A stretch of DNA of 64,000 nucleotides from assembly GCF_025666195.1 (NCBI RefSeq), contig NZ_CP102592.1, forward strand, positions 1 through 64,000, in the 5' to 3' direction. Position numbers and translations under genes: made by a program. This document shows positions 1 to 64,000 of the stretch, piece by piece. A model generated the notes under the pieces. That model ran no database searches. It was not told the origin of the DNA and was given only the letters and a program-made list of their open reading frames with translations. Numbering within the stretch: position 1 is the first letter of the stretch; every line of letters starts with the position of its first letter. This DNA is from Xanthomonas sp. CFBP 8443. GTDB lineage: Bacteria; Pseudomonadota; Gammaproteobacteria; Xanthomonadales; Xanthomonadaceae.

Positions 1-1341
1 ATGGATGCTTGGCCCCGTTGCCTGGAACGTCTGGAAGCTGAATTTCCAGCCGAGGACGTTCACACCTGGTTGAAACCGCTGCAAGCCGAACAGCGCCATG
101 ACAACAGCATGGTCCTGTACGCCCCGAACGCCTTCATCGTCGAACAGGTGCGCGAGCGCTACCTGGCGCGGATCCGCGAGCTGATGACCTACTTCGCCGG
201 CAGCGGCGAGGTGGCGTTGCAGGTCGGCTCGCGGCCGCGCGCGCCCGAGCCGGTGGCCCCGCCCGCCAACGACGCGGCCGCCGCGCGCACGCCGCCGGCG
301 CCGTTGCTGGAGCCGTTCGCTGGCAACCTCGACTCGCACTACACCTTCGCCAACTTCGTCGAGGGCCGCAGCAACCAGCTCGGCCTGGCCGCCGCCACGC
401 AGGCGGCGCAGAAGCCGGGCGACCGTGCGCACAACCCGCTGCTGCTGTACGGCAGCACCGGCCTGGGCAAGACCCACCTGATGTTCGCCGCCGGCAACGC
501 GATGCGCGAGCAGAACCCCAACGCGCGGGTCATGTACCTGCGTTCGGAACAGTTCTTCAGCGCAATGATCCGCGCGCTGCAGGACAAAACCATGGACCAG
601 TTCAAGCGCCAGTTCCAGCAGGTGGACGCGCTGCTGATCGACGACATCCAGTTCTTCGCCGGCAAGGACCGCACCCAGGAAGAGTTCTTCCACACCTTCA
701 ACGCACTGTTCGACGGCCGCCAGCAGATCATCCTGACCTGCGACCGCTATCCGCGCGAAGTGGAAGGCCTGGAGCCGCGGCTGAAGTCGCGCCTGGCCTG
801 GGGCCTGTCGGTGGCGATCGACCCGCCCGACTTCGAGACCCGCGCGGCGATCGTGCTGGCCAAGGCGCGCGAGCGCGGCGCCGAGATCCCCGACGACGTG
901 GCGTTCCTCATCGCCAAGAAGATGCGCTCCAACGTGCGCGACCTGGAAGGCGCGCTCAACACGCTGGCCGCCCGCGCCAACTTCACCGGCCGCGCGATCA
1001 CCACCGAGTTCGCCCAGGAGACGCTGCGCGACCTGCTGCGCGCGCAGCAGCAGGCGATCGGCATCCCCAACATCCAGAAGACCGTGGCCGACTACTACGG
1101 CCTGCAGATCAAGGACCTGCTGTCCAAGCGCCGCACGCGCTCGCTGGCGCGGCCGCGGCAGGTGGCGATGGCGCTGACCAAGGAACTGACCGAACACAGC
1201 CTGCCGGAGATCGGCGATGCGTTCGCCGGCCGCGACCACACCACCGTGCTGCACGCCTGCCGGCAGATCAAGCACCTGATGGAAACCGACGGCAAGTTGC
1301 GCGAGGACTGGGACAAGTTGATCCGCAAGTTGAGCGAGTAG
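1..1341 (+). CDS. dnaA: Chromosomal replication initiator DnaA
   Basis: DnaA binds DnaA boxes at oriC, melts the origin and loads DnaB helicase. The 446-residue protein has the N-terminal interaction domain (about 1-75), a Pro/Ala-rich linker, an AAA+ ATPase with Walker A GSTGLGKT near residue 151 and Walker [10 protein letters not shown] near 213, and the C-terminal DNA-binding domain with the signature [14 protein letters not shown] near 410. Length is normal for the family. The window starts on its ATG, so promoter and upstream DNA are not visible. It is followed by the likely origin and by dnaN, recF and gyrB in the standard order. Assignment is certain. Confidence 0.99.
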
Positions 1342-1633
1342 CGCGGCGTGCGGGCGCCGCCGGCACCACACGCCGGCGGCGCTTGATAAATCGGTGCATG
1401 ACTTCGCGACAAATCCGGGAGAAACTGTGGATAAAGTGCAGCGCGGCGACGGCGGCAAAACTATCCACAGGTTTCCCCACCCCTCCAGGGGCAGTAATAC
1501 CGGGGATTGAAGGGCCGAAAAACCCTTTAGGTACAGATAGTTAAGCTACCTTTGCACCGAAATTCGCTCTACCATCACCACCAAGCTTTTGATTTATTCC
1601 ATATCTTTTTAAAGCATAGGGGCACGGAACCAC
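1342..1633. other. Probable replication origin (dnaA-dnaN intergenic region)
   Basis: This 292-base gap contains a perfect DnaA box in reverse orientation (TGTGGATAA, 1426-1434) and a one-mismatch box (CTATCCACA, 1461-1469). It ends in an AT-rich tract (about 1585-1620, with runs such as TTGATTTATT and TCTTTTTAAA) suited to unwinding. Seen: boxes and AT-rich stretch. Known: in Xanthomonas and related gammaproteobacteria oriC lies next to dnaA. Inferred: this is oriC; it also carries the dnaN promoter. Confidence 0.7.
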
Positions 1634-2734
1634 ATGCGTTTCACACTGCAGCGCGAAGCCTTCCTCAAGCCATTGGCGCAAGTCGTCAATGTGGTCGAAC
1701 GCCGCCAGACCTTGCCGGTTCTGGCCAACTTCCTGGTGCAGGTGCACGACGGGCAACTGTCGCTGACCGGTACCGACCTGGAAGTGGAAATGGTGTCGCG
1801 TATCGCGGTCGACGACGCACAGGACGGCGAAACCACGATTCCGGCCCGCAAGCTGTTCGAGATCATTCGGGCCTTGCCGGACGGCAGCAAGATCACCGTC
1901 TCGCAGACCGGCGACAAGATCACCGTGCAGGCCGGGCGCAGCCGCTTCACCCTGGCGACGCTGCCGGCCAACGATTTCCCGTCGGTGGATGAAGTCGAGG
2001 CCACCGAGCGGGTTCTGGTGCCGGAAGCGGCGTTGAAGGAACTGATCGAGCGCACCGCCTTCGCGATGGCCCAGCAGGACGTGCGTTACTACCTCAACGG
2101 TCTGCTGTTCGACCTGCGCGACCAGACCCTGCGCTGCGTGGCCACCGATGGCCATCGTTTGGCGCTGTGCGAGACCGAGCTGGAGAACGCCGGCGGTGCC
2201 AAGCGCCAGATCATCGTGCCGCGCAAGGGCGTGACCGAGCTGCAGCGGCTGCTGGAAGGCGGCGATCGCGAAGTCGAGCTGGAAGTCGGGCGCAGCCACG
2301 TGCGGGTCAAGCGCGACGATGTCACCTTCACCTCCAAGCTGATCGACGGCCGTTTTCCCGATTACGAAGCAGTGATCCCGATCGGCGCCGACCGCGAGGT
2401 CAAGCTGGATCGCGAGGCGCTGCGCGCCGCGTTGCAGCGTGCGGCGATCCTGTCCAACGAGAAGTACCGCGGCGTGCGCGTGGAAGTCTCGCCGGGCCAG
2501 CTGAAGATCAGCGCGCACAACCCCGAGCAGGAAGAGGCGCAGGAAGAGATCGAGGCCGACACCAAGGTCAGCGACCTGGCGATCGGCTTCAACGTGAACT
2601 ACCTGCTCGACGCCCTGTCGGCGTTGCGCGAGGAGTTCATCGTGATCCAGCTGCGCGACGCCAACTCCTCGGCCCTGGTGCGCGAGGCCAGCAGCGCCCG
2701 CTCGCGCCATGTGGTGATGCCGCTGCGTCTCTGA
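1634..2734 (+). CDS. dnaN: DNA polymerase III beta sliding clamp
   Basis: The beta clamp forms a ring on DNA and tethers polymerase III and other partners. The 366-residue product has the usual three-fold repeated clamp architecture and the typical start MRFTLQREAFLKPLAQVVNV and end in VMPLRL, where the C-terminal residues contribute to the clamp's partner-binding region. Length matches the family. It lies downstream of the origin region and upstream of recF. A hairpin terminator and a parS-like palindrome follow immediately. Confidence 0.99.
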   Translation: MRFTLQREAFLKPLAQVVNVVERRQTLPVLANFLVQVHDGQLSLTGTDLEVEMVSRIAVDDAQDGETTIPARKLFEIIRALPDGSKITVSQTGDKITVQAGRSRFTLATLPANDFPSVDEVEATERVLVPEAALKELIERTAFAMAQQDVRYYLNGLLFDLRDQTLRCVATDGHRLALCETELENAGGAKRQIIVPRKGVTELQRLLEGGDREVELEVGRSHVRVKRDDVTFTSKLIDGRFPDYEAVIPIGADREVKLDREALRAALQRAAILSNEKYRGVRVEVSPGQLKISAHNPEQEEAQEEIEADTKVSDLAIGFNVNYLLDALSALREEFIVIQLRDANSSALVREASSARSRHVVMPLRL

Positions 2735-2751
2735 CGGTAGCCCAATGATCG

Positions 2752-2767
2752 TGTTCCACGTGGAACA
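2752..2767. promoter_or_regulatory. parS-like centromere site 1
   Basis: The 16-mer TGTTCCACGTGGAACA is a perfect palindrome matching the ParB-binding parS consensus TGTTNCACGTGNAACA. It lies just after the dnaN stop, in the origin-proximal position where chromosomal parS sites cluster. Confidence 0.85.
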
Positions 2768-2779
2768 CAGCTGAGAAAG

Positions 2780-2806
2780 CCCGGCCCTCGCGCCGGGTTT
2801 TCTTTT
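2780..2806 (+). terminator. Rho-independent terminator after dnaN
   Basis: Stem CCCGGC/GCCGGG separated by a 6-base loop and followed by TTTTCTTTT. It ends transcription from dnaN before recF. Confidence 0.8.
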
Positions 2807-2846
2807 GCCTCAGATTCGGCAGGCGCCGATCCCAGGAAGGCCTCCT

Positions 2847-2869
2847 GTGGGGGCGACTTCAGTCGCGAC
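2847..2869 (+). repeat. REP-like palindromic element (GTGG type)
   Basis: A single copy of the 23-base element GTGGGNGCGACTTCAGTCGCGAC with inner palindrome GCGACT-TC-AGTCGC. It lies in the 362-base dnaN-recF gap, which otherwise shows only the terminator, parS site 1 and presumably the recF promoter. The same element recurs at 28.9, 36.6, 40.0, 45.4, 47.2 and 51.8 kb. Confidence 0.85.
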
Positions 2870-3096
2870 GCGCTCTCCCGACGCCATCTGACGCTTCCTG
2901 GTCGGCGCACGGGCTCCTTACATCGCCTCGCAGGAGCAGCCAGACGCCTGCGTCCGCTAACCACACCGAACAGATCCACCTGCCAAACCACACTCGCGAC
3001 AGGACGTTCGCAACCGCTTTGGGTATGCTGCCGCCCTGCCCCTATGAACCGACCCGCGTGCGCCCGGTGCGAGCGCTCTCGCCCCCGATTCCCCGC

Positions 3097-6758
<3,662 letters not shown>

Positions 6759-6770
6759 CCGCGGCATCGC

Positions 6771-6798
6771 CCGTCCCCCGGCGCCTGCCGGGGGACGG
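6771..6798 (+). terminator. Strong hairpin after gyrB
   Basis: A perfect 12-base-pair stem (CCGTCCCCCGGC/GCCGGGGGACGG) with loop GCCT, 12 bases after the gyrB stop. There is no real T-tract, so it may be a transcription attenuator or 3' mRNA stabiliser rather than a classical terminator. Confidence 0.6.
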
Positions 6799-6839
6799 CG
6801 TCCTTCCCGCTCCCTTAGCCTGACTCGCCCAGGATCGCG

Positions 6840-7691
6840 ATGACCTCGCTGCCGTCGCACCCCACCGCCCCGCCCTCGCTGCCCCGTCCCGCGCCGTCGT
6901 CCGGCTGGCGCAAGCCGGTGCTCGGCTTCGTCCTCGACGTGCTGCTCGCCGCGGTCGTGCTGCTGGCCGTCAGCGTGCTGTGCGGCCTGGTCTGGGGCGT
7001 TGTGCGTGGCTTCCAGGTCACCATGGAGTTGCGTGCGCAGGGCATTCCCAGCGATCGCATCGCCTCGGTCGTCGCCACCCATCTCGGCCAGCCCGGCGCG
7101 CTGGCGCAGCTGCTGATCGCCTTGGTCAGCACCCTGTCCGCGGCACTGCTGCTGTACTTCCTGCGCCGCCCGGCCAACGCCGCCGAGCGGAGCGCCTCGT
7201 GGCGGGCCGCGCGCGCGCCCGCGACCTGGGGCTGGGTGCTGATGGTGGCGGTGGCGGTGTTCGTTGGCAGCAGCGTGCTGTCCAACCTCGGCGCGCAGCT
7301 GGGGATCAAGCCGGTGCCGACCAACCTGCCGCTGATGCGCGAAGCGATGACGCAGATGCCGCTGTTCCTGTTCCTGTTCGCGGTGCTGATCGCGCCGGCC
7401 TACGAGGAACTGCTGTTCCGCCGCGTGCTGTTCGGGCGCCTGTGGGATGCCGGCTGGCCGCGGCTGGGCATGGCGCTCAGCGGCGCCGCGTTCGCGCTGG
7501 TGCACGAATTGCCTGGCACCACCGGCAATGGCGTGGCCGAGACCGTGCAGCTGTGGCTGATCTACGGCAGCATGGGCGCGGCCTTCGCCTGGCTGTACAA
7601 ACGCACCGGCACGCTGTGGGCGCCGATCGCCGCGCATGGCCTGAACAATGCCGTCGCCGTCGCCGGGTTGTACTGGTTCGGTGCGACTTGA
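6840..7691 (+). CDS. CPBP family intramembrane metalloprotease
   Basis: A 283-residue polytopic membrane protein of the CPBP (CAAX protease and bacteriocin-processing, Abi) family. The three family motifs are visible: EExxxR in YEELLFRRV near residue 188, FxxxH in FALVHE near 219, and HxxxN in HGLNNA near 266. About six hydrophobic segments precede and surround them. Known: the family includes prenyl-protein proteases and bacteriocin self-immunity proteins. The bacterial substrate here cannot be told from context. An M48 metallopeptidase lipoprotein follows 67 bases downstream. Confidence 0.9.
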   Translation: MTSLPSHPTAPPSLPRPAPSSGWRKPVLGFVLDVLLAAVVLLAVSVLCGLVWGVVRGFQVTMELRAQGIPSDRIASVVATHLGQPGALAQLLIALVSTLSAALLLYFLRRPANAAERSASWRAARAPATWGWVLMVAVAVFVGSSVLSNLGAQLGIKPVPTNLPLMREAMTQMPLFLFLFAVLIAPAYEELLFRRVLFGRLWDAGWPRLGMALSGAAFALVHELPGTTGNGVAETVQLWLIYGSMGAAFAWLYKRTGTLWAPIAAHGLNNAVAVAGLYWFGAT

Positions 7692-7758
7692 AGCTGCGTT
7701 TGACGAAAAGTTAAGACGCCTCCCATCACACTGCGACGTGTGTCATAGGGGGACCTAT

Positions 7759-8565
7759 ATGAGAAACGTTGTACTGGGGGCATCGATCGCGATGCTGCTG
7801 GCAGCCTGCGCGACGACGACATCGCCGACTGGCCGTACCCAGGTCGTGGGCGGCGTGTCGCAGCAGGAGCTCGATCAGCTCGGCGTGCAGGCCTTTGCCG
7901 AGGCCAAGGCCAAGGAGCCGATCGACCAGGATCCCAAGCGCAACGCCTATGTGCGCTGCGTGGTCGGCGCGCTGGTCGCGCAGTTGCCGGCGCAGTGGCG
8001 CGGCACCGCATGGGAAACCGCCGTGTTCGCCGACAAGGAACCCAACGCGTTCGCGTTGCCCGGCGGCAAGGTCGGCGTCAACAGCGGCATCTTCTCCGTG
8101 GCCAAGAACCAGGACCAGTTGGCGGCGGTGCTCGGCCACGAGATCGGCCACGTGATCGCACGCCATCACGAAGAACGTATCACCCGCCAGATCGGCACCC
8201 AGACCGGCGTCAGCCTGCTCGGCGCCCTGGCCGGCGCCCGCTACGGCAACGCCGTCGGCGACACCGTCGGCCAGGTCGGCGGCATGACCGCGCAGGCCGC
8301 GTTCCTGCTGCCCGGCTCGCGCGCCCAGGAAAGCGAAGCGGACGTGGTCGGCCAGCGGCTGATGGCGCAGGCCGGATTCGATCCGGCGCAGGCGGTCGAC
8401 CTGTGGAAGAACATGATGTCCGCCGGCGGCCAGCGCCCGCCGCAATGGCTGTCCACCCACCCCGATCCCAGCGCCCGCATCGGCGAACTGCAGCGCGATG
8501 TCGCCGCGCTCGAGCCGGTGTATGCGCAGGCGCGCAGCGCCGGGCGGGCGCCGAAGTGCGGATGA
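7759..8565 (+). CDS. M48 family metallopeptidase lipoprotein
   Basis: A 268-residue zinc peptidase of the M48 family (LoiP/YcaL type). It starts with a lipoprotein signal ending in the lipobox LLAAC, so it is probably anchored to the outer membrane facing the periplasm. The catalytic motif HEIGH is near residue 126 and the third zinc ligand lies in ESEADVVG near 191. The ATG at 7759 is chosen because the signal sequence begins there; the open frame upstream has no signal. Expected role: quality control of envelope proteins. Confidence 0.92.
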   Translation: MRNVVLGASIAMLLAACATTTSPTGRTQVVGGVSQQELDQLGVQAFAEAKAKEPIDQDPKRNAYVRCVVGALVAQLPAQWRGTAWETAVFADKEPNAFALPGGKVGVNSGIFSVAKNQDQLAAVLGHEIGHVIARHHEERITRQIGTQTGVSLLGALAGARYGNAVGDTVGQVGGMTAQAAFLLPGSRAQESEADVVGQRLMAQAGFDPAQAVDLWKNMMSAGGQRPPQWLSTHPDPSARIGELQRDVAALEPVYAQARSAGRAPKCG

Positions 8566-8722
8566 TCGCTGCGCGGTCACGGCGCAGGCGCGCGCCGTCG
8601 GCATGGCAATGCATCCCAAAAACGTTTTCACGGCGTACAGGTTTCTGTTAGTTTTGCTGGCTCGGCCCTGGATGGCCGCTCCGTCTTCCGTGCCGCTCCG
8701 GGCGGTTCCACCGAGGTGATCC

Positions 8723-9916
8723 ATGAAATTCAGTATTCGCAAGCAAGCGCTGTTGTCCCTGGTGATCACTGCTGCCCTCGGCGGCGCGGTGGTGACCGAC
8801 GCCGTCGCCCAGTCCGATCGTTCCGAGCAGCGCTCCTCGCGCAAGTCCAAGAACGAAAAGGCCGCGGTGATGTTCCCCAACGCCACCCGCCAGGAGCCGA
8901 CCGGCAAGCCGTCGGCCAAGCTCGGCAGCAAGCTGCAGAAGCTGATCGACACCTACAACAAGGGCGAAGACTACGCCGGCGTGCGCACCCAGGCCGACGA
9001 GGTCCTGGCCAATAGCGCAGCCAACGAATACGACAAGTCGATCGCCGCGCAGCTGGCCGCGCAGGCCGCCTACAACCTGGACGACAGCAAGGCCGCCAAG
9101 CAGTACCTGCAGCAGGCGATCCAGTTCAACGGCCTGGACAACAACGGCCACTTCCAGTCGATGCTGATGCTGGCGCAGCTGCAGTTGCAGGACGACGAGA
9201 CCGCCGCAGGCCTGGCTTCGCTGGACAAGTTCCTGGCCGAATCCAAGTCGACCCGTCCGGAAGATCTGATCCTCAAGGGCCAGGCGCTGTACCAGACCGA
9301 GCGTTACCAGGAAGCGATCCCGGTGCTGCAGCAGGCCATTGCCGCCTCGCCGGAGCCCAAGGACAGCTGGAACCAGCTGCTGATGGCCTCCTACGCCGAA
9401 GCCGGCCAGACCGGCGAAGCGGTTAAGGCTGCCGAAGCGCTGGCGGCCAAGACGCCGAACGACAAGAAGGCGCAGCTCAACCTGGCCAACATGTACATGC
9501 AGGCCGACCAGATGGACAAGGCCGCCGCGGTGATGGACAAGCTGCGCGCCGCCGGCCAGTTGACCGACGAGAAGGAGTACAAGCAGCTGTACTCGATCTA
9601 CGCCAACACCGACAAGAAGGAAAAGGACGTCATCGCGGTCATCAACGAAGGCATGCAGAAGGGCATCCTCAAGCCCGACTACCAGACCTATCTGGCGCTG
9701 GCGCAGTCCTACTACTACAGCGATCAGGTGCCACAGGCGATCGAGAACTGGCAGAAGGCCGCGCCGCTGTCCAAGGACGGCGAGACCTATCTGAACCTGG
9801 CCAAGGTGCTGCACCAGGAAGGCCGCGTTCCGGAAGCCAAGCAGGCCGCGCAACAGGCGTTGGCCAAGGGCGTCAAGAAGCCGGAAGACGCCAAGAAGAT
9901 CATCAACCTGAAGTAA
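8723..9916 (+). CDS. Secreted tetratricopeptide-repeat protein
   Basis: A 397-residue protein with a Sec signal peptide (about 1-29, ending DAVAQ) followed by a charged stretch and helical repeats of the TPR/Sel1-like kind through the rest of the chain. The Ala-rich, Gln/Lys-rich helices and recurring A-x-x-Y-x-x-G patterns support a TPR superhelix. It lies immediately upstream of the tonB operon on the same strand, a position suggesting a periplasmic role linked to TonB energisation, but this is inference. No enzymatic motif is seen. Confidence 0.85.
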   Translation: MKFSIRKQALLSLVITAALGGAVVTDAVAQSDRSEQRSSRKSKNEKAAVMFPNATRQEPTGKPSAKLGSKLQKLIDTYNKGEDYAGVRTQADEVLANSAANEYDKSIAAQLAAQAAYNLDDSKAAKQYLQQAIQFNGLDNNGHFQSMLMLAQLQLQDDETAAGLASLDKFLAESKSTRPEDLILKGQALYQTERYQEAIPVLQQAIAASPEPKDSWNQLLMASYAEAGQTGEAVKAAEALAAKTPNDKKAQLNLANMYMQADQMDKAAAVMDKLRAAGQLTDEKEYKQLYSIYANTDKKEKDVIAVINEGMQKGILKPDYQTYLALAQSYYYSDQVPQAIENWQKAAPLSKDGETYLNLAKVLHQEGRVPEAKQAAQQALAKGVKKPEDAKKIINLK

Positions 9917-9993
9917 AACGCAAAAAAAGCCCCCGAAAGCCAGTGCTTAAAGTAGTGCAGGTCACAGGGATTGGTATAAGCTTGGAGGTTCCT

Positions 9994-10040
9994 GCGGTGT
10001 GACACCGCGTGAACTGGGATTCAGATTCTTCGCGAATCCC
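9994..10040 (+). promoter_or_regulatory. Two adjacent palindromes in the tonB leader
   Basis: Seen: GCGGTGT-G-ACACCGC at 9994-10008 (7-base arms) and GGGATTC...GAATCCC at 10016-10040 (7-base arms, 11-base loop). Both lie in the 150-base gap before tonB. The first could be an operator; the second could be an mRNA hairpin or terminator of the upstream gene. No protein can be assigned. Confidence 0.4.
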
Positions 10041-10066
10041 GGCCCCCCTAAACGAGTCATTGGCGC

Positions 10067-10741
10067 ATGACGGAACAATTGGTCATCAATCGGCATTACG
10101 ACAGAGATGAAGCTTCCGGCCTCAGCTGGCCGCGCATCATCGGTATTGCCTTCGTAATCGCGCTGCATCTGGCAGCGCTGATGTTGCTGCTGATTCCAGC
10201 CGTTGCGCCGAAGGCGGCAGCGGAGAAGGAACGCAACATCGTCGTCACCCTGGTCGACGCACCGCCGCCGCCGCCACCCCCGCCGCCGCCGCCGCCGAAG
10301 CCGCCGGAGACGCCGCCGCCGCCGGTCAAGAACCTGGCGCCGCCGAAGCCGACCCCGCTGCCGCCGCCGCCGGAAGCCCCGGTGATCGACGTGCCGGAGC
10401 CGCGCCCGAGCGACATCGCCACGCCGCCGTCGCCGCCGTCGCCGCCGGCTGCAGCCACCGACATCGGCGCCAGCGTCGATATCTCGTCGAAGAACATGAA
10501 CCCGCCGAAGTACCCGCCGTCCGCATTCCGGTCGGGCGCAGAAGGCGAGGTGATCCTGATCATCGACGTCGACGCAAACGGTAACGTCACCAACGTGGCC
10601 GTCGAAAAATCCAGCCGCAACCGCGACCTGGACCGCGCCGCCATGGAAGCAGCGCGCAAGTGGCGGTTCAATGCCGCTACCGCCAATGGACAGAAGACCG
10701 CCGGCCGCGTCCGCGTACCGGTCAACTTCGCGCTGAACTGA
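10067..10741 (+). CDS. tonB: Energy transducer TonB
   Basis: TonB spans the periplasm and passes proton-motive energy from ExbB/ExbD to outer-membrane receptors such as the two encoded in this window. The 224-residue protein has a cytoplasmic N-tail, one membrane anchor (about 20-48), a proline-rich spacer (a run of about 12 prolines and PPP-K repeats, about 65-130), and a C-terminal TonB domain (about 138-224) ending VRVPVNFALN. It heads the operon tonB-exbB-exbD-exbD2. Confidence 0.97.
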   Translation: MTEQLVINRHYDRDEASGLSWPRIIGIAFVIALHLAALMLLLIPAVAPKAAAEKERNIVVTLVDAPPPPPPPPPPPPKPPETPPPPVKNLAPPKPTPLPPPPEAPVIDVPEPRPSDIATPPSPPSPPAAATDIGASVDISSKNMNPPKYPPSAFRSGAEGEVILIIDVDANGNVTNVAVEKSSRNRDLDRAAMEAARKWRFNAATANGQKTAGRVRVPVNFALN

Positions 10742-10834
10742 TACAAAGGCAGCAGCCCGGCGCACCCGCCGGTCTGCAGGCCCTGTCTACTCTTTGCACC
10801 ACCCTCATCACCACACACAACAAAGGTAAGCGTC

Positions 10835-11599
10835 ATGCTGCAGGAAATTTTCATCGCCGCTGCTGCGGGGGGCAACAACGCATCGAACGCCCTGTCGCAG
10901 ATGGGCTTCGAGCACCTGATCACCGAGATGACCTCCAAGCCGGGTGACTTCGCCGTCTCCTGGGTGGTGCTCATCACCCTTATCATCATGTCGGCGGCTT
11001 CGTGGTACTGGACCGTCATCAACATCTTCCGCGCCACCCGCCTGAAGAGCCAGGCCGACCGCGTCACCAGCCTGTTCTGGGACACGCCGAACGCGCAGGA
11101 CGCCATCCGTGCGATGGAAGAGCAGCCGTCCAGCGAGCCCTTCTCGAAGATCGCGCTCGACGCCGCACAGGCCGCTGCGCACCACCAGCGTGCCGAAGCC
11201 GGCACCGGCACCGGCCTGGGCGAGACCCTGAGCCGTTCGGAGTTTGTCGACCGCGCCCTGCGTCAGGCCGTGACCCGTGAAAGCACCAAGCTGCAGTCGG
11301 GCATGACCCTGCTGGCCACCGTCGGTGCGACCGCGCCGTTCGTCGGTCTGCTCGGTACGGTGTGGGGCATCTACGGCGCGCTGATCAAGATCGGTGCCAC
11401 CGGCTCCGCCTCGATCGACGCCGTTGCCGGCCCGGTGGGTGAAGCGCTGATCATGACCGCGATCGGTCTGTTCGTCGCGATCCCGGCCGTGTTCGCGTTC
11501 AACTTCTTCAGCAAGGTCAACAGCTCGACGATCGCCAAGTTCGATACGTTCGCCCACGACCTGCATGACTTCTTCGCCACTGGTTCGCGCGTTCGCTGA
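10835..11599 (+). CDS. exbB: Proton channel subunit ExbB
   Basis: ExbB (MotA/TolQ/ExbB family) forms the pentameric proton channel with ExbD that drives TonB. The 254-residue product has three membrane segments (about 35-60, 155-180 and 198-222) with the large cytoplasmic loop between the first two, as usual. The conserved stretch LLATVGATAPFVGLLGTVWG is present. It lies between tonB and exbD. Confidence 0.97.
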   Translation: MLQEIFIAAAAGGNNASNALSQMGFEHLITEMTSKPGDFAVSWVVLITLIIMSAASWYWTVINIFRATRLKSQADRVTSLFWDTPNAQDAIRAMEEQPSSEPFSKIALDAAQAAAHHQRAEAGTGTGLGETLSRSEFVDRALRQAVTRESTKLQSGMTLLATVGATAPFVGLLGTVWGIYGALIKIGATGSASIDAVAGPVGEALIMTAIGLFVAIPAVFAFNFFSKVNSSTIAKFDTFAHDLHDFFATGSRVR

Positions 11600-11641
11600 T
11601 CCGCGGTCAAGTAGTCCACGCAACGATTAACGGAGCCCGTT

Positions 11642-12067
11642 ATGGCTTTCAGTAGTGGTAACAGCGGCGGCCCCATGGCCGACATCAACGTCACGCCCCT
11701 CGTGGACGTGATGCTGGTGCTGCTGATCATCTTCATCATCACGGCACCGCTGATGTCCCACAAGGTCAAGGTGGAACTGCCCGAAGCCAACCTCAAGCAG
11801 GATCCGGACAAGGACGAAAAGCGTCCGAATCCGATCACGCTGGCGGTCAAGGAAGACGGGTCGCTGTACTGGAACGATCAGCCGATCTCCAAGGAAGCCC
11901 TGGAATCGCGCTTTTCGACCGCGGCCCAGCAGACCCCGCAGCCGCCGCTCAATCTGCGTGGCGACCGCACCACCAAGATGCGCACGATCAACGAGATCAC
12001 CAAGATCGCGCAGGGTCAGGGCATGTTGGACGTCGGTTTCGTTGCGACCAAAGAGAAGGGGAACTGA
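11642..12067 (+). CDS. exbD: Biopolymer transport protein ExbD (first copy)
   Basis: A 141-residue ExbD/TolR protein with one N-terminal membrane helix carrying the proton-relay aspartate in [13 protein letters not shown] and a periplasmic domain. It partners ExbB. Four bases separate its stop from the second exbD start, so the two are translationally close. Confidence 0.97.
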   Translation: MAFSSGNSGGPMADINVTPLVDVMLVLLIIFIITAPLMSHKVKVELPEANLKQDPDKDEKRPNPITLAVKEDGSLYWNDQPISKEALESRFSTAAQQTPQPPLNLRGDRTTKMRTINEITKIAQGQGMLDVGFVATKEKGN

Positions 12068-12070
12068 GCC

Positions 12071-12484
12071 ATGGCATTCAGTTCAGGAGGCGGCCGTGGT
12101 CCCATGGCCGACATCAACGTCACGCCGCTGGTCGACGTGATGCTGGTGCTGTTGATCATCTTCATCGTGACCGCGCCGATCATGACCTACCCGATCGACG
12201 TGGACCTGCCGCAGCGGGTGATCAACCCGCCACCGCAGTTGAAGGAGCCGCCGCCGCCGATCGATCTGCGCATCGATGCGTCGAACCAGATCTTCTGGAA
12301 CAACAGCCCGGTGGCTGTGACGGCGCTTGCGCAGATGATGGAAAACGAAGTACAGCGCGATCCGACCAACCAGCCGGAACTGCGCATCGATGCCAATCCG
12401 GATTCCGAATACGAAGTGATGGCCAAGGTGCTGGCCGCCGCCAAGAATTCGGACATGAAAAAGATCGGCTTCGTGCAGCAATAA
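12071..12484 (+). CDS. exbD2: Biopolymer transport protein ExbD (second copy)
   Basis: A 137-residue ExbD paralogue with the same membrane aspartate motif and a periplasmic domain ending KKIGFVQQ. Known: Xanthomonas carries a second exbD in this operon that is needed for some, not all, TonB functions. A strong terminator follows, closing the operon. Confidence 0.96.
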
Positions 12485-12519
12485 GCTCGACCGCAACACC
12501 TCAGTCATGACGCGACTGC

Positions 12520-12549
12520 AACGCCACCGGAAACGGTGGCGTTTTTTTT
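12520..12549 (+). terminator. Rho-independent terminator of the tonB operon
   Basis: Stem ACGCCACC/GGTGGCGT with a short purine loop followed by eight T residues. Confidence 0.9.
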
Positions 12550-12730
12550 GCTTCGGCGCCGGCGTGGAACCACCAGCATTGGAAGCGCGCCGCCAGCGTT
12601 ATCGTGTGAGAAAGCCCAGGCGCGACGGGTTGCGCCGGGAATGCCTGTCGCGATCCGGCCCCTCGCACGGCCCCTTTCCCGGGTGTAGGCTGGGGACGCG
12701 ACACCACAACCACAGGACAGGAGGCAGGCC

Positions 12731-13141
12731 ATGGCTTTCAGTACCGCAGGGAACCGGGGACCGCTGGCGGAGATCAACGTCACGCCGCTGGTCGATGTGA
12801 TGTTGGTGCTGTTGATCATCTTCATGGTGACCGTACCGTTGGTGACGCGGCCGATCGCCGTCAACCTGCCGCAGCGTACCGACACGCCGCAGCGGCCGCT
12901 CGCGCCGCCGCCGCCGATCGAGTTGCGCCTGGACGCCAGCGGCCAGCTGTTCTGGAACGCCAGCCCCCTGCCCCTGGCCGAACTGCAGCCGCGGCTGCAA
13001 GAGGCGATGGCGCAGGCCGCCGGCAATACCCCGGAGCTGCGCATCGACGCCAACCCCGATGCCGAATACCAGGCGATGGCCAAGGTGCTGGCCGCGGCCA
13101 AGAACGCACAGGTGGAAAAGATCGGCTTTCTGCAGCGGTAG
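12731..13141 (+). CDS. Third ExbD paralogue, outside the tonB operon
   Basis: A 136-residue ExbD very like the second copy: same start MAF, same [13 protein letters not shown] helix, [18 protein letters not shown] versus [18 protein letters not shown], and the same end KIGFLQR/KIGFVQQ. It lies 182 bases beyond the operon terminator, so it probably has its own promoter, and it is followed by a hairpin nearly identical to that terminator. This points to tandem duplication of the exbD2-terminator unit. It may adapt the channel to a different partner; whether it is expressed is unknown. Confidence 0.95.
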
Positions 13142-13173
13142 ATTCCACGGCGGGGATCCTGGCGAGCAGGCAA

Positions 13174-13195
13174 ACGCCACCGGCAACGGTGGCGT
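13174..13195 (+). terminator. Hairpin after third exbD (duplicate of operon terminator)
   Basis: Stem ACGCCACC/GGTGGCGT with loop GGCAAC, the same stem as the terminator at 12520. The T-tract is reduced to TCTT, so termination may be weak. Confidence 0.7.
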
Positions 13196-13213
13196 CTTGC
13201 CGAGCAGCAGCTT

Positions 13214-13726
13214 CTAAGCGATCCGATGTCCTGCAGGCATCCGACGAGTACCTGCGGTATGCATCGTGCTGCGTCCGGTCCATGCCGCGTGGAGCGAGAT
13301 ATCAGTCGTCGCTAGAAGCCACGCGAAGTAGTCGCAATGGCCCTTCCCGCCATGGCAGAAGAAGACCCAAGTGGTGCCGCCGCTCTCGTGGGTCCAGGCA
13401 GAAAATTCCCGGTCCGAATAGTCCCGGACGGTTTCTGCCCAATCCTCGAATGGGGCGTCCGTCCTGGTTCCGGGCACCAAGGCGCGAAAGAGCATCGGTG
13501 CCTGCGCCGGGACGAAGTCGAACCCTCCCACGGAAGTGTTGAGGTCGAGATTGTTCGACGTGCGGATGCGAACCGTCGACGTGGGGAGAACGTCGGGAAG
13601 CCACCCTCGCTCGAACAGGTGATCGGCATGGGCTTCGGCCAACGTGGAGTATCGCGTTGTCACCGTATCCGGGGAGCAGCCGGGCAAGCCCAAGGCAACG
13701 ACCAGCAGGAGACCGACTGTTCTCAT
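13214..13726 (-). CDS. Putative lipoprotein of unknown function
   Basis: A 170-residue protein starting MRTVGLLLVVALGLPGCS, a lipoprotein signal with lipobox LPGC. The remainder is soluble with no motif I recognise. The internal start at 13726 is chosen because it places the signal at the N-terminus; a longer frame to 13801 adds a non-signal extension. Downstream gene of a small minus-strand set with the membrane protein at 13785. Confidence 0.75.
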   Translation of the reverse strand: MRTVGLLLVVALGLPGCSPDTVTTRYSTLAEAHADHLFERGWLPDVLPTSTVRIRTSNNLDLNTSVGGFDFVPAQAPMLFRALVPGTRTDAPFEDWAETVRDYSDREFSAWTHESGGTTWVFFCHGGKGHCDYFAWLLATTDISLHAAWTGRSTMHTAGTRRMPAGHRIA

Positions 13727-13784
13727 GCGGCCGGCACTGCGAATGCAGCAGATCCGCGACGCGGCGTCGGCTGCGAGCCGAGCG

Positions 13785-14048
13785 TCAGCCCAAGGACGCA
13801 TACGCGGCGACGGACGCGGCCAGGAAGCCGGCCGCGGAGACCACGGCGGGACCCCAGCTGCCGCCGAGCCAGCCGCGGCGCAGCAGCAGCAGTGCCGTGA
13901 GACAGCCGAGCTGCACGGCGATCGGCAGGAACACCGGCTTGACCGTGGTGATGAAGAACATCGGAAACAGCACGCCGAAGCCCAGCAGCACGAGTTCGAG
14001 CCGTCGCGAGAACGTCAGGTCCTTGAAGCGCTTGTCGGGCGGGGGCAT
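13785..14048 (-). CDS. Small membrane protein of unknown function
   Basis: An 87-residue protein with a charged N-terminus (MPPPDKRFKDLTFSRR) and three hydrophobic stretches (about 17-35, 39-57, 66-85). It lies 23 bases downstream of pdxJ on the same strand and may be co-transcribed with it. No family recognised. Confidence 0.7.
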   Translation of the reverse strand: MPPPDKRFKDLTFSRRLELVLLGFGVLFPMFFITTVKPVFLPIAVQLGCLTALLLLRRGWLGGSWGPAVVSAAGFLAASVAAYASLG

Positions 14049-14071
14049 CGATGCTCTCCGTGGCCTGGCCA

Positions 14072-14824
14072 CTATCGGACGGAGGACAGGATCGCCAGGT
14101 AGGCCTTCACCGTGGCGTCGAGCCCGGAATACAGCGCCTCGCCGATCAGCGCATGGCCGATCGAGACTTCCAGCACCTGCGGCACCGCGGCCAGGAACGC
14201 GCCGAGGTTGGCCTGGGCCAGGTCGTGGCCGGCATTGACGCCTAGCCCGGCGGCCTGGGCGCGGCGCGCTGCGGCGGCGAAGGCGGCCGGCGCCGCCGCA
14301 TCGCCACGCTCGAACGCGTCCGCGTAAGGCCCGGTATACAGCTCGACGCGGTCGGCGCCGAGGTCGGCGGCGACCGCCAGGTCGGGATTGTCGGCATCGA
14401 CGAACAGGCTGACCCGGCAGCCCAGCGCCTTCAGTTCGGCGATCAGCGGACGCAGCCGTACGCTGTCGCGGCCGAAGTCGAAACCATGGTCGGAGGTCAG
14501 CTGGCCATCGCCGTCCGGCACCAGCGTGGCCTGCGCCGGGCGCACCTGCGCGCACAGCGGAATCAGCCCCGGGTAGCCTGGCCGCGGCGGTGCGAACGGA
14601 TTGCCTTCGATGTTGAATTCCACGCCGCGCGCGCGGGTCAGTTCGGCCAACGCCAGCACGTCCTCGGCATGGATGTGGCGTCGGTCCGGGCGCGGATGCA
14701 CGGTGATGCCGTGCGCGCCGGCGTCCAGGCAGGCGCGCGCCGCCTCCAGCACGCTCGGCAGCCCGCCGCCGCGCGAATTGCGCAGGACCGCGATCTTGTT
14801 GACGTTGACGCTGAGCTGGGTCAT
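14072..14824 (-). CDS. pdxJ: Pyridoxine 5'-phosphate synthase
   Basis: PdxJ condenses 1-deoxyxylulose 5-phosphate with 3-amino-2-oxopropyl phosphate to give pyridoxine 5'-phosphate in vitamin B6 synthesis. The 250-residue TIM barrel starts [20 protein letters not shown], with the family landmarks [23 protein letters not shown], and the phosphate-binding region NAGHDL. The start at 14824 is chosen over an upstream in-frame ATG because it matches the family N-terminus. A small membrane protein gene lies just upstream. Confidence 0.97.
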
Positions 14825-14837
14825 CGGCGCCCGGGGC

Positions 14838-15107
14838 TCACGACGAGAGCGCGTCGTCGCTGGCGGCTGCGGCCGCGGCACGGCGCGCCTCGGCCTGCTC
14901 GCGCAGCCGGCGCAGCTCGGCCGGGTCGATCATCGGCATCGTGTCGCGCTGGCTGGCGTCGCCGATCTTGGCCACGTACCAGCCGCGCGCCCAGGCCAGC
15001 AGGAATCCCAGCGCGGCCAGCAGCGCCAGCACCAGCAGCGACATATGCGGCGTGGAGAACGCCAGGACGAAGGCACCGAGCGCGAGCAGCAGAAAGAGCC
15101 AGTACAT
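14838..15107 (-). CDS. Small two-helix membrane protein
   Basis: An 89-residue protein with two adjacent hydrophobic helices (about 2-18 and 23-42) followed by a charged Ala-rich C-terminal helix. Its stop is 13 bases before the pdxJ start on the same strand, suggesting co-transcription. Function unknown. Confidence 0.75.
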
Positions 15108-15198
15108 GACGATCTCCCCAAGGATGGGCGCAGTGTAGCGCTGCCTGGGCGACCGGTTCCACGGTGAACCTCCAGGCCGTCCGTCCGGCGCCGCCGCG

Positions 15199-16671
15199 CT
15201 ACAACAGCGGCGACGTCAGCCGCGCCAGCGCCTCGGGCAGCCGGTAGCGCCACAGCGAGCGCTGGCGGTCGTCGCGCACCTGCACCGCGTCGGCGATCTC
15301 GCGGCCGATCAGCGCGGCCAGTTCCTGGGTCAGCTGGCGGTCGCGGAACATCGCCGCCACCTCGAAGTTGAGCCGGAAACTGCGGTTGTCGAAGTTGGCG
15401 CTGCCGACGATGGCGAGATCCTCGTCGACGATCAATGCCTTGCTGTGCAGCATGCGCGGACCGTACTCGTAGATCTTGACCCCGGCCTGCAGCAGTTCGT
15501 CGAAATACGAGCGCGCCGCCAGCGTCACCAGCCGCGAATCGCTGCGCTTGGGCACCAGCAGGCGCACGTCGAGGCCGCCCAGCGCGGCAGAGGTCAACGC
15601 CATGCGCGCGGCCTCGCCCGGCACGAAATACGGCGTCACCAGCCAGACCCGCCGCTGCGCCTCGTAGATCGCCGCGACCTGCATGCGGTGGATGCTTTCC
15701 CACGATGAATCCGGGCCGGACACCAGCACCTGCGCCTGGATCGCGCCCTCGTCGCGGCCGGGCATGTCGTGCGGCCAGATTTTGGCCATGTCGAAGGTGT
15801 CGCGGCCCTGGCGGGTGGCGTACAGCCAGTCCTCGACGAACACCAGCTGCAGGCTGCGCACCACGTGGCCCTCGCAGCGCACGTGCAGGTCGCGGTACGC
15901 GTCCGGGCGCAACGCTTCGTTCTCCTCGTCGGTGACGTTGATGCCGCCGGTGAAACCGATGCGGCCGTCGATCACCACGATCTTGCGGTGGGTGCGCAGG
16001 TTCACCCACGGCCGCTTGAACTTGAACGGGCGCAGCAGCTGGGTGGGATGGAACCAGGCCGCCTCGCCGCCGGCGTCCAGCAGCGGCTGCAGGAAACGCT
16101 TGCGCACCTGCGAGGAGCCCACCGCGTCGAGCAGCAGGCGCACCTTGACCCCGGCGCGTGCGCGCTCGACCAGCGCGTCGCGGATGCGCGTGCCGCTGCG
16201 GTCGGGATTGAAGATGTAGTACTCCAGGTGCACGTGGTGCTGCGCGGCGGCGATGTCGCGCACGATCGCGTCGTAGGTGGCGGCGCCGTCCACCAGCCAC
16301 TGCGCGCTGGTTGCCGAACTCGGCGCCAGCCCGGTGGTGGCCTGGGCGATCTTGGCCAGCTCGGTGCAGTCGGCGTCGGCCGGGCAGACGCTGCTGTAGT
16401 GCTCCATGCCCGAGCGCGAGCGGCCGCGGCGCAGGCGCTGCCGCTTCACCCTCTGCGGGCCGAGCAGGTAGTAGATGACGAAACCCAGGTACGGCAGCGC
16501 CGCCAGCGACAGCACCCAGCTCAGCGTCGCCGCCGGCTCGCGTTTCTGCAGCACGATCCAGCTGCTCAACCACAGGATGTACAGCAGATAGGCGGCGGTG
16601 ACGTAGGCGCCGAAATGGGGGATGCCGGTGAGCCAGTCCCAGGTGTTCTGCAGGGTCGCGAATACGAACAT
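15199..16671 (-). CDS. cls: Cardiolipin synthase
   Basis: A 490-residue phospholipase-D-superfamily enzyme that makes cardiolipin from phosphatidylglycerol in the inner membrane. Two N-terminal membrane helices (about 18-38 and 48-68) precede two HKD motifs: HRKIVVIDGRIGFTGG near 229 and HSKALIVDEDLAIVGSANFD near 406. Length and layout match bacterial ClsA-type enzymes. No operon partner is evident. Confidence 0.95.
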   Translation of the reverse strand: MFVFATLQNTWDWLTGIPHFGAYVTAAYLLYILWLSSWIVLQKREPAATLSWVLSLAALPYLGFVIYYLLGPQRVKRQRLRRGRSRSGMEHYSSVCPADADCTELAKIAQATTGLAPSSATSAQWLVDGAATYDAIVRDIAAAQHHVHLEYYIFNPDRSGTRIRDALVERARAGVKVRLLLDAVGSSQVRKRFLQPLLDAGGEAAWFHPTQLLRPFKFKRPWVNLRTHRKIVVIDGRIGFTGGINVTDEENEALRPDAYRDLHVRCEGHVVRSLQLVFVEDWLYATRQGRDTFDMAKIWPHDMPGRDEGAIQAQVLVSGPDSSWESIHRMQVAAIYEAQRRVWLVTPYFVPGEAARMALTSAALGGLDVRLLVPKRSDSRLVTLAARSYFDELLQAGVKIYEYGPRMLHSKALIVDEDLAIVGSANFDNRSFRLNFEVAAMFRDRQLTQELAALIGREIADAVQVRDDRQRSLWRYRLPEALARLTSPLL

Positions 16672-16779
16672 CGGCGGATTCTACGGGGCGCGCGCGACTC
16701 CTGCGCGTGGCGCTGAAAGATTCAGCGTCGTCCGGTCGCCGTCGCAGTGGCTGAGACGGTGGCGGCGTACCCTGCGCCG

Positions 16780-17865
16780 ATGAGCACGGCCATCAAGGGA
16801 CGCGGCGCCGGCAGCCACCTGCCCGGCCGCTTCGAACGCACCATCAGCCAGGCCGAGGACGACGGCTGGCACCCCGACGACAGCGAGGAATTCGCCACGC
16901 CGCGGCTGCGCACGGAAGTGCGCGAGGAGACTGCGCGCAGCATCATCAGCCGCAACCAGTCGCCGGATGTGGGCTTCTCGCAGTCGGTCAATCCCTACCG
17001 CGGCTGCGAGCACGGCTGCAGCTACTGCTTCGCCCGGCCCAGCCATGCCTATTTGAACCTGTCGCCGGGGCTGGACTTCGAGACCCGCCTGTTCGCCAAG
17101 ACCAACGCCCCGGACCTGCTGCGCCGCGAGCTTGCCAAGCCCGGCTATGTGCCCAGCCCGATCGCGCTGGGCATCAACACCGATGCCTACCAGCCGATCG
17201 AGCGCAAGCTGCAGCTGACCCGGCGGCTGATCGAGGTGCTGTGGGAAACCCGCCATCCGTTCTCGCTGATCACCAAGAACGCGCTGGTCGAGCGCGACCT
17301 GGACCTGCTGGTGCCGCTGGCGCGCGAGAACCTGGTCAGCGTGCACTTCTCGGTCACCTCGCTGGACCCGCGCCTGTCGGCGCGGCTGGAGCCGCGCGCC
17401 TCGGCACCGCATGCGCGGCTGCGCGCGATGCGCACGCTGCACGAGGCCGGCGTGCCGGTGGGGGTGATGGTGGCGCCGGTGATCCCATGGATCAACGACC
17501 ACGAGTTGGAAGCGGTGCTGGAGGCGGCGCATGCCGCCGGCGCCGACTCCGCCGGCTACGTGCTGCTGCGCCTGCCGCACGAGGTGGCGCCGCTGTTCCG
17601 CGACTGGCTGCAGGCGCACCATCCCGACCGCGCCGCGCACGTGATGAGCACCGTGCAGCAGCTGCGCGGCGGCAAGGACTACGACAGCGCCTTCGGCAAG
17701 CGCATGCGCGGCGAAGGCGTCTATGCCGACCTGCTGGCGCGGCGCTTCGCGCTGGCGCACAAGCGCCTGGGCTACGCCGAACGCGCGCGCCGGGCGCTGG
17801 ACTGCAGCCGCTTCGTCAAGCCGCTGCCGCCGCGTGCGCCATCGCCGCAGGGGGAGTTGTTTTGA
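16780..17865 (+). CDS. PA0069-family radical SAM protein
   Basis: A 361-residue radical SAM protein related to spore photoproduct lyase. The iron-sulfur motif CEHGCSYC (CxxxCxxC) is near residue 76, preceded by SVNPYRGC, a hallmark of the PA0069-like group. The substrate is unknown. An in-frame GTG at 16747 would add 11 residues; the ATG at 16780 is preferred. The gene is divergent from cls. Confidence 0.92.
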   Translation: MSTAIKGRGAGSHLPGRFERTISQAEDDGWHPDDSEEFATPRLRTEVREETARSIISRNQSPDVGFSQSVNPYRGCEHGCSYCFARPSHAYLNLSPGLDFETRLFAKTNAPDLLRRELAKPGYVPSPIALGINTDAYQPIERKLQLTRRLIEVLWETRHPFSLITKNALVERDLDLLVPLARENLVSVHFSVTSLDPRLSARLEPRASAPHARLRAMRTLHEAGVPVGVMVAPVIPWINDHELEAVLEAAHAAGADSAGYVLLRLPHEVAPLFRDWLQAHHPDRAAHVMSTVQQLRGGKDYDSAFGKRMRGEGVYADLLARRFALAHKRLGYAERARRALDCSRFVKPLPPRAPSPQGELF

Positions 17866-18108
17866 GGCCGGGATTTGGGATGACCAGCCATTCGGCTGTG
17901 GAAAGCGGGGATTGGCGATTCGTAAGAGCGCGCAAAGGCTTGCTGCGGTAGCCGCTGACCTTGTCCAGAATTCCGGCCGTAAGGGCTGCCGCGTTGACCG
18001 AAACGGATCCGGCTGGCGAGGAGAACGTGCGCCAACCCGCTACCAGACGAAGGCCGACTGACGAACAGCCGTCGCATCCCACTTTTGCGAATCCCCAATC
18101 CCGAATGC

Positions 18109-18816
18109 CTAATCCCGGCCGTACAACGCCTGCGCCGACTGGAACAGGATCCAGCTGGTGGCGATGAACTTGTCGCCGCCCTGCGGGCGGTTGCCGCGAT
18201 GGGTGTGAGTGAACGCGGTCGGCGCGATCAGCAGGCTGCCGGCGCGCGGTGCGATCTTGCGCTGCTGGAACAGGAATTCGGTCTCGCCGTCCTGGAAATC
18301 ATCGTTGAGGTACAGCGTCCACAGCAGGTGCCGGTGCAGGGTCTCGGCACTGGGATCGCGCGGGTACAGCTCGCAATGCCAGTACGGATAGCCGCCCTCG
18401 CCCGCGTCGTACCATTGCAGGTTGATCGCGCCCGGACGCAGGCAGGTGCGGGCCAGGTTGGACAGCGCCGCGTCGTCGAGCAGCGCGAAATCGTCCGCAC
18501 CGAGCCGATGCGGCTGGCCGTCGGCACCGGGGACCTGCAGCATTAGCGGCGAGATCAGCGCCTGCGGATACTTGCGCAGATAGCCGAGCAGGCCGGCGAA
18601 CACCGCCTGTTGCAGCCGCTGCTCCACGTCGCGCCACGGCTCCAGCCCGCTGATGCGCAGATCGCGGCTGCGCTTGAGCTCGGGGAACACGCCACTGCCC
18701 ACCTCGCCCGGCTGCAGCTGCGCGCTGGCGCGCACGCGGCGCATGATCGCGGCGCAGTCCTCGCGGGACATGGCGCCGTCGAAGACCTCGATGAAATCGG
18801 GATTGGAATCGGACAT
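18109..18816 (-). CDS. 2-oxoglutarate/Fe(II)-dependent oxygenase
   Basis: A 235-residue prolyl-4-hydroxylase-like oxygenase with a double-stranded beta-helix core. The iron ligands are visible as the HCE of PYWHCELYP near residue 149 and the distal histidine in AFTHTHRGNRPQGGDK near 203, where the Arg after it binds 2-oxoglutarate. The metal site is therefore HxE rather than the more common HxD. Target unknown. The 243 bases before it (17866-18108) hold only degenerate AATCCC-type repeats. Confidence 0.88.
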   Translation of the reverse strand: MSDSNPDFIEVFDGAMSREDCAAIMRRVRASAQLQPGEVGSGVFPELKRSRDLRISGLEPWRDVEQRLQQAVFAGLLGYLRKYPQALISPLMLQVPGADGQPHRLGADDFALLDDAALSNLARTCLRPGAINLQWYDAGEGGYPYWHCELYPRDPSAETLHRHLLWTLYLNDDFQDGETEFLFQQRKIAPRAGSLLIAPTAFTHTHRGNRPQGGDKFIATSWILFQSAQALYGRD

Positions 18817-18887
18817 CGCGCGACCTTACCAGCGATCCCGCGCCGTCGCAGCTGCGCTGACGCCAGGAAGCTGCAGCTGATGGCGAC

Positions 18888-19160
18888 CTAACCCTTGCGG
18901 GACGCCGCCGAACCGCCACGGATCGAGTAGCCGAGCAACACCAGCCAGGCGACCAACGCCAGCAGCGTGGGCAGCTGGAACTTGCTGGACGTGCCGAGGG
19001 TGAAGCTCCTGGCGGCAAAGAAGATCAGCACCCACAGCGCGAGATTGCCGGCCACGATCAGCCGCCGCGCCTTGTGCCGGGTCAGCCAGGAAATGACGCT
19101 CGGCATCAGCGCGATCGGCGCGGTCGCGAAGAAGAACAGGAGGAAGACGGTCTGGTTCAT
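18888..19160 (-). CDS. Small three-helix membrane protein
   Basis: A 90-residue protein with three hydrophobic segments (about 4-24, 33-49, 62-81) and a basic C-terminus. Layout and size faintly recall the superinfection immunity (T4 Imm-like) family, but the typical motif is not clear, so no function is assigned. Confidence 0.65.
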   Translation of the reverse strand: MNQTVFLLFFFATAPIALMPSVISWLTRHKARRLIVAGNLALWVLIFFAARSFTLGTSSKFQLPTLLALVAWLVLLGYSIRGGSAASRKG

Positions 19161-19420
19161 GGCAGTCCTGTTCTCTCTTCAGTTCCGTGGATGGAGGCCT
19201 GCTGCATGGTGAGTGACATGCCGCAGCGCGGGATGGGCTGCCGGCAATTATCGCCGTGATCGCCCGGCCTGATTCTAGGCCTTTCCGGATACTTGGCGTA
19301 CTGCTCCCATGCGCCATCGAGCGTGCACTGAAATACCGGGTTTGGCAGCTGCCTGTGAAACGCGATCGCTGTAGCCCGCAACGGCCAAAAAGCGCGCTAA
19401 GCCGATCCACTAGACGAGCC

Positions 19421-19699
19421 CTATCGGAGCGAAGTACCGGGTCTGGCCAAATGGCAAGCGGCCCACACTGCGCAACCCGTGATTGCCCACGCGATAAGCG
19501 CCAGCGCGCCATAGACGAACTGGGCGCCGTCATGATGGACAACGACGCCGTCAAAGTAGCGTCCCTCGCTGTTATATGGCAAACGCGCGGACTGGAAGGC
19601 CATCATCGTCGCGAGAGCGCCAACGGCCGCAGCAGGCAGCGCCAAGGCAGCCGAGAAAACAGCAGCTAGAACGCGTCGCTTCGGCATTGTGCTTTTCAT
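19421..19699 (-). CDS. Small membrane protein of unknown function
   Basis: A 92-residue protein with basic N-terminus and two hydrophobic segments (about 9-34 and 61-82) flanking a polar loop. No family recognised and no strong ribosome-binding site seen; an internal ATG at 19687 is an alternative start. Confidence 0.5.
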   Translation of the reverse strand: MKSTMPKRRVLAAVFSAALALPAAAVGALATMMAFQSARLPYNSEGRYFDGVVVHHDGAQFVYGALALIAWAITGCAVWAACHLARPGTSLR

Positions 19700-19819
19700 T
19701 CAAAGGACGTCCCGTCGAGCACCAAAACTCGCATGCCAAGTGGACTCGATCCACGGTTCCGAAGCGGACCTAGCGAGCCAGGCACTCGAACCAAGCGAAC
19801 CGTGAGGTCCATCGTGCGC

Positions 19820-20212
19820 TTAGAAGTAGCCGCCCTCCGCTTCGCGCCATATCTCATAGCCTTCCAGTTCCTCTGCGGTCACCGAGGACTGCTGAACGAA
19901 GTGCGCCTCCCAGCCGGAAAAGGAAGCCTTGGAGATCGGCAGATGCCCCATGCCCAACGGTTCGCCGTCCGGCCTGTCGGCGCCGGCCATGTACAGCGTG
20001 GATTCGTCGATCGCCTTGGGAGGTTCGGGATACACGTTGCTGTAGACACGCACATGGACGCCGTGATCGTCCAGCTTGAGGATCTTGAGCGGGACAAAAC
20101 TCCCGTTCTCGCGCTCGGTCACGTAGAGGCCGCCCTCCAGCCACTGGCCAGCGGCAACCGGCGATGCGACAACGGCTGTTCCGAACAGAACGGCGAGTAA
20201 TCTTTTGAGCAT
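19820..20212 (-). CDS. Secreted protein of unknown function
   Basis: A 130-residue protein with a Sec signal peptide (MLKRLLAVLFGTAVVASPVAA, cleavage near residue 21) and a mature domain of about 109 residues rich in acidic residues. No cysteine pair or catalytic motif is evident. One of four small genes on this strand. Confidence 0.7.
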   Translation of the reverse strand: MLKRLLAVLFGTAVVASPVAAGQWLEGGLYVTERENGSFVPLKILKLDDHGVHVRVYSNVYPEPPKAIDESTLYMAGADRPDGEPLGMGHLPISKASFSGWEAHFVQQSSVTAEELEGYEIWREAEGGYF

Positions 20213-20285
20213 GGCCGCCTGATGCCTGAGTCGAGCCGACCATTGAGCGTCAGCATTGGCTTGATCAAATTAGGTGAACGCCTTC

Positions 20286-20609
20286 CTAGCATTGCAGGAA
20301 GAAGTAGACGAACGCCAACGCAAAACCGCCGATCCACACGGCAAGCATCGCGGCAAATCCGGACGCGATGACGGCACAGCGCCAAAACCAGCGCATGCCG
20401 CGCGAACGCCGGACCAGCCAAGCGAAAAGCCAGCCACCGGCGGCCACGCCCACCGCGACGACGAGCCAGCCCAGCATGTTGACGAGCGGATTCTTCGGGC
20501 CGAATTCCGGCGGACATTGGGTCGTCGCCCATACGGGCGCGGAGAACGCCAGCAACAGCAATGCAGCAAAAAGCCCAGCAGCTTTCGAACGGCCCGGCCG
20601 GATTTCCAT
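20286..20609 (-). CDS. Small membrane protein with signal-like N-terminus
   Basis: A 107-residue protein starting MEIRPGRSKAAGLF with a hydrophobic N-terminal segment (11-30, ending VWA) and two further helices (about 43-62 and 76-105). A longer frame to 20705 overlaps the next gene and lacks sense as a signal. Function unknown. Confidence 0.65.
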   Translation of the reverse strand: MEIRPGRSKAAGLFAALLLLAFSAPVWATTQCPPEFGPKNPLVNMLGWLVVAVGVAAGGWLFAWLVRRSRGMRWFWRCAVIASGFAAMLAVWIGGFALAFVYFFLQC

Positions 20610-20664
20610 GTGCTCTTCGCGCCTGAAATGAGTCCTGCCACGCAGCGGCATCGGATCGGATGAA

Positions 20665-21117
20665 CTAGGCCGCAGCCCACCCTGCCTGGTTGCTGAAAGT
20701 TTCATAGCTCACCGACGTGTCGAAGGCGCCGGGCGCCTGGCCGGACTTGAGTTCGTATGCAGCGCTCGCGAGTTCCAGGAGGGCTTCGAAGTCCATGTCC
20801 TTCGGGAACTCGGCCGGATCGGACAGCACGGACGCATAGAAATCCGGGCCGTTGGCCACCACGCAGCAACGGGCGTATAGGAACAGATCCACGGAGAAGT
20901 GCTTGCCGTCGGCGTAGGCATCCGCACCGATCTGCTTGGCATGGGCCATCGTGTCCAGGGCGTACAGCTTCTGGCTCAGGATCTCCTCGAATGCGGCGAT
21001 GTCTTCCAGCGAACGCTTGGCCAGTTCCTTCACGGCCGGCTTGAGCACCGCATCGTCGTCGCCGGTGCGTTTCCAGTTGAGCAGGCCGATGATGCGCCAA
21101 AACGTTGTTTCATCCAT
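20665..21117 (-). CDS. DUF4240 domain protein
   Basis: A 150-residue soluble protein whose start MDETTFWRIIGLLNW is the hallmark of DUF4240 proteins. The family is of unknown function and common as small lineage-specific paralogues in bacteria, often near toxin-immunity genes. The 317-base gap that follows upstream (21118-21434) holds no gene or motif I can support. Confidence 0.8.
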   Translation of the reverse strand: MDETTFWRIIGLLNWKRTGDDDAVLKPAVKELAKRSLEDIAAFEEILSQKLYALDTMAHAKQIGADAYADGKHFSVDLFLYARCCVVANGPDFYASVLSDPAEFPKDMDFEALLELASAAYELKSGQAPGAFDTSVSYETFSNQAGWAAA

Positions 21118-21434
21118 TGCGACACGCTTCCTGGCAGCTCGACGGCGATCGGGCCGCGCGATCGTGGCCCGACGCCATCCTCTCCGACAACGGCAGACCC
21201 GTCAATTTCCTGCGTCATCGATCGGCGAACCCGCGCATCCGAACGAGATGCCACGTTCTACGGTTTTCGCGGGACGACTTCGAACATAAGCACCAGAGCG
21301 CTTTGTCATATTCCAGGTGACATCGCACCGCTTTGGCTACTTCCAGCCGAAGAACATCGGTACGCGCAAATGCAGGTGCTGGTCTGCAAGTCGAAAATGC
21401 CACGCGGCAGGCGCTGGTGGCGCCGCCGACCGTT

Positions 21435-22019
21435 TTACGGATTGACGTCCAGATGGCGGCCTGCGAGGTGCTGCTCAAGAGCATCGGGAAATACGTGGAC
21501 GGAGTACCGCCCCGCCACATCAGGCCATGGGCGCCTCGTGCTCGATCTTGCAACAAATCTCTGAAGCTGCCGCCATAGATCCTTCGCAGCCGGCGACGCC
21601 GGGTTGCCGATGCACTTGAATCGACCCTGTGCCCAATGGAACTCGGATCGACCAATAGAATCCGGACGCTCTTGACCTTGGGGGTGGAAGCGAAGGTGAT
21701 ATGGACCTGGCAGGTTGGCGCCAAACCAAGGTGTAGTCTGCGTGCCTTCCAAAGGCTGTGACCAGCCGAGGAAAGGATCCGCTACGACCGTATCGGGCAC
21801 CATTCGGTCACCAGATGGGATGTTGAGGTCGCCAGACGAAACGTGCCACAAGACGTACTCCTGCGGATGGACATGATCTAGTTGCCGAATCGCGCGCCAA
21901 TGGTGCGTGCTGCCGGACTGCCCGGTCTTGACGATCCAAGCCAGATCGGGCGCCGCGTTAAGCCAAAGACGCAGGATCTCGATGTCTTTGGCTGTTGCAT
22001 GCATCAGGATCATAGACAT
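21435..22019 (-). CDS. Hypothetical protein
   Basis: A 194-residue soluble protein, rich in Trp, His and Pro (for example YVLWHVSSGDLNIPSG and TPWFGANLPGPYHLRFHPQG). I do not recognise the family. It has no signal peptide or membrane segment. Base composition is somewhat lower in GC than the flanking housekeeping genes. Confidence 0.65.
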   Translation of the reverse strand: MSMILMHATAKDIEILRLWLNAAPDLAWIVKTGQSGSTHHWRAIRQLDHVHPQEYVLWHVSSGDLNIPSGDRMVPDTVVADPFLGWSQPLEGTQTTPWFGANLPGPYHLRFHPQGQERPDSIGRSEFHWAQGRFKCIGNPASPAAKDLWRQLQRFVARSSTRRPWPDVAGRYSVHVFPDALEQHLAGRHLDVNP

Positions 22020-22167
22020 CGCTGTTGCCGCCGAACGCTTGGGTTAAGTCGCCACGAGGCGACTCCGGGCTTGAACTGGCTGCTTGCTGAAAAATAGTGC
22101 TTGAGGGAGCACGCGATCATGTAAAAATGGGTAACTGATCGTTGCTTTCCTGAAAAAAACAGGATGA

Positions 22168-22491
22168 CTAGTATAGAAGATCGACGTAGTAGACCTTCTT
22201 CGCTCCAAAAGCACCGCATCCCTGGGTCGATGTGTATTGAAGCACTACGGTTGTCCTGGAACTTGCTGCCGAGAGGACCGCCGAATATTTTTCTTTGGCG
22301 ATTTGATCGCTTGAGAAATCTATCACCCATCTGCCATCAGATGCGCATTCGTTGTTCGTAGGCTGGTTCTCAACCCACACCGATGCGTAACTGCCTTCGA
22401 CGACTACACGCGATATCTTTCCTCGTTGAGTGGTGTCCGCAAAGGCGAAGCCGGACACAAGAAGCAATAGCAACCCCAAAGTAAATTTCAT
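22168..22491 (-). CDS. Secreted small protein of unknown function
   Basis: A 107-residue protein with a clear Sec signal (MKFTLGLLLLLVSGFAFA) and a mature domain of about 88 residues with two cysteines (about 49 and 92) that could form a disulfide. GC content is well below the neighbours, suggesting recent acquisition. No family recognised. Confidence 0.7.
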   Translation of the reverse strand: MKFTLGLLLLLVSGFAFADTTQRGKISRVVVEGSYASVWVENQPTNNECASDGRWVIDFSSDQIAKEKYSAVLSAASSRTTVVLQYTSTQGCGAFGAKKVYYVDLLY

Positions 22492-22670
22492 TCGATGTTC
22501 CCCCTTTTATTCGAAAATAACGCGCCTAGCGATTTTTCAGCATCTGAGTCAAGAAGTCCGTCGGTACCCGTTCGTGCATAAGCATCCGATCTGGCGGGCT
22601 TCTCGAAGACGCCCATGCACGTGCGAAACGGGAAGAGCAACCTGGTCGCGCATGGCCAATAGGCGACGAC

Positions 22671-23687
22671 CTAGCCCCGTGCGTCGTCGTGTTCCACATG
22701 GTACCGCACCGCTTCGGCCACTTCGTTTTTCGAGCCGAGGAACACCGGCACGCGCTGGTGCAGTTGCTCGGGCTGCAGGTCGAGAATGCGCGCGCGGCCG
22801 GTGCTGGCGGCGCCGCCGGCCTGTTCGACCAGCAGGCCCATCGGGTTGGCTTCGTACATCAGGCGCAGCTTGCCGGCCTTGCCCGGATCCTTCTTGTCCC
22901 AGGGATAGATGAAGATGCCGCCGCGGGTCAGGATGCGGTGCACGTCGGCGACCATGCTGGCGATCCAGCGCATGTTGAAGTTCTTGCCGCGCGCGCCTTC
23001 GTTGCCGGCGAGCAGGTCGGTGACGTAGCGCTGCATCGGCGCTTCCCAGTGGCGCTGGTTGGACATGTTGATCGCGAACTCGGCGGTGTCCTCGGGGATG
23101 CGCATGTCGGCCTGGGTGAGCAGGAAGCTGCCTTCCTCGCGCTCCAGGGTGAAGGCGTGGGTGCCGTGGCCCAGGGTCAGCACCAGCATCGTGCTGGGGC
23201 CGTAGATGCAGTAGCCGGCGGCGACCTGGGCGGTGCCCGGCTGCAGGAAGTGTTCGTCGCCGGGCTTGTCGGTGCCGGGCGGTGCGCGCAGCACCGAGAA
23301 GATGGTGCCGACGGAGACGTTGACGTCGATGTTGGAGCTGCCGTCCAGCGGATCGAACAGCAGCAGGAAATCGCCGCTGGGATATTTGTCGGGCACCGGC
23401 TGGCTGTGGTCCATTTCCTCCGACGCGCACGCCGCCAGATGCCCGCCCCAGGCGTTGGCTTCGAGCAGGATGTCGTTGCTGAGCACGTCGAGCTTCTTCT
23501 GCGCCTCGCCCTGCACGTTGCCGGTGCCGGCGTCGCCGAGCACGCCGCCCAGGGCGCCCTTGCTGACCGCGATGGAGATGCGCTTGCACGCGCGCGACAC
23601 GATGGTGATGAGCTGGCGCAGTTCCGGGCCGATGCGGCCGGCGTGCTGTTCTTCGATCAGGAAGCGGGTCAGCGAGGTTCGCGACAT
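22671..23687 (-). CDS. fbp: Class I fructose-1,6-bisphosphatase
   Basis: Converts fructose 1,6-bisphosphate to fructose 6-phosphate, the committed step of gluconeogenesis. The 338-residue product has the metal-binding signature [10 protein letters not shown] at 111-120 and a C-terminal family motif [11 protein letters not shown]. Length matches the class I enzyme. Single gene; no operon partner. Confidence 0.97.
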
Positions 23688-23892
23688 GGGCGCAGGCAGC
23701 CTTTCGTGGGGAAGATGCGCCTATTGTCGCGGCTGTTGCGTGAGATTTCGATTAGCGGGCGGGCGATGGCGTCACCCTGTCGCAGCGAAAGTGTGCTGGC
23801 GGAAGATGGCGTGTGCTGGTGGTGCCATGCGTCGGGGCTGAAGCCCCTCCCACAAAAAGTCGGGCTTGCGCGGATTCGCGTGCGCATCGCAC

Positions 23893-23925
23893 AAAAAAAG
23901 CCGGAAGCGCTTGCGCTTCCGGCTT
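23893..23925 (-). terminator. Rho-independent terminator of tyrB
   Basis: Perfect hairpin AAGCCGGAAGCGC/GCGCTTCCGGCTT followed, on the minus strand, by a run of T residues. It sits just past the aminotransferase stop. Confidence 0.9.
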
Positions 23926-23947
23926 CGTACTGCAGCAGCGTGGCGGA

Positions 23948-25150
23948 TCAGCCCTTGTGCACGGCGGCCACGGCCTGGGTCACGTAGTCCAGGTTGTTCT
24001 GGCTCAGCGCGGCCACGCAGATGCGGCCGGTGCCGACCGCGTAGATGCCGAACTCGTCGCGCAGCCGGTCCACCTGCGCCTTGCTCAGGCCCGAGTACGA
24101 GAACATGCCGGCCTGCTGCTGGATGAAGCCAAACTCCGGCGCGCCGAGGGCGGCCAGCTTCTGCACCATGCCGGCGCGCAGCGCGTGGATGCGCTCGCGC
24201 ATCTCGGTCAGTTCCTGCTCCCACATCGCGCGCAGCTCGGGGCTGTTGAGCACCCCGGCCACCAGCGCGGCGCCGTGCGTGGACGGGCTGGAGTAGATGG
24301 TGCGGATGATGCGCTTGACCTGCGACTGCACCGCCTTGCTCTCGGCCGCGGTGGCCGAGACCACCGACAGCGCGCCGACGCGCTCGCCATACAGCGAGAA
24401 CGACTTGGAGTACGAGCTGGCGACCACGTAGCTGTCCACGCCGGCCTCGGCCAGCAGGCGCACCGCGTAGGCGTCCTCGTCGATGCCCTTGTCGAAGCCC
24501 TGGTAGGCGATGTCGACGAACGGGAACAGGTTGCGTTCCTTCAGCAGCGCGGCGACGGTGCGCCACTGTTCCTGGGTCAGGTCGGCGCCGGTCGGGTTGT
24601 GGCAGCAGGCGTGCAGCAGCACCACGGTGCCCGGCTCGAGCTTGTTCAGGTCGGCGAGCATGCCGTCGAAGTTCAGGCCGTGCGTGGCCGCGTCGAAATA
24701 GGTGTACTCGACCACGTCGAAGCCGGCGGCCGAGAACACCGCGCGGTGGTTCTCCCAGCTCGGATTGCTGATGGCGATGGTCGAGGTGGACAGCAGCTTC
24801 TTCAGCAGGTCCGCGCCCACGCGCAGCGCGCCGCTGCCGCCGATGGTCTGCGAGGTGGCGACGCGGCCGGCGGCCAGCAGCGGCGAGTCGGCGCCGAACA
24901 GCAGTTTCTGCGTGGCCAGGTCGTACGCCGGCAGGCCGTCGATCGGCAGGTAGCCGCGCGGCTTGGCGTCCTGCGCCAGCTGCCGCTCGATCTGCTGGAC
25001 GGCGCGCAGCAGCGGGATGCGGCCGCTCTCGTCGTAATAGATGCCCACGCCCAGGTTGACCTTGGTCGGGCGCGAATCGGCGTTGTAGGCCTCGGTCAGG
25101 CCCAGGATCGGGTCGCCTGGGACCTGTTCCACGTTTGCAAAGAAGGACAC
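23948..25150 (-). CDS. tyrB: Aromatic amino acid (tyrosine) aminotransferase
   Basis: A 400-residue class I PLP-dependent aminotransferase closest in wording to TyrB: GDPILGLTEAYN and VNLGVGIYYDESGRIP near the N-terminus. The cofactor lysine lies in SSYSKSFSLYGERVG near residue 248, and CCHNPTGADLT near 180 is the usual cofactor-binding region. The start is a GTG at 25150 (VSFFANVEQVPGD); a longer ATG frame to 25216 adds a low-complexity extension. It catalyses the last step of Tyr and Phe synthesis and can also act on aspartate. Confidence 0.92.
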   Translation of the reverse strand: MSFFANVEQVPGDPILGLTEAYNADSRPTKVNLGVGIYYDESGRIPLLRAVQQIERQLAQDAKPRGYLPIDGLPAYDLATQKLLFGADSPLLAAGRVATSQTIGGSGALRVGADLLKKLLSTSTIAISNPSWENHRAVFSAAGFDVVEYTYFDAATHGLNFDGMLADLNKLEPGTVVLLHACCHNPTGADLTQEQWRTVAALLKERNLFPFVDIAYQGFDKGIDEDAYAVRLLAEAGVDSYVVASSYSKSFSLYGERVGALSVVSATAAESKAVQSQVKRIIRTIYSSPSTHGAALVAGVLNSPELRAMWEQELTEMRERIHALRAGMVQKLAALGAPEFGFIQQQAGMFSYSGLSKAQVDRLRDEFGIYAVGTGRICVAALSQNNLDYVTQAVAAVHKG

Positions 25151-25302
25151 GGCGGTACTCGTTCGTTGGCGAAGGGTGGGGGGCCGGGAGGAACCGGAGC
25201 CGGCGCGGTCAAACACCCCATCCTAACAAACGCAGGCCTTGCGTGGCGGGGCTTTGCGCCGCGCGGCGTGCGGCGCGGCGGCGCATGCGCGATGATGGCC
25301 GC

Positions 25303-27429
25303 ATGCCCAATCGCCATCCCCTCGCCCTGCTCTGCGGCCTCTGCGCCCTGGGGCTGTCGCCCGTCGTCCGCGCTGCCGAGGCCGACGCCGATCCCGCCAC
25401 CTTGCCGGTCGTGCAGGTCCAGGCCGCGCGGGTCGGCGGCGTGGACGATTTCGACCTGCCGGCCTCGTTGACCTCGATCGGCTTGGGCGACAGCGACCGC
25501 ACCGGCGTGCAGGTGTCCGAGGCCCTGTCCGGCGTGCCCGGGCTGCTGGCGCGCGACCGCCAGAACTACGCGCAGGACACCCAGCTGTCGATCCGCGGAT
25601 TCGGCGCGCGCTCGGCGTTCGGCGTGCGCGGCGTGCGCCTGCTGCTGGACGGCATCCCGGCGACGATGCCGGACGGCCAGGGCCAGCTGTCGCACTTCAA
25701 CCTGCTGGGCGCCGAGCGCATCGAGGTGCTGCGCGGCCCGTTCTCGGCGCTGTACGGCAATTCCTCGGGCGGTGTGGTGCAGCTGTGGAGCGGCGACGGC
25801 CAGCCGGACGATCCGTGGCGGCTGCGCAGCACCGTCGGCAGCAACGGCACGTTCAGCACCGGTGCGCAGCTGCAGGGCCAGCAAGGCAACGTGCACTACA
25901 ACGTCGCCGCCACCCACTTCCGCACCGACGGCTACCGCGACCACAGCCAGGCGCGGCGCGAATCGATCAACGCCAAGTTCGGCTTCGACCTGGCCCCGGG
26001 GCGGCGCCTGGACCTGGTGCTGAACTACCTGGACGCGCCGTGGGCGCAGGATCCGCTGGGCCTGACCCGCGCCCAGTTCGATGCCGATCCGCAGCAGGCC
26101 ACGGCCGTGGCGACCCAGTTCGATACGCGCAAGTCCACGCGCCAGGCGCAGGCCGGGGCGATCTTCACCCAGCAGGTGGACCAGCAGACCTGGCGGCTGA
26201 TGGGCTACGCCGGGCGCCGCGACGTGCAGCAGTACCTGGCGGTGCCGGTGGCGGTGCAGGCCAATCCGCTGCACGCCGGCGGGCTGATCGACCTGGATGG
26301 CGACTACGGCGGCATCGATGCGCGCTGGGCCTGGCAGGGCGAACTGGGCGGGCGGCCGTTCCAGTTCACCGTCGGCGCCAACGCCGACCGCCAGAAGCAG
26401 CACCGTACCGGCTACGAGAACTTCGTCGGCAGCACGCTGGGGGTGAAGGGACGGCTGCGCCGCGACCAGGAAGATCAGGTGCAGAACGTGGACCAGTTCG
26501 CGCAGGCCTGGTGGCAGTTCGGCGCGCGCTGGTCGCTGCTGGCCGGGCTGCGCCACAGCCAGGTGCGGTTCCGCTCGGACGATGACTACGTCGTCGGCCG
26601 CAATCCCGACGACAGCGGCCGCACCGACTACTCGGCGACCACGCCGGTGGCCGGGGTGGTGTTCCGCGCCAGCGACGACCTGCGCTTCTACGCCTCGGCC
26701 GGCCGCGGCTTCGAGACGCCGACCTTCAACGAACTGGGCTACCGCAACGACGGCGGCGCCGGCCTGGCGCTGGACCTGTCCGCGGCCAGGAGCGAAAACA
26801 TGGAACTCGGCATGAAATGGCGCGACCAGGCCGGTGCGGCCTGGGAAGCGGCGCTGTTCCGCGCCAACACCGACGACGAACTGGCGGTGGCCAGCAACAC
26901 CAACGGCCGCAGCACCTACCGCAACATCGGCCGCACCCGCCGCCAGGGCGCCGAAGCCAGCTACCTGCTGCCGCTGGGCGATACCGCGCAGTTGCAGCTG
27001 TCCTACACCTGGCTGCAGGCGACCGTGCGCCAGGCTTACCTGACCTGCGCCAGCAGCGGCTGCGCCACGCCGACCGCGGTGGTGGCGGCCGGTGCGCGTC
27101 TGCCCGGCGTACCGCGCCAGCAGTTGTTCGCGCGCTGGCAGTGGCAGCCGCGGGTGTGGCAGTTCGCGGTCGAAGGCGTGGCCGCCGGCGACACCGTGGC
27201 CAACGACCTGGCCACCGCGACCGCCCCCGGCTACGCGCTGCTGAACCTGGAAGCCTCGCGCCGCTGGAACACCGCGCACGGCGTGCTGCGCACCTTCGCG
27301 CGCATCGACAACGCGCTCGATCACGCCTACATCGGCTCGGTCATCGTCAACGACGGCAATGGCCGCTACTACGAGCCGGGTCCGGACCGCGGCTATACCG
27401 TCGGCGTGCAATGGGATTTCGCACACTGA
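25303..27429 (+). CDS. TonB-dependent outer-membrane receptor
   Basis: A 708-residue receptor with a Sec signal peptide (ending VVRAAEA near 28), a plug domain with LSIRGFGARSAFGVRG and IEVLRGPFSALYGNSSGG, and a beta-barrel ending in the aromatic GVQWDFAH. It depends on the TonB system at 10 kb. Ligand is not evident; it resembles the siderophore/iron-citrate branch. It is divergent from tyrB and followed 73 bases later by a small secreted protein. The ATG at 25303 starts the signal; upstream in-frame codons are not used. Confidence 0.93.
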   Translation: MPNRHPLALLCGLCALGLSPVVRAAEADADPATLPVVQVQAARVGGVDDFDLPASLTSIGLGDSDRTGVQVSEALSGVPGLLARDRQNYAQDTQLSIRGFGARSAFGVRGVRLLLDGIPATMPDGQGQLSHFNLLGAERIEVLRGPFSALYGNSSGGVVQLWSGDGQPDDPWRLRSTVGSNGTFSTGAQLQGQQGNVHYNVAATHFRTDGYRDHSQARRESINAKFGFDLAPGRRLDLVLNYLDAPWAQDPLGLTRAQFDADPQQATAVATQFDTRKSTRQAQAGAIFTQQVDQQTWRLMGYAGRRDVQQYLAVPVAVQANPLHAGGLIDLDGDYGGIDARWAWQGELGGRPFQFTVGANADRQKQHRTGYENFVGSTLGVKGRLRRDQEDQVQNVDQFAQAWWQFGARWSLLAGLRHSQVRFRSDDDYVVGRNPDDSGRTDYSATTPVAGVVFRASDDLRFYASAGRGFETPTFNELGYRNDGGAGLALDLSAARSENMELGMKWRDQAGAAWEAALFRANTDDELAVASNTNGRSTYRNIGRTRRQGAEASYLLPLGDTAQLQLSYTWLQATVRQAYLTCASSGCATPTAVVAAGARLPGVPRQQLFARWQWQPRVWQFAVEGVAAGDTVANDLATATAPGYALLNLEASRRWNTAHGVLRTFARIDNALDHAYIGSVIVNDGNGRYYEPGPDRGYTVGVQWDFAH

Positions 27430-27502
27430 GATTGCCGTCGCACCAGCGGCCGCGCGGTTCGCCCGACGCGCGGCCACCCTCGCCCACTCTCCGGGTTCGC
27501 CG

Positions 27503-27838
27503 ATGAAAACCGCACTGTTCCTGCTCCTCGCCGCTAGCACGCCGGCCACCGCGCTTGCCGCCTCGGTCACCGGCACGCTGGTCGCCGGTGGCGGCATCGA
27601 CGACATGCGCATCGTCGTGCGCGCCGCCGATGGCCAGAACGTGGAAGCGTACTGCGCGGCCCGCTGCGGCGACTGGTTCGTCGCCGCGCCCGAGAGCGAT
27701 ATGTTCGTGCTGAAGAAGGCGGTCGAGGGCAAGCGGGTCGCGCTGGACTACGCCAGCGAAGCCAACGGCGAGCGCATCGCCGGCCCGGGCCCCGACGACC
27801 AACTGCTGTTCGTGAAGCGCGTGCGGCTTCTGCCTTAG
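27503..27838 (+). CDS. Small secreted protein downstream of the receptor
   Basis: A 111-residue protein with a Sec signal (MKTALFLLLAASTPATALAA) and a beta-rich mature domain with two cysteines (YCAARCGDW) that may form a disulfide. It follows the TonB-dependent receptor on the same strand, so a periplasmic partner role is possible. Family not recognised. Confidence 0.75.
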   Translation: MKTALFLLLAASTPATALAASVTGTLVAGGGIDDMRIVVRAADGQNVEAYCAARCGDWFVAAPESDMFVLKKAVEGKRVALDYASEANGERIAGPGPDDQLLFVKRVRLLP

Positions 27839-28065
27839 GGACGAATCGGCGCGCGTTCCCGTGCGCAGTGCGGTATGGCGGTCGGTGCCAATTCGCGCTT
27901 TGCGAGCGCCCGCTCCTACGCTGCACGCACAGGTATCGATCGCATCGCGACCGCCGCGCGGCAATGCCATGGGACAACGCAGGCACCGCCGCACGGATCG
28001 TTCGTGGAGGCGCCGTCCGTTCCGTATCGTAGACCCGCGCGCCTCCACGTGTTCGCGGCAGCGGC

Positions 28066-28830
28066 TCAGCTGCGATGGATCGAAATGCCGCCGTCGACCA
28101 GCATCGCGCTGCCGGTCATGAACGAGGCGTCGTCCGAGGCCAGGAACAAGGCCGCGCGCGCGATCTCCTCCGGCTGCGCCAGGCGCTTGAGCGCGTGCAG
28201 CTGCGCGACCTGCGCCAGCGCCTGTGCGCTGTCGTTCATCGCGTGCGCCATCGGCGTCTCGGTGCCGCCCGGCAGCAGCGCGTTCACCCGCAGCGCCTGC
28301 GGGCCGAACTCGGTGGCCAGCGCCTGGGTCAGGCCGATCAGTCCCGCCTTGCTGGCGGCATAGGCGGCGGCGCCGGGGAAGCCGACGGTGTGGCCGACGA
28401 AGCTGGAGGTGAAGATCAGCGCGCCGCCGCCGCGCGCGAGCAAGGCCGGGATCTGGTGCTTGGCGCCATAGAAGGCGGCGCTGAGGTTGGTGTCGATGGC
28501 GTCCTGCCAGTCGCGCGCGTCCAGCGCGGTCGTGGGGGCCAGCGTGCCGAGGGTGCCGGCGTTGTTGAACGCGATGTCCAGCCCGCCGAAGCGCTCCACT
28601 GCCAGCGCCACCAGCGCCTGCGCGTAGGCTTCCTCGCGCACATCCCCGGCCAGGCACGCGGCGCGGCCGCCGGCATCGGCGATCTCGGCGACCAGCGCGT
28701 CCAGCGCCGCGCCACGGCGGGCGCCGGCCACCACGCAGGCGCCCTCGCGTGCGAACAGGAGGGCGGTGGCGCGGCCGATGCCGGAACTCGCGCCGGTCAC
28801 GAGGGCGATCTTGTCAGTCAGGCGGTGCAT
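28066..28830 (-). CDS. SDR family oxidoreductase
   Basis: A 254-residue classical short-chain dehydrogenase. The nucleotide motif TGASSGIG is at 12-19, NNAG at 89-92, and the catalytic Ser-Tyr-Lys as S142/S143, Y157, K161 (AAAYAASK). Arg at 38 and near the cofactor pocket suggests NADP preference. Substrate unknown. A GTGG repeat lies between it and the regulator gene downstream on the map. Confidence 0.93.
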   Translation of the reverse strand: MHRLTDKIALVTGASSGIGRATALLFAREGACVVAGARRGAALDALVAEIADAGGRAACLAGDVREEAYAQALVALAVERFGGLDIAFNNAGTLGTLAPTTALDARDWQDAIDTNLSAAFYGAKHQIPALLARGGGALIFTSSFVGHTVGFPGAAAYAASKAGLIGLTQALATEFGPQALRVNALLPGGTETPMAHAMNDSAQALAQVAQLHALKRLAQPEEIARAALFLASDDASFMTGSAMLVDGGISIHRS

Positions 28831-28957
28831 GCAGGTCTCCAGGTCCAGTCAAAGGAGCCGGGACTATGCGTGGCATGCAAGACGGTCGCTCGCCATGTTC
28901 GGACGCGGCAGCGGTGCGGCGCGCGCAGCGGTCGCGACGGGCGCACCGGTGACGCCT

Positions 28958-28980
28958 GTCGCGACTGAAGTCGCTCCTAC
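28958..28980 (-). repeat. REP-like palindromic element (mixed GTAG head)
   Basis: Reads GTAGGAGCGACTTCAGTCGCGAC on the minus strand: the GTAG head of one class joined to the GCGACT palindrome of the other. Confidence 0.8.
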
Positions 28981-28984
28981 ACAG

Positions 28985-30931
28985 CTAGTTGGAGCGCGCG
29001 CCGAGTCCGAGTCGGCGGTACAGCGTGCTGCGGCTGACGCCGAGCTGGCGCGCGGCGCGGGCGACGTTGCCGCCGCAGGCGTCCAGCGCCTGGCGCATCG
29101 CGCTCAGGGCCAGGCTGTCCAGGTCGGCGGCCTGCACCACCGCGCCCGGGCGCACCCCTGTCCCGGCACCGATCGCTCCGCCCTGCCCCGGCATTGCGCC
29201 GCCGCTGGCCGCGGACAGGCCGCGTCCCGCGCCGGGCAGATAGGCCGGCAAGGCATCGGCGCCGACCTCGGTGCCGGCATCGCTCAGTGCCACCAGCGTG
29301 CGCAGGCAGGCCACCAGCTGGCGCAGGTTGCCCGGCCAGGGATAGGCGCTCAGCGCGGCCAGCGCCGCGTCGCTCAGGCGTCGGCCCTGCCCCACCCGCG
29401 CCCACAGGTCCTGCACCAGTGCGCGGCGGTCGGGGTGCGCGTGCAGTGCTGGGATCTGCACGCTGTGGTGGGCGATGCGGTAGTACAGGTCGGGACGGAA
29501 ACGCTGCTCGGCCATCGCCGCGTCCAGGTCACGATGGGTGGCGCAGATCAGCGCGAAATCCAGCTTCACTGGCTTGCCGCCGCCCAGCGGCAACAGCTCG
29601 CGCTCCTGCAGCACGCGCAGCAGGCGCGGCTGCAGGGCCAGTGGCATGTCGCCGATCTCGTCCAGGAACAGCACGCCGCCGTCGGCCTGGCGCAGCAGCC
29701 CGGGATTGCCGTGCTTGCGCGCGCCGGTGAAGGCGCCGTCCTCGTAGCCGAACAGTTCGGCCTCGATCAGGCCTTCCGGCAGCGCCGCGCAGTTCACCGC
29801 GACGAACGGCTTGCCGGCGCGCGCGCTGCGCCGGTGCAGTTCGCGCGCGAACACTTCCTTGCCGGTGCCGGTCTCGCCCTGCACCAGCACCGGCAGCTGC
29901 GCATCGAGCACGCGCCGCGCGCGTTCCAGCGCCAGCTCCTGCACGGCGTCGAACAGCGGCGCGTCGGCGTGCGGCTGCGCGCGCGTGGCCGCCGACACGG
30001 TGATCGGCGGTTGCTGCGAACGCCGCCGCGGGCGGTCGTCGCCGGCACTGTCGACGCGGCCGTGCAGCGCCCTGCCCTGCAGGTCGAACACGCTGCCCTG
30101 CTGGCGCAGCCGCGACAGCGGTTCTTCGAACAAGGCGTCGTACGGCGCGCGGCCGAGGTCGTGGCGTTCAAGCCCGAACAGGCGCAGGCCGGCGCGGTTG
30201 GCCGCGACCAGCTTGCCGTTGCGGAACGCGAGTAGGCCTTCGCGCGCGGTGCCGAGCAAAGCCGGATCGTGGTGCACGCGCAGCAACTCGCAGCCGGCGA
30301 TGCCGTCGTCGAAATAGCGGTGCTCGATGCTGGCCACCGCCATCCGCGCCAGGCCCAGCGCGTGCATGTGCTGCACGCTGGCGTCGCCGGAGATGTCGAG
30401 TACGCCGGCGAGCTGGCCGTAGGGATCGAAGATCGGTACCGCGGCGCAGCTGAGGATCTGGTGCGGCGCGAAGTAGTGCTCGCCGCCGTGAACTTCCACC
30501 GACCGGCTCTCGACGATGGCGGTGCCGATCGCATTGGTGCCGACCTGGGTTTCGCTCCAGCACGCGCCCGGCATCAGCGCCACGCGCCCCGCTTTGTCGA
30601 GGAAGCCCGGGCTGCCTTCGGCGTCGAGGATCCAGCCGGCCTCGTCGGTCAGCAGCACGATGCTGCCGGTGGCGGCGGCATCCCCAGCCAGGCCTTCCAG
30701 CTCGGCGCGAGCCAGCCGCCACAGGCGCTCGTGCGCCTCGCGCAATTCGCGCAGGCGCGGCGCGCTGACCGGCTCGATCGGCGGCGTGCGCTGCGCGGTC
30801 AGGCCCAGGCGCTGGCAGCGCTGCCACGACTGCAGGATGGTGTCCGGCACCTGGCCGGTCGGGGCGCCGCCGCGCTCGAAGAACATCCGGCGTGCGTGGC
30901 CGAGCTGGTGGTGCGATTGCGGGTGCGCCAT
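28985..30931 (-). CDS. Sigma-54-dependent activator (AcoR-like)
   Basis: A 648-residue transcription activator. A GAF-type sensor domain fills about 50-210, a PAS-like region follows, then the AAA+ sigma-54 interaction domain with Walker A GETGTGKE, the sigma-54 contact GAFTGA and Walker [12 protein letters not shown], then a C-terminal Fis-type HTH ([19 protein letters not shown]). This layout matches AcoR/activators of acetoin and aldehyde/alcohol genes. It is divergent from an aldehyde dehydrogenase that has a sigma-54 promoter, and a perfect palindrome lies just upstream of its own start, so it probably controls that gene. The start at 30931 is preferred over a longer frame to 31006 that would run across the palindrome. 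Confidence 0.93.
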
Positions 30932-30941
30932 GGCGGCTCCA

Positions 30942-30960
30942 CTGTCGCAAATTGCGACAG
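30942..30960. promoter_or_regulatory. Perfect 19-base palindrome, likely activator-binding site
   Basis: CTGTCGCAA-A-TTGCGACAG. It lies 11 bases upstream of the regulator start and 141 bases upstream of the sigma-54 promoter of the aldehyde dehydrogenase, a normal distance for an upstream activating site. A weaker second palindrome (GGTGTTCCGATAAACACC) lies at 30972-30989. Binding by the adjacent activator is inferred. Confidence 0.75.
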
Positions 30961-31100
30961 GTGTTGAGACGGGTGTTCCGATAAACACCACATCCGTCGC
31001 CCGCACGCAATCGGCGCGCGTGATGCGTTGCAGCAGGAACCGGGCGGGCGCGCCGATCCGCCGCGGCGCGAGCGCATGACGCGGCGCAGCAACGAAAACC

Positions 31101-31116
31101 TGGCATCGCTCTTGCG
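31101..31116 (+). promoter_or_regulatory. Sigma-54 (-24/-12) promoter of aldehyde dehydrogenase
   Basis: TGGCAT-CGCTC-TTGC matches the -24/-12 consensus TGGCAC-N5-TTGC with correct spacing, 60 bases upstream of the aldehyde dehydrogenase start and downstream of the activator palindrome. Confidence 0.8.
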
Positions 31117-31175
31117 GTTACCGCCTACCCGGATGGGCATGTCCCGTTCCTTTCCCACTGCCGCAGGAGTCACCG

Positions 31176-32705
<1,530 letters not shown>

Positions 32706-32849
32706 GTGCTGTCGCGACGTGCGCGGCGCGGGAGCATTGGGACTGCCGGCCTCGGCAGTACCAACGCGTCTCCAGCGCGTCCGCCGGCGCCGGTCGGCGC
32801 GCGGCGGGTCCTGCATGCGCAGACGACCCGCGCGCCAGCGATGAACGGC

Positions 32850-34172
32850 CTAGACCGACATCGCGCGCGTCGTTTCGCGCACGGGTTCCGGCTCGACCGC
32901 GACGGGCAGATCCTGGCGCAGCTTCTGCGTGGATTGCTCGAGGGTCTGCTGCGTGGCCTGGTCGCGATCGACGAAGGCGCGGCGGTGCGCGGGATCGTCC
33001 AGCTTGCCTTCCACCGCAATGAGGCCGTTGCCGTTGTTGCTGGCGACCACATGATCGATGCGCGTCATCCCGCTGATGCTGGCATCGTGCGTCAGTGCGC
33101 CCGCCGCTCGCTCGAGTTCGGCGCGGTCCTTGAATCCGCCCGAGGGCCCGAGTTTCTCCAGCGCCGCGACGGACTGCTGGTACATCGGGTTCTGCGGATG
33201 GGTCTTGTCCGACAGCAGCGGCGGGCGCGCCGCATCGGCCGGTTCGGCGGCGGCAGCGCCGGGACGCTGTACCTGCGCCTCCCGGAGCGCCGTGAGCGTG
33301 TCCTTGCCGGCGATGCCATCGACATCCAGATGATGATCACGCTGGAACGCCTCGACCGCGTGCTTGGTGCGGTCGCCGAACTTGCCGTCGGTGCCCAAGG
33401 CCTTGCCATCGGCATCGGTGTAGCCCAACTGGTTGAGGCGCTCCTGCAGCGCTTTCACCTCCGGGCCATGCTCCTCCTTGCGCAGGACGCCATCGGCCAT
33501 TGGCGCGGCGCTCGCCACGCTTGCCCCGCTCGGCGCGGCCACCGTGCGCCCATTGCCCGAGATATCGCTCACCCTGGCCGCAGCGGTGAGATTGGGCGAG
33601 GCCTGCTGCGGTCGGTGGTCGGTGGTGATCGCGCCGCTGTCCATGTCGCGGATGTAGCGGTCGGCCTGCGGCAGGTAGCTGGTGTTGATGTCCACATGCA
33701 CGTGCTTGCCGAAGGCCTTGGGATTGCCGTTGTTGAAGCCGCCCTGGATCCCCACAGATTGCCCGTATTCGATCCGGTCGCCGGCTTCGAGCTGGGTATT
33801 GCGCAGATCCAGATGCCGGTATTGGGCGATCATCTCGCGGCTGGGATCGTTGGCCGGCTTGTCGTAGATCTGCACGATGCCGTCGCTGGGATCGACCCTG
33901 CCGATGTAGCCGCTGGCGATGGCCGGTACCGGGACGGCGCTGGCGTTGCCGGCCTGCAGCACGAAATCCTTGGAAACGTAATGGTCGCCGTCGCGCGAGA
34001 CGGTCGCCGCGCCGTTGTAGTTGCCAAGCAGTTCCTCGCGCTCGCCATTGACCGTGGCGTAGACGCGGCCGCGCTCGTTGCCGCGGGTGGGATGATGGCG
34101 CTCGAGATCCTGGTAGTCGTGAGCCGCCTGCACGCCGTTTCCTACCGACTCGACGATTGTGTATCTGGGCAT
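32850..34172 (-). CDS. Predicted type IV secretion effector (X-Tfe) with peptidoglycan-hydrolase-like and XVIPCD domains
   Basis: A 440-residue protein with three parts. Residues about 60-165 look like an M23-type metallopeptidase fold: PVPAIASGYIGRVD, YRHLDL with H120, and the HxH motif KHVHVD (H157, H159); the first metal pair appears as H64/D69, slightly off the usual HxxxD spacing. Residues about 233-298 are a peptidoglycan-binding (PGB_1) domain with GPEVKALQERLNQLGY. Residues about 322-418 match the Xanthomonadales VirD4-interacting domain (XVIPCD): HPQNPMYQQSV, MTRIDHVVAS, EGKLDDPAHRRAFVD. Known: such proteins are delivered by the antibacterial type IV system into rival cells. There is no Sec signal, as expected. 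The immunity gene lies 66 bases upstream on the same strand. Confidence 0.88.
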   Translation of the reverse strand: MPRYTIVESVGNGVQAAHDYQDLERHHPTRGNERGRVYATVNGEREELLGNYNGAATVSRDGDHYVSKDFVLQAGNASAVPVPAIASGYIGRVDPSDGIVQIYDKPANDPSREMIAQYRHLDLRNTQLEAGDRIEYGQSVGIQGGFNNGNPKAFGKHVHVDINTSYLPQADRYIRDMDSGAITTDHRPQQASPNLTAAARVSDISGNGRTVAAPSGASVASAAPMADGVLRKEEHGPEVKALQERLNQLGYTDADGKALGTDGKFGDRTKHAVEAFQRDHHLDVDGIAGKDTLTALREAQVQRPGAAAAEPADAARPPLLSDKTHPQNPMYQQSVAALEKLGPSGGFKDRAELERAAGALTHDASISGMTRIDHVVASNNGNGLIAVEGKLDDPAHRRAFVDRDQATQQTLEQSTQKLRQDLPVAVEPEPVRETTRAMSV

Positions 34173-34238
34173 CGTACTTCTCCTTTGTCGATGGTCTTGC
34201 CTGTCGCCGTACCCGCAATGTGGCGGGTACCACGCCGA

Positions 34239-34796
34239 TCAACGCAAATGCTGGGCCAACCGCCAGCACTGCTGCGTGTACTCGAACACATAGGCCTCGG
34301 GCGCGCCGAAGGTCTTGATGACGTCATCGTCGGCGGAAAACTCGGCCTTCACGAAGTCCACGCGCATCCGATCGCCGTCTTGCTTGAAATCCATCTTGAT
34401 CCGGGCCAGTTTGCCTGGGTCCTGATTGGGTTCGTTGTAGGACCAGCTGTAGTCGATCAGGGTCAACCGGAACGGCTCGCTGGGCCGATTCACCAGCTTG
34501 GACGGATCACGCAGGTCGCGCTCTTCGACGCGAGGGGCGCTGTAGGCGGCGCGCAACGCCGGATCGGCGATGATCGCCTCCAGGAACGCGGTAAACCCGT
34601 CTTCTGTCTTCTCGCAGGCCCCCTGCGGCAGCGCCGGGCGGTCCGCGACCGTGGCGGCCGCTGTCGCCGGTTCCGGAGCGGCCGTGGCCGTCGGTGCGGG
34701 AGCCGGGGCCGCGGTGGTGGTCGCGCTGGACTCCGAGGGCTTGCAGCCTTGCAGCAGCATGGCCAGCAAGGCGGCGGTAAGCAAGCGTTGCTTCAT
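34239..34796 (-). CDS. Predicted immunity lipoprotein (X-Tfi) for the adjacent effector
   Basis: A 185-residue lipoprotein with lipobox LLQGC (Cys18), an Ala/Pro/Thr-rich linker (about 22-58) and a mature domain of about 125 residues. A strong ribosome-binding site (AAGGAAAGG) precedes the ATG at 34796. Known: Xanthomonas antibacterial type IV effectors are typically paired with an immunity lipoprotein encoded next to them. The mature domain is not a family I recognise; the pairing rests on position, orientation and lipoprotein nature. The 353-base gap to adhA (34797-35149) shows no other gene. Confidence 0.8.
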   Translation of the reverse strand: MKQRLLTAALLAMLLQGCKPSESSATTTAAPAPAPTATAAPEPATAAATVADRPALPQGACEKTEDGFTAFLEAIIADPALRAAYSAPRVEERDLRDPSKLVNRPSEPFRLTLIDYSWSYNEPNQDPGKLARIKMDFKQDGDRMRVDFVKAEFSADDDVIKTFGAPEAYVFEYTQQCWRLAQHLR

Positions 34797-35149
34797 GGTG
34801 TCGTTCCTTTCCTTAGACCGTTCAGGCGCACAGTGGCCAGCGACGCGCGGCGGCCCGCGGGGCGGGCGTGGCCGGCGAGCGCGCAGGACCGCAGTGTACG
34901 AGAGGCGCGTGAGGATGCCGACGACCGGCGTTTCCCCCGGCAACCGTGTCGTTCTCGTTGTCCGCCTGCATCCGCCGCCTCCATGCCGTCATGCAGGCCG
35001 GACTCTATCGCACGTCGCGTCCGGCCGATGTGCGGGCAATCGGTGTGTGCGGGCAGGGGGAACGACGGGGCCATGGCGATTGACCTCGATCAAGGCAGCG
35101 GCGCCGCAAGGCGCCTAGTGTGGATTGCAACAACGGGAAGGAGTGCGAC

Positions 35150-36178
35150 ATGAACAAGACGATGAAAGCCGCGGTGGTACGCGAATTCGGCAAGCCGCTG
35201 ACGATCGAGGAAGTGGAGGTGCCGCGGCCGCAGGCCGGCGACATCCTGGTCAAGATCGAGGCCTGCGGCGTGTGCCACACCGACCTGCACGCGGCCGAGG
35301 GCGACTGGCCGGTGAAGCCGAATCCGCCGTTCATTCCCGGCCACGAGGGCGTGGGCCATGTGGTCGCGGTCGGCGCTGGCGTGAGCCACGTCAAGGAAGG
35401 CGACCGGGTCGGGATCCCGTGGCTGTACTCGGCCTGCGGGCATTGCGAGCATTGCCTGGGCGGCTGGGAGACGCTGTGCGAGGCGCAGCAGAACTCCGGC
35501 TATTCGGTCAACGGCGGGTTCGCCGAGTACGCGCTGGCCAATGCCGACTACGTCGGCCACCTGCCGAAGAACATCGGCTTCGTCGAGGTCGCGCCGATCC
35601 TCTGCGCCGGCGTCACCGTGTACAAGGGGCTGAAGGTCACCGACACCAAGCCCGGCAACTGGGTGGTGATCTCCGGCATCGGCGGGCTCGGCCATATGGC
35701 CGTGCAGTACGCCAAGGCGATGGGCCTGAACGTCGCCGCGGTGGACGTGGACGACGCCAAGCTCGAGCTGGCCCGGCGCCTGGGCGCCACGGTGACGGTC
35801 AATGCGCTGACCACCGACCCGGTGGCCTACCTGAAGAAGGAGATCGGCGGCGCGCACGGCGCGCTGGTCACCGCGGTGTCGCCGAAGGCGTTCGAGCAGG
35901 CGATCGGCATGGTCCGCCGCGGCGGCACGGTGTCGTTGAACGGGCTGCCGCCGGGCCAGTTCCCGCTGGACATCTTCGGCATGGTGCTCAACGGCGTGAC
36001 CGTGCGCGGCTCGATCGTCGGCACGCGCCTGGACCTGCAGGAATCGCTGGAGTTTGCCGAGCAGGGCAAGGTCGCCGCGACCGTGGCCACCGCCACGCTG
36101 GAGAACATCAACGAGGTGTTCGCGCGCATGCGCGCCGGCCAGATCGAAGGCCGTATCGTGCTGGACATGGCGGCCTGA
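35150..36178 (+). CDS. adhA: Zinc-dependent alcohol dehydrogenase
   Basis: A 342-residue medium-chain dehydrogenase of the AdhA/AdhP group (ethanol to acetaldehyde). Catalytic zinc ligands are C42 and H65/E66 (PGHEGVGH); structural zinc cysteines fall in [16 protein letters not shown] near 95-112; the NAD fold has GIGGLGH near 175. The ATG at 35150 follows the ribosome-binding site AAGGAG. The stop overlaps the start of the DUF779 gene. Confidence 0.96.
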
Positions 36179-36573
36179 TGGACGCCGCCGCGCCCGCTTC
36201 CGGCGTACCGCTGCAGGTGCTGGCGACGCTGCCGGCGCTGCAGCTGATCGAGCGGCTGCGCGCGCGGCACGGGCCGTTGCTGTTCCACCAGTCCGGCGGC
36301 TGTTGCGACGGGTCTTCGCCGATGTGCTACCCGCAGGACGACTTCATCGTCGGCGACCGCGACGTGCAGCTGGGCGAGATCGGTGGCGCGCCGTTCTACA
36401 TCAGCGCCCCGCAGTTCGAATACTGGAAGCACACCCAGCTGATCATCGACGTGGTGCCCGGCCGCGGCGGCATGTTCTCGCTGGAGAACGGCGAGGGCGT
36501 GCGCTTCCTGGTGCGCTCGCGGCTGTTCGACGATGCCGAGTATCTGGCGTTGCAGGCGGCGGGGAAGGTGTAG
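36178..36573 (+). CDS. DUF779 protein
   Basis: A 131-residue protein with the family motif HQSGGCCDGSSPMCYP. It overlaps the adhA stop by one base (TGATG), so translation is coupled. Known: DUF779 genes usually sit beside acetaldehyde dehydrogenase genes in the ExaC/AcoD group. Here the dehydrogenase is 2.4 kb away, separated by the effector/immunity pair. Biochemical role unknown. Confidence 0.92.
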   Translation: MDAAAPASGVPLQVLATLPALQLIERLRARHGPLLFHQSGGCCDGSSPMCYPQDDFIVGDRDVQLGEIGGAPFYISAPQFEYWKHTQLIIDVVPGRGGMFSLENGEGVRFLVRSRLFDDAEYLALQAAGKV

Positions 36574-36646
36574 CGGGGGGCAGCAGCAGCTGCGTGCACT
36601 ATCGAGTGCGGAGACTCGTCGGATGGCACGGGCATGCAAGTTTTTT

Positions 36647-36841
36647 GTGGGAGCGACTTCAGTCGCGACGAGCTTTACCGGTAACGCCCGTCGCGACTGA
36701 AGTCGCTCCCACAAGTTGCGACGATCTCCGCTTTTCCCGGCATCCGCGGCGCACCGCTTTTGTAGGAGCGGCTTCAGCCGCGACAGGTAGCCCGACATGA
36801 CAGGTAGCCCGACATCCGGTCGCGGCTGAAGCCGCTCCTAC
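36647..36841. repeat. Cluster of four REP-like palindromes
   Basis: Two GTGG-type copies in opposite orientation (36647-36669 and 36690-36712), then two GTAG-type copies in opposite orientation (36762-36784 and 36819-36841). Each class pairs with itself, as in bacterial interspersed mosaic elements. Together they fill the 301-base gap 36574-36874. Confidence 0.9.
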
Positions 36842-36874
36842 ACAAACGGCGGCAACAGCAACCACCGGCCGCGC

Positions 36875-37273
<399 letters not shown>

Positions 37274-37335
37274 CTAACGGCACCGGCGCTACTGCTGCCA
37301 TCCCCCCGCCGCCGATGCCGCCCGGAGCTTCCGCC

Positions 37336-37722
37336 ATGTGCCCCAGCGACCGTCCCGACCCGCTGCTGTTCAATGCCCACCTGGACCCGCTGCCGGCCAC
37401 GCCGCGCCGCCACAGGCCCTCGCGCCCGCACGACGCGGCGGACTACCGCCAGTACAGCCTGGCCGACTACCGCCAGCGCCGCGCCCGCCATGGCACCCCG
37501 TGGCGCGACCTGTGCCCGGCGTATGCGTTCGCGCTGCGCACCCACGCCGGCGGCTGGCCGCGCGCGCCGATGGCCGACACCGACGGCGAACTGGCCGCGC
37601 ACTGGGAACAGGTGCGCGGCGAATCGCACCTGGACTGGCGCCAGGCGCGGCCGGTGATCGAGGACGCGTGGCAGGCGCTGGACCACCTGCCGGCGCCGGC
37701 GCTGCGCGTGGAGGCGCACTGA
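37336..37722 (+). CDS. Hypothetical protein coupled to Ku
   Basis: A 128-residue hydrophilic protein rich in Arg, His, Asp and Trp (HLDPLPATPRRHR, YRQYSLADYRQRRARHG). Its stop overlaps the ku start (TGATGG), so it is translationally coupled to ku. Not recognised as any known NHEJ factor; its position suggests a role in, or fusion history with, the Ku system. The ATG at 37336 is chosen; the frame extends upstream without better evidence. Confidence 0.7.
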   Translation: MCPSDRPDPLLFNAHLDPLPATPRRHRPSRPHDAADYRQYSLADYRQRRARHGTPWRDLCPAYAFALRTHAGGWPRAPMADTDGELAAHWEQVRGESHLDWRQARPVIEDAWQALDHLPAPALRVEAH

Positions 37723-38699
37723 TGGCGCGCCCGATCTGGACCGGCACCCTGTCCTTCGGCCTGCTCAACGTGCCGGTGTCGCTGATGTCCGGCGAACGCC
37801 GCATCGACCTGCATTTCCGCATGCTCGATGCGCGCGACAAGCGCCCGATCCGGTTCGAGCGGGTCAATGCCGACACCGGCGAAGAGGTGCCGTGGAAGGA
37901 CATCGTCAAGGCGTTCGAGTACAGCAAGGGCAACTACGTGGTGGTCGAGCAGAAGGACATCGCCTCGGCCGCGCCGGAGAGCCACGAGACGGTGGAAGTG
38001 GAGGCCTTCGTCGACGCTGCCGACATCGACCTGCGCTACTTCGAGAAACCCTACGTGCTGGTGCCGGGCAAGAAGGCCGAGAAGGGCTACGTGCTGCTGC
38101 GCGAGACGCTGCGCGCCACCGGCAAGGTCGGCATCGCGCGGGTGGTGATCCGTACCCGCGAATACCTGTCGGCGGTGATGCCGCACGACGACGCGCTGGT
38201 GCTGATCCTGCTGCGCTATCCGCAGGAACTGGTGGACCTGGAGGACTACACGCTGCCCAGCGGCAAGGCCGCCGACTACCGGATCAGCGCCAAGGAAACC
38301 GAGATGGCCGCGCAGCTGATCGATTCGATGTCGGGGAAGTGGGATCCGTCGTCTTATCACGACGAATTCCGCGAGCGCCTGCAGGCGGTGATCCAGAAGC
38401 GCATCAAGGCGCAGGAGGGCACCGCCCAGGTGGACGACGACGCCGACGCGCCGCAGCGCGAGGATGCCGCCACCAACGTGGTCGATTTCATGTCGCTGCT
38501 GCAGAAGAGCCTGGAGGCCAAACGGCGCACCCCGGCCAAGGGCAACGACGACGCGCTGCCGGTGAGCAAGACCGCCAAGAAGCCGGCCAAGAAAGCGGCG
38601 AAGAAGGCAGCCAAGCCCGCCGCCAAATCCGCGGCCAAGGCCAAGCCGGCGAAAAAGGCCAGCGCAAGCAAGGCGCCGGCGCGGCGCAAGGCGGGGTAG
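37722..38699 (+). CDS. ku: Non-homologous end joining protein Ku
   Basis: Bacterial Ku forms a ring on DNA ends and recruits LigD. The 325-residue product has the Ku core (about 1-255, starting MARPIWTGTLSFGLLNVPVSL) and a long Lys/Ala-rich C-terminal tail (about 270-325) that would bind DNA. It overlaps the upstream gene and is followed by a LigD polymerase gene after 6 bases. Confidence 0.97.
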   Translation: MARPIWTGTLSFGLLNVPVSLMSGERRIDLHFRMLDARDKRPIRFERVNADTGEEVPWKDIVKAFEYSKGNYVVVEQKDIASAAPESHETVEVEAFVDAADIDLRYFEKPYVLVPGKKAEKGYVLLRETLRATGKVGIARVVIRTREYLSAVMPHDDALVLILLRYPQELVDLEDYTLPSGKAADYRISAKETEMAAQLIDSMSGKWDPSSYHDEFRERLQAVIQKRIKAQEGTAQVDDDADAPQREDAATNVVDFMSLLQKSLEAKRRTPAKGNDDALPVSKTAKKPAKKAAKKAAKPAAKSAAKAKPAKKASASKAPARRKAG

Positions 38700-38705
38700 G
38701 GCGCC

Positions 38706-39953
38706 ATGCCGTCACGCGAGACAGCCCGTACCGGCCGTGCCGCGCCGGTCAAAACGGCCAAGGTGGTCAAGGCCACCAAGGCGACCAAGGCGGCCAAGGC
38801 AACCAAGGCAACCAAGGCATCGAAGCTGGCCGAGGCGGCCGGGACCCGCAAGCCGGGCAACGCCGCGCCGGCCCCGCGCGCGCCGGTCAAGCCTGCATCG
38901 GCCAAGCCCGCACCGGCGAAAGCGGCGCCAGGCCGGGCGGCGGCGCGCAAGGTCGCCAGCGCCAAGCCGCCGGGCAGCGTCAAGACGAAGGCCGGGTCCG
39001 CTGCTGCTGGCCGTGGAGGCGCGGCAGGCGCCGCCGCACGCCGCGGCACGCCAGTGCCCACGCCGGCATCGACCGGTGCCGACAGCGCAGCCGACGCCGT
39101 CGTCATCACCCATCCCGAGCGCGTGGTCTACCGAGGCGCCGGCATCAGCAAGGGCGAGGTGGCCGCGTACTACCGCGCGATCGCGCCCTGGCTGCTGCCG
39201 GAGGTCGCCAACCGGCCGTTGTCGTTGCTGCGCTGCCCGGACGGGACCGCCGGCGAATGCTTCTTCCAGAAGCACAACAACCGCGCGCTCGGCGACCACG
39301 TGCAGGCGATCGCGCTGCGCCAGAAGAGCGGCACCGAGGACTACCTGTACATCGACGACCTGGCCGGCCTGCTGGAGCTGGTGCAGATGAACACCCTGGA
39401 GCTGCATCCCTGGGGTTCGACCGTGGACGATCCCGAGCATCCGGACCGGCTGGTGTTCGACCTGGACCCGGGCGAGGGCGTGAGCTGGACCCAGATCAAG
39501 GCCGCCGCGCGCGCGATCCGCGCGCGTCTGCGCGAGGCCGGGCTGGAAAGCTTCGTGCGCCTGTCCGGGGGCAAGGGCCTGCACGTGGTGGTGCCGATTG
39601 TGGCCGGCAGCGCGAGCTGGGACCAGGCGCGCGACTTCTGCGAAGCCTTCGCCCAGGCGCTGACCGCGCAGGCGCCGGACCGCTACGTGGCCACGATGAG
39701 CAAGGCCAAGCGCAGCGGGGTGATCTTCATCGACTGGCTGCGCAATGGCCGCGGCAACACCAGCGTGTGCTCGTGGTCGCTGCGCGCGCGCGAACACGCC
39801 ACCGTCGCGGTGCCGCTGCGCTGGGAGGAACTGGCGCGCATCGCCTCGCCGCAGGCGTTCCCGCTGGCCAAGGCGCTGCAACGCGCCGCGCGCCTGCGCG
39901 AACATCCGTGGAAGGAGATGGAGACGCTGCAGCAACGGCTGCCGGGGGGCTGA
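38706..39953 (+). CDS. LigD-type polymerase (stand-alone POL domain)
   Basis: A 415-residue protein: a Lys/Ala/Pro-rich tail (about 1-130) followed by a LigD polymerase/primase domain (about 136-405) with YLYIDDLAGLLELVQMNTLE, catalytic aspartates in VFDLDPGEG, and LSGGKGLHVVVPI. The ATP-ligase and 3'-phosphoesterase domains of full LigD are absent. It is in the ku operon. It should fill in or extend ends, but ligation must come from another protein. The N-terminal tail resembles that of Ku in composition. Confidence 0.93.
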   Translation: MPSRETARTGRAAPVKTAKVVKATKATKAAKATKATKASKLAEAAGTRKPGNAAPAPRAPVKPASAKPAPAKAAPGRAAARKVASAKPPGSVKTKAGSAAAGRGGAAGAAARRGTPVPTPASTGADSAADAVVITHPERVVYRGAGISKGEVAAYYRAIAPWLLPEVANRPLSLLRCPDGTAGECFFQKHNNRALGDHVQAIALRQKSGTEDYLYIDDLAGLLELVQMNTLELHPWGSTVDDPEHPDRLVFDLDPGEGVSWTQIKAAARAIRARLREAGLESFVRLSGGKGLHVVVPIVAGSASWDQARDFCEAFAQALTAQAPDRYVATMSKAKRSGVIFIDWLRNGRGNTSVCSWSLRAREHATVAVPLRWEELARIASPQAFPLAKALQRAARLREHPWKEMETLQQRLPGG

Positions 39954-40005
39954 GCCGGCGGTCGTTCCGGAGCGGTTCTGTTTCCCGCGGCTGATGGCCA
40001 AGGGC

Positions 40006-40327
40006 GTCGCGACTGAAGTCGCTCCCACACGTGGTGCGCGAGCCGCGAATCCGCGCAAAGGGCGCCGCTCTTTGTGGGAGCGACTTCAGTCGCGACGAGC
40101 GAAGCCCCGATCCAACCGTGTGCGCCGACCCTTGCAACGCAAGCGTATCCACATGCAACACCGCAAAGGCGACCCGTGCCAGCGCCGTGCAATCCCGCCG
40201 CTGCTGGCGAACAGCGTCGCGACTGAAGTCGCCCCCCACACGTGGTGCGCGAGTCGCGAATCCGCGCAAGGACGCTGCTCTTCGCGCAAAGCACGCCGCT
40301 CTTTGTGGGAGCGACTTCAGTCGCGAC
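40006..40327. repeat. Cluster of four GTGG-type REP elements
   Basis: Copies at 40006-40028 (-), 40074-40096 (+), 40216-40239 (-, one base longer) and 40305-40327 (+), in alternating orientation. The stretches between pairs are themselves repeated (both contain GTGGTGCGCGAG and CGCGAATCCGCGCAA). They fill most of the 543-base gap 39954-40496. Confidence 0.9.
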
Positions 40328-40496
40328 GAGCGAAGCCTCGATCCAACCGTGGCGCCGACCCCAGCAGCGTGAGCGCATCCACCATCGAAACCGCAAACGC
40401 CGAGCTATGTCGGCACCTTGCACCGATGCAAGCATCACGCGGCCACTGCCTGCGCAGGCAGAAACCGCAGCGCCCAGAACCGCAGCGCCCAGCCGC

Positions 40497-41657
40497 TTAC
40501 GGCGACACCGCCGACTCGCGGGTGACCCGCGCCAGCGAGTCGCGCGAGATCTCGGCGATCGACCGGGCGCCGGTCAGTGTCATCGCCACTCGCATTTCCT
40601 TCTCGATCAGCGTCAGCAGGTTCTCCACCCCGGCCTGGCCGGCCGCGGCCAGCGCATAGACGAACGCGCGGCCGAGCAGCACCGCGTCGGCGCCGAGGGC
40701 GAGCATGCGCACCACGTCCAGCCCGCTGCGGATGCCGGAGTCGGCCAGGATCTTCAGCTCGCCCTTCACCGCATCGGCGATCGCCGGCAAGGCGCGCGCG
40801 CTGGATAGCACGCCGTCGAGCTGGCGCCCGCCGTGGTTGGAGACGACGATGCCGTCGGCACCGAAGCGCACCGCATCGCGCGCGTCGTCCGGGTCGAGGA
40901 TGCCCTTGATCACCATCGGCCCGGTCCAGAACTCGCGGATCCATTCCAGGTCCTTCCACGCGATCGACGGGTCGAAGTTCGCGCCGAGCCAGCCGATGTA
41001 GTCGGCCAGGCCGGTCGGGCTGCCGCGGTAGGTGGAGATGTTGCCCAGGTCGTGCGGGCGCCCCAGCAGGCCCACGTCCCAGGCCCAGCGCGGATGGGTG
41101 ACGGCCTGCAGCATGCGCCGCAGCGGCGCGTTCGGCCCGCTCATGCCCGAGTGCGCGTCGCGGTAGCGTGCGCCGGGGGTGGGCATGTCCACGGTGAACA
41201 CCAGCGTGGTCACGCCGGCCGCCTTGGCCCGCTCCAGCGCGTTGCGCATGAAGCCGCGGTCCTTGAGCACGTACAGCTGGAACCAAATCGGCCGGTCGAT
41301 CGCCGGCGCCACTTCCTCGATCGGGCACACCGACACCGTGGACAGGGTGAACGGCACGCCCCTGGCCGCCGCCGCGCGCGCGGCCTGCACCTCGCCGCGG
41401 CGCGCGTACATGCCGGTCAGGCCCACCGGGGCCAGGGCCAGCGGCAGCGCCAGGCGCTCGCCGAACAGTTCGGTCTCCAGACTCAGTTCGGCCATGTTGC
41501 GCAGGATCCGCTGGCGCAGCGCGATGTCGGCCAGGTCGGCGACGTTGCGCCGCAGCGTGTGCTCGGCGTAGGCGCCGCCGTCGATGTAGTGGAACAGGAA
41601 CGGCGGCAGCCGCGCCTGGGCGGCGGCGCGGTAGTCGGAAGCGGCGGAGATGATCAT
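40497..41657 (-). CDS. lldD: FMN-dependent L-lactate dehydrogenase
   Basis: LldD oxidises L-lactate to pyruvate, passing electrons to the respiratory chain. The 386-residue TIM-barrel flavoprotein starts [20 protein letters not shown] and carries the active-site motif [11 protein letters not shown] and the [10 protein letters not shown] and GADAVLLGR phosphate-binding regions. It lies 11 bases after lldR in the same transcript. Confidence 0.96.
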
Positions 41658-41668
41658 CGGCGCGGTCG

Positions 41669-42520
41669 TCAGGGAGAGGAGGGCAGGCGCGAGGCGCGCG
41701 CGCGGCGCGCTTCGTCCTCGTCGAGGCTGCGCAGGGCGGTATGTACAAACGCCAGATGGGCGTGCGCGGCGTCGCGCGCGCGTTCCGGCTCGCCGGCCAG
41801 GATCGCGTCGTGCAGCGCGCGGTGCTGCGCCAGCAGCGGGGCGAAGGTGCGCGGCGACTGGAACAGCATGTGCCGGCTCTGCGAGATGTTGGTCTGCAGC
41901 AGGTCGAACAGGCCGCGCATCACCTGCAGCAGCACGCGGTTGTGCGCGGCCTCGGCGATGGCCAGGTGGAAGTCGGCGTCGGCGCGCGCCTCGGCGGCCG
42001 CATCGCCCTGCGCATGCGCCTGCAGCATCGCCTCGAACGCGGCGGCGATGCGCGCGCGGTCGGCGTCGGTGGCGCGCAGCGCGGCGTGCCAGGCGGTGGC
42101 GCCTTCCAGCGCATGGCGGGTCTCCAGCACGTCGAAGCGGTATTCCGGATCGCCCTGCAGCAGCGGCAGGAACGGCTGCAGCGGCGCCACCACGCGCTCC
42201 TCGGGCGTGTGCGGGCGCTGCACGTAGGTGCCGCCGCCGGCGCGGGCGCGCAGCAGCCCCTGGCTGGCGAGCTGGGCGATCGCCTCGCGCAACGCGGTGC
42301 GCGACACGCCCAGTTCCAGCGCCAGGGTGCGCTCGGCCGGCAGGCGCGCGTCCGGCTGCAGCCCGCGTTGGGCGATCAGCGCGCGCAGTTGCGCGGCGAC
42401 CCGGTCGCTGAGGCGGCCGCCGCCGGGCGCCGGCGCTTCGGGCGCAGGATCGCGCTGGCCACGGCGTGATGCTGGTTTGGGTGCAGCATCGGCCGTTGCA
42501 GGCGCCGGTGAATTGGTCAT
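41669..42520 (-). CDS. lldR: LldR/PdhR-type GntR (FadR subfamily) regulator
   Basis: A 283-residue regulator with an N-terminal winged-helix domain ([23 protein letters not shown], about 72-95) and a C-terminal FCD effector domain (helices with D..H..H metal-binding pattern: [16 protein letters not shown]). An Ala/Pro-rich extension precedes the HTH. Its start codon falls inside a perfect ATTGGTCATACCAAT operator, so autorepression is likely; L-lactate is the expected inducer by analogy with LldR. Confidence 0.93.
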
Positions 42521-42526
42521 ACCAAT
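42512..42526. promoter_or_regulatory. LldR operator 1 (over the lldR start codon)
   Basis: Perfect palindrome ATTGGT-CAT-ACCAAT, identical to the classical LldR/PdhR half-sites. Its central CAT is the complement of the lldR initiation codon. Confidence 0.9.
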
Positions 42527-42599
42527 GGCTGCCGCGGAATATCGGAAGCCCAATTAGATCGCGTAGCGCTTTGCCGGGTCAATCGTGGCCGGCCTGACT

Positions 42600-42614
42600 A
42601 TTGGTCATACCAAT
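42600..42614. promoter_or_regulatory. LldR operator 2
   Basis: Second identical ATTGGTCATACCAAT, 88 bases upstream of the first. Two sites about eight helical turns apart allow DNA looping by the dimeric repressor. Confidence 0.9.
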
Positions 42615-42793
42615 CGCGACACATCTCCATTACCGCGCCATTGTCGCGACCAGCACGACCAGCACGACCAGCAGCGCCAGCAGGACTAGTTCGACGCGGA
42701 CCACGCGCTACGACGTTGCCCCCCATCCGGCGCCGGCACGCATCCTGGCTGCCGGCGCGCTTGCCGGCGCCAGCGCAGCGCATCGGCCGCGTC

Positions 42794-43375
42794 TCACCAG
42801 ACGAACGGCAGCAACCGCCAGCTGTGCGCGGCGTAGTCGGGGTACTCCTCGGGGAAGGCCTGGGTCAGCATCGCCTCTTCCACCTGGATGCGGCGCAGGA
42901 ACGCCCAGGTCACCGGCAGCACGATCGCCAGCAGCGACAGCACGTCGCCCAGCCCGATCGCCAGCCCGTAGAACGACAGCAGCACGCCGGTGTAGGAAGG
43001 ATGGCGCAGGTAACGGTACGGGCCGCGGCGGATCAGCCGGTGGCCTTCCTGGATGGTCACGTCCACGGTGAACCAGCGCGCCAGCACCCGGATCGCCCAC
43101 AGCCGCAGCGCCAGCCCGGCCGCCAGCAACGCGCACCCGGTCCAGCGCGCCGGTTCCTGCAGCGCCGGCGCATAGCGCCACAGGCCGAGGAAGGACAGCA
43201 GCACCGCCAGCGCCAGCGCCGCGTACAGCACCCGCCACAGCATCTTCAGCGTGCCCTGGTCGCGCGCGCCGCCGTCGGCCGCGCGGCGGCGGCGGCTGAG
43301 CAGCACCTCGTACAGGCCCCAGCAGGCGCCCAGCAGCGCGAACAGCAGGTCGGGGTTTCGCAGGGTCAGGTGCAT
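42794..43375 (-). CDS. Isoprenylcysteine/phospholipid methyltransferase-like membrane protein
   Basis: A 193-residue integral membrane protein of the ICMT/PEMT family. Several membrane helices are followed by the family signature GPYRYLRHPSYTGVLLSFYG and the EEYPDYAAHSWRLLPFVW end with acidic EE motif before it. It would methylate a lipid or modified cysteine; substrate unknown. The ATG at 43375 removes a non-conserved extension. Confidence 0.9.
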   Translation of the reverse strand: MHLTLRNPDLLFALLGACWGLYEVLLSRRRRAADGGARDQGTLKMLWRVLYAALALAVLLSFLGLWRYAPALQEPARWTGCALLAAGLALRLWAIRVLARWFTVDVTIQEGHRLIRRGPYRYLRHPSYTGVLLSFYGLAIGLGDVLSLLAIVLPVTWAFLRRIQVEEAMLTQAFPEEYPDYAAHSWRLLPFVW

Positions 43376-43611
43376 CGTCGTGTCCTCGTGGTGAGCGATG
43401 TCGGTGTACGCCATGGCGGCGCAAGCCGGATGAACCTTCGCCGTGCCCGTGTTGGTGGGGGCCGTGGTGCAGGGCGGCGATGGCATGGCGCCAGTGTGGC
43501 GCCGCGGCCGTGGCCGTTCAGTGGCCGCCGGTCATCGATCCGACCTGCCGGAAGTCACTTTCTGCGTCCGCCCCATTGCCGCCGCCGCGCCGCACGGTCA
43601 GCATCCGCGGC

Positions 43612-44712
43612 ATGCACCGCTTCCTGCACGACCTGATCGAACCCAAGCGCCTGGCCGGGCTGGCCACCGTGGCCACTGTGCTGTGGTCGTTCCATCTGCA
43701 GCCGCAGGCACCGCCTGCCTGGCGTTGGACCGTGGCGGGCGTGTTCGTGTTGCTGTTGCTCGGCTACCGCTACCTGCCCACGCCGCGCCTGCGCGACGCC
43801 GCGCTGTGGCTGCAAGCCGCCGCGGGGCTGGCCCTGGTGTGGCTGGAACCGGGCGTCGGCACCGCGCCGGTGCTGCTGGTGGTGGTGGTGACGCAGGTGG
43901 CCTTGCTGTGGGAGCCGCGCCGGGTGCTGGTGCTGGCGCTGCTGGTCAACCTGGGCACGTTCCTGCTGCTGTCCACGGCCGGTTTCAAGCGCGCCTTGCT
44001 GACCACCCTGATCTACGCTGGTTTCCACGCCTTCGCCGCGCTGTCCGCGCACTACGCGCGCACCACCGAGATCGCGCGCCAAGCGCTGGCCCGGGTCAAC
44101 GCCGACCTGCTCGCCACCCGCGCGCTGCTGGCCGACAGCGCGCGCGACGCAGAACGCCTGCGCCTGGCGCGCGAGCTGCACGACGTGGCTGGGCACAAAC
44201 TCACCGCGCTGCGGATCAACCTGCGCCTGCTGCTGGCCGATCCGGACCTGGCGCGGCGCGAGGAGCTCGGCGTGGTCGAGCGGCTGTCCGGCGAACTGCT
44301 GGCCGATATCCGCAACGTCGTGCAGTCGTTGCGCGACGACCGCGGGCTGGATCTGGAAACCGCGCTGCGCGCGTTGGCCGCGCCGTTCCCGCGGCCGCAG
44401 CTGCGGTTGCAGATCGACCCCGAGGTGCGCGTCACCGATCCGCAACTGGCCGAAGCGCTGCTGCGGCTGGTGCAGGAAGCGCTGACCAACGCCGCGCGGC
44501 ACGCCGATGCCGATGCGGTCCATGTACGTCTGCATCACGAGGATGGGCAATTGCGCGTGGACATCGAGGACGACGGCCGCCGCGCCGAGCGGATCCAGGA
44601 AGGCAACGGCATCGCCGGCATGCGCGAGCGTCTGGCCGCGCTGCGCGGCCGGCTCGACCTGGGCCGCACGCCGTTGGGCGGCATGCTGCTGACCGCGCGG
44701 TTGCCGTTGTGA
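43612..44712 (+). CDS. Sensor histidine kinase (DesK/HisKA_3 type)
   Basis: A 366-residue kinase with about six N-terminal membrane helices (residues 12-140), a HisKA_3 dimerisation domain with the phosphoacceptor in RELHDVAGHKL near residue 190, and a C-terminal GHKL ATPase with N and G boxes (EALTNAARHADA, DDGRRAERIQEGNGIAGM). It overlaps the response regulator start, so the two form a pair. The input signal is unknown; membrane-embedded sensing of lipid state is typical of DesK. Confidence 0.93.
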   Translation: MHRFLHDLIEPKRLAGLATVATVLWSFHLQPQAPPAWRWTVAGVFVLLLLGYRYLPTPRLRDAALWLQAAAGLALVWLEPGVGTAPVLLVVVVTQVALLWEPRRVLVLALLVNLGTFLLLSTAGFKRALLTTLIYAGFHAFAALSAHYARTTEIARQALARVNADLLATRALLADSARDAERLRLARELHDVAGHKLTALRINLRLLLADPDLARREELGVVERLSGELLADIRNVVQSLRDDRGLDLETALRALAAPFPRPQLRLQIDPEVRVTDPQLAEALLRLVQEALTNAARHADADAVHVRLHHEDGQLRVDIEDDGRRAERIQEGNGIAGMRERLAALRGRLDLGRTPLGGMLLTARLPL

Positions 44713-45341
44713 GCGGCTTGCGCATCGCCCTGGCCGACGACCAGATCCTGGTGCGCGCCGGCCTGCGCGCGCTGTTGCAGACCCAGGGCATCGCCGTAGC
44801 CTGCGAGGCCGACGACGGCGAAGCGCTGCTGGCCGCGCTGGCCACCACTGCCGTGGACGTAGTGCTTAGCGACATCCGCATGCCCGGCATGGACGGCATC
44901 CAGGCATTGCAGCGGCTGCGCGCCCGCGGCGACGCCACCCCGGTGCTGCTGCTGACCACCTTCGACGACGCCGACCTGCTGCTGCGCGCCACCGAAGCCG
45001 GCGCGCAGGGCTTCCTGCTCAAGGACGCCGCGCCCGAAGACCTGCGCGATGCGATCGTGCGCGTGGCCGCGGGCGAGACCCTGCTGCAGCCGGTCAGCAC
45101 CGACCCGGTCCGCGCGCGCTACCGCTATCGCGACGAAGACGCGCCGCGCGACACTTTCAACGAACGCGAAGTGGCGATCCTGCGCCTGCTCGCCGGCGGC
45201 TACTCGAACAAGGAAATCGCGCGCAGCCTGTTCCTGGCCGAAGGCACGGTGAAGAACTACGTCTCCACGATCCTGGACAAGCTCGGCACCCGCGACCGCA
45301 CCCGCGCGGTGCTCAAGGCGATCACGCTGCGGATCATCTAA
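44709..45341 (+). CDS. LuxR-type response regulator
   Basis: A 210-residue regulator with a receiver domain (DD pair in IALADDQ, phosphoacceptor in LSDIRMPGMDG near 54, LLLTTF, LLKDA) and a C-terminal NarL/FixJ HTH (LAGGYSNKEIARSLFLAEGTVKNYVS). The GTG start at 44709 overlaps the kinase stop by four bases. Confidence 0.95.
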   Translation: MSGLRIALADDQILVRAGLRALLQTQGIAVACEADDGEALLAALATTAVDVVLSDIRMPGMDGIQALQRLRARGDATPVLLLTTFDDADLLLRATEAGAQGFLLKDAAPEDLRDAIVRVAAGETLLQPVSTDPVRARYRYRDEDAPRDTFNEREVAILRLLAGGYSNKEIARSLFLAEGTVKNYVSTILDKLGTRDRTRAVLKAITLRII

Positions 45342-45389
45342 GCGGACAGGCAGGCAGGCACTTGTGTCGCGAGACCGGCTGCGGATGCA

Positions 45390-45481
45390 GTCGCGACTGA
45401 AGTCGCTCCCACCAGGGACAACGCCCGCTGCCGGAGTAACCCAGGCTTCGGCTTCATTGTGGGAGCGACTTCCGTCGCGAC
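45390..45481. repeat. Pair of GTGG-type REP elements
   Basis: Copies at 45390-45412 (-) and 45459-45481 (+, one base changed: TTCCGTC). They lie in the 356-base gap between the response regulator and fabV; no other feature is seen there. Confidence 0.85.
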
Positions 45482-45697
45482 GCGCAGATCCGCAACGGCT
45501 GCAGCAAAAGCGGCAAGCTCGGAACACGCTCCACCGATCAGCGCGCCAGTCCAGCGCCCAGCCTCACAAGGTCCGCGCCAGGACAGCCGCTGCAGGCCGC
45601 GCCACGTCCATACCATGCCGTCTGCTGCACCGGCCCTTCTGCGCGCGCGCCGCAGACATTAAGATGCCGCGGGGCATCTTGCCGAGAGGACACCACG

Positions 45698-46903
45698 TTG
45701 ATCATCCACCCGAAAGTTCGCGGTTTCATCTGCACCACCACGCATCCGCTCGGCTGCGAGCGCAACGTGCTCGAGCAGATCGAGGCCACGCGCGCGCGCG
45801 GCGTGCGCAGCGACGGGCCGAAGAAGGTGCTGGTGATCGGCGCCTCCAGCGGCTACGGCCTGGCCTCGCGCATCACCGCCGCGTTCGGCTTCGGCGCCGA
45901 CACGCTCGGCGTGTTCTTCGAAAAGCCCGGCAGCGACAAGAAGGCCGGCACCGCCGGCTGGTACAACTCGGCGGCCTTCGACACCTTCGCCAAGGCGCAG
46001 GGGCTGTACAGCAAGTCGATCAACGGCGATGCGTTCTCCGACGAAGCGCGCGCGCAGGTGATCGAGCTGATCAAGACCGAGATGGGCGGCCAGGTCGACC
46101 TGGTGGTGTATTCGCTGGCCTCGCCGGTGCGCAAGCTGCCGGGCACCGGCGAAGTGAAGCGCTCGGCGCTCAAGCCGATCGGCCAGACCTACACCGCCAC
46201 CGCGATCGACACCAACAAGGACGCGATCATCGAGGCCTCGATCGAACCGGCCACCGAGCAGGAGATCGCCGACACCGTCACCGTGATGGGCGGGCAGGAC
46301 TGGGAGCTGTGGATCGACGCGCTCGCAGGCGCCGGCGTGCTCGCCCCGGGCGCGCGCAGCGTGGCCTTCAGCTACATCGGCACCGAGATCACCTGGCCGA
46401 TCTACTGGCACGGCGCGCTGGGCAAGGCCAAGGTGGACCTGGACCAGACCGCGCAGCGCCTGCACGCGCGCCTGCAGCAAAGCGGCGGCAGCGCCAACGT
46501 GGCGGTGCTCAAGTCGGTGGTGACCCAGGCCAGCGCGGCGATCCCGGTGATGCCGCTGTACATCTCCATGGTCTACAAGATCATGAAGGAAAAGGGCCTG
46601 CACGAAGGCACCATCGACCAGCTCGACCGCCTGTTCCGCGAGCGCATGTACCGCGAAGACGGCCGGGCGCCGGCCACCGACGAGCAGAACCGCCTGCGCC
46701 TGGACGACTGGGAACTGCGCGACGACGTGCAGGACGCCTGCAAGGCGCTGTGGCCGCAGGTCACCACCGAAAACCTGTTCCAGCTCACCGACTACGCCGG
46801 CTACAAGCACGAGTTCCTCAAGCTGTTCGGTTTCGAGCGCAAGGACGTGGACTACGACGCCGACGTCGATCCGGACGTGAAGTTCGATTGCATCGACTTG
46901 TAG
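45698..46903 (+). CDS. fabV: Trans-2-enoyl-ACP/CoA reductase FabV
   Basis: FabV is the enoyl-ACP reductase of fatty-acid synthesis in Xanthomonas; it is resistant to triclosan. The 401-residue protein has the cofactor motif [13 protein letters not shown] and the active-site pattern Y-x8-K in [10 protein letters not shown], characteristic of FabV rather than FabI (Y-x6-K). Length matches. Confidence 0.96.
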
Positions 46904-46994
46904 GAACACTCGATTGATCGAGTTGTAGAAACAACGGGATTCGGAAGGTTGCAGGAACGCCGGGATTCGGGATTGGCGTTCGGAAGTGGAGATG

Positions 46995-47022
46995 CGGCCG
47001 GCGCCTGACGCCGGCCGTTTTT
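46995..47022 (+). terminator. Rho-independent terminator of fabV
   Basis: Stem CGGCCGGCG/CGCCGGCCG with a 5-base loop followed by TTTTT. Confidence 0.9.
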
Positions 47023-47034
47023 CGTTGGGTGTCT

Positions 47035-47407
47035 GTCGCGGCTGAAGCCGCTCCTACACAAAAGCGCGCGCTGCTCCTGTAGGAGCGGCTTCAGCCGCGA
47101 CAGGACAATGAAATCGTCACGGCGCGAATCGTATGAAGGTCCGGCCTGCACCTGGAACCAGTCGCGCTCGATGGAATCCCGCGTCGCGACTGAAGTCGCT
47201 CCCACAAGAGGCTCCTGCAGCCGCTTGTACAGCCCGCCACCGTACCTGTGGGAGCGACTTCAGTCGCGACGCGGTGGAAAAAAGCAGCCACTGCTTCGGG
47301 AACCGCAACTTGGTTTTTTCCCTTCACCCCTGTCTACCTGTCGCGGCTGAAGCCGCTCCTACAAAAAAGCGGGCGCGCTCCCCTGTAGGAGCGGCTTCAG
47401 CCGCGAC
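47035..47407. repeat. Cluster of six REP-like palindromes
   Basis: Copies, in order: GTAG type at 47035-47057 (-) and 47079-47101 (+); GTGG type at 47183-47205 (-) and 47248-47270 (+); GTAG type at 47340-47362 (-) and 47385-47407 (+). Three tail-to-head pairs in a row, each of one class. Together with the fabV terminator they fill the 600-base gap 46904-47503. Confidence 0.9.
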
Positions 47408-47503
47408 AGAAAAACAAATCGCCAGCAACGCCGGACCACATACAAAAACGCCGCAACCAACGCTCTTACGAATCCCCAATCCCAACTCCCCAATCCCGGC
47501 TCC

Positions 47504-48526
47504 TCACCGCTTCACATCGAACCGCGAAGCCCCCACGCAAGCCTGCACATCGGCCTCGCCCAGCGGATGGAAATCGCCCGGCACCGAGTGCTTCAGGCAT
47601 CCCGCGGCCAGGCCGAAACGGATCGTGGCGGTGTCGTCCCAACCCTGGCTCAGCCCGTGCAGCACGCCCGCGGCGAAGGCATCGCCGCCGCCGATGCGGT
47701 CGACGATGCCGGTCAGTTCCTCGGCCGGGGCCTGCGCCACACTGCCGTCGCGGCGCAGCAGCATCGCGCCCAGGCTGTGGTGGTCCACGCTGTGCGCCAC
47801 GCGCTGGGTGCAGGCCATCGCCTGCAGGTGCGGGAACGCGGCGAAGGCGTCGCGCGCGCCGGCTTCCACCCGCGCCTGCGCGCTGTCCTGCGGGTACTGG
47901 TGGCCGAGCACCACGCCCAGGTCGCGATAGTCGGCGAACAGCACGTCGGCCTGCGCCAGCAGCTGGCGCAGGATGCCCGGTGCATCGCCGTTCCAGGCCT
48001 CCCACAGCTTGGGCCGGTAGTTGCCGTCGAACGACACGCGCACGCCCAGTTCGCGTGCGGCGCGCGCCGCCGCCAGGGCCGCCGCCGCGCCGCGCTCGCC
48101 CAGCGCCGGGGTCACCCCGGACAGGTGCAGCCACTGCGCGCCGCGCAGCAACGCCGGCCAGTCGTAGGTGTCCGCCTCGGCCAGCGCGAACGCCGAGCCG
48201 GCGCGGTCGTAGGTGACTTCGCTGGGGCGGTGGCCGGCGCCGGTGGTCAGGAAGTACAGGCCCATGCGCCCGGGCACGAAGCGCACGCCGCGGGTGTCCA
48301 CGCCGTGCCGGCGCAGTTCGCCGGCGGCGGCGTCGCCCAGCGGGTTGTCCGGCAGCACGCTGACCATCGCCACGTTGTGGCCGAAATGCGCCAGCGACAC
48401 GCCGACGTTGGCCTCGGCACCGCCGACGTGCACGTCCAGCCGCGGCGATTGCAGCAGGCGCTCGTGGCCGGGCGCACCCAGGCGCAGCAGCAGTTCGCCG
48501 AAGCAGACGATGCGGGAGGCGGTCAT
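47504..48526 (-). CDS. kdgK: 2-keto-3-deoxygluconate kinase
   Basis: A 340-residue PfkB-family kinase that phosphorylates 2-keto-3-deoxygluconate, an intermediate of uronic acid breakdown. It has the PfkB N-terminal signature GGAEANVGVSLAHFG and the C-terminal anion-hole motif DRIGGGDAFAAGVLHGL. It is divergent from a TonB-dependent receptor and shares its regulatory gap. The start at 48526 (MTASRIVCFGE) is preferred. Confidence 0.9.
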   Translation of the reverse strand: MTASRIVCFGELLLRLGAPGHERLLQSPRLDVHVGGAEANVGVSLAHFGHNVAMVSVLPDNPLGDAAAGELRRHGVDTRGVRFVPGRMGLYFLTTGAGHRPSEVTYDRAGSAFALAEADTYDWPALLRGAQWLHLSGVTPALGERGAAAALAAARAARELGVRVSFDGNYRPKLWEAWNGDAPGILRQLLAQADVLFADYRDLGVVLGHQYPQDSAQARVEAGARDAFAAFPHLQAMACTQRVAHSVDHHSLGAMLLRRDGSVAQAPAEELTGIVDRIGGGDAFAAGVLHGLSQGWDDTATIRFGLAAGCLKHSVPGDFHPLGEADVQACVGASRFDVKR

Positions 48527-48592
48527 GGCAGGATCCTTAGCGTCGGAAAGGCGCCAAGCATGCCGGGGAACGGCGGCCACGGCCAGATATCG

Positions 48593-48608
48593 TGACCAGC
48601 GGTGTCAT
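48593..48608. promoter_or_regulatory. Operator-like repeat, copy 1 (kdgK-receptor gap)
   Basis: TGACCAGCGGTGTCAT, a TGAC-N7-GTCA dyad like LacI/GntR-family operators. An identical copy lies at 48749. Upstream of the divergent kdgK and receptor genes. Confidence 0.6.
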
Positions 48609-48748
48609 TTTTCCTGGCGGCAAATCCGGGCCGAGCCTTGCGGCGGCGCCGTCCGCGCCAGGCGGCGGTCCGAAAGGCCTGCAAATCCAAGGCGTTTTCT
48701 GCTGCGCTGCAAGATGCCGCAATGTTTCGCAACTGTTAACGTCGGTTT

Positions 48749-48764
48749 TGACCAGCGGTGTCAT
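48749..48764. promoter_or_regulatory. Operator-like repeat, copy 2 (receptor promoter region)
   Basis: Identical 16-mer TGACCAGCGGTGTCAT, followed like copy 1 by GGCAAA within about 10 bases. It lies 52 bases before the receptor start codon. Confidence 0.6.
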
Positions 48765-48815
48765 CCGCGGCAAAACCGAATCCAACGCAGTTCATGGACC
48801 CTTGGGAGGGGAGAC

Positions 48816-51587
48816 ATGCAATCTCGTACCGAACGCCGGAAGACACCGGTTACCTTGCTCGCGCTTTCGATCGGCCTGGCCCTGCAGGCCGGCGTGCTGC
48901 AGGCGCAGGACGCCCCCGCGCAGAATGTCGCGCCTGCCACCGGGTCCGCCGAACCGGCCACCGAACTGGACACCATCACCGTCACCGGCTACCGCGCCAG
49001 TGTCGAGCGGGCGCTGGACCTCAAGCGCGGCGAGACCGGCATGGTCGACGCCATCGTGGCCGAGGACATCGCCGATTTCCCTGACCTCAACCTGGCCGAA
49101 TCGCTGCAGCGCATCCCCGGCGTGGTCATCACCCGCGATGCCGGCGAAGGCCGCAGCATCTCGGTGCGCGGCCTGGGTCCGGACTTCACCCGGGTGCGGG
49201 TCAACGGCATGGAAGCGCTGACCACGGTCGGCGGTTCCGACCAGTCCGGCGGCTCCAACCGTAGCCGTGGCTTCGACTTCAATGTGTTCGCCTCGGACCT
49301 GTTCACCCAGCTGGTGGTGCGCAAGACCGCCTCGGCCGACGTCGAGGAAGGCTCGCTCGGCGCCACCGTCGACCTGAAGACCGCGCGCCCGTTCGATTAC
49401 GACGGCTTCACCCTGGCCGTCAACGGCCAGGCCGGCTACAACGACATGGCCGACAAGGCCGACCCGCGCGTGGCCGGGCTGATCGCCAACACCTGGGCCG
49501 ACGGCACCTTCGGCGCGCTGCTGTCGGTGGCGTACTCGGAGCGGCAGATCCTGGAAGAAGGCAGCAACAGCGGGCGCTGGGCCAACGGCCCGAGCAACGG
49601 CAACTTCAGCGCCACCTCGCCGTTCGCCGCCGCGCGCGGCGCCAATGTGTTCCACCCGCGTTTCCCGCGCTACACGCTGATGGAGCACGAGCAGAAGCGC
49701 ACCGGCGTGACCGGCTCGCTGCAGTGGAAGCCGAGCAAGGACACCGAGTTCTCGCTGGACGGCCTGTACTCCAAGATCGACGCCAAGCGCACCGAGAAGT
49801 ACATCGAGGCGATCTCCTTCAGCCGCGGCGCCTCGCAGGGCGGCAAGCCGCAGACCATCGTGCGCGACGGCTATATCGACCCGAACACCGGCGCGCTGCT
49901 GTACGGGCAGTTCGACGACGTGGACATCCGCTCCGAGCAGCGCTACGACGAGTGGAATACCGTGTTCAAGCAGCTCACCCTCAACGGCGAGCACAGGTTC
50001 AGCGACGTCTTCAAGATCGACGGCCAGATCGGTACCTCCAGCTCCAAGCACGAGAACCCGATCCAGACCACGATCATCATGGACAAGCTCAACGTCGACG
50101 GCTACAGCTACGACTACCGCGGCAACAGCCGTTCGCCGGTATTCAACTACGGCGTCGATCCCACCAACGGCAACGGCTGGACCCTGGCGGAAATCCGCCT
50201 GCGTCCGCAGTACGTGGAAAACACCTTCGACACCGGCAGCCTGAACTTCGAGTGGACCCTGGGCCCGGGCTTCAGCCTGCGCGGCGGCGTGCTGGCCAAG
50301 GACTACACGTTCAAGACCAAGGAACTGCGCCGCGCCTCGGAAGTGTCGGTGCCGACCTTCGCCACCGGCACCCGCATCGTGCCGGTCAACATGACCGAAC
50401 TGGCCAACCTCGGCGGCGTCAGCGGCAGCCCGGGCAGCTGGGTGGTGCCGGATCTGAACGCGGTGGCCGATGCGCTGGACATCTACAGCGGCACCGGCAC
50501 CTTCGCCCTGGCCGAGCGCGCAGTGAATACGCGCAGCGTCGAGGAGAAGGACCGCGGCGCGTGGCTGATGGGCCAGTTCGGGTTCGACATCGGTTCGATC
50601 CCCGTCAGCGGCAACCTCGGCGTGCGCTACGTCAAGACCAAGCAGGAATCCACCGGCTACGCCACGGTCGGTAGCGCGCTGGTGCAGACCACGGTCAACC
50701 GCGAGTACAGCGACACGCTGCCCTCGTTGAACCTGGTCGCCGAGATCTCGCCGGACTTCCTGGTGCGCTTCGGCGCGGCCAAGGTGATGTCGCGTCCCGG
50801 CCTGGGCAGCCTGACCCCGGGCGTCACCGTCAACGTCTCCGGCGGTGCGCGCACCGTCAGCGGCGGCAACCCGGACCTGGAGCCGATCCGCGCCAAGACC
50901 GCCGACCTGGGCTTCGAGTGGTACTTCCAGGACGGTGCGATGCTGGGCGCGGCGGTGTTCTACAAGGACATCGAGAGCTTCGTGCAGACCACCCGCGTGA
51001 CCCAGCCGTACTCGGCCAGCGGCCTGCCCGCCAGCCTGCTCGACGGCACCGGCGCCGGCGTCAACGACGACTTCGTGTTCTCCGTGCCGCTCAACACCCC
51101 CGGCGGCGACCTGAAGGGCGTCGAGCTCAACTACACCCAGCCCTTCAGCTTCCTGCCGGGCAAGTGGAGCAACTTCGGCGTGCAGTTGAACTACACCTAC
51201 GTCGATTCGAAGATCCAGTACCTGACCGCGACCGGTGCGGCCTCGCTGGAAACCGACCTGACCGGCCTGTCGAAGAACTCGTACAACGGCACCCTGTTCT
51301 ACCAGGGCGAGCAGCTGAGCGCGCGCGTGTCCTACACCCACCGCGACGACTACCTGACCCAGGTCCCGGCCACCGAAACCGGCTTCGACGTGCACGGCAT
51401 GACCGCGGTCAACACGGTGGACGCCTCGATCAGCTGGAAGATCGACGACCACCTGGAGCTGAGCCTGGAAGGCATCAACCTTACCAACGAACCGTCCGAC
51501 GAATGGGTCGGCTCGACCTCGCAGCTGCCGTTGCAGTACAGCGAGACTGGCCGCCAGTACCTGCTGGGCGTGCGCTACAAGTTCTGA
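48816..51587 (+). CDS. TonB-dependent receptor (Xanthomonas/Caulobacter carbohydrate type)
   Basis: A 923-residue receptor with signal peptide (ending VLQAQ near 31), a TonB box region (ELDTITVTGYRAS), a plug with LAESLQRIPGVVITRDAGEG and ISVRGLGPDF, and a barrel ending LLGVRYKF. The wording matches the TonB-Xanth-Caul family used to import plant polysaccharide fragments. A strong ribosome-binding site (GGGAGGGGAG) precedes the ATG at 48816. Next to kdgK and a large secreted protein, it likely imports a uronic-acid-containing oligosaccharide. Confidence 0.93.
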   Translation: MQSRTERRKTPVTLLALSIGLALQAGVLQAQDAPAQNVAPATGSAEPATELDTITVTGYRASVERALDLKRGETGMVDAIVAEDIADFPDLNLAESLQRIPGVVITRDAGEGRSISVRGLGPDFTRVRVNGMEALTTVGGSDQSGGSNRSRGFDFNVFASDLFTQLVVRKTASADVEEGSLGATVDLKTARPFDYDGFTLAVNGQAGYNDMADKADPRVAGLIANTWADGTFGALLSVAYSERQILEEGSNSGRWANGPSNGNFSATSPFAAARGANVFHPRFPRYTLMEHEQKRTGVTGSLQWKPSKDTEFSLDGLYSKIDAKRTEKYIEAISFSRGASQGGKPQTIVRDGYIDPNTGALLYGQFDDVDIRSEQRYDEWNTVFKQLTLNGEHRFSDVFKIDGQIGTSSSKHENPIQTTIIMDKLNVDGYSYDYRGNSRSPVFNYGVDPTNGNGWTLAEIRLRPQYVENTFDTGSLNFEWTLGPGFSLRGGVLAKDYTFKTKELRRASEVSVPTFATGTRIVPVNMTELANLGGVSGSPGSWVVPDLNAVADALDIYSGTGTFALAERAVNTRSVEEKDRGAWLMGQFGFDIGSIPVSGNLGVRYVKTKQESTGYATVGSALVQTTVNREYSDTLPSLNLVAEISPDFLVRFGAAKVMSRPGLGSLTPGVTVNVSGGARTVSGGNPDLEPIRAKTADLGFEWYFQDGAMLGAAVFYKDIESFVQTTRVTQPYSASGLPASLLDGTGAGVNDDFVFSVPLNTPGGDLKGVELNYTQPFSFLPGKWSNFGVQLNYTYVDSKIQYLTATGAASLETDLTGLSKNSYNGTLFYQGEQLSARVSYTHRDDYLTQVPATETGFDVHGMTAVNTVDASISWKIDDHLELSLEGINLTNEPSDEWVGSTSQLPLQYSETGRQYLLGVRYKF

Positions 51588-51719
51588 AGTCTGCGCCCGC
51601 CGGTGTCGCGCCACGTGCGCGGCACCGGCAGCGCGCCGCTGCCTGCATACTCGCCGGATCGGGGGTAGGGAGGATCGCCATGCGGCGGCACGCGCGCACG
51701 GCGATCGCAAAGGAGCGAC

Positions 51720-54700
51720 ATGAAAGAGGCAATCCGCCGCAGCGCCACCCGCGCTGCCGCCAGCGCCGTCGGCGCCATGACCCCCTTGTGGGAGCGACTT
51801 CAGTCGCGACGTGCCTTACCGACAAGGCTCATCTCCCCCTGTAGGAGCGGCTTCAGCCGCGACAGGCACCCACCATTCCGCGACATCGCCCCGCACGCGC
51901 GCTGCTCCGCACGGACAGGTCAAACATCCCCCACCACAGGCAATCGCATCCTGGCCCATTGCCTGGCCATGCTGTCCTGCCTGGCACTCCCGGCCTACGC
52001 CGCCCCCGCACCCACCACCACCGCCCCCGACCTCCTGTTCCGCGTCTCCGCCGACCGCGGCTTCGACGCCGACATCGCCCAAGGCGACGCCAAACCCAAC
52101 TTCCGCGACAAGGTCGCCCTGGTCCCCACCGGCGTGAAGGGCAACGCCATCGAATGGGCCGACGACGGCGTCCTCGCCTGGAACGCCCCCGGCAACCTCT
52201 ACACCCAGCGCGGCACGCTCTCCTTCTTTTGGCGCTCGCGCTATCCGGTCGGCGAAGCACCGTTCGTGATCTTCCGCGTCGGCTACGCCGACCACAGCAG
52301 CTGGGACATGGCCTGGCTGCGCATCGACTGGAACGGCCACGGCTTCGACGCCTTCGTCACCGACGCCAACCTGGCGCGCACCCGCGCGTCGTTCACCCTC
52401 GACAAGAACCCATCCGCCAGCGCCTGGACCCACCTCGCCTTCGCCTGGGACGAAACCCGCGGCGTACGCCTGTACGTGGACGGCAAGGAAGCCGCGCGCG
52501 CCGAGTGCGCGCAGGCCTGCGCCGACGGCGGCTCGCTCGATTTCGATGCCGCGCTCGACCAGCTTGGCCTGGCCGGGCGGGTGATGGCGCCGCACCAGGT
52601 GCAGAGCCGCTACAACTTCCTGCGCGGCAGCGACTTCGACGAGATCCGCATCTACGACCGCATGCTCGATACCGCCGGCGCCGCCGCCCTGGCGCGCCAG
52701 CAGGAACCGCGCAGCGCCGAACCGCTGCGCGGCGACGCAGCACGCAACGCCTGGCTGCACCGCTACGGCTGGGACCACGGCCACGCACCGCCTGCGCTGG
52801 ACGCACCGTCCACCCGCATCCGCAAGGTCGAGTTCGCCGACGCCAAGGATCTCAAGCAGTGGATGTGGAAGGCCACCGACGGCATCGCCGAGACCACCTG
52901 GCCCGGCGTCTACAACCGCTCGCGCCTGCCCGGCCGCGACGACTATTTCCAGTTGCCTGACTGGAACACCTACGTCGAAGGCGGCAAGGCGCTGGACCTC
53001 ACGCTGCCCGACGAACCGTTCAACCGCATCGAGCTGCGTGGCGCCGCCTACGGCCAGGCCAGCTACGCCGCCGCCGGCGCCACGTCCGCGCCGCTGTTCC
53101 AGCGCAGCCAAGGCACCGTGCGCAGCGTGGAACAGTTCGAACGTCGCCGCGGCGGCCACCTGCGCTTCACCAACACCGCGCAGGAAACCCCGATCCAGGA
53201 AATCTGGGCCTACGACGTCGGCGCCGGCGCACCGCCGTCAGATCCCAGCGCCACGCTCAGCTACACCGTGCGCAGCGACATCGCGCCGGACTACGCCAAC
53301 CTCGCCGCATTGCGCGCCACCATCACCGGCCGCTACCCGCCGGCCGAACGCAGCACCGTGGTCGCGTTGCCGAGCAAGGCGCCGGCGCGCAAACGCGGCG
53401 CCGAAAAACCCGCCACGCCGTCGCTGCCGATCGTGCACGTGCTGATCCCCTCCAGCCTCGGCGACGCCCCGCCGGATCAGCCGCTGATGCGCAGCTGGTC
53501 CTACGGCTGGGAGAACATGCACGACGGCCTGGACGGCATCGCCATCGACCTGCCGGCGCTGGACCTGCCGGCCACCCATGACGGCCTGATCCCGCTCAAC
53601 ATTCGCATCAAGGACCCGATCTGGCCGGCGCGCGACATGCTCGACGTCTCGGTGTCGGTCAAGCCCGGCCAGGCGCGCACGCTGTGGCTGGACCTGCGCG
53701 ACCGCATCCTCGGCAACGACAGCCTGATGCTCAGCATCGCCTCCGCCGCGCCCGGTTTCGACGCGCGCGCGCTGGACGGCGCGCAACTGCGCCTGCTGTT
53801 CAAGCCGCGCGACCAGGCCAAGGCCGAACACATCGCCGACCGCTTCAACCAAGTCAAGGACAACTGGGGCTTCTTGGTCGAGGAACACACCACCTCCAAG
53901 CGCCAGCTGCTGTACGCGCGCCTGGATGCCGACATCGGCGACCTGCTGCGCGTGGACCCGGACAACGCGCTCGGCCGCGAATACTGGAACGACATCAGCT
54001 ACGGCAACCAGGGCGCGCTGCCGGTCGACCTGCCCACCCCGCCCAAGGGCGTGCCGGCCTGGGCGTTCTGGCAACTGGAAGACCTCAAGGCCACGCGCCG
54101 CTACATCCGCTGGTGGATCGACGAGCGGCAAGTGGCCTACGGCGATTTCGGCGGTGGCATCTCCGACGATTCCGACCTCACCCAGCAATGGCCGGGCGTC
54201 GCCCTGATGGGCGTGGACCCGGACAAGCTCAATGCCTCGCTGACCGCGCTGTCCGACGCCAACTACCGCAACGGCATGTTCACCGACGGCCTGTCCACCA
54301 TCGAGACCGACGAACTGCATGCCTACGAGGAAGGCATCAACCTCAACAGCGCCATGCTCTACCTCAACTGGGGCGACCCGCTCACCGTCGAGCGCCTGAT
54401 GCGCACGCTGAAGGCCTTCGACACCATCATCCAGGTCAACCCGCAAGGCCACCTGCTGTTCGCCAGCAACTGGTTCGGCGGGCGCAAGGTCTACCGCGAG
54501 CCGAACTGGCAGTGGCAGAAACCCTACTCGTTCCCGGTGCTGCACCCGGCCATGCTGCTGGGCGGCTACAACGCCGACCCCAACAGCCGCCGCATCGTCA
54601 CCGGCCTGGCCGACGGCTACCTGGCCCACGCCTACACCAACGCCAAGGGCCAATGGGCGCTGCCCAACGAGATCAACTGGAAAACCGGCAAAACCCGCGG

Positions 54701-55781
54701 CGGCGAACTGTTCGAAGGCAGCGGCGGCGCCGACACCCTGCACACCTTCTGGGCCGCCTACCGCTGGACCGGCGAGGCGCGCTACCTCAAGCCCATCGAC
54801 TACCGCGTCGCCAACGCCGGCCCGGCCGGCCTGTCGCTGCTCAACGAGAATTTCCTCGACCTGCTCGGCAAGCGCGACAGCTGGGGCACCGACCTGGCCA
54901 AGGCCGCCGCCAAACCCGATGCCGTCCCCGACTTCGCCCACCACGCCGCCTGGGAGGCCAGCGGCGACACCGCCTGGCTGGAAGCCCTGTACCGCGCCGA
55001 GACCCGCGACAAACTGCAGACCTTCTACATGAACACCGAAGGCCACTGGTGGAGCGACCGCGTCGAATCGCCCACCGTGAACCTGCAGCGCGCCCGCCTG
55101 GGCGGCGTGGCCCTCAAGCGCAACCAGACCTACCCCGGCCACACCGTCAGTTGGCGCTTCGCCGATCCCGAAGGCGCCGTGCAGGTCGCGCTGCTGCTGT
55201 CCAAACCGCGTCAGGATCGCTTTACCGTTATCGGCCACAACCTCGGTGGCAAGGGGCAGCGGGCGCAGATGACCGGCTGGAACATCACCGCCGGGCAATG
55301 GCGCATGCGCTCGGGCCTCGATCGCGATGGCGATGGGCGCATCGATGGCAAGCCCGCCACGCGCGAGTTCGCGTTCGAGAAGAGCGGGGCGGTGGACGTG
55401 GAATTTCCCGCCGGCAAGACGGTGGTGATGGAGTTCGAACTCATCGCGCCTGCCGCGGTGCCGGTGGAGCAGCGGCCGGATCTGGGGATCGGGCGTGGCG
55501 ATGTGTGGGTGAGCGCGGATGGTATCGAAGTTACCGTGCACAGCCTTGGCCATGCGGACGCACCGGCGGGGTTCGTGGTGCTGGAAGATGCGCGTGGCCG
55601 GGAAGTGGCGCGGGCGGCGTTTGCTGCGTTGGAGGCGCCGCGGGATTTGGAGCCGAGGATCGCGAACGTGCGGTTGGCTTTGCCGGATGGTAGTGGCGGC
55701 AAGGGCGCACGCTTGCGGATCGTTACCGATGGCGAGGTGGACGAGATAACGAAGCGCAATAACGCGATGGATTTGCACTAA
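51720..55781 (+). CDS. Very large predicted secreted protein with LamG-like domain
   Basis: A protein of up to 1353 residues. The ATG at 51720 follows a strong site (AAGGAG), but two REP palindromes (51788 and 51841) lie inside the following codons. A short hydrophobic signal (LAHCLAMLSCLALPAYA) begins only near residue 79. A start at 51969 would give 1270 residues. Beyond the signal: a LamG/concanavalin-like domain (about 100-300; RGTLSFFWRSRYP, WTHLAFAWDE, VRLYVDGKEA), a long beta-rich region, then a helical, probably (alpha/alpha)6-like domain (about 780-1150; GGGISDDSDLTQQWPG, ELFEGSGGADTLHTFWAAYRWTG), then a beta C-terminal domain. The context (receptor plus KDG kinase) points to a polysaccharide lyase or glycosidase. 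I do not recognise the catalytic family. Confidence 0.8.
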   Translation: MKEAIRRSATRAAASAVGAMTPLWERLQSRRALPTRLISPCRSGFSRDRHPPFRDIAPHARCSARTGQTSPTTGNRILAHCLAMLSCLALPAYAAPAPTTTAPDLLFRVSADRGFDADIAQGDAKPNFRDKVALVPTGVKGNAIEWADDGVLAWNAPGNLYTQRGTLSFFWRSRYPVGEAPFVIFRVGYADHSSWDMAWLRIDWNGHGFDAFVTDANLARTRASFTLDKNPSASAWTHLAFAWDETRGVRLYVDGKEAARAECAQACADGGSLDFDAALDQLGLAGRVMAPHQVQSRYNFLRGSDFDEIRIYDRMLDTAGAAALARQQEPRSAEPLRGDAARNAWLHRYGWDHGHAPPALDAPSTRIRKVEFADAKDLKQWMWKATDGIAETTWPGVYNRSRLPGRDDYFQLPDWNTYVEGGKALDLTLPDEPFNRIELRGAAYGQASYAAAGATSAPLFQRSQGTVRSVEQFERRRGGHLRFTNTAQETPIQEIWAYDVGAGAPPSDPSATLSYTVRSDIAPDYANLAALRATITGRYPPAERSTVVALPSKAPARKRGAEKPATPSLPIVHVLIPSSLGDAPPDQPLMRSWSYGWENMHDGLDGIAIDLPALDLPATHDGLIPLNIRIKDPIWPARDMLDVSVSVKPGQARTLWLDLRDRILGNDSLMLSIASAAPGFDARALDGAQLRLLFKPRDQAKAEHIADRFNQVKDNWGFLVEEHTTSKRQLLYARLDADIGDLLRVDPDNALGREYWNDISYGNQGALPVDLPTPPKGVPAWAFWQLEDLKATRRYIRWWIDERQVAYGDFGGGISDDSDLTQQWPGVALMGVDPDKLNASLTALSDANYRNGMFTDGLSTIETDELHAYEEGINLNSAMLYLNWGDPLTVERLMRTLKAFDTIIQVNPQGHLLFASNWFGGRKVYREPNWQWQKPYSFPVLHPAMLLGGYNADPNSRRIVTGLADGYLAHAYTNAKGQWALPNEINWKTGKTRGGELFEGSGGADTLHTFWAAYRWTGEARYLKPIDYRVANAGPAGLSLLNENFLDLLGKRDSWGTDLAKAAAKPDAVPDFAHHAAWEASGDTAWLEALYRAETRDKLQTFYMNTEGHWWSDRVESPTVNLQRARLGGVALKRNQTYPGHTVSWRFADPEGAVQVALLLSKPRQDRFTVIGHNLGGKGQRAQMTGWNITAGQWRMRSGLDRDGDGRIDGKPATREFAFEKSGAVDVEFPAGKTVVMEFELIAPAAVPVEQRPDLGIGRGDVWVSADGIEVTVHSLGHADAPAGFVVLEDARGREVARAAFAALEAPRDLEPRIANVRLALPDGSGGKGARLRIVTDGEVDEITKRNNAMDLH
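51788..51863 (+). repeat. REP pair (GTGG + GTAG) inside the large secreted gene
   Basis: GTGG-type copy at 51788-51810 and GTAG-type copy at 51841-51863, both on the plus strand, unlike the opposed pairs elsewhere. They keep the frame open and encode LWERLQSRR and CRSGFSRDR. Confidence 0.85.
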
Positions 55782-55930
55782 TTAAGCAGGCAATAAATCA
55801 GTGGCAACCACTCTGATAATGGAGGAACGTTAGCCAGGAAAGCGGTTCCTAGACAGAATCCACATTTGTCTCCCCGCGCCGCGTTGCGTCGTGCTACAAC
55901 GGGTCGTCAATTCGGGGGGAAGGGACATCC

Positions 55931-57031
55931 ATGGACTTTGTTGACCAGCTGCGCCTGCTTGCGGCGCGCATCGTTAGTACGCGCGCGATGATTCAAACCG
56001 AAGAGGCCACCAAGAATGCGATGGTGATGCCTCTGATCCAGATCCTTGGATACAACGTCTTCGATCCGCTCGAAGTCACGCCAGAGATCGTTGCCGATAT
56101 CGGCACCAAGAAAGGCGAGAAGGTCGATTACGCCATCTTGCGCGACGGCAAGCCAATCATCCTGTTCGAGTGCAAGAAGGCAGGCGGCGACCTAAGCATC
56201 AACCATGCGGCGCAACTCTTTCGCTACTTCCATGTGACCGAAGCGCGCTTTGGCGTGCTCACCAATGGATTGCTCTATCGGTTCTTCACCGACCTGGAGC
56301 AGCCCAACAAGATGGACGAGAAGCCATTCTTCGAGTTCAACATCCTCGACTTCAAGGAGCGAGATGTTGAAGAACTCAAGAAGTTCGCGAAGACCGCGTT
56401 CGATCTGGACGCGATACTCAACACGGCAAACGAGTTGAAGTACACGCGTGCCATTCAAGCGCGACTTGCCGAATGGATGGCACAGCCATCCGAAGAGTTC
56501 GTCCGGCTCGTGTCGTCCGATCTCATTGGTACACGCAGGTTCACCCCGGCGGTGCGGGACCAGTTTACGTTAATTGCCCGCCGTGCCTTCGACCAACTTG
56601 TGGGCGAGAAGATCAATGAGCGACTGAAAGGCGCGATGTCTCCAGAATCCTTATCGGTTCCCGATCCGGTCCAAGCGTCGATACCGACTGCCGTAGAGCC
56701 GCCGACGCAGCCATCCACGCCAGAACCACAGTCGATAACGACTCAGGAAGAAGTCGAAGGCTTCCATATTGTGCGCGCAATTGTGCGGGAGCTGGTTAGT
56801 ACCAAGCGTGTAGTCATGAGAGATGCGATGAGCTATTGCGCGATTCTTCTCGATGATAACAACAGAAAGCCAATTTGCAGGTTGCGCTTCAATAATTTGG
56901 AAAAGCTAAGGTTAGGTTTGTTCAATCAGAACAAAGAAGAAGAGATTTTTAATATTGAATCGCCAGATGATATCTACAGCCATGCCGAGCATATTAGGGC
57001 AATGGTCTCATCATACTTGCCGCGGGAGTAG
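55931..57031 (+). CDS. Stand-alone type I restriction R-subunit N-terminal-like nuclease
   Basis: A 366-residue protein with the HSDR_N (type I restriction endonuclease R subunit) nuclease fold at the N-terminus: D66 in EKVDYAIL and E80/K82 in ILFECKKAG form a PD-(D/E)XK site. The helicase/translocase part of HsdR is missing. A C-terminal domain (about 275-366) binds the family together. No methylase or specificity gene is adjacent, so it is not a classical type I system. GC content is far lower than in the preceding genes; this gene opens the low-GC region. Confidence 0.85.
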   Translation: MDFVDQLRLLAARIVSTRAMIQTEEATKNAMVMPLIQILGYNVFDPLEVTPEIVADIGTKKGEKVDYAILRDGKPIILFECKKAGGDLSINHAAQLFRYFHVTEARFGVLTNGLLYRFFTDLEQPNKMDEKPFFEFNILDFKERDVEELKKFAKTAFDLDAILNTANELKYTRAIQARLAEWMAQPSEEFVRLVSSDLIGTRRFTPAVRDQFTLIARRAFDQLVGEKINERLKGAMSPESLSVPDPVQASIPTAVEPPTQPSTPEPQSITTQEEVEGFHIVRAIVRELVSTKRVVMRDAMSYCAILLDDNNRKPICRLRFNNLEKLRLGLFNQNKEEEIFNIESPDDIYSHAEHIRAMVSSYLPRE

Positions 57032-57097
57032 GCTAATATTCGTAGCAAAAATATTAATGCTGATGCCGCTTCGTGGTGGCTAAGTCACCTGCTAGCT
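57031..57097 (+). other. Decayed attC-like site
   Basis: Starts GGCTAATATTCGT (compare GCCTAACAATTCGT), has a central GCCGC-TTCG hairpin, and ends TAAGTCACCTGCTAGCT (compare TAACTCAGGCGTTAGGC, about 11 of 17 matches). The next gene starts 17 bases later, as usual for cassettes. It is degenerate and may not recombine. Confidence 0.45.
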
Positions 57098-57113
57098 CGC
57101 CAGGAACCCGAAA

Positions 57114-57692
57114 ATGGATCGTGAAATAAAAGAAGCTTTTTCACGCCTCCAAGCAGAGCTGAGGAAGGACTTACCATTCTTTGGCTTTTGTGGGTTAATT
57201 GTCGGTTTGTTCCTTGTCTGGCAAGGAAAAGCGACGGAGCGAGGCTGGTCAAAGGCACATTGGGCGTCAGATCTCTTAGCTGACTTCATGTCACTTAATG
57301 CATTTGGCCTAGTATTCTTCGCCTATTTAGCGATTGGTTGCACAATCACAGTGCTCACCAGGTTTAACTTTACTCATCGCTACTTAACATCTAGCCTTGA
57401 TCACATAGAGGAGCGGTTAACACAATTCGCAAGTTCGCTTTTGGCCTTCATGACTGGTTTACTTGCGTTTGTCGCGCTGGCATCTATTTTAAATTTGGAC
57501 AGTGGTGGCCTGAAAGTATTGCTTCTTTCATTAATATTTTCTTTATTGGTCGGATTTACATACGTTGCCGGTGTGTTGGTAGCGCGTCGCGCAGAGCCAT
57601 TTGATATATGGTGGGTTGCGCTAATCATGTTGAGCGTATGTTTTGGTGTTCTAGGGTGGCTGATATTCCTTGCAAGCGGGAAAACGGGCTAA
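57114..57692 (+). CDS. Polytopic membrane protein of unknown function
   Basis: A 192-residue protein with five membrane segments (about 22-40, 63-85, 105-128, 134-155, 165-188) and a basic N-terminus. No family recognised. Its position after a decayed attC site suggests it was acquired as a cassette. AT-rich codon use. Confidence 0.75.
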   Translation: MDREIKEAFSRLQAELRKDLPFFGFCGLIVGLFLVWQGKATERGWSKAHWASDLLADFMSLNAFGLVFFAYLAIGCTITVLTRFNFTHRYLTSSLDHIEERLTQFASSLLAFMTGLLAFVALASILNLDSGGLKVLLLSLIFSLLVGFTYVAGVLVARRAEPFDIWWVALIMLSVCFGVLGWLIFLASGKTG

Positions 57693-57938
57693 AGAGAACT
57701 GGGGTCAGAGCATTAGGGAGAGGACAGGGTCAGGGCTACTTTAGAAGTCAACCTGAGTCCTTTTCCGCCGAAGGTTCTGTTTGACAAGCCATGCCACGCC
57801 TACCATGCCTCCCTTTTTCCGAGCTTTCCACCAAAGTGCTGAAGAAAAGGCTTCTTCTAACCTTACTTCAGGCGGGTGAGGGGGAAGAGAGAAAAGAGAG
57901 ATCCATTTAAAAGGACATCACAGGGGAACATTACGGCG

Positions 57939-59399
57939 ATGAAAGTTTATTTCTCTGACTATTTTTCAGTTTCGCCGAAAGCGCTTAAGGAATATGGGGC
58001 TTTCAACGTTTCGCTCATTAACGACCTTCCATTGTTTATCGACCCCTTTTTACTATTTAACAGCGAAAAGAAGGAGTATCGTGATTTACATGACGCGATC
58101 ATAAAATACATTCGGTTTCTAAGGGGGTTGTCAGGGGATGGGAAAATTAGCGAAGGCCATATCAAACATCTCTTCACCTTCAAGGAAGTGAAGCAAAATT
58201 GGCTTGGCTATAGCATGGTTGGTAACAGTGGCTCAGGTTTGGGGGCGAAGTTTGCCATTGCCATGAATGAGAACCTGTCCACCATTTTTAGCAATTTTGG
58301 CGATGAAAAGATTACGAAAGGAAGCCACCTGGAGAAGCTATGCCTCATTAAAGATGGTGTTGGCAAAGATGCCATCAGCGACTTCACCACAAATCTCATC
58401 AAAAGTTATCTTTGCGAATACACCCAAACTTTTGCAGAAAAGCATCTAGCGAGTAATCGCATCAAAGCCGTCGATGTGTCTCATGCAAAGTTTAACTACG
58501 ATCTACGACGCTGGATGCCAAAGCGATACAAGCTTCCATACATTGATGGCGACTATGTACTTCTCACCCCCAAGGACATCCTCACCAAAGACGAAGCATG
58601 GATAAACCGCCATGACATTGTGTCTGACTTTGAAGATGTGCTCAACGCCGTACCAAATGACGTGCTTCGCGCACAAATTAACGACTACTTTCTTCGCCAA
58701 ATCCCCGATAATGCCAAGAAAAAGGACATGAATGAAGCTGCCATTAGGGCCGTCCGTGCATTTCCTCAAATCATCGACTATTACATCCGGTACAAGGAGG
58801 ACAACGGAGACAAGGCCGTTGCTGTCAGCGAAGAGAAACTCAAAGAAACCGAGTCACAGTTCATCAGCCAGGTCTCGAATCTCATCGAAAAGCTTGTCGA
58901 GGACGACAACTTTTACAAGACTCCGACCGACACATTCGAAGAAACGAGTCGGCGCGTCCAGTTCCTCAAGCAAGTCATCGAGAAGAACGACGGCTACAAA
59001 ATTTTCTATATCAAGGGAAAACCCGTACAGCGTGAGGTTGACCTTCAGTTGATGTTTCGACTGACGTGGTTTGCCTCTAGCGATGACGTAAACGCTGAGG
59101 TGAACAATGGTCGAGGCCCTGTAGATTACAAAATATCGCGCGGCTCAAAGGACGCCACTCTCGTAGAGTTCAAGCTTGCAAGCAACTCAAAATTAAAACA
59201 AAACCTTGCCAAGCAGGTTGAGGTCTACAAGGACGCCAACCAAACCAAGAAGTCCATCAAGGTTGTCCTTCACTTCACGGATGAAGAATACTCAAAGATC
59301 AAAAAGATGATGAAAGAACTCAAGATCAAGGAGGGGAATGACTTCGTCCTCATCGACGCGAGCCGCACCAACAAGCCGTCAGGCTCAAATGCAAAATAA
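57939..59399 (+). CDS. PD-(D/E)XK nuclease-like protein, first gene of a two-gene unit
   Basis: A 486-residue soluble protein. The N-terminal part (MKVYFSDYFSVSPKALKEYG, PLFIDPFLLFNS) is not a family I can name. Near the C-terminus a PD-(D/E)XK core is visible: D396 in GPVDYKIS and E410/K412 in LVEFKLASN, followed by a helix and strand (KQVEVYKDAN, KVVLHF) as in restriction-like nucleases. The stop is 35 bases before the HEPN-like gene, so they are likely co-transcribed. The ATG at 57939 follows AGGGGAAC. Low GC. Confidence 0.75.
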   Translation: MKVYFSDYFSVSPKALKEYGAFNVSLINDLPLFIDPFLLFNSEKKEYRDLHDAIIKYIRFLRGLSGDGKISEGHIKHLFTFKEVKQNWLGYSMVGNSGSGLGAKFAIAMNENLSTIFSNFGDEKITKGSHLEKLCLIKDGVGKDAISDFTTNLIKSYLCEYTQTFAEKHLASNRIKAVDVSHAKFNYDLRRWMPKRYKLPYIDGDYVLLTPKDILTKDEAWINRHDIVSDFEDVLNAVPNDVLRAQINDYFLRQIPDNAKKKDMNEAAIRAVRAFPQIIDYYIRYKEDNGDKAVAVSEEKLKETESQFISQVSNLIEKLVEDDNFYKTPTDTFEETSRRVQFLKQVIEKNDGYKIFYIKGKPVQREVDLQLMFRLTWFASSDDVNAEVNNGRGPVDYKISRGSKDATLVEFKLASNSKLKQNLAKQVEVYKDANQTKKSIKVVLHFTDEEYSKIKKMMKELKIKEGNDFVLIDASRTNKPSGSNAK

Positions 59400-59434
59400 A
59401 AAGTGGAGAACGGCCTCGTGGAAAAGGAATCCTG

Positions 59435-60016
59435 ATGGGCATCAACCAAATCGAAGTCGATACGCACTGGAATTATTTCCTCGCAATCGAAGAGGACTTC
59501 CTGCGCATATCTAGGTATGTACATTTCAACACAGCCAACAACAAAGCTTACTCCATCGAATTTGCAAGAATCATTCTCGCCGCAGGCTCGGAAGTTGATG
59601 TCGTCGCCAAGGCCTTGACCAATCAGATAACAGGCAAAGACACCGAGAACATCGCAGAACACAGGAAGGCGATACTTCCTGCCTATCCTGAGATTCCAGA
59701 GCACACGGTGTCCATGGACCGGTCCGGCATGACCGTGACACCGTGGGAGAATTGGGGCGCGGGCAAATCACCGGATTGGTGGTCCAGCTACAACACTGTC
59801 AAACACAATCGTGGACGGCATTTTCAAGAGGCGAATCTTGAGAATACATTCCGTTCTGTAGCAGGACTTTTCATCCTTCTGATTTACCACTTACGACAAA
59901 TGGAAGCTAAAGAAGTCCATCCACCTCCGCGCATTCTCTCAACGGAAGAAACGTTCACCTCCTTTGCAACCGACCCAAGAAGGAGAATATTTCTTCTCTA
60001 TCCGCTGAATTCTTAG
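59435..60016 (+). CDS. HEPN-like protein, second gene of the unit
   Basis: A 193-residue helical protein with WWSSYNTVKHNRG near 129, a YN-x3-H pattern like the catalytic motif of HEPN ribonucleases; the usual Arg before it is replaced. It is clearly paralogous to the gene at 61453 (shared HWNYFLA-E, YSIEFA, DVVAK and the VKH block). Paired with the upstream nuclease-like gene, it looks like a toxin/defence module, but no such system is recognised. Confidence 0.75.
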   Translation: MGINQIEVDTHWNYFLAIEEDFLRISRYVHFNTANNKAYSIEFARIILAAGSEVDVVAKALTNQITGKDTENIAEHRKAILPAYPEIPEHTVSMDRSGMTVTPWENWGAGKSPDWWSSYNTVKHNRGRHFQEANLENTFRSVAGLFILLIYHLRQMEAKEVHPPPRILSTEETFTSFATDPRRRIFLLYPLNS

Positions 60017-60085
60017 CGAGCAAAAACTAGGAAAAAAGCGGTTTAGGAAAAAAGGGCAGAAAAGAGAAAACCGGGGTCATGAAAA

Positions 60086-60143
60086 CCGGGTCAGAGTGCA
60101 CTTTATCCGTACTCAACACTTAGAAAGTGTACTCTGACCCCGG
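60086..60143. repeat. Inverted repeat with GGGTCAGAGTGCAC arms
   Basis: Arms CCGGGTCAGAGTGCACTTT and AAAGTGTACTCTGACCCCGG (60124-60143) around a 19-base loop. Related copies at 61128 and 63321, all in cassettes; a single half-arm occurs at 57709. Such elements are often mobilised by REP-associated transposases. Confidence 0.8.
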
Positions 60144-60332
60144 GTTCGGTTTGGTCCGGAGTCTTGGATTACGCCATTCAAGAAACAGCTTTACGAGTTC
60201 AAAGCGAGCGAAACACCGGCGCCCTTCGACTTCGATGACGAAGACATAACCGTTTTAGCCAGCTGCCCAACAATTCGTCCAAGCCGACGCCGCTTCGCGG
60301 CGTGGCCTCACTCAGGCGTTAGGCATCTCTAG
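60144..60332 (+). pseudogene. 3' remnant of a cassette gene
   Basis: An open frame without a start codon encodes ESWITPFKKQLYEFKA, then an acidic segment, and runs through the attC site, giving the usual attC-encoded tail (IRPSRRRFAAW). It begins right at the inverted repeat, which probably replaced the 5' end. Confidence 0.45.
60265..60324 (+). other. attC recombination site 1
   Basis: 60 bases from GCCCAAC to GTTAGGC with the central imperfect hairpin GCCGACGCCGC-TTCG-CGGCGTGGC. It ends the cassette before the gene at 60347. Confidence 0.9.
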
Positions 60333-60346
60333 GAGATTAGCTAACG

Positions 60347-61087
60347 ATGTTGAACTCCAACAACTTTAAAATAGTGTGGTGGGCAATCCTAGTCATTGCT
60401 TTAGGTGCTTATCTCTATTTGAGACAAGATCAACTTGTTGGCGGGAATCCAACGTATTTCGACGTAGTTGTGTTCTTGGTGTGGATGGCAGTTTGTCTTG
60501 CTCCCATATTCAAGGACGTGAAGCTGTTCGGTCTCGAACTGAAGCAAGACATTGAACAGCTCAAGAAGGACATCTCGCATCAATTGGCGCTTATGAAGGT
60601 TGAGCTTCAATCATCGATTGACGTTTCTTCATCCAATACGAGTCATGTTCACATCAACAGCGGAGTACCGATCCCTGCTAACGATGCGGAAATACCAGAC
60701 ATAAGGCAGAAAATAGCAGAAACCCTGAGGGAGTTTGGTATTGGTGCCGGAAAAGCAGGCCTGCCCGAGTTAAATTTTGCACATGACATTCAGAAAGAGT
60801 CCGTTGATCTATTCAAGGTCCGTCTCTCGTTTGAATTGCTTATAAATGAATATTCTCGTTTAAATGGCATTGACCCACGTCGTTACCCAATGCACAGGGT
60901 TCTGCGTGAGCTCCAGAAAAATGAAAGGATTTCCCCTAACGTCATTAATGGGGTTCTGGAAATTATAGCCATTTGCAACTATGCCGTTCACGGAGAAAGA
61001 GTTTCAGAGAACCAAATTGCTTTTGTTTTAGATTCGGCACCTGGCCTGTACAAAGCGCTAAAATCGGAGCTCCAATCAAATGCATAA
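60347..61087 (+). CDS. Membrane-anchored DUF4145/HEPN-like protein (cassette gene)
   Basis: A 246-residue protein with two N-terminal membrane helices (about 8-25 and 38-56), a coiled coil (about 62-85), and a C-terminal helical domain with IAICNYAVHGERVS near 213, which resembles the R-N-x3-H core of DUF4145/HEPN proteins but with Cys in place of Arg. It starts 22 bases after attC site 1. Possibly an effector or regulator in a defence cassette; function not known. Confidence 0.75.
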   Translation: MLNSNNFKIVWWAILVIALGAYLYLRQDQLVGGNPTYFDVVVFLVWMAVCLAPIFKDVKLFGLELKQDIEQLKKDISHQLALMKVELQSSIDVSSSNTSHVHINSGVPIPANDAEIPDIRQKIAETLREFGIGAGKAGLPELNFAHDIQKESVDLFKVRLSFELLINEYSRLNGIDPRRYPMHRVLRELQKNERISPNVINGVLEIIAICNYAVHGERVSENQIAFVLDSAPGLYKALKSELQSNA

Positions 61088-61127
61088 ATGTTGCTAAACC
61101 TCGCTCCCTTTGGTCGCTGTAGTAAAT

Positions 61128-61185
61128 GGGGTCGGAGTAGACTTTCCCTGTGCGCGGCACTCTAGAAAGTACACCCTAACCCCGG
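61128..61185. repeat. Inverted repeat, degenerate copy
   Basis: Arms GGGGTCGGAGTAGACTTT and AAAGTACACCCTAACCCCGG (61166-61185). Lies between the gene and the attC site of its cassette. The rest of the 365-base gap (61088-61452) holds attC site 2 and an unsupported short frame. Confidence 0.75.
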
Positions 61186-61382
61186 TACTGGTTAGTGACA
61201 ATTCATGTGCGGCACAACCAATGCGATAGTGGACGTGAAACACGTTTGCCTTGGCTGCATGATGAGCGTGACCCGACCCTCATCCAGCCTGCTGACATGC
61301 GTGTCGGGTGGCTTGCCTATCGAGAGCCACTGGAACAGCCATGGTCAAGAGAGGGTATGCAGACAGTGATGAGACGGATGAG

Positions 61383-61444
61383 ATCTAATAATTCATTCAA
61401 GCCGAGGCCGCTTCGCCGGCGCGGGTTAAACTAAGGCGTTAGGT
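61383..61444 (+). other. attC recombination site 2
   Basis: 62 bases from ATCTAAT to GTTAGGT with the central hairpin GCCGAGGCCGC-TTCG-CCGGCGCGGG. Left end degenerate. Confidence 0.8.
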
Positions 61445-61452
61445 GGCTGAAC

Positions 61453-62040
61453 ATGGGAATCGAATCCGTCGCTAATAAGGTCCACTGGAACTACTTCCTC
61501 GCCCTCGAGCGCGATCTCGAGACGACTGCGCGCTACGTAGAGTTCGCGGAGGCGAATATGACCACTTACTCCATTGAGTTCGCGCACCTGCTATTCGCTG
61601 CCGCGTCGGAAGCGGATGTGGTCGCGAAGCTGCTTTGCAAGTGTGTCGCAGTTGACCTGCCTCGTGGAAATATTGACCAATACCGCGCTGCGCTCAAGCA
61701 GAACTTGCCGGAAATAGCCTCTACACAAGTGCTAGTGCCACGCTATGGGCTAACCCTTAGCCCTTGGTCGAACTGGGCCAATGACAAGAACCCAGCTTGG
61801 TGGCGGAGTTACAACAATGTTAAGCACGAACGCGACAGCCACTATGCGGAAGCGACTCTCAAGAATGCGCTGAACTCGCTAGCCGGCCTTATGGTTCTCG
61901 TTCTCCATCAATACAGCAGCACGCCACTAGCACCCGGCGTGCAATTAGATCGACGCGAGACGACCCGATACTTGTTGCCGGAATCCACCCTGCTCCGCTT
62001 CCCCGAGAGTTACTACTACGATGTCCTCATTAGTGGCTAA
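61453..62040 (+). CDS. HEPN-like protein (cassette gene, paralogue of 59435 gene)
   Basis: A 195-residue helical protein sharing HWNYFLALE, YSIEFAHLLFAAASEADVVAK and WWRSYNNVKHERDSH with the gene at 59435. Here Arg precedes the motif (R-x6-H), fitting the HEPN ribonuclease pattern better than its paralogue. It starts 8 bases after attC site 2 and is a complete single-gene cassette. Function inferred only. Confidence 0.8.
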   Translation: MGIESVANKVHWNYFLALERDLETTARYVEFAEANMTTYSIEFAHLLFAAASEADVVAKLLCKCVAVDLPRGNIDQYRAALKQNLPEIASTQVLVPRYGLTLSPWSNWANDKNPAWWRSYNNVKHERDSHYAEATLKNALNSLAGLMVLVLHQYSSTPLAPGVQLDRRETTRYLLPESTLLRFPESYYYDVLISG

Positions 62041-62048
62041 GCAGTAGC

Positions 62049-62107
62049 TTCTAACGATCGTCCAAGAAGACGCCGCTTCGCGTTACGACTTAACTCAGGT
62101 GTTAGGC
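62049..62107 (+). other. attC recombination site 3
   Basis: 59 bases from TTCTAAC to GTTAGGC with central hairpin AAGAAGACGCCGC-TTCG-CGTTACGACTT. Confidence 0.85.
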
Positions 62108-62134
62108 CGCTTTTTCAAAATCACTGGAGTCTTT

Positions 62135-62368
62135 ATGGATTTGAATGCACAAGTTATTGCGGCAGTTGCTCAGCGGAAAGAACGACCCAAAGGTATCCGC
62201 TTCAGCGTCGCAGCCTTCCGAGAACTAGAGAGCGCGGGACACATCACTAGGGCAGATGGGGGGCCGCTTGGCCTAGGCTGGTTCCCAAACGTGCCGTGGT
62301 TCGACAAGAACATATATGCATGGTGCGATCCGTCGTTTGGGGGAACCTTCGAGCTGCCCGCGGCCTAA
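62135..62368 (+). CDS. Small hypothetical protein (cassette gene)
   Basis: A 77-residue soluble protein (MDLNAQVIAAVAQRKERPKG start; end PSFGGTFELPAA) with a GGAG ribosome-binding site 9 bases before the ATG. Its stop overlaps the next attC site. No family recognised. Confidence 0.7.
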   Translation: MDLNAQVIAAVAQRKERPKGIRFSVAAFRELESAGHITRADGGPLGLGWFPNVPWFDKNIYAWCDPSFGGTFELPAA

Positions 62369-62422
62369 CAATTCGTCCAAGCCGACGCCGTTTCGCGGCG
62401 CGGCTTAATTCAGGCATTAGGG
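62363..62422 (+). other. attC recombination site 4
   Basis: 60 bases from GCCTAAC to ATTAGGG with central hairpin GCCGACGCCG-TTTC-GCGGCGCGGC; over most of its length nearly identical to site 1. Confidence 0.85.
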
Positions 62423-62431
62423 CATCTGCAC

Positions 62432-63259
62432 ATGGCACAGAACTTCTTCGATCGACTTCGCAGCTACTACCTAAAAGTAGCCGAGGTGCTTCGCGGTGAA
62501 GCCGATGCGGCATCAGTATTCGCGAATACAACAGATATTGGAATGTCCCGCGAGTTGGCCTATGCAGAGTTTCTGAAACAGCACGCGCCATCGAAATGCA
62601 ACGTATTATTGGGTGGTTTCCTATTCGATGATGATGGCGCCGAATCCAAGCAACTCGACATCATCATTACTACCGACACCGCCCCCCGTTTTAATTTCCA
62701 CAACAAGGATGGCTCCGGAAAATCCTTTTCGCCGGTTGAAGGTACGCTCGGCGTTGTGTCAGTCAAGTCAACGCTAAACCGCGCCGAACTTTTTGATGCG
62801 CTTGGCGGCATCGCTTCCATCCCACCGACGAGAGCGTTGGATGGACGAGTAAATGTTCTTCTAAAAATCAAGAACTATGACGATTGGCCGGTGAAAATCG
62901 TGTACGCCTCAAAGGGTATTGCGCCGGAGACTTTACTCGCGCACATAAACGAATACTACGGCACGCATCCTGAGATTCCACTGAGCAGGCGCCCGAACTT
63001 CGTTCACGTCGCAGGTTCCTGTCTCATCGTCCGTGCACAGGAAGGCATGACTCTGCATGATCGCAGAACCGGTGCAGCCGAGCCTATCGCTCTTGGCACA
63101 TACCATCTTTTGACGACTGACTCAGATCTACAAGCAATTGTTTGGACGCTCAATCAACTTCAACAGAACGCAAGCGCGTCTACGCACATACTCCTTTCGT
63201 ATGATTCTCTCATCAACAAAGTTAGCGGACTGCACTCGGTGACGCCGATAGCCGACTAA
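62432..63259 (+). CDS. DUF6602 nuclease-fold protein (cassette gene)
   Basis: A 275-residue protein of the DUF6602 type, which has a restriction-endonuclease-like fold. Seen: D76 in KQLDIIIT, E103 in SPVEGTLGVV and K112 in VSVKSTL. In the family the last block is usually IEVKSTL; here Ser110 replaces the Glu of the ExK pair, so catalysis may be lost. Starts 9 bases after attC site 4. Confidence 0.8.
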   Translation: MAQNFFDRLRSYYLKVAEVLRGEADAASVFANTTDIGMSRELAYAEFLKQHAPSKCNVLLGGFLFDDDGAESKQLDIIITTDTAPRFNFHNKDGSGKSFSPVEGTLGVVSVKSTLNRAELFDALGGIASIPPTRALDGRVNVLLKIKNYDDWPVKIVYASKGIAPETLLAHINEYYGTHPEIPLSRRPNFVHVAGSCLIVRAQEGMTLHDRRTGAAEPIALGTYHLLTTDSDLQAIVWTLNQLQQNASASTHILLSYDSLINKVSGLHSVTPIAD

Positions 63260-63313
63260 ATCATTCAACTGGACCTGCGCAAGGAGCCGCACAGGCCAGT
63301 TCAAACGTTAGGC
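63253..63313 (+). other. attC recombination site 5
   Basis: From GACTAAA to GTTAGGC; stem AACTGGACCTG/ACAGGCCAGTT. Divergent in sequence from sites 1-4 but with the right ends and fold. Confidence 0.75.
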
Positions 63314-63320
63314 AAAAAAA

Positions 63321-63380
63321 TAGGGATCGGAGTGCACTTCCCCGCGGCCCGCACTCTAAAAAATTCACTCTGACCTCAGT
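63321..63380. repeat. Inverted repeat, degenerate copy in a gene-poor cassette
   Basis: Arms AGGGATCGGAGTGCACTT and AAATTCACTCTGACCTCAG (63361-63379). The 289-base cassette it occupies (63314-63602) has no supported gene; the only frame is a 15-codon remnant ending at the next attC. Confidence 0.65.
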
Positions 63381-63497
63381 TCTCCCTTTTGGGAGTACCC
63401 CGTAGGTTTCGAGGGTCACAGCAATACCCATTTTCCCAGTGAAGTCACTTTAGTCATGGACATTATCTATGGCTTGGTGCACGATCCTGACTTACGG

Positions 63498-63602
63498 GTC
63501 TAACAATTCGTTTACGCCGAGACAGCTTCGCTGCCTCGGGGGCGTCTTAGACTGTGCCATCACCGCGGCCACAAATCGGTCCGGCTTAACCATGCGTTAT
63601 GC
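63498..63602 (+). other. attC recombination site 6 (long form)
   Basis: About 105 bases from GTCTAAC to GTTATGC, starting with the same TAACAATTCGTTTACGCCGA motif seen in sites 1 and 4 and with an inner GAGACAGC-TTC-GCTGCCTC hairpin. Longer than sites 1-5. Confidence 0.75.
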
Positions 63603-63618
63603 ATCACAGGGGGGCATC

Positions 63619-64000
63619 ATGGATCGTCGAGCTCTAAAAATTCCTTTCACGACTGAGAATACGCCCGATTGGTCGTGTCCGCGTTGCGATAAGGGTCTAC
63701 TCCGATTCGTGGAAGGAAAGTTCCACGCCGAGGAACGCAAAGGCTCAAAAGAAGCGAGGAGCCACGAGGCGTGGGACCCGGACTGGATCGAGTACGTGTA
63801 CTCCGGCATTCTGCAATGCGGCAATGGCAACTGTGGCGAGTTCGTTGCTAACTCTGGCACCGGTGGTGTTGATATCGATGTAGAGATTGACGAGTCCGGT
63901 GAGCCGGAACAAACCTGGGCAGACTTTTTCCGTCCGAAGTATTTTGAGCCGCCATTGCGTCTTATAGATATTCCCAAAGAATGCCCTGATTCCGTCTCTT
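63619..64000 (+). CDS. DUF4145 domain protein (partial, runs off the window)
   Basis: The first 127 codons of a gene start at an ATG preceded by AGGGGGGC. The N-terminus has two Cys pairs (CPRC near 20 and CGNGNC near 67) typical of the zinc-ribbon of DUF4145 proteins, a family often tied to defence and HEPN proteins. The 3' end is outside the window. Confidence 0.75.
   Translation, partial: MDRRALKIPFTTENTPDWSCPRCDKGLLRFVEGKFHAEERKGSKEARSHEAWDPDWIEYVYSGILQCGNGNCGEFVANSGTGGVDIDVEIDESGEPEQTWADFFRPKYFEPPLRLIDIPKECPDSVS

What the first reader, a model, noticed from the sequence alone, without database searches (positions are those of the whole stretch)
57939..60016. Candidate two-gene system: PD-(D/E)XK nuclease-like protein plus HEPN-like protein
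Seen: two genes 35 bases apart on one strand, one with a D396...E410-x-K412 nuclease core after a large unfamiliar N-terminal domain, the other with a YN-x3-H (VKH) block. Known: HEPN and PD-(D/E)XK effectors dominate anti-phage and toxin systems. Inference: a nuclease/RNase or sensor/effector pair. I do not recognise the combination among described systems.
Basis: partly seen in the sequence, partly recalled or inferred. Interest (0 to 1): 0.75.

Follow-up and report, generated by a model that had tools for sequence, protein, structure and literature searches.

The report
Nuclease and HEPN genes, integron cargo
A bacterial gene-collecting array (an integron cassette cluster) holds, side by side, a gene for a likely DNA-cutting enzyme and a gene for a protein with an RNA-cutter-like fold; both look like phage-defence cargo, but in the genomes searched their relatives almost never form this pair, so it is probably two collected genes rather than a new two-part system.

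Summary
In detail: A (57939-59399, 486 aa) and B (59435-60016, 193 aa) lie 35 bases apart. A's model has the PD-(D/E)XK core with D396 and E410-x-K412 conserved. B's model is HEPN-like, but B lacks the Arg of the canonical Rx4-6H motif; the conserved block is mostly Y-N-x2-K-H-x-R. A dedicated two-gene system is not supported: B's family lies beside A in 1 of 67 fetched A loci; among 398 genomes of the order A matches in 14, B in 7, both only in this genome. A matches PADLOC's defence candidate PDC-M36A. B's paralogue (61453-62040) sits exactly between two attC sites. Some relatives of A and of B are single cassettes elsewhere. The A+B block is shared (about 89%) with one other Xanthomonas genome at the same site, both genes under purifying selection. 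Best reading: two independent defence-type cargo genes, now neighbours and probably co-transcribed. New member of a known kind.

The parts
51720..55781 (+). Conserved flanking gene, protein with a Laminin_G_3 domain; marks the chromosomal site
   Evidence: PF13385 E 4e-9; the 1 kb at its end matches in 17 of 20 genomes of the genus
55931..57031 (+). HsdR_N-type (PD-(D/E)XK-like) protein, cargo
   Evidence: PF04313 E 3e-16; phrog_4225 endonuclease E 2.5e-117
57114..57692 (+). Unclassified protein, hydrophobic by eye, cargo
   Evidence: ORF; no family
57816..60015 (+). Block holding A and B, shared with Xanthomonas sp. NCPPB 1128; the match ends at both edges
   Evidence: blastn 89.2% over 2206 columns
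57939..59399 (+). A: PDC-M36A-like protein with C-terminal PD-(D/E)XK nuclease core (D396, E410, K412) and N-terminal part of unidentified fold
59435..60016 (+). B: HEPN-fold protein without the Arg of Rx4-6H; Y-N-x2-K-H-x-R
60088..60140 (.). Palindromic repeat GGGTCAGAGTGCACTTT...AAAGTGTACTCTGACCC after B
60262..60327 (+). attC site
   Evidence: 82.4 bits (a training site of model R1)
60347..61087 (+). Cassette gene, unclassified
   Evidence: ORF, between attC sites
61380..61447 (+). attC site
   Evidence: 66.2 bits (training site of R1)
61453..62040 (+). B2: paralogue of B in an exact one-gene cassette
   Evidence: 46% identity to B over residues 1-152; attC on both sides
62046..62110 (+). 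attC site
   Evidence: 71.6 bits (training site of R1)
62360..62425 (+). attC site
   Evidence: 83.5 bits (training site of R1)
62432..63259 (+). DUF6602 protein, PADLOC PD_DExK / NucC-like match, cargo
   Evidence: PF20247 E 5e-17; PDLC01495 E 3e-17
63495..63605 (+). Weak attC-like match
   Evidence: E 0.0047 with R1, 3.4e-5 with R2

Best explanation
A and B are two independent cargo genes in a sedentary integron cassette array without its own integrase (CALIN). A is a stand-alone PDC-M36A-like protein: an N-terminal part of unidentified fold, probably the sensing or control part, and a C-terminal PD-(D/E)XK domain that probably cuts DNA. B is a HEPN-fold protein of a family that in part travels in integron cassettes and probably binds or cuts RNA, with K-H-x-R as its conserved core in place of the usual R-x4-6-H. 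Both probably act against phages or other foreign DNA. In this genome they lie 35 bases apart with no attC found between them and are probably transcribed together. Shown: folds by model, conservation, families, attC sites, array, rarity of the pair in the genomes searched. Inferred: enzyme activities, phage defence, co-transcription, arrival as cassettes, loss of an attC between the two genes.
Confidence: 0.74

Rival explanations
1. A young, genuine two-gene defence operon in Xanthomonas: A cuts foreign DNA, B cuts or binds RNA, or one controls the other, and the pair is kept as a unit.
For: Block with both genes, the stretch between them and about 120 bases upstream shared at about 89% with NCPPB 1128, the match ending at both edges while neighbours differ; dN/dS 0.06-0.12 (A) and 0.17-0.25 (B) by two methods; 35-base gap with no terminator-like site on the + strand between the genes.
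Against: The pair is in 2 of 20 genomes of the genus and in 1 of 67 other A loci. Some B relatives elsewhere are single cassettes. Selection on each gene does not show that they act together.
Confidence: 0.16
2. A toxin-antitoxin pair, with B as HEPN toxin and A as its antidote, or the reverse.
For: HEPN toxins are often in two-gene modules (recalled); the structural second look of B lists HEPN toxins of HEPN-MNT pairs.
Against: A has no Pfam match, so no nucleotidyltransferase, but a complete nuclease core; A lacks a constant partner and B occurs without A.
Confidence: 0.05
3. A is an accessory nuclease of restriction-modification systems.
For: Some A genes follow restriction genes closely, e.g. 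L034 (type I restriction gene overlapping A) and L076 (methyltransferase, helicase, GIY-YIG, A).
Against: Neighbours are mixed: in 117 scanned neighbour proteins no family matched more than 4 members in any one call (only the first 25 families are listed per call); no methyltransferase among the window genes scanned.
Confidence: 0.05

Closest known systems
PADLOC phage-defence candidate PDC-M36A (PDLC04597/PDLC04598)
   Same: All 44 aligned sequences of the A family match PDLC04597 and 19 match PDLC04598; window A E 2.2e-22 over residues 6-231
   Different: In window A the match covers only about the first half of the profile; a partner gene of that candidate was not identified here; one search of open papers for its name found none
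Integron cassette HEPN family (PDB 3jrt) in Anantharaman et al. 2013, PMC3710099 (passages read)
   Same: HEPN-type domain carried in integron cassettes; the authors propose RNases that induce dormancy
   Different: That family is listed with Rx4-6H conserved; B lacks the Arg. 3jrt is not among the matches listed
HEPN toxins of HEPN-MNT (HepT/MntA) pairs
   Different: No MNT partner; the R-x4-H-x-Y of HepT (recalled) would correspond to Y-x4-H-x-R here
Parep1/8 HEPN family (PMC3710099, passages read)
   Same: His kept, Arg of Rx4-6H not conserved, other basic residues conserved
   Different: No relation tested
CALINs next to lamG and/or secF in Xanthomonas (PMC12444791, abstract and passages read)
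   Same: attC cluster without integrase next to a laminin-G gene, with intI beside ilvD
   Different: Nothing essential seen; that the paper's lamG is this gene is inferred
Shedu and other single-protein PD-(D/E)XK defence nucleases
   Different: Many other nucleases score as high or higher; N-terminal part not compared

Membership tests
PD-(D/E)XK nuclease superfamily (A) | Alpha-beta-beta-beta-alpha-beta core | tested here: met
   H366-375 E383-386 E397-400 E406-413 H419-433 E439-445; mean pLDDT 82, ten-residue means 53-91 in this part, 388-392 under 50
PD-(D/E)XK nuclease superfamily (A) | Conserved D...(D/E)xK residues | tested here: met
   D396 and E410 invariant, K412 at least 90% in 44; L031 reads N in place of K
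PD-(D/E)XK nuclease superfamily (A) | Nuclease activity | not testable with these tools
   -
HEPN superfamily (B) | HEPN helical bundle | tested here: met
Canonical HEPN RNase (B) | Rx4-6H | tested here: not met
   B has S, S, Y at the 7th, 6th and 5th residue before H124. In 21 distinct sequences of the family none has Arg 5 or 6 before the His; 4 of 21 (B2, L061, L066, L081) have Arg and 5 have Lys 7 before it, which would fit Rx6H in those
Integron cassette HEPN (3jrt) | Sequence or structure relation to 3jrt | tested here: inconclusive
   Not among the matches of the profile search nor the listed structural rows
PDC-M36 defence candidate | Component A | tested here: met
   44 of 44, partial profile coverage in window A
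PDC-M36 defence candidate | Its partner component | tested here: inconclusive
   B and the other seven window genes scanned match no further PDC-M36 model; neighbour scans list only the first 25 of 335 and 338 families
CALIN (attC cluster without integrase) | Two or more attC sites close together | tested here: met
   Four sites in 60262-62425, repeats first seen, and one outside the training set at 64379-64443, E 2.3e-6
CALIN (attC cluster without integrase) | No integron integrase nearby | tested here: met
   The only TIGR02249 match over the cut-off in the genome is at 4789347-4790270
Integron cassette (A+B block itself) | attC directly at its ends | tested here: not met
   No attC found before A or between A and B; next attC about 250 bases after B
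HepT/MntA toxin-antitoxin | MNT-type partner | tested here: not met
   A has no Pfam match and a nuclease core

The most novel reading that the evidence does not exclude
Two integron cargo genes fused into one operon have become a dual-nuclease defence unit, a DNA cutter and an RNA cutter, the latter with a rewired HEPN active site in which the catalytic Arg moved from before the His to two residues after it (Y-x4-H-x-R). The move of the Arg is read from the conservation pattern only, and some relatives keep an Arg seven residues before the His; the odds were lowered from 0.13 to 0.11 for that.
Probability: 0.11. Interest if true: 0.6.

Novelty: new member of a known kind. Interest (0 to 1): 0.36.

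Why it matters
Recent work presents integron arrays as stores of phage-defence genes (titles of two 2025 papers seen in the reference list of PMC12444791; papers not read). This locus adds two uncharacterised families, one PD-(D/E)XK and one HEPN-like without the standard catalytic Arg, each found as a single cassette in some unrelated bacteria. It also shows how a cassette array can make an accidental neighbourhood look like a two-gene system.

Tried and rejected
Two-gene system: rejected as the main reading because the pair is so rare. Toxin-antitoxin: no fitting partner. Phage origin: A has no match in 50,697 phage records and none in viral contigs with the single sequence, but 7 viral-contig loci with the profile; B none with the single sequence, 8 loci with a profile; B2 none in viral contigs and one phage record. 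Sequence link of either family to a solved structure: none credible (best E 0.18 and 0.038, unrelated). Structural matches of A in viral models: none with E below 0.001. A strict pattern scan for whole attC sites at the ends of A found 2 upstream and 1 downstream in 59 loci against 0.7 and 0.25 expected, which is weak; the cassette claim for A rests.

Rows dropped: the 67 loci are 55 genome, 6 of 7 viral and 6 of 17 plasmid loci. One search left out 9 of the 67 (L030 and L056, no A gene in the gene set; L015, L038, L046, L047, L049, L055, L092, A under 1300 bases, broken or cut, not mended) and added the window; A starts of 27 loci and B starts of L064, L066, L084, L085 were set by hand; one B locus (L063) lacked a flank. 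Families were scanned for 117 of the 164 neighbour proteins picked (a few again). The 13 genus regions are those of 17 matching genomes without the own genome, G404, G399 and G400.

The large protein search could not be made. That no paper names PDC-M36 rests on one search of open PMC papers; subscription journals were not searched. A second search (integron with HEPN) listed 7 papers, of which passages of one were read.

Full report
Observation. A runs from the ATG at 57939, about where its relatives begin, to 59399; B from 59435 to 60016; 35 bases lie between. The longest ORF of A begins at a GTG at 57876. G+C in 2-kb steps is 0.61-0.74 up to 56 kb and 0.47-0.52 after it.

Pairing. A profile of B against the gene-like ORFs of 67 A loci matches only L002, Xanthomonas sp. 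NCPPB 1128; 4 of the 67 end within 300 bases of A and 2 had no A gene in the gene set. B itself against all ORFs of the 55 genome loci gives the same. The 8 viral B loci hold no A and the 7 viral A loci no B. The 17 plasmid records with A and the 7 with B are different records. In 398 genomes of the order A matches in 14, several of them distant and partial, and B in 7; only the own genome has both, with 0.25 expected from the product. In 20 genomes of the genus A is in 2 and B in 3. Neighbours of A are mixed: among them type I specificity and restriction genes, AbiLi, AriA, AbiV, ZorD, DpdE, GNAT, integrases and ordinary genes (lists capped at 25 families). The setting is thus in part defence islands, without a fixed partner.

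Shared block. Window 57816-60015 matches L002 at 89.2% while the sequence on both sides of it differs; the flanking laminin-G gene is shared too. dN/dS is 0.06-0.12 for A and 0.17-0.25 for B by two methods, one pair of genomes. dS is 0.50 or 0.29 for A, 0.32 or 0.24 for B, 0.35 or 1.09 for the flanking gene, by the two methods, so the age of the block relative to the species cannot be fixed.

Integron. The repeats have attC anatomy (recalled consensus). A covariance model (R1, from four window sites and one of L002) finds, outside its training sites, 64379-64443 (E 2.3e-6) and sites at 4791353 and 4792167 (E 4e-7 and 5e-5; 1.4e-5 and 0.0018 over the whole genome). The last two lie right beside an integron integrase (TIGR02249, 394.9 bits, cut-off 265) and an IlvD/Edd-family gene, which supports R1 as an attC model. 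Further clusters lie at 131-133 kb and 3703-3709 kb. B2 fits exactly between 61380-61447 and 62046-62110. The window array has no integrase near: a CALIN. In 13 other genomes of the genus, taken at the same flanking gene, R2 (26 sequences) finds attC with E up to 0.01 in 12 (none in L144); A is in 0 and B in 1 of the 13 (L145). A 2025 study reports CALINs next to lamG and/or secF in five Xanthomonas species and intI mostly downstream of ilvD, with 20 cassette gene families (1.8%) called phage defence (PMC12444791, abstract and passages read). So this kind of site is known.

Cassettes elsewhere. R1, not trained on them, finds attC with E below 0.001 in 7 of 19 B loci (L061-L066, L082), R2 the same seven. 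In L061, L062, L063, L064 and L066 a site lies at the gene; in L065 it is 400 bases away on the other strand, in L082 about 5 kb away. By eye L069 and L072 have attC-like ends. In 61 A loci without L002, R1 gives 3 weak matches (best E 0.005) and R2 matches up to E 0.5 in L004, L005, L012, L013, L014, L016 (6 of 61); A of L012 lies exactly between two of six sites. Exactly matching seven-base ends on both sides of the gene: A 5 of 59 (L003, L005, L006, L009, L012), 0.19 by mononucleotide shuffling, 23 of 3422 with mismatched partners; B 3 of 21 (L061, L062, L072), 0.065 and 5 of 420. A stricter whole-site scan around A was weak. Both families therefore seem to travel as single cassettes in part of their range.

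Conclusion. The array holds several nuclease-type genes (55931-57031, A, 62432-63259) and two B-type genes, so a nuclease next to a HEPN-like gene is not surprising here. The most likely reading is two independent defence-type cargo genes that came to lie together. A joint function in the two Xanthomonas genomes stays possible and is given 0.16. The function of either gene is inferred.

Noticed in passing
window 60088-60140, 61129-61182, 63324-63376; L057 1786-1839; L002 10109-12984: A palindromic repeat (GGGTCAGAGTGCACTTT arms) sits after cassette genes; with at most 1 mismatch there are 5 arms in the whole genome, 4 of them in the array. In L002 one copy (10426-10473) lies where the gene at 10206 parts from a longer relative at L057 6039-6551 (by eye). 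Nature unknown.
   Followed up: partly
G000:C1 131125-133453 (-), 3703045-3709032 (+), 4787414-4793217: Two further attC clusters, and an integron with an open integrase frame beside an IlvD/Edd-family gene, in the same genome.
   Followed up: partly
window 60141-60261: The stretch between the repeat after B and the attC looks like the end of another, truncated gene (by eye).
   Followed up: no
window 57040-57104: Decayed attC-like stretch after the HsdR_N-type gene; not found by R1 or R2.
   Followed up: partly
window 63469-64000 and L057 1-380: Gene ending at an attC (64379); its tail resembles DUF4145 by eye (recalled).
   Followed up: no
L042 9553-11253 (-): A distant relative of A (E 3e-17, residues 22-229 of the profile) faces A in Streptomyces sp. 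STR69.
   Followed up: no
L145 (G298): A third Xanthomonas genome has another B relative at the same site, on the opposite strand relative to the flanking gene.
   Followed up: partly
L012 7880-9602: A as an exact one-gene cassette in an Aquabacterium MAG with six attC matches.
   Followed up: yes
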